A stretch of 64,000 bases of DNA from Polytrichum commune. Its lineage: Eukaryota > Streptophyta > Polytrichopsida > Polytrichales > Polytrichaceae. The stretch is from assembly GCA_950295325.1 (NCBI GenBank), contig OX485804.1:38688001-38752000 (forward strand), read 5' to 3'. A program made the translations under genes and the position numbers. Positions within the stretch are counted from its first letter, which is position 1. Every line of letters begins with the position of its first letter. Positions 1 to 64,000 of the stretch are shown in pieces. The notes beneath the pieces were generated by a model, which was given only the letters and a program-made list of their open reading frames with translations, did no database searches and was not told where the DNA came from.

Positions 1-2215
1 AGTTGGCAGGGGCAATGATGTGACCTTGGATGCTCTAAGCCTATTTTCTAATCTCCCATGAGTTGTTTCCAAGGCCATGATGTGGCTTTGAATTCCAGAT
101 GGTTATTTTGATAAATATTGCAAGATATCAACGTGTGCAACATATAATTATGACGTGTTGTCATAAACATTTTCTCTTTTCATAATTCATTTATTTTGCA
201 CGGGTGTGATTGCTTAAACATTTGTAAAAATGTAAAAATTATTATATCACCTTATGATTAATTGGTAAGCTCAAAAAATCAATTCAATATTATTATTATT
301 ATTATATAAATTTTATTTGAAAATAATTAATATACACCATGTGATTTTTAAGACAATACAATGTGTGATGAGGATAAAATATTACAACAATTCAGATAGG
401 CTATAGTTAGAAACTTATGATTTTCTGAGTATACCCCATCCATAACGTTGTTCCACAAGCCTAATTCCAAATAACATATCATTTACTTATACCTCATATT
501 ATATTATCGAAAAAATAAAATTTGTTTTTATATAATTTTTTGTATACTTTTTATATACTTTTTATTGTTATATATTTTATATTCTATCTTCATTGTTTCA
601 TTTTGGTCATCTTATGAACACTTGCACTAATCTATTATTAGAATGACAAAGATAATTTTAAATGGTAAGTCACAAAATTATAACCTCAATGTTGATGAGG
701 ATTTTATCATGTTTTTGACCTCCAAGTTAATTACGTGCTTCATTGATGGTTTCACTTCCGGAATGAAATCCCAATCAATTGCTTATTTACTAACGGAAGT
801 ACACATATATATTGGATTTTAGACCTTGAAGGTGAAGTGCATTCAATATGGGATTTGTAGTAAAGCGGCCTTCAAGAATGCAAGGGCAATGCTTTTTTTG
901 AAGTAGGGCGGGATGGGCAATAATTTTTGGTCGGGTTCAAAAATTTCTTTAGAGGGTTATCCCAACCCGAATCTGACATCCCCGAAAGTTCGTGAGGGGA
1001 TATTTAATGTCCGCCCATATTAATTTCTTAAAACCAACCGGACTAGTACTGATAGGTTGTCAATGCATGATGCACCCACTTACTTCTATATGAGGCATTC
1101 TAAAAAAAAAATTAATGTCTAACCCTCTTTGTATTATTGCCTTAAATATTAGATTGGACTAGGATTATTTAGAACTACTAAAACTTGGTATTTTTGAAAC
1201 CCTTGAGACAAGGAACCGACGACCTAAGGTAGTGTATAAAGGTTCATCTCAATCGCAAAAATGAATGAACTCTCATTAATGAAAATACATGAGTGCCACG
1301 AATCCCCGGCCTATGCAGTGACATGGCAACAAAGAGACTACGTAACATCACATGTGTGTGAAGGATGGTTACATTATACAATGACAGGGGCAAGCCTTCT
1401 ACTGTTCTCACTCTTTAGTATGACACGTTTGGGAAACACACAAAAAGTCATATTATCGAGGTGTCGTCTTCTCATTAATATGACAAATGGCGTAAAGTTG
1501 CCGTATTATTGAAGGAATACGAAAACATTAGTAATATGGGCTTAAAAATATATACAACAAGTTTAAACAACATAGATGGTATGAAATAATAACTTATAAC
1601 TTCAAACAAATACAAATATTCTCAAGAACTCTTGAAGTAGGAGTCCAAAGATTTCCGGTGTTGTCTACCCAAGTTAGCAATTATTAACTTATCTAAACTC
1701 CCTACTAACTTTTGAAAACTAATAATTTCGTTAAACACCAAAATATAGAGAGTTCTTTGATAAGAAACTAGACAACAATGATGCATGACGTTTACCATCA
1801 CTTAGCTTTACAGTAGGTGGAACATCATCATCCACATCTATTGAATCTAGATCAACATTAAGATCAAAGAGTATGTAGAATTGGTTCCCAAAGCAACATC
1901 CACCAACTCATCAGTACTCAATTCTAGCTCAGTGTTCTCTTCCCTAACCATCTCGGTAATTGTATAACACTAAATGCCAAGTGGAAATGGGCCTTTAGAC
2001 TATAGAACATATATGGTGCCTTTAAGGGTTAAGGTCGGAAGAGAATCTTTAAGGGTGCATCAAAATGGATGCTGCCCAAGAGATGGTTGGATGATGCGCA
2101 CAGCGTCTCATCCACGAATACGTTCATCCATCCACAGAGTTATCCAGTCGCCGGAGCCAGTGAGTGTTTGTTGCTGAAGACTCAGAGCTGCTCTGTTGCA
2201 GCAAAATCGGTGGCG
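1..2215. other. AT-rich intergenic region, no gene seen
   Basis: This stretch is strongly AT-rich over most of its length, with short A/T runs and no reading frame that looks like a protein. Open frames near 1261-1512 and 1974-2177 are short, lack family resemblance and have no splice partners. The last few hundred bases probably hold the promoter and 5' leader of the methyltransferase gene that starts at 2216; no clear TATA box could be chosen. Confidence 0.6.
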
Positions 2216-5200
2216 ATGGCGGGGGCGTTGCTGGCCCGAACCTCCTTCATCTCACAATTAACAAAAAACAACAAGTCGTCAGAAGTATCCGCGACACCGC
2301 GCAGGAGGTCGGTAACAGCTCGCGCGCAGTTGGAAAATGGGAGCGTCACAACTTCGAAGTCAACGAATGGAGGCTTTGAGGAGGGCGAGCTGGAGCGGCC
2401 GGCGTGGACAGGGGACGAACCCTTGTCTCGCTTCGTCAGCTCGCTCATCGCGATCAAGCCTCTTTTTAACGTAATGAAAATTGGCGCCCGTCGAGTCTTA
2501 ATCAGGCGAGTTCATGCGTTGCTTCGTTCTTGTCTGTGTGCATTTCCCGCAAGCGTAGTAGAAAGGAAAAAAGAGAGGCAGAGAGCAAGTTGTTTGGGTG
2601 AGGGGAATTTGAATCAAACATTGGCAGTGCAGGACGGCTGAGAAGAATGGGATTAGTTGGACAGGGATGTCCAATGAGTTGCTGGCATCAGATGTGTATG
2701 CGGAGAAAGAATTGGTCGAGGATAAGAACGTGGTTTATCCCGATTGTAAGTGGAATCGTCCTACTCTCTCTATTCAGAAGAAAAAAAAAAGTGATATCCA
2801 GACACCTGCTCCGTTCATATCCAATAATCTTGTGGAATTTGATGGAATGAGGAACACGTTCCATGTTGAAGGGTCGGAGGAACACTGTCTTAAGAATGTT
2901 ATGTCGTACTCTCTGCTCTTTTCAAAGGAAAAAGAAATAATGTCCAGACATCGGCTCTGTCAATATCTGTTTTCCAGCTGAATCTAATGGACATACCATT
3001 CTTCAGCGAGATCACGCTGTTCGCTTCCCGGAGAATCGGGGTAGGTAGATGTTAGAATCAACAGGGCAGATGCTACATGATCAGTCCAAATGTGCAAGGC
3101 TGCAATGAAGGAGGACCCAATTTTGTTGTGAATAGGAACCAAACACTCAGCATGGCTGAAGAATATTATGGAATCAGGAGAATATCCTTTATTTAAGGGT
3201 CGGAGGAACACTGTCTTAAGAATGTTATGTCATACTCTCTTTTCAGTGGAAAATGAAATATTGTCCAGCCACCGGCTCTGTTACGTCTATTTTCACGCAG
3301 TATTTGATGGGAATAAGAGCAGAAATTGTGTGAGAGTGATATTCTTATGATGGTTGTTTTATGACATTATTAAGCTTCATAAGAGTGTTCCTTGGGAATC
3401 CAAGGCACTTTATGCAAAGCATCAAAAGCCATGTAAGAGAATATTGTGCGATTCTTAGCCTTAATCTGGGAGAATGTGTGAAGGCTCATAATAGGGTGAG
3501 GACTGATAAGAGCTTGCCACTTGAGTATGCTTGACGTTCAAACCTAGAAATGAGGACCTCGATTCTTGGAGATTGGTCCCTTGGGTCTAACTAGAAAGGG
3601 GACGAGGTCACAAGTCTTAACAATGTTATGGTTGCATCCCAGATTACCTGAAGGAATTTCACGCGTACTCGGAAGGCAATCTCTCGTGGAAGGTGCGGCG
3701 GCTGTTTCTTTCTGTGATTGTATATATACATGCCATCTAAAGAATACTCTTCTGCTTTGCATGGTTGTCGGACAATGTTCTCGTTCAATGTACTTTGCTC
3801 AAGCTATGAAGCTTCTAGTTCTAAATTTAAACCTAGTAAACCCTACTCCTTCTCTTCCATCCACTTCAGATTAAGACTAAATTCGAATCAAGAATGTGCA
3901 CCCTGCACTTTTATTTAAGAATCGAAGTGTAGCCAACTAAGATTATTCCCAAGGAAAGAAATATGCTCTTCCCACTTCAATAATGTTATGAGAGTGGGAT
4001 CCTTCGCAGAAAAAGGTTGTGATAAGATTTGTGAGGTTCTGCAAGTCGAGAGTGATTCTGACATTGTGAAAACTCTTAGGCTGCCAGCGAGGTCGCGCCA
4101 GCCACTCTCGCCATGATGCTTCGGACCATTCCTACTGCTCAATCCCCAGCAGAGGCAAACAAAGCTCTGCGAGACGGGTGGTTGCAGGTGGGACTGGACC
4201 ATACTTTGAAATACATCACTGCTGTTTCCATTGCACAAAGCAAATTGCAGTAATCCTGCAATTCCCCTAAGTCGGGCTGGACCTTCAAATATTGTTTTCT
4301 GAAGGTCAACCACAATGATGTTGTCGTGTGGAGAATTGAAAATGCGGAGGTTGCTACTTGAACATATAATGAATTAGAAGTTGGTGGTAACGAGAATTCG
4401 TGTCACAGGCTATAGAGGATCATCATCAGATGCATTCCAATGGGCTTGGAGTCTCTGCAGTTCTGGATGTGGGCTGTTCTATTGGTGACAGCACGAGGGC
4501 TCTTGCAGATTGGTTTCCAAGTGCTCATATCACGGTGGGTAGTTACAGAGAGTGTGCTTTTTACAAATCACAGGAGACGCCCTAGACATCTCAAAATGCA
4601 AGTGATTAACATTAAGTGTGAGTCAATGTTGTTACTTATCATGTCAGTGCTTATTCAATTGATTCAAATTCAACTCATAATTCAACCTTTTAGGTCTTGC
4701 AACTAAAAATCTAGAAAACAAGAGATGAAAATGGCAACTCTATTCAATGTTGCAGTTTGATGTGATTGAATCAATGTGAAATCAGTGTTGATAATAAGCA
4801 CTTTTTTGAGGACTTTGTGATAATAAGCATGATTGTATTCAGATCAATATGGTCTTTGCATTTAGTTTATGAAGAGCGGAGCCACCATGCCAAGTTTGGT
4901 TCAATTACATCTCCCTGTTTCGTGACTTGGACTTTTTTGCGTCTGACAGGGATTGGATTTGTCGCCCTACTTTCTGGCAGCGGCACAATACATGGAGAAG
5001 CAGAAAATTGCACAAGGGTTGGGAAGAGAGAAGCCCATCAGCTGGTTGCATGCAAACGGGGAGTGTACAGGCTTACCTGCCTCCTCTGTGGACATTATTT
5101 CACATGCTTTTGTGGTGCGTACAGGAAGAAGTGTGGATGCACCGAACCTGCATTACTGCGTCTGTTATCTCATTCTTGATTTTTCCTGCCGTTTCATTTA

Positions 5201-6483
5201 TGTGTATTTTAAGAGTCAACTTCCGTGGAGAAAACTGGGCACCATGAAACAAATGGCTCCATGGGTGTGGGCGTGCTCATAAACGCTCAAAGTCCTCCCC
5301 CCCCACACCCCCGAACAAAGCTCACAAAATGGGAGGTCCTTTGACCATGCCACCGGCAGACTTAAACCTCATTATGAAATGAAGGTTGGAGGGTAAACTA
5401 GACGTCGGATGAAAAGGTGATGGGTCCTCATGTGGGAATGTGATTGCACAAATGTCTTGCCTTCTTGCATGGAAGTACCCCGCAGCTTGCAAGGCCATGA
5501 ATAAGGGGTCCTCCATGGCACTTGTAGGAAAAAAAATAAGGCTCGCCATCCCCCTTGCATAGAAGTCGTCCCTTTAGTTTTCATCTGTTACAGAGATTCA
5601 TCGCATATCTTGAAATAATGTTTTCAATTCTTAATTGACAAGCTCATCAATTCCACACTTTTCAAATACTAGAGACTGCTACTATGAACCTACTTGTAAC
5701 TCGTTGGGGGGTTGTTTGTCATCAGATTCATGAGTGCCCTCAGCATGCAATCAGAGGTCTTTTAAAAGAGGCTTACAGGCTTTTGAGACCAGGCGGAACT
5801 GTGGCTTTAACTGACATCTCGGTAAGACTGCTTAATCAACTTTCATCAAGTTATTTTGCTAGTTTCTCCACATCTGATGTCATTATGACGTGTGATCTTG
5901 TCTCTTCTGTACATTTCCTTAACTTGGACGCTAACTGCTTTCAGCTTTGGGTTGGATGTGGTCGGAACAGCCAAAGTCGAAGGTTATCCAGGTAATTCTT
6001 CAAACTTGAACAATATTATGACGACAGGTTGTAATGCATCAGCTTTGCTGAATAGTGCAACACTAGACAACACTATGTCTCAAGTAGAGTTCGTCCAAAG
6101 TTCCCCAATAGCATTGTCCTGTTTTTGTTCAGTTTATGAGGGAAGTGGTTTCTATTTTCTGTCTTTTAGTAGAGAAGTGGGTGGTTGGGTAAAGCCTAGA
6201 TAGTATCTATGTATCTCAAGCCCTTCCCTGCATCCACATAATTTATGCCGGTCTCTGCTAGTTAGTAGAGGAGGTCTGAATCAATTGATTGGGTTATTTT
6301 GTGCAGAATCTGCCACCTGCAATGTTTACTCTGATGAAATCTACGGAACCATGGATGGATGAGTGTTACACCTTCGACTTAGAAGGAGAAATGGAGAAGA
6401 TTGGATTCGTGAATGTGAAATCAGTATTGACAGATCCGCGGCATTGGACAGTCACGGGCACAGTGCCGTCACGTCAAGAGTAG
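2216..6483 (+). CDS. Probable plastid SAM-dependent methyltransferase, 9 exons, 381 aa
   Basis: Class I SAM-dependent methyltransferase of the UbiE-like type; the substrate is unknown. Exons: 2216-2505, 2633-2745, 3643-3692, 4080-4187, 4409-4534, 4950-5114, 5726-5821, 5971-5991 and 6307-6483. They sum to 1146 nt, and every junction keeps frame. The start gives MAGALLARTSF, a Ser/Thr/Arg-rich N-terminus like a chloroplast transit peptide; an upstream in-frame ATG at 2069 was not preferred. SAM motif I is VLDVGCSIG (about residues 205-213), followed by GLDLSP at the start of exon 6. The motif II area is GLPASSVDIISHAFVIHEC, and LLRPGGTVALTD is motif III. The C-terminus FTLMKSTEPWMDECY...TDPRHWTVTGTVP resembles plant proteins such as Arabidopsis At4g29590 (from memory). 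Intron 1 appears to be GC-AG, and exon 8 is a 21-nt micro-exon coding PKSKVIQ. The family call is firm; function and localisation are inferred. Confidence 0.88.
2860..3300. repeat. Duplicated ~110-bp segment inside methyltransferase intron 2
   Basis: A segment beginning AAGGGTCGGAGGAACACTG occurs at about 2868-2980 and again at about 3195-3297. Both copies continue through GTCTTAAGAATGTTATGTC to the CCGGCTCTGT-like end, about 327 bp apart. A shorter, more diverged third copy lies at about 2759-2822. All copies are within the 897-bp intron 2746-3642, so they do not change the protein. Confidence 0.75.
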
Positions 6484-7340
6484 GAGATGAGGGGGGCAAT
6501 GATTTCATACAAAGCAGCAACTGACTTTCTTCTACGAGTTGCAACCAATTTTGAGCGTTTCTCCTTTAGACCACCTTACATACTCCAAGTAGGTTGTACC
6601 TAACCCAGTATTTGAGTCCCCAGGATAGCAGCCAGGGGCAAAGGTAGCTAGGTGAAAGTTTGTGCTAAGCAACAAGGCCTTCATATACCTATCTAGTTGA
6701 GTATCTGCAGAATGGATCCAAAGAAGCGGATGACTGAAATATATTGGTCAAATTATGAGGGGCCATGTTCAGCATGCAATTCTTGTTGATACCAATTAAA
6801 TTCTGCTGGTTGAATTCTCATCCATCAATTTCTGACAAACACAAAATTCCGTGTATCATATATTTAATGTGTTTTGCTTCCTCCATGGCCTTGCTTTTGA
6901 AGATTGAAGGGCAAAAATTATCTACTTATCGGGTGAGCCTGGAGGGATTTGCTCGAAATGTTTCTCACTGCAGCCTTGCATCTAAACTTTGGATCCTTGT
7001 ATGAAATTCTGCTGTTCCCATTTTCCCAGTTATTTAGCATCATCTTCCTGTGCTGGTAATTGATTCCTGTACGTTGAAAAATTGCTGCAGTTACAGGTCT
7101 GTTAAAATGTGCCTTCATTTCAACTATGTATATACAACTCTAACTGGATATAGCACCACAAGTAATGTACAGCCCATTCAAGAGGCACCTACTAGAGTGA
7201 ATGGTGGGAAAGAGAAAAGGAAAGAGAACCATGATATCCATTTCCTTGCATGCTTTTCCAATGAAACACCTGTTGTTTCTTATATATTATGAATAATCTA
7301 TTCGTTGACCCCATAGACATTAAGTGTTCTATTGCATTAC
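6484..7340. other. 3' flank of the methyltransferase gene, no further gene
   Basis: This presumably contains the 3' untranslated region of the methyltransferase. Short open frames at 6765-7004 and 7050-7292 show no family resemblance and no splice continuity. No structured repeat was seen here. Confidence 0.5.
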
Positions 7341-7920
7341 GAATTGTCTCATTCGATCAGAAACTGCGATTCTCAAAAATTATAATGTGAACTTTTTGGA
7401 TCGGAGTTGAGATGCGAAACTAGAAGAGGTCAAAATGAAGATTATCTTTCTCTTTAAACTGTCACATGAGCCCTCCCAATTGTTGTGCATTTTTAACCCA
7501 GTAGAATGGTTAATAATACAATTTGAGCACATACCTAGTCCAATCTCCTTGTAACAGGCGTTTCGGTGTCCATCCTTAACTACTGTTAGCCTTGTCAAAT
7601 ACCACTAAAATATAGGTAGACTGATGGCTAATTCGGTTACCACCTTAAAGTGGACAACTATAATTGGGTGGTATACGGCTTGGTTGTAGTTATGAACAAA
7701 CACCCATATCACACATGTGCCAATGAGATTGGAGAATATGCTGCCAATATATAGACACCTCTTGGGTTCAATAGTGAATAAAAGTGGGAAACATACATGA
7801 CTGTTTAAGGAGAAAATAATCTTCACTTTGATTTCCTATGGGTTTTACATCTCATCGTCAATCCTAAAATTTGGAAACACAATCTTTGCAGTTCACTATT
7901 GCTAACGAAATGAGACAATC
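7341..7920. repeat. Fold-back element with imperfect inverted arms
   Basis: The left arm (about 7341-7510, starting GAATTGTCTCATTCG) is matched in inverted orientation by the right arm (about 7740-7920, ending CGAAATGAGACAATC). The arms share the GAAGATTAT...CTC segment and differ by scattered substitutions and small indels. No coding capacity is visible. Diverged single arms of what looks like the same family occur near 21670-21830, 27660-27980 and 52615-52815. It is probably a MITE or fold-back transposon remnant; the class is unknown. Confidence 0.65.
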
Positions 7921-8610
7921 CCCGATTAATAACTATAAATGCATGTTGAGATGGAAATATCCACATTTGCCATGTCTACCTTAGGTGTCCATAACATTAT
8001 TGAGTTATTTGGTTGAGTTCCATTTCTTTATTTAGCATATGATAGGGGCCTCCATTGTCTTACCTTCATGGGAAGAAACCTAGATAATAAGAAGAAGATG
8101 ACATTGGTATGATAGTATGAATATTATGAATAGTGCCAATATTTTCAATGAATAATGTTGCTATGAATACTATCCTCAATGACTAGTGTTGGGAAGAACA
8201 ATGCTCCTGGTGAATGATGCTAGAATATAACTCCAATCAAATTTCTAGGTGCCAACCTATGTATATTAACATTAACCACATATTTCTACTCTGTTTGTGA
8301 AGCCCACATAATATAATTACTTTATTCCAAGGTCCAATGTACTAACCCAAAGGCTAGGTAATGTTATGTCCAATTAAAAAGAGCAACCCATTTAATATAA
8401 GTTAATGCCCACTCTTCTTACCTTACCTTACCTTACATGCATGGCTTGGAATGTCTACTAGGTAGTTGCATTTATGGTTGTTACATGAGACAATCCTGGT
8501 CAAATCCAACGGCCATAAATGCATGTGGAGATGGAAGTGTCCAATAAGGAGGAGCAACCACATAAGTTAATGCCCACACTCCATACCTAACCTCACCTTA
8601 AGGTAGAAGT

Positions 8611-9406
8611 GTCTTAAGTGGCTCATTTTCTTAATTGGACCCCTAGATTTAATTGGAATATGGTTTGGTGAGGATCAAAGAGCAAATATCATAAAGCCAC
8701 ATGTTTAAAAGAGATTGGACTAAGTCTTAATATATTAATAGCTACTCTATACTCAATAGTGAACACAATTAGGAGGACCTACATGTCCAGTTAAGAAATC
8801 AACAAACAAGCATTTTTGACAACCATAACTAAACTAAGGGAGGTTCGATTTTCAATCTGGTTTTCACAAATGTAGTTTCATTGTAGATTTGCTAATGCAA
8901 AATGATGTGTAAATCTAATCGGTAGAAGTTGGAGAACATAAAAAACAAACCAGATAACACCCACATATCTTACCTTAGGTGTCTAATTAGGAAGAGCCAC
9001 CACCAAAGTTAATGTCCACACTCCTCACCTCACCCTAAGGGATGTGGGTGTCATCTGGTTCATTTTTCATGTTCTCCAGCTTCTACCGATTAGATTTACA
9101 CATCATGTTGCATTAGCAAATCTATGATATAACATTTGCAATAACCGGATTGAAAATCAGACCTCCCTTTATTGAGTTATGGTTATCACAATTGCATGTT
9201 TATTGATTTCTTAACTGGATACATAGGTCCTCCCAATTTGCGTTCACTATTGAGTGTCGATCAAGTAGTTATTAATATTTGAAGACCTAGTCCAATCCCT
9301 CTTAAACACTTGTCTTCATGATGTTTGCTCTGTGCTCCTCACCATATCACATAGAAATCAAATCCAGGGGCCCAATCAAGGAAAAAACGAGCCACTACTT
9401 AAGACC
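8611..9406. repeat. Large fold-back element, ~370-bp inverted arms
   Basis: The outer ends are GTCTTAAGTGGCTC at 8611 and the inverted match GAGCCACTACTTAAGAC ending at 9406. Further in, the arms share ATTGGACCCCTAGATTT, GAGATTGGACTA, TTAAGAAATCAACAAAC and AATCTAATCGGTAGAAG, each appearing reverse-complemented on the other side of a centre near 9000. The whole unit is about 796 bp with no coding frame. Related single arms are seen at about 29565-29900 and 52075-52255. Confidence 0.75.
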
Positions 9407-9950
9407 CATCTATAGGAGAGGCGCCTATTTCCGATCAGGACCCCGTCCGCAATCTATAGGGTGCCCCAATCGTGATTAGGCTGGCATTGAATTTCGGATG
9501 AGGCCAGACACAATAGTGTCATGACGCATGACCTGGTTTTGAGTGCTAAAGTGAAGAGGATTGAGCGGTTATGACAAACTCTGGACATTGGCAATATGTG
9601 CAGGCCCACCTTTTGGCTTCAAAAAATTCACAGTAATTTGAGTTCGAAGAACAAAATTACCGAAAAACTTTCAGTCCTGTTGATGATTTCTATCTTCCGA
9701 CACGGGGAAAAATTTGCACCGCCTGATACTTCTCCAAATTTGGCACACAATCTCTTCAGTGATTGGTTATGGACGCCTCTGCTCTAGCTCACATGCATGG
9801 CTTGTGCTACCCCACCCGACTTGCGTTGCTACAGCAAGCCCTTTCAGGTGGCACAGCAGTCACAGGCTTCGCCACGTTCACGTTGTTTCTTGTGGCCAAA
9901 TCGCTCCCTCGCTTACTCTGCTGCGCTCGTCTTCTCTTATCCACCTCTCC

Positions 9951-9983
9951 CCCCTCCCCTCCCCTCCCCTCCCCTCCCCTCCC
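9951..9983. repeat. CCCCT-type pyrimidine tract in the leader/promoter
   Basis: Four to five CTCCC/CCCCT units lie about 170 bp upstream of the ATG at 10148, inside a longer C/T-rich zone. Such tracts are common in plant core promoters and 5' leaders. A second microsatellite, CT repeats running into GC repeats, lies just after the first exon at about 10267-10298. Confidence 0.7.
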
Positions 9984-10147
9984 CAACTTCAGTCCCAGGC
10001 TGTTCCCCAATTCTTCCCCAATCCCCCATTGCTGCAACACCAAAGACTGCAACACCTACTTACTCACTCACTCACTTATTTGCTTTCTAACCCAACTCCT
10101 GCGGATTCTCCTCTAGTCACTTCACTGCAAGCATCGTGTCGGGAGTC

Positions 10148-13100
10148 ATGGTGGTGCGAGCCTTGGGCGCTGGCCATCTCCCATTAAGTGCACCTCTCTT
10201 GCAAGCTGCAGATCACTGCGACCGCGTGCACCGAATTTCTTCCACCAAACTTAGGTTGGTTGCTCTCTGTCTCTCTCTCTCTCGCGCGCGCGCGCTGGGT
10301 TTTTGGAACATGCCCGGCATGAGAAATTTAATTTGCAAGCTTCTACTACTCTTCTGAATCCACCGTGAAGAGGGAGCATAAGGATCGAAGAAGATTATAT
10401 GTAGGGTTGGCCAGGTTTTTTTCTCACATTCCATCGGGGCGTCCACCCTGAAGTTTCTGAGGTTGAATTACACATGCAGCTCTTTCAGGAAATTGAGAGA
10501 GAAAGAGACGACTGCCTGAATCCAGAAATTCATCGAGTGTTAGGAAGGTCACCCATCCGAGCACTATTCCAGCTCAGACTTTGACAAATTGTCCAATTTT
10601 GATTTATTGGTTACAAAGTTCTTCAATGATGCGCATAATCTCTTCTTGATGGAAATTACATTAGATGATGCCAATCTAATGCCATTGGGTGGGCCTTGTC
10701 CACCCAGTGGCCATTATCTAATATGTTCTGGTTTTGCTTGGATACAGCAGTACCATGTGATGAATGACAAAAGCAGGAACTAGACTACTCCATTGAGATT
10801 GAATTTGCACACCTTTACACTATCTCAGCTGTCCACATGCTGCAATTGGTACCTTAGTGTGTTTGAAGGGTTGAGGGTTAGATTATTTCCTGAGTTTGAT
10901 AATGAAGAAATTATGCACCGTACTCTGGAATTATTAGAGGTCCAACTAGGTGGCGGAAGTAAAGGAGAATGTAATCAGGTTCATAAGCCCTAAGGCGTGA
11001 TTAGCGTAGGCAATGTTTTCGTGACTGAATCGGTGTGAATTCTCACACTAGACCACTGGTGGTATGATGTGGAGTATATTCTTCCAGCGACTTTTCCAAG
11101 TCTCTGGACAGAGTATAATCAAGTTTTGAACTCAGCTGACTTAAGGATGCGAGCCATATGTTCCTGGGTACACAGATTTGTTCTCTGTCGATTTGAGTCT
11201 TGTTCCAGTTTCAGGTTTGAAGACATATGATCCTATCCTTTCATATTGGCGCTCGAATGTCATTGACCGCACTGCTTATATGTGGGATTATCTAGATACC
11301 TGTCTGATTCCCATTTTTGTTCATTGATTTTGTGGAGTTCTACTTTATGCTGGGCCTGGACTGATGATTATAGGTTCACTGCCCCTTTTACCTACTTATC
11401 TGGAACGTCATCTCAAACAATCACTCTTTCTTTCACAATGTGCTACTCATTCAACCGACAATTGGATCTAATATTTTTTTCAAAAACCCTCGGTGGACGG
11501 TTTGCAACTTCATAAGACAACATCTTGCAGTCTTTGTTTTGTAGGTTTTGTAACTTTCTTTTTGGAGTTGTTTTGTTGAGTGTCCACCACTTTGGGCACG
11601 CTTATCAGATTGCTTAATGCTCTAGGTATACACAGTCCGTGCTCTTCATTAGCTATTAGATAATGACCCAATGGCGTTTCGCTAATGTAATTTCCATTTC
11701 CATTGGACAAAGATTATGCCAAACATTGAAGAATTCTGTAAACATTTTGTTGGACCATATGGCATTTTGTGAATGAGGTAATGTGCATGAATGTGGAGAG
11801 CATAATCTCTTCCCAATAGAATTTACATTGCACAAAAACTCTCGCTCTTCCTGGAGATTGGTTATTTGTGCTCTAATATTTGACAAGAATCGATGCTGTT
11901 CCAGATGGCTGCAAAGATTATGCACATCCTTGAAGAAGAATTTCCATATCATGTTATTGAGCCATATGACATTTTCTAGAATGAGGCGTTGGATGTATTT
12001 GAATGTCTGGTTCACCCAAAGAAAACTTCGCTCTTCCTGTCATTTTCTGGTCTTGGATGATGTTTCGACGATATTTGATAGTGAAGGATCCCCAGTTTTG
12101 CTACATTTGCCTCCATCCTGGCTTCCTGAGTCAACATCTTGCAGTCTTTGTCTTGTGGGTTCTATACTCCCCTTTCATTTTGCAGCTGTTCTGTTGAGTT
12201 GCGCCTCTTTGACACATTCAACAGATTGCTCAATGGTAGATTCAGATAGTCCATGCTCTCCACTAGGTATCAGATAGTGGCCATTGGCTCAAACCATTTC
12301 TGCAAATTTTTGAAGAATTCGTAAACATTCTGTTAGGCATATGACATTTTCTGGACAAGGTGGATGTGTTCGAATGTGGGGTTTTGTGTGGATGTTTTAA
12401 TCTGTTTGAATGTGTTTGCTTTCTGAAAACATACTGTTGGACCATATGACATATTGTGAACGGGGTGGATGCATTTGAATGTGTCGTTTTTAATGGATGT
12501 TTGAATGTGTTTGAATGTGTGATTCTTCGCGCCTGGCTAATGTGTGGACGATGTATGATGGTGTTTTCAGATGGATGCAAGGTGAAGCATCCCTCACCTT
12601 CCCCACTCTTGCATCCACCGCCTCGACGTCCGGCGCTGTCCGCACCCTGGTGAGAGCGGAGGGAGGCAGACAGCCCTGGGACTTTGGGCGCTTCTTTCAG
12701 ACGATCTATTTCTTCAACGGGCCTCCATCTCTGAGCAAATTGGTGAGCTCCGTTATGCAATCGATGACAGCAGGGAATCAAGAGGGGGTGAGCAGCAGCA
12801 GAAGGGGCGAAGAGCTCGTGTTGGTGACGGGCGCGACGGGCGGGGTCGGTAAACGAGTGGTCGACGAATTGCGCAAACAAGGGATCCGTGTGCGTGCGCT
12901 CGTGCGAAATGTGGAGAAAGCCAAAAAACTCCTTCACCAGGACGTCGAAGTCGTAACCGCGGACATCACACAACCCGCGACGTTGCTCCCGGAGTATTTC
13001 CACGGTGTCACGAAGGTGGTGCACACAGCGGCGGTGATCGTAGGGCCCAAGGAAGGCGACACGGCGGAGCGCCAAAAGTATTACCAGGGGATCAAATTCT

Positions 13101-14656
13101 TTGACCCTGAAATCAAAGGAGACACGCCTGAGGCGGTCGAGTACGTCGGAATGCGGAATTTGCTGGAGAAAGTGAAGCAGCATGGTGGTGTTGGGCTTAG
13201 GGAAGGTCGGACGTTGTTTTCGATTTCGTCGCGCGGTGTGCCGACCGGGCCGGCGTGGGGAGCGTTGGACGACGTCGTCATGGGCGGTGTGAGCGCGAGC
13301 TCGTTGCAATTCGGAGGTGATGGTGAAGGGGGAGCTCCCACGGGGTTGTTCAAGGGTTACGTCTCCACGGACAACAACGGTGGGTTCGCCAGCATCCGGT
13401 CCCGGAACTTCGAGCCCATCGAGGATTTGAGTGCCTACGAAGGATTCGAGCTGCGTATCAAGGGAGATGGGCACCGGTACAAGTTCGTGTATGTCAACTA
13501 ACCTCATCTCCTACATCGATTCCTTTTAGCTCCCCTCCGCGTAAACTGCAACCATCGCAACATCTTTAGCACAAGTCGCACATGTTGCAATCTCTCGCTC
13601 AAATGAAAGTCTTGATTGGGCTCGATCCACATCTTTGATCCCATCCTTGCAGGCGAATAATATCTGAATGAGAAGTTCAGATTCAGCCTGAAATATAAAG
13701 AATGATCAAGCTGAACGATGTTATATTGGACTTCTGCCATTTTTTATTTGTTGAAGTTGACTGCGGATTACATATTAGTCATTCAGGCACGTTTTTATTA
13801 GTCATATGAAATAAACTGACAGTGTGCAAATGTTCGAATTGATTTGCTGGGTTGTCGTTTTAGTTTATGCTTATCAGTAAACCAATGTTGTTTGACCTGC
13901 AGAGTGCGCACAAACACAGACTGGGATGCTGTGGGCTACACGAGCGGCTTCGACACCGTGAAAGGAGAATGGCAATCAATCCGCCTGCCATTTTCGTCAT
14001 TTGTACCAATTTTCAGAGCCAAGACAGTGAAAGACGCGCCACCATTTGACACCAGCAAAATCGCGTCACTACAGTTAATCTACAGCAAGTTTGAGTCTGA
14101 TGGAAAGCTGAACCCCCATTTTGAAGCGGGCCCATTCGAGCTTCCCATCAGCCAAATCAGAACCTACTTGAAGGAGCCCATCACTCCCAATTTTGTCCAC
14201 CTGAGTTCAGGAGGAGTGACGCGGCCCGACAGGCCGGGCTTGGATTTGAGCAAGCAACCTCCGGCGGTGCGCATGAACAAGGAGTTGGGTTACATTCTTA
14301 CTTACAAGCTGAAAGGCGAAGACTTGGTGCGAGAGAGCGGAATTCCTTTCACCATAGTTCGCCCTTGCGCTCTCACAGAGGAACCTGCGGGTGCCGAGCT
14401 TCAATTTGATCAAGGAGATAATATTACTGGTAAAATTTCTAGAGAAGAAGTTGCACGCATCATTGTTTCAGCTTTGTCCTCCCCTGCCGCTTGCGACAAG
14501 ACTTTTGAGGTAAAGAGCACTGTCCCATTCAGCCAACCGTTCACTGTTGATCCTGCTAACCCTCCTGCACCCCGGAGTTATGCGCCTTTCTTTGAGGAAT
14601 TGAAGACAGGGATCACAGGCAAGGAGGCATTGGAGAAAGTGGAGGCGTCCGTGTAG
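10148..14656 (+). CDS. Plastid NAD(P)-binding / CIA30-domain protein, 3 exons, 592 aa
   Basis: Exons: 10148-10254, 12571-13488 and 13903-14656. Together they give 1779 nt and phases match at both junctions. Exon 1 codes a transit-peptide-like segment, MVVRALGAGHLPLS; its assignment is inferred from phase and from its CT-rich leader. Exon 2 contains PWDFGRF..IYFFNGPP, then an NAD(P)-binding Rossmann segment LVTGATGGVGKRV (glycine loop about residues 123-129) and VGPKEGDTAERQKY. The CIA30 domain starts near residue 265 at WGALDDVVMGGVSAS and continues into exon 3 (TDWDAVGYTSGFDT). The C-terminus returns to an SDR-like segment (GIPFTIVRPCALTEEPAGA) and ends ITGKEALEKVEASV. Domain order and length resemble Arabidopsis At4g18810 (about 596 aa), related to HCF173, which supports psbA translation. 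A role in photosystem or organelle RNA/assembly work is family inference. Confidence 0.9.
11520..12480. repeat. Degenerate ~610-bp tandem duplication inside intron 1
   Basis: The segment CATCTTGCAGTCTTTG...TTGTTGAG...CAGATTGCT..ATG at about 11521-11670 recurs at about 12130-12290. Downstream pieces also recur, for example GAAGAATT...AAACATT.TGTTGGACCATATG near 11726, 12312 and 12421. A related piece (TTCTTCAATGATGCGCATAATCTC) near 10620 is inverted relative to 11700. These lie in the 2.3-kb intron 10255-12570. Confidence 0.7.
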
Positions 14657-17600
14657 TCCTAGCAAATGCATACAGCCAAAGATTTTTTCCTTGTACATGT
14701 AAACGAGTTCCATCGATTTTGTACATACAAAAGTGAGTTGTAAAGTGTGCATTAAAAGTTAGTTTCTTTTGTGAGACTCGCAATTGCACATACTGTATGC
14801 ATGTTGAAGTTTGGACCACAAGTTGTGCAGTTAAGTATCTTATTTTTCGTTAAAAGTGACTACTTTGGAGGTTTTTCGTCAAGGAGGAGGCAGATCTGGA
14901 GAAAGTTTGTGGGGGGAAAAGTACGAGTATACTGGATCTAGCTCCAATTTACTATTATAAACTGGCATTGGGGGATTTGAACTGCAAAAGCGGTTATAAG
15001 AAATTTGAGTAAACACGGATTCATGTTAACTCTTGAAGGCCCCAAAGAACCATTATGGACCTCAAGACATCATGCAATGGTGTTCAATGTTACTGAGTGG
15101 TTTTTTTAAGCTGATGATGTCACCAGCTGAAGTGACCTATCTTAAAATTTAAATTAATTATTTTATCAATTGCATTGGCGATATGAGCTCCTCAAAACTA
15201 GGAGCCAATATCTTTTACATATGATGCCCAATTTGGGTGAGGTTTTTTCCCCCCTTAGGACAAGATGACAGTTCTGCACAACTTGACTAAATAGATTTGG
15301 AAACTTTTTAGTGCACATATTGTTTACTCCCAGTCAAAGGGTGAATATCCTAAAATGTCTTCATGTGACCCTTCAACTTTGAGGGTGATGGACTTCATCT
15401 AAATTTCACAAAAGAAAACTCAATTTTCTAGGAGCAACTCATTTGTAGACCACAAATATGGTAAAGTTTCCAGCTATCAAAAATTTATGGCTTGACTAAA
15501 CTGGTCATAAAACAAAGAAAAATTAGAATTCTCTCTAGCCGCCCCCTTGATGAAGGCGATGTTCACATGTCTCTTTGACATAGCAAATGTGATCCGATTG
15601 ACTTCAAATTTTCATAGCAAGAATATATGGTAGTTCAGTTAACATTTGTATGGTTGGAATTTAAGAAATTAGAGTCTTTTGTTGCTACATGGTTGAAATT
15701 TGTAGCACTAGCATTGCCCTTGCCCAAAAAACAAATGTGAAGGTTTAAGCATTTAAAGGTTAATGCGAAGGAGAATAATGCTCCAAAGTGAATTTCATCA
15801 TCGTAGAAGGTCACTAAGACTTTTGCAAGGAGTCCAACTTTCTTGCCCAAGGATGTTGCAAATTATGAAAATCAACTATCTCTAGGAGTTTGGGCAGCAC
15901 CCCAAAGCAAACAAGCTCCAAAGGTGTCATTCGCGTTTAGTATAAGAGATACAAGGCACCCATCATCCAGTCCATGAAGTTTGACCACCTCTAGAGAGGC
16001 ATGATATGAACTCCAAAGTGGACAATTCAAGTTCTCACATGTATGGACTCCAATTGCGTACATGTATGTCTATTTTAATCTAGGCTCCACATCCATTTCC
16101 ATCATCCAAATTAGAAAGAAAGAAAGAAAAAGATTTTACTAGATGCCTCAACTTCAAAACTTCAACTTTGTGACCGTTGGACTCTCTCAAATTTTGTTCA
16201 TATGGAATGATTTTTGTCCCCACACCTTCATTATGGGGTCATGTTGATGACTACATGCAAGTGGCCAATGAAAGCAAGTGTTGATGATAATGGGCTCAAG
16301 TGTCCTTGAAAACGAGGGAGAAATTAAGTTCCATTGCAATGCACCCCCATGCAGTGAAGGGTTAACACTCAAAACAACCAAAACGCATACCCATAGAGGG
16401 AGTTATCGTATATAAGCGCGCCTATCATTTATCCAACATACAAACTTGACCTCCTATACCTTTGTTGTTGATTCATCTCAAATGATCTCGATTAGCCTAA
16501 TTCGTGGTCTTTAATGTGTACATGTCTTGTGCATTATGGTCAGCCGCAATCATTATAAGGCTAACGGGCTCACATCCAAATAGGTGCCTAACACCGGTGT
16601 CTTTTTTTTTATCTTCCCTTTGTTCCCTCAATGGCCCTTAATCAAGGGGAAAGTTTCAAACTTCTTGACATAAATGATTTTGTTAATTTCAAGAATGTTA
16701 TAAAAGTCACACTTCTGCCAATCAAATCAAAGTTAAAGTGATTTTCAACTATACTTAATTTATGATTAATGTTTTTTAAGTACACTTGTAAATGAGATTG
16801 GTGGAGAAAAATGATAATGCTCTTTGTTCCAACCACATGGATGTAGTCTAACATGTATGTCACAACTTTGCTTTGTAAGTCACACCTCTTAATCATGTTT
16901 ACTTTATGATACAAGTTGGGTTCAAGGTCAAAACCCCATTTAATGCTTATGTACATGTAGGACGTGGGTGCATAGAAGGGGTATTAATTATGATTGTGGT
17001 TTACAAAATATACACAGGTTCAGGTGTTATTTTTCTCAACATTTTAGATATATTATGGGTATAATATGCTTTTTGGAAAATTGGACTCGTCCATAGATTT
17101 ACAACAAGTGAATACTTACATAGGAGATTATAGAAAGTTAGGTAGGGCTCAAGCTAGAGATAATCATTCAACACCTTCTAATTTCATCAAATCTATGGAG
17201 AGCTCATTCATCATCAAAGTATTAGTCACCAAGAGTTTATCACTAGGTATCTTAGGAGGGTATATAGAATGTGTCAGAAGATAACAAAGTTAACAAGTGA
17301 GTAGTCTAGTAAAAAGATCCCATTGACCTCATGAATTGATATTCGAATATGGAAACATGGTTATGTGATGTTGGTATCAAAAGTCAAGTGACTTAATGTG
17401 GACTTATGATTTGACCGACCACATCATAATAAACTTGTAAATGATAATTGTGTTAGCTACAATGACATTCATGATAGGAACTAGTGACATCCGATGGATG
17501 AGTGTTGTGAAACCCTCATGTACATCTGGAAGCTTCTAATATATGACAATGGTCCATAGTGATGATTTTAACGTTATGTGATGGTTTCAAGTCTGCCTAC

Positions 17601-17775
17601 TTTACATTTTCTCCAATGCTATGTCAACCACACTTTGGGCTACAAATGTTTAGAGCAAATGTTTAGACAAACCTTTAAAGAATAGTACAAGCCAACTACA
17701 CTCTTGCTTTATCAAGTAAAGCTCCGCCAGTTAGCTTGCCTTGTCAGGGCAAAACTACACTATTTGTGAAAAATA
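14657..17775. other. Intergenic region, no gene recognised
   Basis: This lies downstream of the CIA30-domain gene. The open frames here (for example 15635-15850 and 16642-16956 on the minus strand) are short and show no family resemblance. I saw no structured repeat. Confidence 0.5.
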
Positions 17776-18135
17776 GCAAGGAGGAGGCCCCAGGCTAGAT
17801 CACATCTTCATTCAGCTAGGCCCTGCCCCTCCCATGCCTCTTTCATTGCCCGGTCTCTTTGCCCGCAGCTGCATGGGAACTCTTCCTCCTTGGGAATCAA
17901 TGTGACGATACTTGGGAATAATTCCCAATTTCATTATTTCATAACTTGGGAATAATGAAAATGATGTTAACTTAAATATTTGTAATTGTGACCGGGTATT
18001 GTCACATCGGTTCCCAACAAGGAAGAGATCTCATGCAAGTGTGGGCAAGAAGGTTGGGTAATGGAGGCGTGAAAGGGGCGGGGCTTAGCGGAATGAAGAT
18101 GTGATCTAGCCCAAGGCAAGGAGGAGCCTAGTGTC
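17776..18135. repeat. GC-rich fold-back element with ~140-bp arms
   Basis: The left arm (about 17780-17925) contains GGCTAGATCACATCTTCATT, CCCTGCCCCTCCCATGCCTC and CTTGGGAATC..TGTGACGATAC. The right arm (about 17997-18135) is its reverse complement with roughly 15-20% differences. The centre carries a smaller hairpin around TGGGAATAATTCCCA. No reading frame is convincing. It is probably a non-autonomous DNA transposon; no clean target duplication was found. Confidence 0.7.
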
Positions 18136-18138
18136 CGG

Positions 18139-18480
18139 GGAGATTTTGGAGCATAGTTGGTCCAAATCCTAGTGGTCTTCAATTCCAGATAGTTAAAAGT
18201 TGTGATCTTTTCAAAATTTTCTATATTAATTTGAGCTATATTCCATAGATTCCTCTAAAACGATGGATAATATTCCTAAATTCTTTTTTTGGAACATAAG
18301 AGGCTAGTTTTCCATCAAGTAGAGAGACGATTTCACAGCCGGGAATCGAACCGCCGACCACTCCATTTGATTTGGGTACCTTTCCACTATCATCCAGTAA
18401 TTTAGGGTCATGTCAAACCAACATATTCCTTAAGTCTTGATCTTCAACCGAACAATGTTCATTGGAGGAGCCATCACGAT
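18139..18480. repeat. Dispersed repeat, copy 1 of 2 (partner near 20215-20470)
   Basis: The string GGAGATTTTGGAGCATAGTT..TCC.AATCCTAGTG..TCT..ATTCCA and, further on, CATAGATTCCTCTAAAACGAT recur in the same order at 20220-20370. The copies are diverged, and the partner has an expanded 12-bp repeat at the matching position. Identity of the element is unknown. Confidence 0.5.
18290..18400 (-). mobile_element. Possible tRNA-derived SINE remnant
   Basis: Read on the minus strand, the segment contains GGTTCGATTCCC, close to a Pol III B box, at about 18345. A weak A-box-like TGGATGATAGTGG lies some 50 nt upstream. No target duplication or tail was found, so this could also be a decayed tRNA gene. 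Confidence 0.3.
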
Positions 18481-19563
18481 GACATGAAGGCTCAAACGTG
18501 GTTGGTTGTGGTGTGTTTATGAGGGTTTTGGAGTTAGGAATCTGAAGTCTCCTTTTAAACCAGACCTCTGTAAGAGTCTTGACCGACAAGTAGAAGGTTA
18601 ACCCCTATACAACTTTGGCATGCTCGTAGTACTTATGTAGTCTCTTTTTCAACTGGATGATATGAAGTCTTCATTAAAAAAAAAATTCAAGTCATTTTTA
18701 TGAGCGTAAAGAAGTGTACTAATTGTCGAAGAGAAGAGAGTTATCTTTCAATTCAACGAGTTTTGTGGTCATGAGTTGGTTGTTTTACATAAAACAACTT
18801 CCATGTTTGGTAAGTTTTTGGTGGATGCTTGGTGGTAGTTGGGGAGGTTGAAATGAAGGGCACTCTATATAGGGCCATTGAGGGTCAGATTCAGTTGGCA
18901 TGCCCAGAGGTACTAAAATGAGTTTGACCCTCAATGAACCAAAAAAATAGGTTGTACTGACAGTAAGGTAGGCCCCACCTATTTCAATTTGTAACCTGTT
19001 ATGAACATCTCAAATTAAGGTTTAATAAATGCTGGTCACTTTTTATATGGTTTCAACTAAAATCAACAACCAAGTGAGACATAGCGTCACCTATACGCAC
19101 ACACGGCACGTCCACCATGTAGGGCATTGTGACGGAGACAAGTGAGTGGAGGCTCTAATGCAGGTCGCCAATTTTACACTTTATGAACTATATGAAAGAC
19201 GTTACAAGAAAGTGTGGGATTGCACTCATGGTCGGACCCACATTCTCCCATTTGTGAGGCTTTTAGCAAGGCCATAGACGTCATATTCAGGAAACACTTT
19301 ATCTTGGGCATATCCCATGCAAAAGGTGGGGCATGACTTAAATGGGAAGCACAAACAAATGCCCCTATATGGCCACATGGATTTTGAGATTTTTTGACTA
19401 AGGAATTTTGCATATATTTGAGAACTTCTAGCGTTTGCAGGGCATCTACCATAGTACCATTAAATTCACAACGCTTACCAAACAAGATTGGTTTTCCTAT
19501 ATGAAAATGCGCCGCTATTGGATCAATATTGGTTCGGCTATAAAAAAAGAGATCTAAAATCAA

Positions 19564-19928
19564 CTACACTAAATATGCTACTTAGTATCATATGGTATTT
19601 TATGTCACTATGGTTACTTTTTGGATGACACTTCTTATGAATAAGTGAACAAATACTATATCATGGATGGTGGATGAGTTCATCCATGGGCCAAAACCCT
19701 AACCTTCTCTTGTCAGCAACTTGTGATGAAATGTTGTCATGGATGACAAATGACTTGGCAAGTGACAGAAATTATAACACTGTAAATCTATAATCCCCCA
19801 AAAAATTACAAGGAATGACAAATAACGTTGGGTTAACATTTAACGTTGGTGACGCTATGCCACGGTTTACGATTAGTATCAAGCAAGACAATTAGAGTTG
19901 GGGACGCTAAATATCATATTTAGTGTAG
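19564..19928 (+). mobile_element. MITE copy A, ends CTACACTAAATATG
   Basis: This is a 365-bp element beginning CTACACTAAATATG and ending in the inverse, CATATTTAGTGTAG. A second copy in opposite orientation sits at 31263-31642. Interior matches include GGATGACACTTCTTATGAAT, GATGAGTTCATCCAT, AACATTT..CA and GATTATAGATTTACA. It has no coding capacity. Class is uncertain; the CACTA letters are internal to the inverted repeat and no 3-bp duplication was found. Confidence 0.75.
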
Positions 19929-20320
19929 CATTGCTGCCAGAAAAGACCTCACATGTTGCCATGCGCACACAAAAGTTAAAGTTTTCTATTCATGATTTTT
20001 TTTTTTAAATATTTATTTATTTCCAGAGAAACAAACATGACTGTGATCAACCTTTAATTATCTTCCACACTCTTTAATAGATAACAATATTCCAAGATTA
20101 AAACATGCATGTAGCCTAGACTCGTTTTGCAATCTATAAAGACAATATACAATGAAATGATTCAATATTTAGAAAAAATAGATCTATCCTACATAAATCC
20201 ATGTTCAGCCCACTGCCCAGGAAGTTTTTGGGCATAGTCGGTCAAGATCCTAGTGATTCTAAATCCAACCAATTACATGTTGACATCCTCCGGTTTTGCT
20301 TTATTCATTTGAGGAGGTAT

Positions 20321-20364
20321 ATTCTTCTATAGATTCTTCTATAGATTCTTCTATAGATTCCTCT
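20321..20364. repeat. 12-bp tandem repeat (ATAGATTCTTCT)n
   Basis: There are three to four copies of a 12-bp unit inside the second copy of the dispersed repeat described at 18139-18480. The open frame through it reads Ser-Ser-Ile-Asp repeats, but the frame is short and probably not a gene. Confidence 0.8.
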
Positions 20365-20520
20365 AAAATGATCAGTAATTCTCCTGAAGTCTCCAACTTC
20401 AACCGTTATTTCTCAAACACAACCGGTTCATCTATTGTAACTAACTGCTGGTTCTTCCCGAGCATTGGTTCAGCCTTCAAGGGTAAATGAGAATTTAACA
20501 ATCTAGTTCTCAATTGTCCA

Positions 20521-20960
20521 AGGCATGGTCATGCAAAAACAATAGGACAATCAATCGGTTGCCGAGAGTGACTTATCCTAATCACTATATATATTCGTTA
20601 ATTTGAGACTTTCTCTTGTCTCAAATTAATATATGGACCACAACAACATGGTCTAATGTTTGGGTCGTCCTATCTAAACCATCTTGATATGAGTTCTTAA
20701 TTGGGTTCTTGATATATGAACACCCACTTCAAAGCATTTGCATCTTACAACATTCTCCAATATCTATGTGATTTTATCCATGTTCTTATATTTGTAACTG
20801 TCTCAAAATGCCGAAAAAGTCCCAAATTAACGAATATAGTGATCCTTTTAAGTTGCTTACTCTAGTCTCCAATCAACCAAACAACAAATCAATCATCAAT
20901 CATCAAGCAATAGCCCATACCCCAAATAAAACAACGTTTGTCATTGCATGACCATGCCAA
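20521..20960. repeat. Fold-back element with nested perfect hairpin
   Basis: The left arm (GGCATGGTCATGCA...ATTCGTTAATTTGAGACTTT, about 20521-20615) pairs with the right arm (AAAGTCCCAAATTAACGAAT...TGCATGACCATGCC, about 20815-20960). Within the left side a 12-bp perfect stem, TTAATTTGAGAC/GTCTCAAATTAA, lies at about 20599-20630. It is non-coding. Confidence 0.65.
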
Positions 20961-22444
20961 CATGCAAAGACCACGAATGGCATCACGGGGATGTAGTGTG
21001 CAATTGTTTATTCTTGTAACAATCGACTAATCCAATTTTAAGTATATTTGGACTAACCATTTGTGCAGAGGTACGTGCACTTGTGGGGACAAAAGAAAAC
21101 ATCAAACGAGAATATCAAAAGCAACAACATAAAGGTTCGTAATCTACGTTCGCCAACCACCATGTCTGTGTAGTTGTACAGTCCACTAGTGTATGTGATA
21201 TCGGCAGTTAGAGTGGTCCAAATTCATGCATAAATTCAAATATACTTCAAATCTAGTTGAGAATACCAGATCCACACCAGTAGAAACATGTTAAAAGGGT
21301 TTTAAGATTGAGTGTTAAGAGTTTACACTAAGTGGTGAATCTACTAGTTATGTGTTGCTATTAAATATATAAATATATAAATGTATATATATAATATCAT
21401 TTTTTACCAAGAGAACTTATATCATAATCCTTGATGCATGTATGACGTATGAGATGGTTGGGAAATCCAAAGTCAAGGCCAATGATAGATACTTCCTTAT
21501 CTTAAATGAGAAAAGAATTGATATTCTCGGTAAAAAGATATAGCACCAAGTAACTCGAATGGTATTCCACACTACCGTAGATGTGCCTAATTCGCTTAGT
21601 AACTTTAATTAATCAAAGGTCACATGTATTTTAAAGTGGTATCGGGTTAGGTGTGCTCCAAGAGCGGGTGCTAAAAAGACATGTGAATAAAAGAGATTGG
21701 ACTATGTACTCAAAATATGATAATCATTCTAGGTTCACCAAGCAACATAATTGAGGGGACCTATATGACCCTTTAATGTGGACGAGAATCTTCACTTGAA
21801 TCACAATGAATAAGATATTCCTATTAATATAATCTCTAAAAAATCATGAGGAAAGTGGCTATGGCCATAGTCTAAATTTGCTAAGCATCTTGTACGAATC
21901 GCGTTTTCCTTACCCTAGTAGAAGTGGGCTAGTCACAAAAAATAACCGTTAAAGACCCACATACCATAAAAACCTAGGCCCAATTTCCCTTTGTAATATG
22001 AGGTATTATCCTTACTTTTTCCTAATGCACAGGCCATGTATTTCAGAGTGCATGGCATGGCATTACATTTCTCCAACCAATCGAATTCATTGAAATCCAT
22101 CCTTGGATATTTACATTTGGTAATGCATGAGGGGGGATTGCATTACCTATTTATTGGCTCTGGCCTATGGGAGGGAGACCTAGGGATGGTGTCTACAATG
22201 GTCCAAAGTTTGGCAACCAACCACATACAGTGTTAGTAACTCACTCTTCAAGTGGAGTCCAGTTGCTCAAGTGACCGTTGATCGATGTAAAGTGGTTTCT
22301 ATAATGAGCCAAAGTTGGGTCTTGGTAGGACAACCTAGCCACATGTGCAAAATCATGCTAGTGCATAGCACTCTTCCAACTGCACACTGATTATGCCTAG
22401 CTATTAGAGCGCGTTACTATTCAGAGATACATGGTGCACTAACG
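20961..22444. other. Intergenic region with one fold-back-family arm
   Basis: Only one structured piece was seen: a diverged arm near 21670-21830 (GAGATTGGACTATGTACTC...GAATCTTCACTT) of the fold-back family found at 7341-7920. An AT-dinucleotide-rich patch lies near 21360-21395. No gene was recognised. Confidence 0.45.
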
Positions 22445-22660
22445 TCTTAATCAGGAGTTCGATTTTGACTAATGCAAGCTTGATAGGTTATTTGGACATT
22501 ATATAGAACATAAATGCCTCTGCTTGATGAAACATTATATTCTCATTAAATCCGAATAGCAACACGCATTAATTGGGATAATGCGTGTAGCCATTCATGT
22601 TCTCTAATGTCCGAATAATATTCAAACTTACATTAGTGAAAAGTGAACTCCTGATTAAGA
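22445..22660. mobile_element. Fold-back MITE in the permease promoter region
   Basis: This 216-bp element has ends TCTTAATCAGGAGTTC and GAACTCCTGATTAAGA, perfect inverted repeats. The match extends inward imperfectly through ACTAATG..AG.TTGA and GGACATTA..GAACAT. The centre is a second hairpin, CACGCATTA/TAATGCGTG. The right end is 318 bp upstream of the amino acid permease ATG. No coding capacity. Confidence 0.8.
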
Positions 22661-22977
22661 GTAATTGGGATAATCAGTTCAGCTTGTTAACTTGTTAACT
22701 TAAGAAGCGTAAGTGGCGTGGTTCCCCCATGTCATGGCATGCAGGGACGGCTAGTGGCGTCGCCGCGACGCGGAGAGCGACTGCCTGATGACTCAGTGGT
22801 ACTTCGATCGATGCTTCCATCCTCGCAAACTACAAACACCGGGGCTCTCGAGGGGAAGATCGAGCTCCCATTTTGTGAGCAACCTTCTGCAATCACAGCT
22901 TCATCCTTGCTTGCGTCCGCCCGCCCGGCCGCCACTATCGGTGTTGTGTTGTTGCTGCTGCTGCTTGTACAGATCAG

Positions 22978-23379
22978 ATGTCGACGAAGGCGAGATGGGA
23001 AGCTGAGCACAAAGCTCCTGAAGTTACCATGCCGGTCTATGAAGATGACAGCATGGTGGACGACGACGGCAAACCTCGCCGTGTAGGCAAGGAGCTTTCC
23101 TTTTCTCCCCTGCACCTGCGTTGCGTGTGCGTTGCGTTGCGTTGAGTTGAGTTGAGTTGAGCCGAGTCGGATTGGATGGTTGCAAGAAGAAGAACAAACG
23201 ACGTGGAATCGGGAAGTCGGTAATTCGTTTGGTCATGTACGGGGTATACTGCATGCGGCATCCGGCGCTTCCAAGCATAATATTGCACTCGTCGATCACT
23301 CGTCGACATAAACTATAGTGGTTCAATTTGCACATGAAATGTTGTGCATCGTCATGCATGCGTGCGCGCGCGCGCGCGC

Positions 23380-23424
<45 letters not shown>

Positions 23425-26400
23425 TAAGCGCAGGAACGTCCTGAGTATGTCGCGCACTTATTATTACGTTCCGTAATTGTGTAACAGAACCCATAATCAC
23501 TAACGGGGTTTTTGAAGGTTTAGGAAGTTACTAGTGTCATTTGCAAATGATGTGTATTGCAACATGTGTGTGTGTGTCTGAGTGCAGGAATGTGCGGAAT
23601 ATGTTGCAAACGGGTTGCGAAAGTGGTATACCCCTTCTCGAAGAGCTTCCATTACCAACGGGGTTTTGGAAGGTTTCTGTAATGGAATTTGTACCACAAC
23701 CGTTTTACAACATGTGTGTGTGTGTGTGTGTGTGTTCTGAGTCATGCAGGAACGGTGCTAAGTGTGTTGCAAACTATACCAGCTTTGTAACAAAGTCAAT
23801 TCCCAACGTCGGAATTTCTCAAGGTTTTTGTCGTAGTTTTGCACACGAAGTGGTAATTTGCGACATATCTGTCTGTCTGTCTCTGTGTGTGGAGTGCCGA
23901 AACGGTGCCAAGTTTGTTGCAAAAATATGATTCCCCTTTGTAACAGAGCCCATTACAAACCGTGGGTTTTTTCGAAGGTTTTTGTGTTGGAATTTGCACA
24001 TGCAATGGTTTGTAACATGTGCGTGTGAGTGCAGGAGCTTGTTAAAGATGTCGCAAACTTATACCCCTCCGTAACAGAGCTCTTTTCCAACGGCCGGGTT
24101 TTTTGAAGGTTTTTGCATTATTATAGAATTTCCACATGAATTGTATAATGTATTGCACCATGTGAACATGTGTGTATGAGTGCAGGAACGTGCTCAGGTG
24201 TTGCCTCGTTAGCAACAGAGCCCATTGCCAACGGGTTTTTGAAGGGTTTTGAAGGTTTTTGAAGCTGGTTATTACAGTAGCGGAATTTGCATAAGTGTTT
24301 TTGAACCTTCATGTGTGTGTAACTTGTATGCAGGAACGGTATGGACAGCGTCGGCGCATGTGATCACGGCGGTGATAGGGTCCGGGGTGTTGTCGTTGGC
24401 ATGGAGCATCGCACAGATGGGGTGGGTGATCGGTCCCATAGTGCTCCTCTTGTTTGGAATAGTCACATACTTCATGTCGATGATGCTCGCCGATTGCTAC
24501 CGCCATCCAGACCCTGTGACTGGCAAGCGGAACTACACCTACATGGACGCCGTCAAAGCCAACTTGGGTAAACAAACCTTCTTCTTCTTCTTCTCTCGCT
24601 CTTCAGGATGCGTCACTGTATGCGGAATTTGAGTCGATCGCTTTGGCTTATTTTGCCATTGGTTAATTCGTCATTCTTGTACTTTCAACGTCGATATGTA
24701 TGTGTATATATGCAGCTATAAGAAGGGGTACAGTGACTTTCTTAATTATACGGCCATTCAGTAATGCAGCGTTTGAGAACCGGCCGCTCCGTTTAGCACT
24801 CAAGCACCGTGAAAGTTCATAGCTGGAGTAGCTTAGCCCTTAAATGATTCTTCTCTTCACCTTTCCTACCTGCCGAAGGTCGGTGGAAACGCTGGCGAAG
24901 ATTGTAGTAAGGTTTGGCTTCTTGTAATTTTGGAAGGACACAGCTACTAATTCTGTCCCTTTGTGGGAGGCAAGCAGAAATTATTGTGATAGCTCTGGAT
25001 AAAGTTGTCATTGCACAGGTACTTCGACGTCGTTTTTGTTCTTGCAATGTCGATATGTATGTGTGCATGTAGGTTTAAGAAGGGGTTTAATGACTTTCTT
25101 AATCCGGGCATAAGTAATGCAGCGTTTGGCAATCGGCCGCTCCGTTTAGTGCACTCAAGCACCGTGAAAGTTCATAGCTGGAGTAGATTAACCCTTATTG
25201 ATTCTTGTCTTCGACTTTCCTATGCAGCCACTTCTGTCGCTCTTTGAGATGCATACAGAAATTGATTTGATCACCTTAGATCGATTTGTCAAAAGGTTCA
25301 GTGCAACCGTGTGAACACCCCAATGTGGGTGATTGATTCATCGTTCTTCGTTCATTTAACGTCGATATGTATGTATGTATGTATGTATGGGGTTTAAGGA
25401 CAATTCCGACCATTTTATGTAGCTGCTTTTAGCAACCGTGAAACTATGTAGCTAGAGTAGCTTAACTCTTTCTTCTTTTCACAATTCCATACTGCTGAAG
25501 GAAGGTCGGAAGATGACACACAAGCAGTAAGAAGGTTTGATGACTTTAAATGTAGGATTAATTTCACCACATAACTATACATGCATGTTAAAACAATTGT
25601 GGTTCCTAGAGAGATACTTAAGAGCTGATATATATACCGGCAAGTAATTAATCTCCAATATAATTTTGTGTATGTGGTTTACTGCTGGCCAGGGAGGAAG
25701 CAGGTGTTCCTTTGCGGTTTGATGCAATACACAAATCTACTGGGGACTTCCATTGGCTACACCATCACTGCGTCCACAAGCATGGTGTACGAAACAATTT
25801 TCTGACTCTCAAAGTTATAATATAATATCCTCTGTTTTCAAGTTGAGTCAATTACAAGCCTTACTTATACCTACATGTGGACATTGATAAGCGTGCGACT
25901 GCAAGACATCCAGGTGCTTTCATGTTGGGTGTACCTCATACTTGGTTCCCTTAGAAAATGTGTATATATTAGTCCTCATAGCAATTGGTGATTGATGGGT
26001 TAGGCTTTTGCTAGGCGACATGGTTGATATGTTTATACATGTATTCAATATTCACAGTTACAGTGCGGTATGCTCTGCAATATATGAAATTTTTAATTAA
26101 GGTTTGTTTTTATGGCTGCAGGGCTATCACAAGGTCAGATTGCTTCCATATCAAAGGAATGAAGGCACCCTGCCATGTCTCAAACATTCCGTACATGACA
26201 ATATTCGGGGTTGCACAGCTCGTTCTGTCGCAGATTCCAGGGTTTGGCGAGTTATGGTTCCTCTCCATAGTTGCGGCTGTGATGTCCTTTGCATATTCCT
26301 CAATTGGGTTGGGTCTTGGTATCGCATACTCTGCAGGTAAGCTGAAATCTTATCCAACATGTAAATTTGCTTCTGAGCTATATAATGTGATTTATGTGAT

Positions 26401-28501
26401 TGTGATTTCTATATTACAGATGTTTTGCATAAGAATGGAAATTGCAGCAGTTTGAACTACTTAAGTGGTGTTTACAATAGAAAGGACTCAATTTATCTAG
26501 TAATGAAACTCTGTTTGGTCACACTGGAATTAGGAGACGGAAAAAACATTGTATCTATTTATGAGGAAGCTGGGTGAAGAATGTTCTATCTGTGTGCAGA
26601 ATGACAATATTTTTTTGTAGCAGAGAGAATGCAGACAGATCTCTACCCTGAGCTTATTCATGTGTCCAAATTAACATTTCCACAGAAAACCACCATGGAG
26701 CTGGGACACTGACAGGCATCCCAATTGGCGATCCCAGCCTGGGCTATGTCACTACGAATCAGAAGATATGGGCCGTATGTAGTGCCCTCGGCAACATGGC
26801 ATTTGCATATTCGTTCTCCATGATTCTCATTGAAATACAGGTATAGGTCGTCAATCCTTCCATTCATATGTCAAATAAAATCATTTATACTTATTTGATG
26901 GGCTTATAAATGCTGTAATCATAGACCACGGTTGCTTGATGCATATAATAATCCTCATAATATGTTTGTGATGACATAATTTCACTATAAGCAATGCTAC
27001 AGTATGGATACATTTCACTCCCATAACGCTTACCCACATTGTGCAGGATACAATCAGATCTTCACCTCCTGAAAACAAAACGATGAAAAGAGCCACCTTG
27101 TATGGGATCCTTACCACCACCGCATTTTACATGTCGGTCGGGTGCGCTGGATATGCAGCTTTTGGCAACAATGCTCCTGGAAACTTGCTCACTGGATTTG
27201 GATTCTACAATCCTTTCTGGCTGGTGGACTTTGCGAATGCTTGCATTGTCGTCCATCTAGTCGGCGCCTATCAGGTACTACAAAATTACTATTATGTCGA
27301 TCTGCAGGTTCCTAAACTGACACTTGACCTAGATTCAGTCGATCAATCCTTCCTATTTTTGGTGGCAACTACACCAATTATTCCTATTAGTGCAGATTAC
27401 CATTTGGAGTTACATGTTGCTATAAAAAAATTATGATTTTTTACTTGTTTAAGACCGAGAGCTAATATGCATGTCAAAAAACACGAAATAAATTATTTGG
27501 TTAATAATGATAAAAAGATATAGCAACATGGAACTCCAAATGGTAAAGCACACTAATAGGACTAATCGGTGTACCCTAGGATCTTGTAGAGCATGTATGT
27601 TGCAAATTGTACTCTAAACACCAGATTGGGTTTAGGTGTAGGGTTTAGGGTTTAGGTGTCGACTGAGGTCTGTGGACCTTTGTGGTCGCTCTTCTTAATT
27701 CAAGACCTATATTTGAGTGTTCTGTGGTAAGACTCGTAATCAGGGACAGAGATCAGAAAGACATATGTTATGATGCGACTGGACTATGTGCTCAAATATA
27801 TAAACCATTATAGGTTCGACATTCAACACAATTGGGAGCGTGTAGGATCAGTTATAGAGAAAAGGCTCTTCACTTTGACCTAGACTTACAGCTTTTGCAT
27901 CTCAACTCTAATTCTGAAACTAGAAATGACAATCTTCGCGATTCAAAATTGCTAACCGCATGCGTCAATTCTCAATGTCTGTGGAGTTGGTGACCACACA
28001 CCTGAATATGAAATGTTTCACTGGAATTTGGTGAGTCTTGAATCAAAAAATTCACAATAGCTGATTCTTGGTGACTGATTTGTGTTCACGCAGGTGTTCA
28101 CGCAACCGCTGTTTGCTTTCTTCGAACAGATAATCTCGAGGAGATGGCCCCGGAGTACCTTCATCCACAAGGAATATTACATGACCCCTTCCTTGCACGT
28201 CAACCTGTTTCGATTGATATGGCGGTCATTGTACGTCGTGCTCACCACGGTTATCTCCATGATTCTTCCCTTCTTCAACGACATTATGGGGTTGATTGGC
28301 GCTTTCGCATTTTGGCCGCTTACCGTCTACTTCCCAGTTGAGATGTTCATCGTGCAACAAAAGATTCCCAAATGGAGTAGAATATGGATCCTCCTGCAAG
28401 TCCTCTCCGTGTTTTGTTTCGTGATCTCCCTCGCGGCCGCCGCGGGTTCCATTGAAGGTATGATCGTCGACTTGCGGACATACAAACCCTTCAAGTCCTA
28501 G
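22978..28501 (+). CDS. AAP: Amino acid permease (AAP family), 7 exons, 480 aa
   Basis: Proton-coupled amino acid importer of the plant AAP branch (AAAP/ATF1 superfamily), expected in the plasma membrane with about 9-11 membrane spans. Exons: 22978-23086, 24334-24567, 25693-25786, 26122-26336, 26686-26840, 27047-27274 and 28094-28501. They sum to 1443 nt with frame kept at every junction. The soluble N-terminus ends DDDGKPRRVG and runs straight into GTVWTASAHVITAVIGSGV, the family's first membrane segment. Other family landmarks are MLADCYRHPDPVTGKRNYTY, YSSIGLGLGIA, FAYSFSMILIEIQDT, GYAAFGNNAPGNLLTGFGFY, ANACIVVHLVGAYQVF, WPLTVYFPVEM and the C-terminus DLRTYKPFKS. Length is normal for the family (about 470-490). 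Intron 1 needs a GC donor (TAG|GCAAGG) for correct phase. Introns 1 and 2 are largely tandem repeats. Substrate range cannot be told from sequence. Confidence 0.95.
23361..23419. repeat. Compound (CG)n-(TG)n-(AG)n microsatellite
   Basis: Alternating purine-pyrimidine CG then TG dinucleotides switch to an AG run, about 59 bp in total, in intron 1 of the permease. It sits at the upstream edge of the ~150-bp tandem array. A TTGAG pentamer repeat lies nearby at about 23140-23160. Confidence 0.9.
23420..24333 (+). repeat. ~150-bp tandem array in permease intron 1, each unit ending like the 3' splice site
   Basis: About six diverged units share TTGCAAAC..TATACC, GTAACAGAGCCCATT.CCAAC, GGGTTTTTGAAGGTTTTTG, AATTTGCACATG and a TG-rich run before (A/T)GTGCAGGAACG. 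The CAG-equivalent positions are 23431, 23585, 23747, 23897 (mutated to CCG), 24032, 24183 and the functional acceptor at 24331. Spacings are 154, 162, 150, 135, 151 and 148 bp. The unit's end therefore coincides with the intron/exon 2 border, including the first bases of exon 2. Confidence 0.85.
24655..25515. repeat. Three diverged ~330-bp repeats in permease intron 2
   Basis: The series AACGTCGATATGTATGTG, AAGAAGGGG...GTGACTTTCTTAAT, AGTAATGCAGCGTTTG, CGGCCGCTCCGTTTAG and CACCGTGAAAGTTCATAGCT occurs at about 24690-24845. It recurs at about 25045-25200 and, more decayed, at about 25360-25500. The array fills most of the intron 24568-25692. Confidence 0.8.
27480..27980. repeat. Diverged fold-back-family arm in permease intron 6
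   Basis: The segment from about 27720 (AGACTCGTAATCAGG..AGAG) through GACTGGACTATGTGCTCAAAT, CACAATTGGGAG and CTCTTCACTTTGACC to about 27975 matches arms at 52615-52815 and, inverted, 7341-7510. It contains one short TTTAGGG run near 27640. It explains part of the long intron 27275-28093. Confidence 0.55.
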
Positions 28502-29564
28502 TGGTCTCGGAAACCACGCTCCAAATCCTAAACCCTAAACCTTTTGTATAGCTTGCGTATAGGTTGTTTCAACGTGTAGGATATAATTATACACAAAGGA
28601 CTGAATTGTTGACGTGTTGTCACCACATTCAACTGTCCCACATTTTACGCCTTTGGCCTGAAGATAAACAGCAACCAGACCAGCCTTCCGGGATTCTTAC
28701 GCATTGTTTAGCATTTGTGAGCATGATGCTTACAGAGAATCGCTACGGGAGGTTTGGGATCTTGTCAATGACAAGGGGAATCGTGAGAAGTTGCTGCTGT
28801 ATTGAAAACCTTGGTGGAGTATATACCAAAACTACGAAACAGTCGGTCGATTTCGGTGAAGAAGAAGATGCTTTCTCTCGTCACCTTGAGAGTCCATGAT
28901 ATTGCACTACCGGATAATAATGAGGTCCTATGTATATTTTTCTTGGAGGTGCTGCGTGACCACTGTCACATCCCACATTTTAATGCGTTCCATCTCTGTA
29001 GATTACAATGGAAGTCGGCCATGGTTATGATCTTGAGATTCAGGTGAAGGGCATTGTAGTTAATAATCACCCGTAGCCAGCTGACTGCAGCTGGATTATA
29101 GAACTATACCATGTTCCGAGACTCCTGGATAATTGGAGGATTTTCATTCCCCTATTCTGTAACTTTGTCATAACACTCGGATCAATGTTTTGGACACTGT
29201 CTTGAAAACATGTAAAACAATTTGTCACAATCTAGGGCAACTGCTTCAAGTTACACGTCTATTTCTCCGTTGCAGATCCATCATTCGCTTCGCTAACTTC
29301 CCTGGTCTACAGATATCATTGGAGATTGATCACATGCGATGGCTCCGAGATTACTTAACACTCACAAATGACATCTGCGAGCTGATAAATTCTTGGGATG
29401 TTGAATATGTCTCTTATCCTCTCATGCGAGAACTTCTGGAATTATCTTATGCTGCATGCAGATTATAAATGGGTATTTGATCTGTCAGATGAAATTGTTG
29501 CTTACCACTCTGATCATTTGGCCTCGGGGTTTGAACTTTTGCATAACGTATGTGGGTGTAGTTC
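28502..29564. other. 3' flank of permease, no further gene
   Basis: Presumably includes the permease 3' untranslated region. Open frames such as 28564-28899 and 29190-29468 have no family resemblance. I saw no structured repeat. Confidence 0.45.
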
Positions 29565-29900
29565 GATTCGTTTTCATGTTCTCCAACTTCTACCGAGTAG
29601 ATATACTTAAACAAAATGTGTGTTACATTAGCAGATCTATTAGGAAGCATCAACAAAAATAGATGGAAAAGTAGACCTCTCCCTTGATCTACTTACGGTT
29701 ATCATAAGTGCACGCTTGTTGATTTCTTAACTGAACACATAGGTCCTCCCAATCATGTTCACTACCAAGTGTGAAGTAGTCAATAAAATCTAAAGATGTA
29801 CGTAGTCCAATCTCTTTTAAACATCATGTTGTCTTTATGGTGTTTGTTCTTTGATCCTCACTGAACCACACACCAATCAAAATTAAGGGGTATGATTAAC
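29565..29900. repeat. Single arm of the large fold-back family
   Basis: TTTTCATGTTCTCCAACTTC..CGAGTAGAT, TTGTTGATTTCTTAACTG and ATAGGTCCTCCCAAT..TGTTCACTA run in the same order as the right arm of the element at 8611-9406. No opposing arm was found next to it, so it is a truncated or solo copy. Confidence 0.6.
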
Positions 29901-30408
29901 ACCTGCACACCTTATTATATCCACGATTTTCATGTCCGTTTTCCATCGAATCTGCTAGGGATGGTTTGTCCATGTAAAATTATGTCATGCCCATGGATCG
30001 ATGTTGGTATATCTCATGCAAATTGCATGAGCAAGTGGTGGTGAATGTAATTTGTATACACGTGAGCCATGTGGTGAATTGGTAGGCCTGCAAGTAGGTA
30101 CCGATCACGTAACCCTTCCCTCACCCGTGTCACGAGGGACACTGTAATTAACTGCACACGTCCCATATATGTACATGAGTGCAATCTGTTTCAATGCTTC
30201 AATGATGCGTCTATCAGTAAAGCCAAGCGGGTGCCCGAGCAAATGATCATATCCTCCGGAACTCGTACATTTACATGTTTGTTGTACAGATCATAACATT
30301 CACTTGTTACAAAGATAGATACACCAAGCATTGCCATTCTGCATCCTGTTCTTGAAACTGCTCGCCACAATCTACATGATCACATATCCACGACTTCAGT
30401 GGCAATGC

Positions 30409-30630
30409 ATGCCAATGAACGGGGAGAACCGACCGCTAGTTACAAGATGAACCGGGTGAGTTTGAGGATTAACCGGTTCAAGTTCAAGACTTCAGGAGAA
30501 ATGCTCATCATGTTGGAGGAATCTTTGGAATATACCTCAAATTAGTAAAGAATAACCGAAAGATCTCAACATGAAACCGGTTAGACTTGGAAACACTAGG
30601 ATTCTGACCGATTATGCCCAAAAAAATTGC
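30409..30630. repeat. Duplicated segment, copy 1 (partner 31797-32290)
   Basis: CCAATGAACGGGGAGAACCGACCGCTAG-type sequence continues through GTTCAAGACTTC.GGAGAA and a GGAATAT..CTC segment into one diverged unit of the 69-bp minisatellite found downstream. The partner starts at about 31797. The two copies flank the MITE at 31263-31642. Confidence 0.7.
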
Positions 30631-31262
30631 CCGGACACTGATGCATGCACAACAGGGAGAGAGGGAGTCGTTGCATATGAGCATATGTGTCTCATCCATC
30701 GAGCATAAAAACTTCACCCCTACAGGCGTGGCTGATTCATGGCAAACCACTAATTCGGGACCTCTTTCAAGCTAATTGCGGTGTCAAAATAATAACAGGC
30801 TGCAAGCTATTTCAGGGTTATCATGCTGAATGAATGAGAGGTACATTCGTATGCGACAATTCCCTCTCCCGCAAAACAAAGTCATCACCTGTTCGTTCTC
30901 ATTTTTTTAACCTCCACTTTCAAGTGTAAATCCCGCACAACAAGATGATTCAGAGAAAGAAAGGTCTACGGAGTGCCACATCAATTGAAAGATGACTATT
31001 TAAAGTCTAACAAAACTAAATAAATTCCACTTCCCTTCTTCCCTCCCTTTCTCCCTCCCTCCTCATATATTTTCCTTTTCTTTCCCTTCCTTCCAACTTT
31101 ATGTTTTCCATGAATCTCCCGTTTCCCTCATGTTCATGTGTTCATTGAACCTCTAATAAGTTCCACGTTTACATGAGTCGTTCTGTGTTCTAAGGAAAAA
31201 GGAGAACTTTACAGAAGCTATCGAATAGCCAAGGAGTATAACTTGCACACACGCAAAGACAA

Positions 31263-31642
31263 CTACACTAAATATGGTATGTAGTGTCACCAATTCTAAT
31301 TGTCTTGCTCAATACTAATTGTAAACCGCAGTGTAGTGTCACCAACACTAAATGATGTTAACCCAACATTATTTGTCATTCCTTGTAATTTTGGGGGGGA
31401 TTATAGATTTACAATGTTGCAATTATCGTCACTTACCAAGTGGTTGTTCATCCATATTTCAATCATCCATGACAACATTTCATCCCAAGTTGCTGACAAG
31501 AGGAGGTAGGGCTTTTGGCCAATGGATGAACTCATCCATCATCCATGTCAATATTTGTTCACTTATTCATAAGAAGTGTCATCCGAAAAGTTACCATAGT
31601 GACTAAAATACCATCTGACACTAAATATCATACATAGTGTAG
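31263..31642 (-). mobile_element. MITE copy B, inverted partner of 19564-19928
   Basis: This 380-bp element has ends CTACACTAAATATGGTAT and ATACATAGTGTAG. Its interior is the reverse complement of copy A, including ATTCATAAGAAGTGTCATCC and ATGGATGAACTCATCCAT. No protein is encoded. It lies 11.3 kb from copy A. Confidence 0.75.
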
Positions 31643-31921
31643 TCAACACAAGACATACTCATGGTCGCTACTATCAAAGCAATAGCCATGAGGCGAAGTT
31701 ATTTAATTAAAGGCTGTAAACATTGGACATTGACTAAGCAAAGTGAAAATTGAACTCACCCTTAATGTCATTTCTCCAACTTTCCATGTCTCCTAACCAA
31801 TGAACAAGGAGAACCGACCGCTAGCTAGTTACAGATGAAACACCGGTTGAAGTTCAAGACTTCGGGAGAACTACCGATCATTTTAAAGAAAACTATGGAA
31901 TATGTCTCGACCTAATAAAGA

Positions 31922-32290
31922 AAAACAGAAAGATCACAACACGCAACCAGTTGAACTTGGAAACACTAGGATTTTGACTGATTATGCCCCAAAACCTCCC
32001 CCAAAAACCAAAAGATCACAACACATAACCAAGTGGACGTGGATACACTAGGATTTTGACCGATTATGCCTAAAAATTGAAAGATCACAACACATAACTA
32101 GTTGGACTTGGAAACACTAGGATTTTGACCGATTATGCCCAAAAACCGAAAGATCACAACACGTAACCGGTTGGACTTGGAAACACTAAGATTTTGACCG
32201 ATTATGCCTAAAAACCAAAAGAGCACAACACGTAACCGGTTGCACTTGGAAACACTAGGATTTTGACAGATTATGCCCAAAACCGAAACC
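31922..32290. repeat. 69-bp minisatellite, five units
   Basis: The unit runs AGATCACAACACGTAACCGG, then TTGGACTTGGAAACACTAGG and ATTTTGACCGATTATGCC. Unit starts are at about 31931, 32013, 32082, 32151 and 32220, so spacing is 82, then 69, 69 and 69 bp. Later units are the most alike. It is direct, head-to-tail and without spacers. Confidence 0.9.
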
Positions 32291-32563
32291 ACCAACACTG
32301 TTCCTAACCCCTCCTAATCCCTTCCAATTTAATTCGGCAATATTTACTGCGTCCCAATTTCCCACCCCAACTAATAGCCGTACATGAAAAGGGGTACAAG
32401 CCTTGCACGAACACGTACTTACTCTCGGCATGAATGTCATATGAATCTCATCTTCCTAGGTAGCTAGATCCTCAACTGAGCTGGTGAATCCTGCCAGCCC
32501 TCCAGTGATCGATCGATTGTACCCGAATTACGACCCAAACTACTTCAAAACGCGCAAAAATTT

Positions 32564-32570
<7 letters not shown>

Positions 32571-32595
<25 letters not shown>
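32571..32595. repeat. Poly(A) run of 25
   Basis: A 25-base A homopolymer follows an A/T-rich stretch. It could mark the 3' end of a retroposed sequence, but no element body or target duplication was identified. Confidence 0.9.
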
Positions 32596-32758
32596 GTTCG
32601 GATTCTGGAGCAGCAACATTCCACCAACTTCAAGTTAGCCGGTGATGTCGAAATACCATACTCGTACGTTGTTTCATATCGATTACTGTCGTTGTGAGTG
32701 ATAATATAAGTTATTTCCTGCACACAGCCCACAGCTTCACGTCCTTCTTAGAAAATAA

Positions 32759-33188
32759 CTAAGGTAGAAATACCATAACCCATTAACCACCCTCTAGCCG
32801 TGCACTAGGCCGCCATCAGAATGGTGAAGTGCCATTTCTAAAACCGATCATGGCTCTGCGACAAGTTCAATGCGTGTACACTTAGTGTAGCCAATGAGAA
32901 TCAAGTGTTGATGTACTCATGAGGTGACCGGTTTAGGCGATGTTCTGTATGGAATGTGGATTACCGTGTTCGGTGTAGGGAGAATCTAATGAACGGGTAA
33001 GGATTTGGACAACCTTCCACTTTGAAAAATTGTAGCACTTTTTGTATAGGGCAGAAAAATGTGAAACACCTTGCATTCTTCATGTACCCTTCTCGTCTAT
33101 CTTGGGAAATCATCTCATGATTGTCAGACCAGATCTTCAATGCGAATGAATCACCTTATTTTCACGGGTTATGGTATTTCTACCTTAG
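32759..33188. mobile_element. Non-autonomous element with 23-bp perfect inverted ends
   Basis: The left end starts CTAAGGTAGAAATACCATAA at 32759 and the last 23 bases to 33188 are its exact reverse complement. The element is 430 bp and has no open frame of note. I could not define a target duplication. The perfect ends suggest a fairly recent DNA transposon insertion. Confidence 0.75.
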
Positions 33189-34420
33189 ACCTATCATGTT
33201 GAAGGGATCTGTGAGGTTAATGAACTCCAGTCTCGATTAGGGGACAAAACAAACGTAGTGATCGAGAACAATACCGTGCTATATATATACTCAGGTTCGA
33301 GTACAGCACAGTCAAGCTGGGCCACGTCCATATATAACCAAAGACCTAAACCCTAAACCCCCCCAAATCCTGAAGTATTTAATTTGCAGTACTTCGACAT
33401 GATCCAGAATCCTAAGTTATTTCATGCTTCCGATCATGATTTGCAGACTTTATGTTTCCCGATCATGACTTGGATGGCATTGAAGTCGGTCGTAGGAATG
33501 TGCTCTCCTTGCGTTTCCAGTGTTTAATTCTGGGTGCTAGCTAGCTATAGCTTAGCTAGTCCTTGAAATGCTATCATTTCTGCCTTGAGATATGGTTAAG
33601 TTATTGCAGCGATCACGCATGCAGCCATGACCTCCAACCGGGCCAGCCTGATCAACTCAGTGAACGTACGGCAGAGTTCGGGAAGTTTTGGAAGCCTTAG
33701 TGGCTAATTGCCGGTAGTTGCTACGAAGGGTCGGATTTCTTCCAATTTACATCGGCAACAGCCGGTCTTTTGTAACATCAATCGCCCAATTGCCTATATT
33801 TTCATATTTTCATTGGCCAATATCCGATTAAATGGAATTCATATCGGCACTAATTGTTTAAACAAATGTATGAAAAGTTATTAGAAATCATTTCTTAGTA
33901 CAAAATCTTGAATAAGTGAAAAGAAAGGCATGTTCAAAACTTTAAATTTGAAGAGTTAATATCCTTGGCAGCAATTGAACCTAGCAATGCCTTCACCGCT
34001 TGAAGGCCAAGGGTCCCCCAATTCTTCATAGAAGCAATTGGATTTGGTCATGGAAAGGTTGCATAATTCAAAAGTTTAAGGTTTAGGGTACTTCCTCAAG
34101 TGCATCATCAGATGCCCCACACAAATAGCTCTCTGGATGCTTCCGGCTGAAATCCAGTAACTCACAAGAAGAATCGGCTACATTTCCGGGACATTTTCTG
34201 GTCCATTGGCTAATTGCCGGAGGATTGAAATTACAGTCGGATTGCCATCCGATGGTTGGAAATTTGGACCGGCCATGAGGGAAAATCCATCGGCTGATAA
34301 TGAACTAGCCGTCGGTTTTCCCCGAACATAGGTGAACGGTTTTAAATCCAATTTTGTCCACCGATTATGTCGGTTGAATGGTTTACAATCCACATTCGTG
34401 ATACGCAAAGACTGCATAAT

Positions 34421-34821
34421 GTTACTAAGCAGTTTGACGATGGTTTCTTTCCAAAGAAAGACGTTGCAAATTCAAAAGCTGCATATTGTTACTAAGCAGT
34501 TTGACGATGGTTTCTTTCCAAAGAAAGACGTTGCAAATTCAAAAGCTGCATATTGTTACTAAGCAGTTAGACGATGGTCTCTTTCCAAAGAAAGACGTTG
34601 CAAATTCAAAAGCTGCATATTGTTACTAAGCAGTTAGACGATGGTCTCTTTCCAAAGAAAGAGGTTGCAAATTCAAAAGTTGCATAATGTTATTAACTTA
34701 GTTGTTAAACGATGGTCTCTTTCCAAAGAAAGACGTTGCAAATTCAAAAGTTGCATAATGTTATTAAGTTGCTAAACGATGGTCTCTTTCCAAAGAAAGA
34801 GGTTGCAAATTCAAAAGCTAT
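34421..34821. repeat. 67-bp minisatellite, six units, each with a small hairpin
   Basis: The unit runs GTTACTAAGCAGTTTGACGA, TGGTTTCTTTCCAAAGAAAG, ACGTTGCAAATTCAAAAGC. Starts are at 34421, 34488, 34555, 34622, 34689 and 34760: four exact 67-bp steps and a final 71. Each unit has the palindrome TCTTTC-CAAA-GAAAGA. Copies are head-to-tail without spacers. An open frame crosses the first units but has no family resemblance. Confidence 0.92.
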
Positions 34822-37800
34822 GAATTTATAGTTGCGTGTCGAAGATTTCAGAGTACACAGCTTGAGTGCTCCCCACAAACAGGGGGAGTTATGTGCGTCC
34901 AATATTTGGTCCCATGGAACATAGCCAAGGAGTTGAGTAATTGTTATGTGTCATTCTTGGTTTTGTTTCTTAAATTTTGTTTAATGTTATTGAACCTAAA
35001 ATTGGTTCATTTTGAGCACATATACCAATCTCATAGTTGTATCACTTTTGTTCTTGGTGTTTGGTATTAACTATATGTCTTGTCATATACCAGTCAATTA
35101 TAAGTGTCTAATAAAGAGGAAAGACCACATAAAGTCCAGATATGTTCATTTGAATCTTGAGTAGGTTTGAGTTGGTTTGCTCTTACCATGATTCTAGGGC
35201 TTTCTAAAGATGATTATATGATCTTTATTTAATACATCCACACCAACTAAGTTATAGCACCCAAGGTGGCAACTTTTCCCTTCAAGTTCCTTTCGAAAAA
35301 TTGTACTTTAATTACTTCTATTATTTCTAATGAATTGATGATTTCTTATTTCAATAAGAAACTAGCATTTAAGTAAATATGAAGAAAAAAAATTGTCCAA
35401 AATTAAAAATGCATGAGAGTGTTTTTTTTGGGGGGGGCGCATAGTTGAGACAAGCACATTGTACAACAAATTATTTGAAGGAAGAAATTAAAATAATATG
35501 ATGAAAATCCCAATTACACATACTTTGAAAAGCAATATGATCAAATACTCTCTCTAGATGAGTATTTTTTTCATAAAAGACAAAGTGTGCATGCAACTAA
35601 CACGTCCTACAACAAGAGATGTAGTCCACAACTAGGAGTAGTTGCTATCATTTTCTATTATAGGGTCCGCCGATAGAAGTGCACATGTAAAATTTCATTT
35701 GGTCCAAAACTTATGGAAAGCCTAGATTTACTTTAAAACATAGTTAAGAGCAACATGCTTGCAAAGGGCTTCCAAAGAGGGCATTGAGGAGAATCCATTG
35801 TACCCTATGTGTCTGAACTTTAGATTAAAGAAAGGGCTTATACTTTCAAATATCATTTTTTTAGAAATATTTGGAAGCATTTTATCTTTATTCAGAGGAG
35901 TCACCATACAAACCCCCTAGTCTATTCTCAATTATTTTCAGCTCTATAGTTTTAGAAATGCTCATAATACGACAACAGTTATTCCAATTGTTGATGATTC
36001 TTTAAAAAGTTTTAGCAACACTCCGAAGTCCATATTCTAAAGACGTTGACCCATGCAAGTGCTACAAATAGTTGTCATCCACTACACAACAATGATTCCT
36101 CTTCAAATGTAGAGCCCAAGATGGGATTGAAGGTGCAACTTGCTCACAAGAGATCTACATACTAGTGTTTGCAATGTCACGTGCATCTATAGACCCCATG
36201 CATGTCTACATGATTGTCTAAATTGACTACATTATATGTCTAATTTAGTGTGGCATCAAAATTGATGTCACATGTTCATTAGAGTAGCCTCCATGGCTAG
36301 TCTTGCATCAACAAGTGTCCCATGCCACCTTCTTTAGTGGCTACCCTATGAATACAAGAATCATTTACATGAATTGATGATGAATAGTGTAGACCACACG
36401 AAATCAAATGCAAGGTATGTGCCAACAATGCAAGCCTCAATTTGATCCCATAAAGTATGTGTGATAGTCCTAAAATGATGGCAAACACAAACTACCAATA
36501 AGATTACGTCCTTGGTTGTTGATCTCATAGCTAGGTTGTGAACTTGACAAGAGCAGGAGGTGGAGAAGATTCGCAAATCAAAGCAAATGCCAGTTATCAC
36601 ACAAAGTGCACCACCACAACACCCCATAGTGGCCCTATGTCGAAATCGTTGTGTGTTGGCAGAATTGGGCGTTTGCAATGCAAACTTTGTGGAATGGTTG
36701 ACCAATGATGCCAAAGGACTATGGCATGGTCAGGGTGGGTAACTGGACACTCTAAGGTGGGTGTCATGCACCCACTCCATTGCCATCCCTTGAATCCCAA
36801 CAAACATAGCACAATCATCTTTTTGTGGCCATATGCACACATCAACTAGGATGTGGCAAATGTGGATGCAAGCTTGTTGGAATTATGCAGAAAGCAAATT
36901 CCCCAGGAGGTCTAAATGTCTCACAACAAGCCACATTCATGCCACAAGCCTTTGATTATGGTGGGTGATGGTGCCACCAAACAACACCCAAGGCCAGTGA
37001 AGCACCACTATCGAAACACTAAACACACCAAAAACTACCACCCATTTGGGTGAATTGCACCATGTATCGGTGAAATAACACCCACGCAACCCACCCGCCA
37101 TAAAGAGCACGTGTGTAAACTTTGGAAACCCACCCATTGGCAACCTTCCCATCCAAAATGTATACACAAAAATATGCATCGAATGTCTACCGACTGGTCA
37201 CTGAAGCGGTGACGGTTGCCTTGTTGGGCCATGGGCACCAGAAAATGCGATATTTATAAATAAATAAAATAGTATAAACTCAATGGCACCCAACTTGCAG
37301 TCAGTGAACACGGCAGTCGGATTTCGTATACGAAAGAAAAAGTGCTCCATTATACTAAAATCACAACGTTTTGGTCAAACACCTAGAAGTAGTAGTAAAG
37401 TGTTGTTTAAATTGGAATTTTTTTCATGGAAACTTCTATTGATGTGTTAAATAGTCAAATATAGAATATCAAGATGAGTTCTTTAGAATTTATCAATTAA
37501 AGTGATGCTCAAAAGGTAATGGCTAAATCGGGTTTTGAACATAGATTTCATGATCTTAAATGTTTTGAAGTTGGATTTTTTTTTCATATTCCTTGAATTC
37601 GTTATATAAACTTGAGGGCGCCATTACAAAAATTTGTAGAAAAACAAAAATTTAATGTAACTTTATCATATTTTATACAAAATTTGAAACAATGACTTGT
37701 TCAATATCACCTACTTGCACACTACTTGCACCGTCTTCTAAAAGATGTTGACTTTTCTTGAAAAACAAAATGTAGACATAAATAACTTGTCTTTGTAGAT

Positions 37801-38721
37801 CAATGTGTTTTCAAATAATTGTGATTTTTCCTTCACAAATTTCAAAGTTGGTATAAGTTTTGAATCACTTTCACTTAAACCTATGCATGAAACTGGAGTT
37901 GGTGTACTTGACCATGCTTGCACCCTGTGCTTAAGACAGATCCCCTTCTCCAGTGCAAAACCATGTGTCCTCAAATGCTCAATCTTGAATCCTTCAATTT
38001 GTTCTTAATGTGGATGTTTATCTTAAGCATATAGATGTACATGCCTGTAGATGTTCGAGAATTGCATCTTCCATGCTATTGACATAGGCAATGTCATGTT
38101 CAAATGCTGGATAGCATGACATTACATGTAGTTTGTTGCTCCTAATTGAAATTCCACAATATTTGACACATTGTCATAGTCTCCAATTTTTCAATCATTA
38201 TTGACGAACTAGGATCATTTTTACGGTCTACACTCTTACCTAATTTGAATCTATATTTGTCTCATATTTGATGTGTCGAACATCTAAATGATAGTCCCTT
38301 GCCTCATAATGTTGTGGAGACAAAGAATGTTACATTTCACACTTAAATGATACTGCTATGGTGAAATTTACTATGCATGCCTCACCTCAGAGCAGGTTGG
38401 CACCCAAATTGTAATGCCAAGGTGCCATTACCTAGTGAAAAGTTCTTGATAATGCTCAAACACAGTGCCTACTTACGAAATTTCATGGCTCACTTAGATA
38501 ATCTCCTTCATAGAAGCTTGTTGGTGAGACAAACAAACATAACATTACATGGGTTCAAATTCATAATCTAAATCAATTTTAGGTTTATCTAGTGTGAATA
38601 AATATGGAGGAAAACCCCTTTAATGCGAGTATTCTTATTGATAAGGTATGGTATTCTAGGCAAGGTAGTCTTGTAAACAATTCTACCTTGGTACGTGTCT
38701 CTTTCCAATTGGGTACATGCA
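34822..38721. other. Gene-poor stretch, nothing recognised
   Basis: AT-rich sequence with short open frames only (for example 36361-36714 and 36937-37179 on the minus strand). No transposase motif, inverted ends or tandem array was seen. A G-run lies near 35430. Confidence 0.4.
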
Positions 38722-38793
38722 GGCCCCATAGTCTAGTGGTTACGACATTCGACTTTGAATCCAAGAGCCCGAGTTCGAATCTCGGTGGGGCCT
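38722..38793 (+). tRNA. tRNA-Gln (anticodon TTG)
   Basis: Acceptor arm GGCCCCA pairs with TGGGGCC, followed by discriminator T. The D arm is GTCTAGTGGTTACGAC. The T arm is CCGAG-TTCGAAT-CTCGG, which also gives a good B box. The anticodon loop CTTTGAA presents TTG, decoding CAA. The anticodon stem TTCGA/TCCAA has a C-C mismatch at its third pair, where plant tRNA-Gln genes normally have G-C. No intron is present. The 3' flank lacks a strong T run, so this may be a functional gene with one mutation or a young pseudogene. Confidence 0.85.
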
Positions 38794-39324
38794 TCTCTGC
38801 TAAGCTTTATTAAAATTGGCAGACCTATTTATAAATTGTGATGTTTTGTTTTGTTTTGAAGGGCCAAAATGACAAGAATGAGGCACTTTTGTTGCATGCT
38901 TGGGGGCAACTCCACACCCACCCCCTCAGTCATTATTATCTAAAAGGACTTCTACATCTTCAAGATCATTAAAAGAGTGAGACTTCCATGATGCATATAT
39001 AGGATCGGGTGTACATGTTGATAACTCCTATCATCGGGGAGAGTGAAAATGCTGATTCTCAATGACAGCCCACAGATTTTTTGTTTTTGGTCAAATTAAT
39101 CCTAAATCGATGTCAGAAACTCCAAATAAGTTATTGAGGTTGAATCAGTATGAATCAGCAATAGATCCACAAGGGCAGGTTTCTACTTCACCCTTAATGG
39201 TATGTGTTGGTGAAACGAAATCCCCTCAATTGGACTATGGAATGCAAGTTGACAAAGGCAATGTCACATTAAAAATAAAAAAATAAAAAAAACATCTCAT
39301 AAAAATCGAAGGATGTCAACATAG

Positions 39325-39566
39325 AGCCATCTGGACTTCGTAACATTATTCAGTAGTTTGTGAGCATTCCGCAACAAAATATATCAACCGTAGATTAACT
39401 GGACGGAAATTGATAAACAACCTGAGTATTTGCAACATGCAGATGAGCCAGCTAGACTTCGTAACATTATTTAGTAGTTTGTGAGCATTCCACAACAAAA
39501 TATATCAACCGTAGATTAACTGGACGGAAATTGATAAACAACCTGAGTATCTGCAACATGCAGATG
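39325..39566. repeat. 121-bp tandem duplication
   Basis: Two nearly identical copies start near GACTTCGTAACATTATT and run through AACCGTAGATTAACTGGACG and CAACATGCAGATGAGCCAG. The offset is 121 bp. Only a handful of bases differ, so the duplication is recent. It is non-coding. Confidence 0.9.
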
Positions 39567-41213
39567 AGCCAGCTCTGGTCGGTAGCCAGTTAGGTGCGTA
39601 AGTGCTTTTAATACTAAGCCACCAACACTCACTAAGTTAAGTGACAAATGTTGTGCGTGCTTGCTTGCTGGCTGCTTACAAAAAAAAATTACAAGTTACT
39701 TGCATGCTTACAAGTTTAGCCTTGCATGCAACCAAATTTAGCAGTGGCTAGAACATGCTAGTGGTGATCATAAATCTTAACCCTACAATTTCGGTGGACA
39801 TCCGCCGGTGTGCTTCACTTGCATGGCTCACAATTTGTCAGGTTGAATCTACTTAGACAAGCATTCATAAAATACAATTCTAGCACCTTATGCTTACATG
39901 ACATACTCCCAGCCCCACCCAATGTGGTCACTCAGGTGAATAATATTATGTAGGATCTTGAGCGACTGTGCCGAAAAATCTCCACGGACACTGGCGTGGA
40001 CAATGCTCGCTCCACAGTTGCTAAAACTTGGGCTCCATTCTGTCTACACAGCATTTTTGCAAAACTTGGTACTTGTTGTCGAGGACTGGCGACTAGGTAC
40101 TAACAACCCTGAGGATTATTTACAAATTATCAGAATGCTGGGAAAAGTTTCGGTATATGTACCATTCCTTGGATCCCGTCCACTTCAAAATCAGTGATCC
40201 AAATCCGCTGACCACAAAAAGATGTTTCCAGGAATACTTATCAGTCGCCAAATATTGGTGATGCTTGACAGATCCTCATCCTCGCTCCAGCCTTTTTGTC
40301 CCCTTCACCATCAAAAATCTCTGATCCACACCTCAAACCCAAGCACGAGAGAAGTGTTGAGAAATCACATATCATGTGCGGAATCAGTCATCAGATATGG
40401 GTGACGTCCTCAATGCGGGATTCCTCCCCTTCGCCTTCAAAAATTTCGGAAGTCCAAACCCCACGAGTGAGAACTTTCGAGTAAACCAGGTATTATCTTG
40501 CATGAAAGTTAGTCATAGGAGATGGTGACATTATCCTCGTCCTCGAATGCCGGAGATGCCATCCATGGAGTAATGCGAGCGAAGGATGGCGCCATCGAAC
40601 CACGCACCGCTTCTTTAACCCTTCCGTTGGCGGTCGGTGTACTAGAACGCCAATCTTCGCACCTCCCCTAGTACTGCGTCCTTGTCATCACGCACGGGCC
40701 GAAAATGGCAACACGCCCGATACAAAGCGAACCTCCAGTTCTCCTCCTTCCCGCATTGCGCACACTTCTTTGCTGAGTTTTGAGGTTTTTCACACCGGGT
40801 TTGATCGATCTTCGTGTTTAGGGGCATGCACATGAAGTAGAAGAACTCCCTTTACCAAGCACATTTGAAGGCTTCTCGCACGACGTTCTTGATGGGGTGT
40901 GCTTCGTACTCCCTATTGTCTCAAAGAGGAAGGCCAACAACTTATCTTGTGATTTGGGTAATCGGCAGTTTGATGGGCTTCAGAGCAGTAGAAATTAGTC
41001 TTTGCACTTTGCGCACCAACTCAGTTTTCCAGTGTAGCCGCAGATTTTTTTCATCCTTTAATTTACGGCGAGGGTGAGAGACAAGGTTTGCTCACAAATT
41101 TGTTGTGCGTCATAAGCATCTCCAAATCCTGCCGCATGAGATGCTTCCAGACATCCATGGAACGCGGTCGAGAGTCAGCCCGGGCTTTAACCTCGGAATA
41201 GGTCGTTGCGGTA
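39567..41213. other. Region with possible transposase debris on the minus strand
   Basis: From about 40540 the sequence is GC-richer than its surroundings. Minus-strand frames at 40642-40833 (with KKCAQCGKEENWRFALYR...CCHFRP) and 41063-41257 vaguely recall a BED-type zinc finger and neighbouring hAT transposase sequence, but the match is weak. I do not call a gene. Confidence 0.25.
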
Positions 41214-41221
41214 CTTGTAAT

Positions 41222-41804
41222 CAGAGCCCTACATTGGGTACCCATCCCCATGCCCATGGGTTTTGGGTGGGCATGGTGCGATATTATTGATCATGGGTGG
41301 GCATGGGTGGGCATGGCTGCAATATTATTGTTCATGGGTGGGCATGGGTTCGATATTATAATGGGTGGGCATGGGTGGGCATGGGTGATCATGAGATCAT
41401 TGCAACGGTGAGCTTAGCATTGCCAATGAATCGGGATACCACTGCTAAATTCAGTATTCTCTTGTGGTGGAAGCTGAAAGGAGCCCCCACATTCCCCATC
41501 ATGTCGCGCGTGGCGCGTTCGGTTTTGTGCATCCCTGCATCCAACTCCAAATCGGAGTCAAACTTCTCGGATGCAGGGAATACGCTAACCAAGAAGTGCT
41601 CCGGGCTTAAGCCAGCGATAGTGAACGACCTTTTATTTGTCCGATCCAACCAAGACTTGGTGTAGGCGGGTAATACACATCACACAATTTTTGAATACAT
41701 GGGCGCAATTTGAATTGCATGGGTGGGCATGGGTGGGCATAGGTCGCTGCTGATGGGCATGGTCTGGGTATGGGTGCGATTTAAAAGGAAAATATTGGGC
41801 TCTG
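41222..41804 (+). mobile_element. hAT element 1 with 8-bp target duplication CTTGTAAT
   Basis: This 583-bp element starts CAGAGCCC and ends GGGCTCTG. It is flanked on both sides by CTTGTAAT (41214-41221 and 41805-41812), the 8-bp duplication typical of hAT transposons. Both ends contain many GGGTGGGCATGG-type subterminal repeats. The interior keeps only the C-terminal part of a transposase (separate entry). Exact flanking repeats imply a recent insertion. Confidence 0.92.
41402..41665 (+). pseudogene. hAT transposase C-terminal dimerisation domain fragment
   Basis: The frame ending at 41665 reads WWKLKGAPTFPIMSR, then VLCIPASNSKSESNFSDAG and LKPAIVNDLLF. It matches the hAT C-terminal dimerisation domain (FP.LS..A...L.IPAS...SE..FS.AG). 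The catalytic core and zinc finger are missing and there is no room for them inside the element. It is a remnant that could at most make a short domain-only peptide. Confidence 0.85.
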
Positions 41805-41812
41805 CTTGTAAT

Positions 41813-42335
41813 TCATGCAGCATTCATAACATCATTCAGATCCATAACACACACTATTATAACTGACAGTATTCCACAAAATATTCCCTACATTCAGACT
41901 GAATGTTCATGACATGCCTCCTTTATGGTGTATCTCGCAGTAGTAGAACCCTTCCTTGGTCCACGCATAGGTCAAGGTCTTCGCGACCTAGTTGGGTCTG
42001 TCACACATAGAGATAATAAATATACATTGTAACCCCGATGAAACAACACCTTCGATTATACGACGCATTTCCCATCGACCAAACTTTCCAATATTATTAT
42101 ACTTTATCCCAATAATACGACTATGACGCTTGTAAGACAGCATTTTTAAGGCCCAATTTGTAATATAGTAGAGGTAATTAATGTTGTGTAGGTGGTGGGA
42201 CCCACATTCGGATCTTCCTTGGGATTGGGGAGTCTGTGGAGAATTCATCGTTGGCTTGATTTAAGTTAACTCAAGTTAATTGTTTAAAACCTTGGTTTCA
42301 AAACAGACGTTGCATTTTTGAGTCTTTGGGTTTGG
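41813..42335. other. Intergenic, no gene recognised
   Basis: The sequence between hAT element 1 and the large inverted repeat has short frames only (41988-42248 on the minus strand has no family resemblance). Confidence 0.4.
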
Positions 42336-43205
42336 GTTGTCACAGACATATATACAACCTTGCATAGACCTTTCCATAGTCTCTAAAATTAGGTACTAAT
42401 ATAAATAGGATCTTTAACTTTTCTAGTATAAATAGGCCCCCTACAAAAGGTACTAGTATATAATGGGAGGCACGACGAGGGACTCCATAGTCTCACCAAC
42501 ACCAGTCTTGGAGTAATCCTCAATATTGCTTTTTTTGTATCTTGTCCAGTTATCAATCTAGTTCAAATATGTTTTCTTGAAAGCTATCTTTGTGTATTAT
42601 TGTACTTCTTGTTCTCTAGTTCTTGCGTCCATGACAGTTTGGTGAGACTGACATTGACAATACTAGAGCATTCTAGAGGTTGCAATTACCCTCCTCTAGG
42701 GTAGTATTGTTTCGTGTTTGAAGTTTTTTCTTGATCGAGAGCGGATTAACGCTCTTTCTAAAAAATATTTTAAACATTTTAAAGGTTGCAGATTTCCCAC
42801 CTTTAATTTGTGTCTGCATATCATAGAATTTTTAGTTTTTTCTTCACGATGAAGTCAAGATGTCAAGGGCTATAGATACCACTATGATACAGTTATATGA
42901 ATCAAAGTTGGACGCCGTACTAAAAGCCATTAAAGTCTTGTCAATAAGAACCTAAAAACAAGAAGTACAATAGTTTACAAGGATAGCTTTCAAATAAATA
43001 TATTTGAATTAGATTGATACCTAGATAAGATACAAAACAAGGCAATATTGAGGATTGCTCCAAGACTCATGTTGACGAGACTGAGGAGTCCCTCGTCTCG
43101 CCTCCTATTATACACTAGTACCTAAAGTAGAAGGCATATTTAGACCAGTACCTAACTTTAGAGATTATGGAAAGTTCTATGCAAGGTTGTATGTCCATGA
43201 CACGG
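42336..43205. repeat. Inverted repeat of ~280-bp arms, possible head-to-head LTR fragments
   Basis: The left arm (about 42337-42640) contains CAACCTTGCATAGACCTTTC, TATAAATAGG twice, GAGGGACTCC and GTACTTCTTGTTCT. The right arm (about 42930-43205) is the reverse complement, ending GGTTGTATGTCCATGACA. The arms differ by roughly 15%. TATAAATAGG motifs and the lack of coding suggest LTR promoter sequence in opposite orientations, but no TG...CA ends or primer site could be fixed. Confidence 0.6.
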
Positions 43206-43529
43206 GTGGAGGTTGAAGGGTTTAAGGATTGCTAGATCTGCATACTAGAATTATGAAGTTGTTGATTTCTATTCTTATATCCAAATTTGTCCTCACACCT
43301 GAACCTCACATCTCTTTACATTGGAAATTTCAATCCTCGCCGACTTATACTCCTAGAGTTGCCCATGTCACTCTTCAATTTCTTAGCTCCAAAGGTCACA
43401 GTAGTCTTGAGTGGCGGATGCTTGTCCTTTCAACTTTATCTTCAACAATTTCGGTGTTCACCACACAAAAGAACTTGCATGTAATTTGGTAAGCAGTGAC
43501 CTCTTCCACATAGGTTATGGCAATGAAAG

Positions 43530-44480
43530 ATGTTTCCAATATGGATGAGACTAGATTATTTTATCATGCCCAACCAAACAAGACGCTAAGCACAAGGAAA
43601 CGTTCGTGGGTGTAGAATTTAGAAGGACCACCTCACTCTTGCTCTTGTTGTTAACACGATAGGTAGTGACAAGTTGAAACTTGTCATTATTTACAAATCT
43701 CTACACCCAAGATGCTTTGGAAGGTGGTTGCCAATAGATTATGTATGGTGGTTTGTAAACCAAATGGCTTGAATGACATCATATGTAATTGACAATTGGA
43801 TGATGAGTCTCAATTGTACATTTCAAATCTCAAAAGTGGGAGGCACTTTTAATTATGGGCAATTTTGCTACTCAATCTCTTAAGCATGTTGACAAGGGTG
43901 AATCATTTGGTTTTTCAACCTTACAATTGAGCAATATTACTATCATTTTCTTACCACCTATTGTTACAAGTGTGGCATAACCCTTGGATTAGGGAATAAT
44001 TGCTACATTCAAAGTTTAGTGTAAGAAGAAGCTTTGGAATGGGTTCTCACTCGGTTTGATTCTTCTACTACTCACCAAGACCTGAGGAAAATAGTGCCTA
44101 ATGTAAGGCAAGTTATTAAATGATGCTCTCAAGTGTGGAGAGAGATGAAGCCCCAAATCACACAAAGCAACTTGAGGATTGGTAAGAAACTTGAGAAATC
44201 AAGAATGAAAGAAGCAACAAATGAATTGGCAAGTCTCATTTCCTCTTTGAATCTTGGAAATGAAAAATTGCATGCGTAATTGGTAGGAGAAAAATTTGTT
44301 GGTACAAAGTACATAGGGCTAAGTTGGTGGATTTGGCATGAGGTAGAGAAATCCATTTGGATTTAGATTGAATGAAAAGCCAATGGAGGGAAATGATGTG
44401 GATGACCAACCAACACCAATAGTCGAGCTCAAGCCCATAAGTATGCCCAATTACTCTCAAATTTTGCAGTGAAGCATCCT
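43530..44480 (+). pseudogene. Decayed pogo / CENP-B-like (DDE_1) transposase
   Basis: Translated pieces in shifting frames give NMDETRLFYHAQPNKTLS (around 43540-43595). They continue with a TLALVVNTIGSDKL..VIIYKS stretch, then FLPPIVTSVA-stop-PLD-stop-GIIATFK (about 43950-44020), and end near LLSNFAVKHPS (about 44455). This order matches the DDE_1 domain (NxDET...QPNKT..., LPPNTTS.IQPLDQGII). At least two in-frame stops and several frameshifts are present, so it is dead. No terminal repeats were identified. Confidence 0.8.
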
Positions 44481-45226
44481 TCATAGTTTTTAGTTATAAA
44501 TATAATGAGCATGCAATCTTTTATGGATAAATTAAGCAAGATGTCAATTTCCATCATCCATAGAAGACAATAGACTCTTACTTTTGTAGTCTGCGATATG
44601 ATGAAGACATCATCATGTGCCTATATTTCTTCTTAACTCCATATTGTATGACATTGTGAGCATATTTCTTTGATAAGAATGCTCCTTCATAGTTATGTAT
44701 CTCCATTGTGTATACAATGTGACATTTTCATTAAAGTAAGTCATTTTCTTGAAAACCTGGATAGTACAACATTTGAGGCCGAATTTTCATATTATGCAAA
44801 ATCCAACATTTGGATAATACGACACTTTCATGCACAACCAAATGTGTCATATTAAAAGGGGAGAACTATGTATATATTATTTTTTATTTTTTATTTTTTT
44901 CAACAAGGTGTGTGCACATACAACAGACTCATTCAGACAAACTAAGTATCACATATTAGAGTTAATATGCTTTAACTCGGTGAAACTTTCTGTTTTGGAG
45001 TTGATCCCCTATGGATTGCCATTGGTTGTTTTGGAAACAGCATCAAACAATTCTTTACGATTGGAGGTGGTGTTTGGATTTGAATGAGGAGCAAACTATT
45101 CCGTTAATCGAGGGCCAAACCAAATTTAGCACCTTAAGGATGCCAAAATGAGTTTGTCCCTCAATATCACCGATGTAAATGTTCTTCAATCAAACTTCCT
45201 CACTGCCTTTAAGCATGCACTAAAAC

Positions 45227-46316
45227 CAGTGCTCAAAATTGAAGTCTTCAGTGCCCTTCAAATGGGTTTTGGGACTTCAAAAAATACCTCAAGGAAAACA
45301 GCCCTTCAAAACATAATCCTCATGTCTAAGTGCTCCCTTCACTTGAAGTGCTGGATAAATAGTACCCTTCAAGTATTGTTCATCATCTCAAGTAGCCGTT
45401 TAACTCCGGTTGTCTAACTTTGGGCTCCAGATCTTAGATCCAGATGGGAATTGTATGTTGATAGGTTTGGTTGTGAGAAAGTGCATACTTTGCACTATGA
45501 CTCTATGCCCGAGTGTGATGTAGGGGGCTCGTTGGAGGATTGCATCACCCTTGGTAGACTATACGTCCAAAAGGTTATTGACTCACTAAATGATCGCTTC
45601 CCCGACTTGCCCATTTTTAATGCGGCCAGGCTTTTCAGCCCAAAACACTATCCCATGGATGCATTGGATCGAGGCACTTTAACTGAGAAATGGTTGAACC
45701 GGTTGGTGACACATTTCAAGTGGAGCTCTGTTCTTGTTGATCAAGCCAATGCGGAGTTGCTCGAATTTGTGGAGATGTTATCTTCAGCTTGTCAACACCG
45801 AAGTATGCATGAAGATTGGGTTTTTTGTGGCCATGACCGAGAGTTTAAGATCAATTGGCCAACCCTAATGTTGCTATGCCAAGCCATACTTGTGATCCCT
45901 ACTAGCACTATTGTTTGTGAGCGTGGTTTTTCAAAGCAGAATTGGGTTAAGAGCGAAAGGAGAACATGCCTAAACCTTGACACACTTGATGCATTGATGA
46001 GGGTTAGCCTAAACAGTTTGGGAGTTGAATTCATGGATTGGAATGGAATTTTTGACACTTGGAAAACCGCTACAGTAACCAACAAGCGTAGGGCATTGTC
46101 ACTTCAAGAGGTGGAGTTAGATAGTTGATTCTCCATTATTTCATTGTACTAGAAGCATGTACCATGTAAATCATGCATAATTTTAATATAAGTTTTATAT
46201 TTCTTTGAAAATTTTCCATTGATGTCCTAGATTTAGATATGCCCTTCAATTGCAATGCTGAAATTTCAGAGCCCTTCAAAATGAAATTCATATGAGGGCT
46301 TCAATTTTGAGCACTG
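45227..46316 (+). mobile_element. hAT element 2 with 8-bp target duplication ACTAAAAC
   Basis: This 1090-bp element has 18-bp perfect terminal inverted repeats, CAGTGCTCAAAATTGAAG. It is flanked by ACTAAAAC at 45219-45226 and 46317-46324. Subterminal zones carry several CCCTTCAA motifs on both ends, of the kind hAT transposases bind. It encodes only the C-terminal part of a transposase, so it is probably an internally deleted derivative. Confidence 0.95.
45451..46128 (+). CDS. hAT transposase C-terminal half (225 aa, intact frame)
   Basis: Open from 45451 to the stop at 46128 with no disruption; the frame extends a little upstream (RWELYVDRFG). It ends in the hAT dimerisation domain: NWPTLMLLCQAILVIPTSTIV, CERGFSKQNWVKSERRTCLN and LDTLDALMRVSLN. 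Upstream residues (LNDRFPDLPIFNAARLFSP) resemble the region just before that domain in zinc-finger-862-type hAT transposases. The RNase H catalytic core and BED finger are absent. It is probably the last exon of a once-spliced transposase, kept when the rest was deleted. Confidence 0.8.
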   Translation: MYVDRFGCEKVHTLHYDSMPECDVGGSLEDCITLGRLYVQKVIDSLNDRFPDLPIFNAARLFSPKHYPMDALDRGTLTEKWLNRLVTHFKWSSVLVDQANAELLEFVEMLSSACQHRSMHEDWVFCGHDREFKINWPTLMLLCQAILVIPTSTIVCERGFSKQNWVKSERRTCLNLDTLDALMRVSLNSLGVEFMDWNGIFDTWKTATVTNKRRALSLQEVELDS

Positions 46317-46549
46317 ACTAAAACTAACTGAATGTGGAAGGTGTTGTATTCAGCAAACGATTCATTCAACATAGATTCAACTCATAATTCATATTAGGTC
46401 TTGGAAGTATGACATGAAGAAAAAAATTTGATATTGCAACCCCTTTTTCTTGCACGTATACTTCTCTTCTACTGCTCAAGCTAGATTGAAATTGCAACTG
46501 GTAGGCATTGCTTCAAGTCATAGCTTAATGTGACGGAATCAGTGTTGAC

Positions 46550-47762
46550 CAATGTCCGCCAAGAGCCTAAGGCTAGTGTAAATGCAGCCTACAAAATTTG
46601 TGACTTAGCCTATAAAATTTTGAAAGTGTAGGACAAAGAGCCTATGGACAATTTAAAAACATAGGATATCAACCTGTGATAAAAAAACATGTAGGAAATT
46701 TTGCCTACAAAGTTTCTAAAAGAGAGGATTTTAGCCATTCATCCTTCTTCAAATTGGGAAATTAGTTGACCTAAGTACATATCTTTAGGCTAATACTCGG
46801 GGCTCTTGGGTGGCACATAGACGGATATCAATAATAGCCCTAACTCCCTTCCCGCCAATCTTTACAAACGCAAGTTGGCTTGAGTTCTTATGGAGTTGTG
46901 CAGTTGGATTTGCTTCTGAAACATTATGGAGAAGAAAAGCGTATTGGGGGCACAACATATCCTCCATTGGTAAATGTTGTAGCTTGTAAGCAAGAATTCT
47001 TTGCTTTCAAAGTGCAAGGTAGTTGTGAATGGAGTGATCGTACCTTCGAGGATTTGTGGACGTCTATAAGTTGGAGTCCTTCTTTGAAACTTAAATTTCC
47101 TAACCTACTAACGCTTGCCGACATTGCAAGATGCCAATGTGTTAGTACTGCTACTTGTGAGAGAGCTTTCTCTGTGCATAATAACATCAAGCAAAAGAAA
47201 AGGAATCGAATGACAACAACACACTTGGATAGTGTGATGCGGGTGGCGATTGAAGGACCAACCAAAAATTTTGAGTTTATTTTGGAGGAAGCTATATCTT
47301 TGTGGAAGGATTCAAGAAAGTTTCAATTCTTGTTTACTAATCCTAAGAAATATCTTGCAGGAAGAGTAGAGGTTGAATCAGAAGATGGCGAGGACTTTCA
47401 CCCTTAAACTCATTTGAATTTTAGCAACCTTTCATTATAATCAACTCTTTAAAAAAGAGTTGGTTAATCCTTGGCCTTCAAACGTGGTGAAGGGCTTAGC
47501 CAGGTTCAATTCCTGCCAAGGATACCACTTAGTACTCAAATTTTGAATTCAAAGCCTACAACATTAAAAGATATGAAGGATTTTAACCTACTAAAAACTA
47601 GTTTTGAAGGCAATTGGCGGGTAACTTAAAAACTCAAAAGGTTTTCAACTTACAAAAATTTGATATTGTAGGATGCAACCTATGCCATGATGGAAATAGC
47701 CTATGCCCTCCTAAAGAGGTAGGCAATTAACCTCAAAAACTTCAAAAACTTTTCGGACACTG
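46550..47762 (+). mobile_element. hAT element 3 with 8-bp target duplication GTGTTGAC
   Basis: This 1213-bp element has imperfect inverted ends CAATGTCCGCCAAG / CAGTGTCCGAAAAG. Both sides carry GTGTTGAC (46542-46549 and 47763-47770). Subterminal GCCTAYAAAATTT-like repeats occur at both ends. Its ends differ from those of the hAT element 225 bp upstream, so it belongs to another subfamily. The interior keeps a C-terminal transposase frame. Confidence 0.92.
46880..47407 (+). CDS. hAT transposase C-terminal fragment (175 aa, intact frame)
   Basis: An uninterrupted frame ends at 47407. It contains FPNLLTLADIARCQCVSTATC, then ERAFSVHNNIKQKKRNRM and HLDSVMRVAIEGP, the hAT dimerisation domain of the zinc-finger-862/C17orf113 type. 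It ends in an acidic tail, EVESEDGEDFHP. No catalytic core is present within the element. The start at 46880 is only the first available initiator; the real protein would have begun in a lost upstream exon. Confidence 0.78.
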   Translation: MSSYGVVQLDLLLKHYGEEKRIGGTTYPPLVNVVACKQEFFAFKVQGSCEWSDRTFEDLWTSISWSPSLKLKFPNLLTLADIARCQCVSTATCERAFSVHNNIKQKKRNRMTTTHLDSVMRVAIEGPTKNFEFILEEAISLWKDSRKFQFLFTNPKKYLAGRVEVESEDGEDFHP

Positions 47763-47770
47763 GTGTTGAC

Positions 47771-48068
47771 ACATGAATTTGGAGGCTTGTGGATCAGCTG
47801 ACAAAAAGAGATTCAAGAAGATGCAGTTGATGTAATTCCTGAACAATACTTGGGAGGATAAATCTGTAGGAGATTGTTTGCAGCTTTAGGTGGCCTATTT
47901 GTAAAATCTGCTCCTTTTAGAGAGAAAATTATGCACGGGAGCGGGTAATAGGTATGACAACTCTCACTACAAACATTTCAGTTCACTTACTCAACGATAA
48001 GAACCAAAAATGGATATCTAAATTAATCAAAGAGCATGTCAAGTAATAGAATGTACTTCCCAGATTCC
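47771..48068. other. Intergenic, no gene recognised
   Basis: A short stretch between hAT element 3 and the 3' side of the minus-strand PLDRP1-like gene. Nothing identifiable was seen. Confidence 0.4.
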
Positions 48069-48179
48069 TCACTGGATGTTTCTATGTTCGTCTTCAAAAT
48101 AGTTGCCAAAGTCATATTCATCCTCGTCGAAGCTGTCGTAGTCACAAGGGAGGCCTTCTGAGTGGTCATAAGAGACCAT
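48069..48179 (-). other. Small acidic open frame (36 aa), status unknown
   Basis: On the minus strand, starting at 48179, a 36-residue frame reads MVSYDHSEGLPCDYDSF followed by DEDEYDFGNYFEDEHRNIQ. A plausible 3' splice site (CGCTTTCAG) lies about 25 nt upstream of its ATG, but the in-frame TAG before the ATG blocks fusion in this frame. Composition (Asp, Glu, Tyr) is like the neighbouring PLDRP1-like protein. It may sit in that gene's 3' untranslated region or be chance. Confidence 0.25.
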
Positions 48180-48549
48180 TTTCGAGGCTACTTTCTAATC
48201 TTCTGAAAGCGTAATAAGCACCCATGTGGGGTAGACTGGCCGATCTTGCAAGATGTCTTCACAATATTAGGCTACCTAGGAGCTTGCACAATATCCACAT
48301 CTAAAAAATGCATGAGCGAAGGATCCACCATAGAACAGAAACATCTGCACTCACAAAGTACATTCAAAAAGCAGAAGAGACTGCCAGTTTACTGATGTTA
48401 TTAAATAACAGGTCACAACAAGAGAGTCATTTGGTCTTTTCTCCATCTCCACAAAGTTCAACAACTAGATCCAATGCCAATGGCATCTCAATACATGACG
48501 ACATCACTCAACCGCTTTGATGTAATTGACATTTCTTCGGAATCCATCA

Positions 48550-49500
48550 TCACCAGTAAGAACGGCGGGTGGTCTCCTCGGCTGGCTCCTCAGAGTACTC
48601 CTCGGTGTCACGACGCCCACGGCGAGGACGATCCGCAGAATACTCCGAACTACCCTCATCATCACCGTAGCTCTGCTGCGTGCGGCCATATCCAGAGCGG
48701 TACCCTCCTTCCTCCTGAACCGCTCCAGTTTCCTCTTCACCGTAATTCTTTCTCGGGCGAGCAAGGTAGTCAGACTCCTCCGCCTCTCCATAAGCCTTCT
48801 GAGGGCGGCCATAGCCAGACTGGTACCCTCCCTCTTCTGTCTCCTCTTCTCCCTGGGGCCTGCGTCCACGACCATACCCGGATCGGTATCCTTCTTCCTC
48901 CTGAGGCTCCTCGGTCTCCTCCTCTTCATAATTCTTTCTCGGACGGCCATAGGTCTGGCGAGACCCCTGCCCACCGCCATAGCCTTCTTCACCGTAAGAA
49001 GGCTTAGGCTTGCGGTACCCTTCCTCTTCACCATATCCTTCCTCACCATAAGAAGGCTTAGGTTGACGGTAGCCCTCCTCTTCGCCGTATCCTTGGCCAT
49101 ACCCGGCAGGTTTGCGGCCATAGCTTTCCTGCTCCTCCTCTACAGGCTCCTCAGCTGGAGGAGCTTCATATTCTTCATTCCTACGGCTACGGCGACCACC
49201 ATAGCCAGCTCCACCGCCCCGATTGGGCTGCGCTTCCTCGTAGCTCGGCTTGGTGCGATCATAAGTCTGCTTCTGGCCACCGTATGATGAACCTTGGGAA
49301 GGGCATCCGTAAGGGTTCTTCTCGTTGCCGTAGTGACCTTCGGCCTCCTCCGCATCCTCTCCGAACTGTGCAGGGCGGTAGGCTGTCTCCTCGTCTGCGG
49401 GCTTCACCGATCCATACACTGCGGCCTGATCGTATCCTCCCTTGTATGGAGTGGGATCGTACTCATCGTAATTCTCCTCCGCCTGGTTCCTGCGCACCAT
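48550..49500 (-). CDS. Tyr/Glu/Gly/Arg-rich disordered protein, PLDRP1-like, 316 aa
   Basis: Single-exon frame from ATG at 49500 to TGA at 48550. The N-terminus MVRRNQAEENYDEYDPTPYK followed by GGYDQAAVYG...DEETAYRP resembles Arabidopsis At5g39570 (PLDRP1), whose start also has DEFDPTPYGGGYD. PLDRP1 is reported as an unstructured, phosphatidic-acid-binding protein regulated by phospholipase D alpha 1. The rest is low complexity: repeated KPSYGEEGYGEEEGYR, SGYGRPQKAYGE and ARPRKNYGEEETG units with alternating acidic and Arg/Tyr blocks, ending RRSYW. No signal peptide or membrane segment is visible. Homology rests on the N-terminal motif and composition; binding of lipid or RNA is inferred from the family. 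Confidence 0.78.
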   Translation of the reverse strand: MVRRNQAEENYDEYDPTPYKGGYDQAAVYGSVKPADEETAYRPAQFGEDAEEAEGHYGNEKNPYGCPSQGSSYGGQKQTYDRTKPSYEEAQPNRGGGAGYGGRRSRRNEEYEAPPAEEPVEEEQESYGRKPAGYGQGYGEEEGYRQPKPSYGEEGYGEEEGYRKPKPSYGEEGYGGGQGSRQTYGRPRKNYEEEETEEPQEEEGYRSGYGRGRRPQGEEETEEGGYQSGYGRPQKAYGEAEESDYLARPRKNYGEEETGAVQEEGGYRSGYGRTQQSYGDDEGSSEYSADRPRRGRRDTEEYSEEPAEETTRRSYW

Positions 49501-49640
49501 TGTCGCTGCTTCCGATCTGCACTGCTGCCGATCTCGATGAATTCTGCAAAGCTAACAACGATCTACAACGCTCCGAATCTCTTCTCCTCCTGCCTGTGTG
49601 CTCCAAACTGCTCGCGACACTCGACCCTCGGTGACCCTCG

Positions 49641-49660
49641 CCTTCTATAGCTGACGTGGA
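49641..49660 (-). promoter_or_regulatory. Candidate core promoter with ACGT motif
   Basis: On the minus strand, CCACGTCAGC is directly followed by CTATAGAAGG, about 140-160 nt upstream of the PLDRP1-like ATG. The second could serve as a TATA box. The ACGT core is the type bound by bZIP factors, including ABRE-binding ones. This is motif spotting only. Confidence 0.35.
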
Positions 49661-49873
49661 TGAGAAACTGTGGATGCGGGCTTTTCATCCGCTGACACCG
49701 CGTGTCGCTGTGATAAGATCCCCAGAAAAGGAAGACCGGTTCCTTTCTTCCAAATGCCGGCCGCCTATCACGACCTTCAACGCGGTTCTTAACCCCACCG
49801 GGCCCCTGTATCTGCCCCTCCAGACGGTGGTCGGTGGAGGCCCCACGGTCATAGGAGCACATGCCATGGTCTA

Positions 49874-50381
49874 AGGGCCACTTCACGCACGAGCCAAGAG
49901 CCGTGACCAAATATTTGTGAGAGCCCAAAAGAAAAGTGTCCAAAGGCCGTCCCAACACACCTCCAACATCATGTAGTGTGGTCACCGACCCTCAAGTGTA
50001 GGGTGACGTCCTATGTGACCGGGCCCTCAACCAAATGCTATTTCAATGAATTTCTATTCAAGCGGATCCTCATATATGATCAAATAGAATAAATTTGATA
50101 GTTGTGCGCGTTCGGAGTGCCTTGGTCTCCCGGTCTTGTGTTAGGCCTACCTCCAAGAGGTGGTTTTTGAAAATAATCCAAGTGACCATGAAACATGATC
50201 CATTCGATGCCATCTAGGGATCCATGTACACTTTACATCCATCTTGCATTCACATGCTTTGTGGGTCGCTCAAGCGTAGTGTGAAGTAGCGAACTTGGAC
50301 CGGCTCCGCCTTTTCCACCAATGAGAGTGCTTGAAGTGTAATGGTCACGGGCTCTCAGTCTCATGTGTGTGAAGTGGCCCT
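49874..50381 (-). mobile_element. MITE, AGGGCCACTTCAC family, copy 1
   Basis: This 508-bp element begins AGGGCCACTTCACGCACGAG and ends in the inverse TCATGTGTGTGAAGTGGCCCT. The inverted ends continue inward to about 36 bp (AGAGCCGTGACC / GGTCACGGGCTCT). CTCAAGTGTAG..TGA-type motifs recur internally. It has no coding capacity. It lies 374 bp upstream of the PLDRP1-like start codon, in the same orientation relative to the gene as copy 2 at 63273-63776. No clean target duplication was found. Confidence 0.88.
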
Positions 50382-52074
50382 GAGCTAAATGAGTCTCAAA
50401 TGGTTACTTGTTCCCACTAACCCACTCCTCATCGAAGATATGAAACATGCAATTGATACAACTTGATGGTTAGCAAATCCAAATCATGAAGGCCTAAAAC
50501 CCTAACATAGTTTCTATCACTAGTCTTGAATGCGGTTGTTAAATTGGGTTGTGTCAATGTTTCTATCTTGTCCTAGACCCTTGCAACAATGTTTACATCC
50601 ACGGGGAGGTCACTGGCAAAAATCGTAGAAACAACGTGCGATAAAAAAAGAAAAAGGTCTAATATATTCATTGTAGGTAAATTTTGCAAAAAGAATGTAC
50701 ATATAATATAGGGGGTTTTAAAATGTTGAAACATGTTTACATGTAACATACCATCACATATAATGGCCTCTTTTATTTAGTCAGTACATGTAAAATAGCA
50801 TTATAACAATTACTAGGGTAGCGGATCTAGGGTAGGGTTTGTGCTAGTGGATGAAAAAAGGTAATTATGTGTTGAAAATGCTTGGATGAATGACTATGCA
50901 CACATGCTTGCTTGAACATTACTGAACCAACAGTGGAGTTAATGGTATCTACCCACGTGCCGGGAGGGAAAATTTCTGCGCTTTGTTTGACTTTATTTCA
51001 CAGTCTAAGACAATGCTTCAGTTGCATGCCTTTGCCTTAGGTTTATTGTTTTGATTTAGTTCATGTAAGTTTAGCATTATGGTTGAACCTCACAATTCAT
51101 GGTTGTAAGAAGAGAAATGTCCTTCATGAAAAAAAATGTCGCTTACATAACCAAAAATAAATAAAAATGGGGTGTACGAAATAAAATGCGGTTTAAGAAG
51201 AAGAAGAAAATGAACAACAGTTGGGCTCCAAGAAAAGAAAAGAAAAATTGGAGTAAAGTCAAAAAATTGGTTACTTGGAATATTAAAAAATGCAATATGA
51301 ATAAAATAGGGTATTTTTAAATGATTCCACCAAAAACTTATGATGACTGATAGGGTGTATTAAAATACAAGCATTTACCTCTATTTTGAAAAATACCATA
51401 CCTTATAATCTTTTCTGCAAGATAAATAGCCCCCCGATAAATAGGTCTTGAGCACATGTGTATGCATTAATTAAAAAGGGAGTGACCTTGCCATGTTTAC
51501 ATCCCGTCACGGTAAACAAAGTTCTCTTTTAGTTTGCCTTCAAATTACAAGTGCATCTTTCTTAATCTTCTAATTTAACATTGTTATTAAGAACTCTTTT
51601 AGTCTCCTACTTTGAATGAATGTGCTACTTATTTCTAGGATTTTGGGCTCTTACTAAGTCTCGGATGTCCCTTTTGCTCTTAGATATCTCAAGATATAGA
51701 TTCTCCTTTAGAATTTTCTGTTGTGTTTTTACAAAATAGGTATCTCCCTATACCCTAACTTTGGATTTGAACATTATAAATTTACAATGTTGCATTTACT
51801 GACAATGATTTCTCATCCAAGTTTCAAGGATGATGAATGAATGACATTACTTTCATTCCCTAACTATTAGCATGCAGAATATACCTAACTTTGTTTCAAT
51901 AATTGGCATGCCAAACTTCATGCCAAGTGACACAAGCATAAGATAGGTTAGAGGGTGCTTATAATTAAGCTGGAATATAGCCTGCTGGAGTCCATTTTGA
52001 TAGTGGCTTAGCAAATCTCCATAGGTCACAAGGTTTTATTAACCCAAGTTTTGATTATATACCGGTCGAGCATT
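50382..52074. other. AT-rich intergenic region, no gene
   Basis: Short A-rich tracts dominate (50640-51300). No convincing frame, inverted ends or tandem array was seen. Confidence 0.45.
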
Positions 52075-52815
52075 GTCCCAATTGTGTTCACTAGAGTGTG
52101 TGAAGGAGTTAACAAAAATTGAAGACGTAGTCCAGTTTATTGTAAACATCTATCGATATCGTGTTTGTTCTTTGACGCTCACCTAATCATGCACCAATCA
52201 AATATAGGGGTCCAATAAAGAAAAATAATCAAATACCACCCACACACTAGACTGAAGACAAGGGATAATCATCCTTGAATATTGCAATGTGGAATTATAG
52301 TGTGACATCAAAAAAGATGAACGAAGAATTACCTTACTATACATAACATTGCTAAGTTTCACCTGCCACTTACCCTAGCCATGAGATTGAACATGCTAAG
52401 ATGTTCCAAAAATGGCGACTTTGATCTTGGTGAAGTCAGTGGCAAGGTTCCCATAGAATGGGTGATGGAGCATGAAGCTTATTAATGTTATGTACCAAGC
52501 TTAACATCAAAAAATAAAAGTATCGGGAATTCCCTTAGCATACCAGCTTTAGGTACGTGGGCCTTATTGTGATCACCCTCCTACGTTGGAAGCATGTAGA
52601 TGGCAAACCTTATAGTTAAGGATGGACACCAAGAAAGAGATGTGCTATGATGAGACTGGACTAAAAGTACAAAGAAAACATACTCTATTATAAGTTCAAA
52701 GTGAACACAATTGGGAAGGCCTTACCAAGAAACATAATCCTCACTTTGACCTTTTTCTAAATTTTGCATGTCAACTCCAGTTTTGAAACTTGATACACAA
52801 TTGCTAGCCCAAGGA
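52075..52815. repeat. Two inward-facing arms of the fold-back family
   Basis: The left piece (about 52075-52255: GTCCCAATTGTGTTCACTAG, TAGTCCAGTTTATTGTAAACA, CACCAATCAAATATAGGGG) resembles the right arm of the 8611-9406 element. The right piece (about 52615-52815: GAGACTGGACTAAAAGTAC, GAACACAATTGGGAAGGCC, CATAATCCTCACTTTGACC) resembles, in inverse, the left arm of 7341-7920. About 360 bp of other sequence separates them. They may be the ends of one diverged element. Confidence 0.55.
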
Positions 52816-52860
52816 GACGTTTCTAGATTGAATCCAAGTTAGGAGTGCTTACAGTAGGGT

Positions 52861-53248
52861 TACATACCTTGGAGGCACCACGGGCTTGGCTTGGTGGTTA
52901 GGGCACATGGCTCCCAAAGAGGAGGTTGTGGGTTCTATTCCCCATGCCGGCGTGGTGCTCACCACCTTAGTCCACCCAACTATGGTGGGGGCTCCTTGGA
53001 CCTTGATGTATGGGTACCCAAAGCCCTTTGGGGGGATTACATGTCCGGTATCCTCAAGGCACTAATGGCTAGCTAGGAACTAGTATAGTGTGTCATTATA
53101 GTGCTCACCCCGAGAGGGGTTAGTAGTCCTACATCACTGGTATTATGCCCTGAGGGTTTAATGTCAAGGGTGGGTCGAACGGGCATTCTAATCACGCTGA
53201 TCACATGGTCATCGTTTCTTCTTCTTCTCTTCTTCTACATACCTTGGA
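52861..53248 (+). mobile_element. tRNA-derived SINE with 13-bp target duplication
   Basis: The body 52874-53235 (about 362 bp) is flanked by TACATACCTTGGA at 52861-52873 and 53236-53248. Near the 5' end is an A-box-like TTGGCTTGGTGGTTAGG (52886-52902) and, about 45 nt on, a B-box-like GGTTCTATTCC (52931-52941), together a tRNA-type Pol III promoter. The 3' end is a TTC/TTCTTC-rich tail. The perfect 13-bp duplication shows retroposition. It sits just upstream of the P450 pseudogene. Confidence 0.9.
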
Positions 53249-53367
53249 CTAGCATCATAATTTTGTAATGTTCAATGCCTTGTTTTGAAACTAAGCATTT
53301 TTTTTTCTTTACTTATTGCTTTGAGGTTCAGCAATTGATGATGTGAGAGACGTTAATTTACTGACAG

Positions 53368-54840
53368 GTATTTTGAAGATGGAGCAAAGGATGAGCGCAA
53401 GAAGGAGGACCTTCAGGTGCTGATTGCTTGTTGTCCTTGAGTTGTTCTTGACGTCCTTGAGCTTCGTCCTAAAGTGGCAAGGAATACACAAATCGTTTGA
53501 GAAAGTGCAGAAATTAAAGAGGGCAACCTTTGAGGAAGATGGTTGAAGTGAGCAGCATTGGGAGCGTGCCAAAGAAAGTCAGCAGTGTGATGATCCGGAG
53601 CATGTGGCAGACTTTGTCAATGTGCTGGTGGCAACCCCTTTGGAAGATGGGAAATGAAATGACAAACAATGACAATGACGTCATCACAATACTCTCGGTA
53701 AGTGAAATGAAATGGAAAACGACTTTGAAGTCCAGGAACCCAAAAGGCTTATGGCACTAAAAAAGTACATCAAGATGGTGTCAAACATGCTAATTTCTTA
53801 AGAGTAGCAACGTGCAATAACCTCCATGAGACAGAGGCTAAAATCAACTTGATGGTCCCATTGAAAGAAAGACTTCATACTCCCTAGTACTATATTCTCA
53901 AAGTATCTCTAACGGAGTTGTAGAGGGGACACTCCCAACACAAAGTGTGCCTCATTTCCAACTACATTGGAAGAACAAAAGTGGCAGTTTGTTATCTCCA
54001 GGAATTGGGATAGTAAACCGCTCGACAATTTCAATGCCAAATCTATGATTCAAGGTGTCGTAAGCAGCAGTAATTTTGCTTTGAGGTGGTGTCAATGGTT
54101 GCTTCAAAGTACGATTCACATTCAAAGTTGAGAAAGGCCTCAAGGGGATTCATAAGTGAGGAAATTCATGCCTCCATGTAAACATTATTAGAAATGGTAT
54201 GCTTGTGTGGACAATGACAATTGGATTAACTGGAACTGGAACTGAAATTGAATTTCAGGACACATTTTGGGCCGGCACAGAAACTACTTCAAGCACAGTA
54301 GAGTGGGCAATGGCGAGCTCATTCGGCATCCTTTCGTGATGAAAAAAGCACAAGAGCTGGACAAAGTCATTGGCACTGACCATCTTGTGCAAGAATTGGA
54401 CCAAGGAAGTACTACACATGCATCCCACTGTACCTCTCTCTATCCCTTGTCAATCAACCGAAGCATCAACTGTCTTAGGGTTTAACCTCCCAGCAAACAC
54501 ACACGTGCTACACAATATCTTTGCCATTTGGCATGACCCAAGTGTGTACAAAGACCCAGAACCCACAACGCTTTGTGGACCGGCCTGAAGTGAGCCTCAC
54601 AGCTGCCTTTTTGTTCCCATGAGCTCCTTCTGTTCAGTACAGGGTGTCCAGGGCACAATCTCGGCAGCATCTTGGTCTCCTTCCTAGTGGCCCACCTTTC
54701 CCACAGCTTCAACTGGTTCATGCCTAAAGGCCAAACTGCACAATCTCTCAACATGACTGAGGGCTCCAGGATAGCAATGTGCTTGGAAAAAAGCCTGAGC
54801 TCGGTTGCTCCCCCAAGGAAACCTGCAGTTCTCTACACCT
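53368..54840 (+). pseudogene. Cytochrome P450 pseudogene (plant A-type, 3' half)
   Basis: Recognisable pieces in shifting frames are RYFEDGAKDERKKEDLQV (53370), then FVLKWQGIHKSFEKVQKLK (about 53463-53520), EQHWERAKE and PEHVADFVNVLVATPLEDG (about 53550-53650). A GTAAGT donor at 53698 follows. Exon 2 opens at 54259 with the I-helix DTFWAGTETTSSTVEWAMA, then LIRHPFVMKKAQELDKVIG, LHMHPTVPLS, HVLHNIFAIWHDPSVYKDP, DRPEVSLTAA and the heme region CPGHNLGSILVSFLVAHLSH (Cys codon at 54645). It ends near 54840. There are several frameshifts and stops, and the heme loop has lost the residues between FxxG and Cys, including the conserved Arg. The N-terminal ~190 residues are missing. The retained intron shows it is not retroposed. 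Confidence 0.88.
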
Positions 54841-55543
54841 AGACTGTCCAACAACAGAAATGTGATCTGTAGGTTGATCATTGAATACTATGGCCAAAAA
54901 ATGTACTTAATTCATTCCGTAGTGTTCATAGGTTCAAAAAACATTGCCAGAGTGCTTGGAGCAAATGGGTTCAACAATAACTATAAGAAGAGTCTCTCAT
55001 GTGAAGTGAGTTTCCAAACCAAGGTTACCTTGATGATGTTTCCTGGCACCTAGGAACACAGACAGAAATGGTGCTGAAATCGCAATCCAGGTTCAGGTAC
55101 ACTAATATCTATCATCCCCACACAGTGCTCATGCCCTTGTTTCATCCCTTACTGATGTGTTTACCCAAGAGAGCAATGGTCTACATTGGTAACATGTTTC
55201 CATGGACGCCTGTGGAGTCTACAATGCAATCCTTACTACTAGACTTTGGTAGAAACTGTGAACCAAGAGAGGAACACTTTTTGCAAAATAAATAAATCTT
55301 TACTTTTACAAGATATCCTAGAAATCAAGGGAACGGACCCAGATTACACGAAACAACAATATATAACACCTTTATAAGGTAAACAAGATGCAACTGGTTG
55401 CCCTTCTTGCACAAGAGACCAGGCTGCATTAGGCAGGAATGTGCTGACATATGTTGTGGCTACAGACGCCTTCCGCTCTCAGGACACCCTATTGAAGGTC
55501 ACTACCCCTGTACCCTCACAGAAGATAAATTTAAGTGAATCCC
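54841..55543. other. Tail-to-tail spacer between P450 pseudogene and VHA-A
   Basis: Contains AATAAATAAAT at about 55286-55296, a possible plus-strand polyadenylation signal, and presumably the 3' untranslated region of the V-ATPase gene on the minus strand. Open frames at 54805-55053 and 55068-55295 have no family resemblance. Confidence 0.45.
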
Positions 55544-62929
<7,386 letters not shown>

Positions 62930-63117
62930 TGTGAGAGCGTGTGGGGAGAAACCCTAGCGATAGCGATGGCGGTGGCGATCGATCTGAGAGAGTTAGCTTC
63001 GCAACGAGCGGGCAAGCGTAGCTAAGCTTCCCCTTCCCTGCTTTGCGTTGCTTTGCTTTGCCCTCCCTTCCCTTGGCTTCTCTTCCTCTTGCTCTGTTTC
63101 GTTTCCAGCCTTCTCTC

Positions 63118-63149
63118 TTCGGGCTGGGCTGGGCTGGGCTGGGCTGGCC
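63118..63149. repeat. GGGCT pentamer repeat upstream of VHA-A
   Basis: Five GGGCT/GCTGG units lie about 190-220 bp upstream of the VHA-A ATG (minus-strand gene). On the gene's strand this is an AGCCC tract inside its GC-rich leader/promoter. A TTGCTTTGC-type repeat lies next to it at 63040-63062. Confidence 0.85.
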
Positions 63150-63272
63150 TGCCCGCGGGCTGCCACGCTGTGCTGCCCCTTTCACACTCAAAGGTAGTGA
63201 GTAGGAAGGAGACCCGTTTCTATCCTACGTGGCCTTTTCGTACAGGGATTGCCAAGGGGCCCGTTTACACTA

Positions 63273-63776
63273 AGGGCCACTTCACACACGACCCAAGAGC
63301 CGTGACCATGAATTTGTGAGAGCCCAAAAGAAAGTGTCCAAAGGCCGTCCCAACACACCCTCCAAAATCATGTAGTGTGGTCACGGATCCTCAAGTGTAG
63401 TGTGAAGTCATATGTGACCAGGCCCTCAACCAAATGCTATTTCAATGAATTCTTATTCAAGCGGATCCTCACATATACTAAAATAGAATAAATTGACAGT
63501 TGCGAGCATTCGGAGTGCCATGGTTTTCCAGTTTTGTGTTAGGCCTACCTCCAAGAGGTGGTTTTTGAAAATAATCCAAGTGACCATGAAACATGATCCA
63601 TGTAGGATGCCATGTAAGAATCCATGTAGAGTTTGCATCCATTTTGGATTCACGTACTCCCTTGGTCCCTCAAGCGTAGTGTGAAGCGAACTTCGATTGG
63701 CTCCACCTTTTCCACCAATGACAATGCTTGAAGTGTAATGGTCACGGGCTCTTAGTCTCGTGTGTGAAGTGGCCCT
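63273..63776 (-). mobile_element. MITE, AGGGCCACTTCAC family, copy 2
   Basis: This 504-bp element begins AGGGCCACTTCACACACGAC and ends TCGTGTGTGAAGTGGCCCT. It is roughly 85-90% like copy 1 at 49874-50381 by eye over its whole length, including CTCAACCAAATGCTATTTCA and CCTACCTCCAAGAGGTGGTT. It lies 344 bp upstream of the VHA-A start codon. Non-coding; no clear target duplication. Confidence 0.9.
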
Positions 63777-64000
63777 CAGGGTTGGTTCAACATGGGGTCC
63801 CAAGTCCCAACATAGAGGCAAAGTCCCAACTTTTGAGCCTCAAGAAACCATTAAAATATGGTTAATTCTCATTGAAGTCTAACCTTGATCATATTTATGC
63901 AAAAATGTTCAAGGGACTTAGGTTGAAAATTGGGTATAATTTAGCTTTTTGCTCAACCTAACTCTCAACACGTCCCAAGCCTCACCGATAAAAAAATGTT
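63777..64000. other. Window end, no gene recognised
   Basis: A short AT-rich stretch beyond the MITE. Nothing could be identified before the window ends. Confidence 0.4.

Follow-up and report, generated by a model that had tools for sequence, protein, structure and literature searches.

Why should the first intron of a permease gene carry, one behind another, sequences that look like its own 3′ splice site? An earlier note on this locus of Polytrichum commune described a tandem array of ~150-bp units in intron 1 whose ends copy the true acceptor, and proposed either a role in splicing or tandem growth that had started at the splice junction. We analysed the whole stretch of 64,000 nucleotides (the window; contig OX485804.1, positions 38,688,001–38,752,000) in which the gene lies, an Aa_trans gene that we take to be of the plant AAP type.

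Table 1. Features of the permease gene and of the array in its intron 1 (positions are those of the window; a slash marks a splice junction)
Feature	Start	End	Strand	Length	Remarks
Exon 1, coding part	22978	23086	+		36 codons + 1 base, MSTKARW...KPRRV-G
Intron 1	23087	24333	+	1247 bp	GC donor TAG/GCAAGG, acceptor TATGCAG/GAACGG; donor inferred from frame and consensus
Leftmost copy of unit tail	23319	23433	+		Partial, diverged; left edge approximate; ends at decoy 23433
Unit 1	23434	23587	+	154 bp	3′ end is decoy acceptor 23587
Unit 2	23588	23749	+	162 bp	3′ end is decoy acceptor 23749; next seven bases identical to exon 2 (7 of 7)
Unit 3	23750	23899	+	150 bp	3′ end is CCG, AG lost
Unit 4	23900	24034	+	135 bp	3′ end is decoy acceptor 24034
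Unit 5	24035	24185	+	151 bp	3′ end is decoy acceptor 24185
Unit 6	24186	24333	+	148 bp	3′ end is true acceptor, preceded by 38 AG-free nt
First seven bases of exon 2 (GAACGGT)	24334	24340	+		Right limit of repeat homology (5–7 bases)
Amino-acid permease exon 2	24334	24567	+		

Exons 1 and 2 fuse in phase 1 (...KPRRV-GTVWTASAHVITAVIGSG..., with the junction reading G-T-V-W), and the joined exons match PF01490 (Aa_trans) with an E value of 1e-24 and a start at residue 36. Among solved structures there was one distinct sequence, a proton-coupled amino acid transporter 1, which is uninformative on the intron, and the viral_contigs search returned no relatives of exon 2. When all GT and GC sites between 23031 and 23300 were ranked, the top-scoring donor was the GC at 23087, which matches 7 of the 9 consensus positions, is in phase 1 and is compatible with the frame of exon 2. 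The competing phase 1 donors are a GC at 23069 (ACG/GCAAAC), which matches 6 of 9 positions and would lose KPRRV, and a GT at 23081 (GCC/GTGTAG), which lies outside the 12 best. Intron 1 would be a GC-AG intron with its donor most likely the GC at 23087, and the pairing of this donor with an AG acceptor is like that of GC-AG introns, the assignment coming from frame and consensus only. The GC donor does not appear in the earlier note.

The array occupies approximately 23319–24340 and consists of six units of 135–162 bp and one diverged partial unit, delimited by seven acceptor-like sites (Table 1). The proposed ~150-bp periodicity was borne out: in global alignment all 15 pairs of units scored above dinucleotide shuffles (z of 5.8–11.4; 200 shuffles each), and in local alignment 12 of the 15 exceeded all 200 shuffles, the exceptions being units 1 and 3, 2 and 3, and 3 and 6. 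(For these pairwise tests the boundary of units 3 and 4 was set at 23897, giving lengths of 148 and 137 bp.) One unit does lack the AG, as had been noticed, and reads CCG at 23897–23899. Units re-cut at an AAGGTTT anchor (V1–V6) share 64–72% identity over ungapped columns, with K2P distances of 0.34–0.49 in the 15 pairs and neighbours no closer than other units. The array is absent from the output of TRF, as is expected from the divergence of its units. The leftmost partial copy (V0) lies at K2P distances of 0.57–0.67, in part because its TG run is a poorly aligning microsatellite, and its global z values against units 1–6 run from −0.6 to 1.1. Its local score with the consensus of the whole unit is 38, above all 4186 background windows, which were shorter and were scored with the consensus tail only. 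A compound microsatellite of GC, GT and GA (23370–23418) sits in the place of the TG run in this copy.

The true 3′ splice site at 24333 is the last copy of the array. The copy that contains it (24252–24340) aligns to the consensus tail of V1–V5 with a score of 52, and the maximum over the 4186 background windows, which cover the rest of the 64 kb and were scored on the better of both strands, is 24. The intron 1 body aligned with its own acceptor region gives 43.5, exceeding all 300 shuffles (maximum 40.5). The first seven bases of exon 2 are matched at the six other copies in 5, 4, 7, 6, 3 and 5 positions, and at the 68 other AGs of intron 1 in at most 4. CAG occurs 1385 times when the two strands of the window are taken together; four of these continue as CAG/GAACG and all four lie inside the array, as do the only two occurrences of CAG/GAACGGT. 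It is thus very improbable that the likeness at the exon border arose by chance, an unrelated array having stopped just short of the acceptor and coincidence or codon constraint having supplied the rest. The exon homology does span just 5–7 bases, and plant exons often begin with G, but the homology as a whole covers the last ~75 bases of the intron and runs into the exon, at a score more than twice the background maximum, and CAG/GAACG is found nowhere else in the window.

No resemblance between the unit consensus and exon 2 was seen past position +7 (p of about 0.49 in local and 0.37 in anchored alignment, with a consensus from the alignment in which units 3 and 4 were cut two bases early). 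Taken singly, the unit that follows 24185 scored above all 300 shuffles against this part of exon 2, the one that follows 23899 gave a p of 0.047 and the other four gave p values of 0.11–0.83. We take the two low values as chance among seven tests, a longer exon copy being conceivable for these two; for the units in general, a longer exon copy was rejected by the consensus and by the 76-bp head of the unit. The right edge of the repeat is accordingly read as lying 5–7 bases inside exon 2, and this edge, like the array and the membership of the true acceptor in it, can be followed directly in the letters.

This edge upholds the proposal that tandem growth ran across the splice junction and carried a few exon bases along, and growth across the junction is well supported. 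A single simple duplication as the source of the whole unit fared less well, as 76 bp of the unit have no detectable source: this head was not above background in exon 2 (+8 to +137) or to the left of the array (23189–23318), and no complete left unit was found before 23319. The order of the array is a tail, followed by head and tail six times. With no source found for the head, a plain one-step duplication of the intron tail and exon start does not explain the whole unit; either the left head would have been lost or have decayed, or the head would be foreign filler DNA brought in by the first duplication.

We consider it probable that the array arose by local duplication, expanded fast and then decayed neutrally, with splicing at the last copy only. 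A segment holding the 3′ splice site plus 5–7 bases from the start of exon 2 would have been duplicated locally in tandem, unequal exchange would then have raised the array to about six units within a fairly short time, and the units would have decayed neutrally after the expansion. The nearly equal distances among V1–V6 fit such a burst followed by decay. The last copy would be the one that is spliced, because only this copy joins the transporter in frame, and the five other AG-bearing copies would be fossils, or at most leaky acceptors that give early stops. We infer the order of events, the burst, the neutrality and the exclusive use of 24333.

The other proposal concerned about five decoy acceptors that share the context of the true site. 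Five AG-bearing copies are indeed present, but the shared context did not stand, as each decoy has a further AG close upstream. This second AG lies 5–8 nt upstream in all six non-terminal copies (the five with AG and the one without); it is GAG in five of them and AAG (23428) in the leftmost copy, which also has GAG 9 nt upstream. The AG-free stretches before the five acceptors assigned in the permease gene are 38, 48, 20, 33 and 44 nt (for introns 3–5 the acceptor was placed by eye, following the reading frame), and the decoys can be seen to have no such stretch. For human introns, the available part of PMC10655562 states that AG is expected to be absent between the branch point and the acceptor and that an AG fewer than 6 nt upstream is an effective competitor. 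With an AG at 5–8 nt, any decoy junction might fall at that AG instead. In the 50 nt or so that precede each site, YTNAY occurs at one of the six copies and, as TTCAT, at the true acceptor; the T content is 0.10–0.45 at the copies and 0.45 at the true site. Splicing at any of the six copies runs into a stop 3–31 codons on, and splicing at the GAG upstream of each copy (six tested) does so 6–52 codons on. The frame of about 24 codons that had been predicted from the decoy at 24185 was confirmed, with 25 sense codons, the junction codon included, before the stop.

These early stops could be put to use. If the decoys were joined to the GC donor at a regulated or a steady low level, the resulting early-stop isoforms would be degraded and the dose of permease would be tuned. 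Five decoys retain TGCAG/G or CGCAG/G, an early stop follows from every one of them, and the donor is likely to be GC, which is significantly elevated among the donors of alternative splicing in rice and Arabidopsis (PMC1769492, in the part available); in the same part of that paper the GC signal concerns donors, and acceptors show no difference. The anatomy is less favourable and speaks mildly against a splicing role: each decoy has its upstream AG, whereas the 38 nt before the true acceptor are free of AG; five of the six copies have no YTNAY; the T content at most equals that of the true site; and the early stop after every copy counts on this side as well. Conservation bears on both sides. 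In V0–V5 the acceptor box reaches 0.907 in a nine-base window, which places it among the best kept segments of the unit, but only three of the 7 windows (of 125) that reach this value are the acceptor box; the others lie at AAGGTTTTTG, TGTTGCAAA and ATTTGCACA. The box thus appears no better kept than three other unit segments, which fits neutral fossils, and its high conservation leaves room for weak selection and occasional use. On balance we regard the use of the decoys to set permease dose as unlikely. Should the ladder of acceptors behind the GC donor act as an attenuator, part of the splicing events would be spent on upstream copies, all of them early-stop, and the copy number of the minisatellite would set the level of a nitrogen transporter; we would give this quite a small chance.

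The repeats might instead affect expression through DNA or RNA, their likeness to a splice site being incidental. Plant first introns may boost expression (intron-mediated enhancement), for which the motif is TTNGATYTG. The array does sit in the first coding intron, near the start codon; against this, TTNGATYTG and CGATT each have 0 matches on the plus strand of intron 1, and we hold such a role to be highly unlikely. Two further candidates were ruled out. A recursive splice site, or ratchet point, is an acceptor abutting a donor (AG/GT), and GT directly follows the acceptor position in none of the six copies. Intron gain by tandem duplication (the Rogers model, AGGT) fails in the same manner, as no new AG/GT donor is found in any of the six.

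Returning to growth by local duplication, the neighbourhood of the array shows how ordinary such growth is here. Intron 2 (24660–25520) holds three diverged copies at spacings of about 270–360 bp (ACGTCGATATGTATG ... CACCGTGAAAGTTCATAGCTGGAGTAG), an array that the earlier note did not mention. As another instance of a copied acceptor it was rejected, with a score of 26.5 against a shuffle mean of 24.3 and maximum of 34 (p of 0.25). In the window as a whole, 29 of 34 self-matches have offsets below 3 kb; five of these 29 lie in introns 1 and 2, and several come from one array. TRF reported 20 rows for the window. With tandem growth this common, the intron 1 array needs no special cause, and its particular feature is that the acceptor is included. 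Cleaner arrays are present at 32000–32288 (69-bp units, 4.2 copies) and 34407–34819 (67-bp units, 6.1 copies), and DNA related to the former is found at 30412–30624.

Other features of the window were also recorded. The hAT transposase C-terminal dimerisation domain (PF05699) is present in each of two open stretches, 45418–46128 and 46844–47407. A 517-column match with 88% identity links 49871–50384 to 63270–63779, 13 kb apart and in the same orientation, and is perhaps a mobile-element pair. On the minus strand, a 333-residue open frame at 48550–49551 is rich in Tyr, Gly and Glu and overlaps a 54-bp tandem repeat (48977–49094). Gene pieces with NAD(P)-binding (PF13460) and CIA30 (PF08547) domains, each domain split across two open stretches, are found at 12515–14656.

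Repeats that span a splice site are known from other genes. In the available part of PMC4974935 (Ma, Lan and Niu 2016), a tandem duplication in potato RdRp crosses the boundary of intron 1 and exon 2, and a figure legend gives a further 83-bp tandem duplication within intron 1. As far as that part goes, the two cases are alike in that a repeat in a plant gene takes in the last part of intron 1 together with the beginning of exon 2, with acceptor, tract and exon bases all copied. They differ in that potato RdRp has one recent duplication that gave a new intron and a new donor, whereas the permease has about six old units with just 5–7 exon bases and no apparent new exon or intron. The VNTR in intron 18 of human ABCA7 (PMC5954066, in the part available) has a 25-bp unit that starts with the donor of exon 18, and an early stop results when one unit is retained. 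There too an intronic repeat unit carries a splice site that belongs to the neighbouring exon; however, it lies on the donor side, with 25-bp units of highly variable copy number and with splicing measured, whereas the permease array lies on the acceptor side and has decayed ~150-bp units. Among the matches listed, the titles and abstract starts in open PMC held no AAP intron with copied acceptors. The permease array is an acceptor-side, multi-copy and old counterpart of the known splice-site-spanning repeats.

The array looks like mostly ordinary intron growth, its copies resembling decayed remnants more than functional switches. It preserves a legible record of how introns lengthen: the acceptor was copied together with a few bases of the exon, and the gene is still readable because the copy adjoining the exon stayed intact. 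The true acceptor, with its 38 AG-free nucleotides, and its sister copies, with an AG 5–8 nt upstream, form a natural test set for the choice of acceptors.
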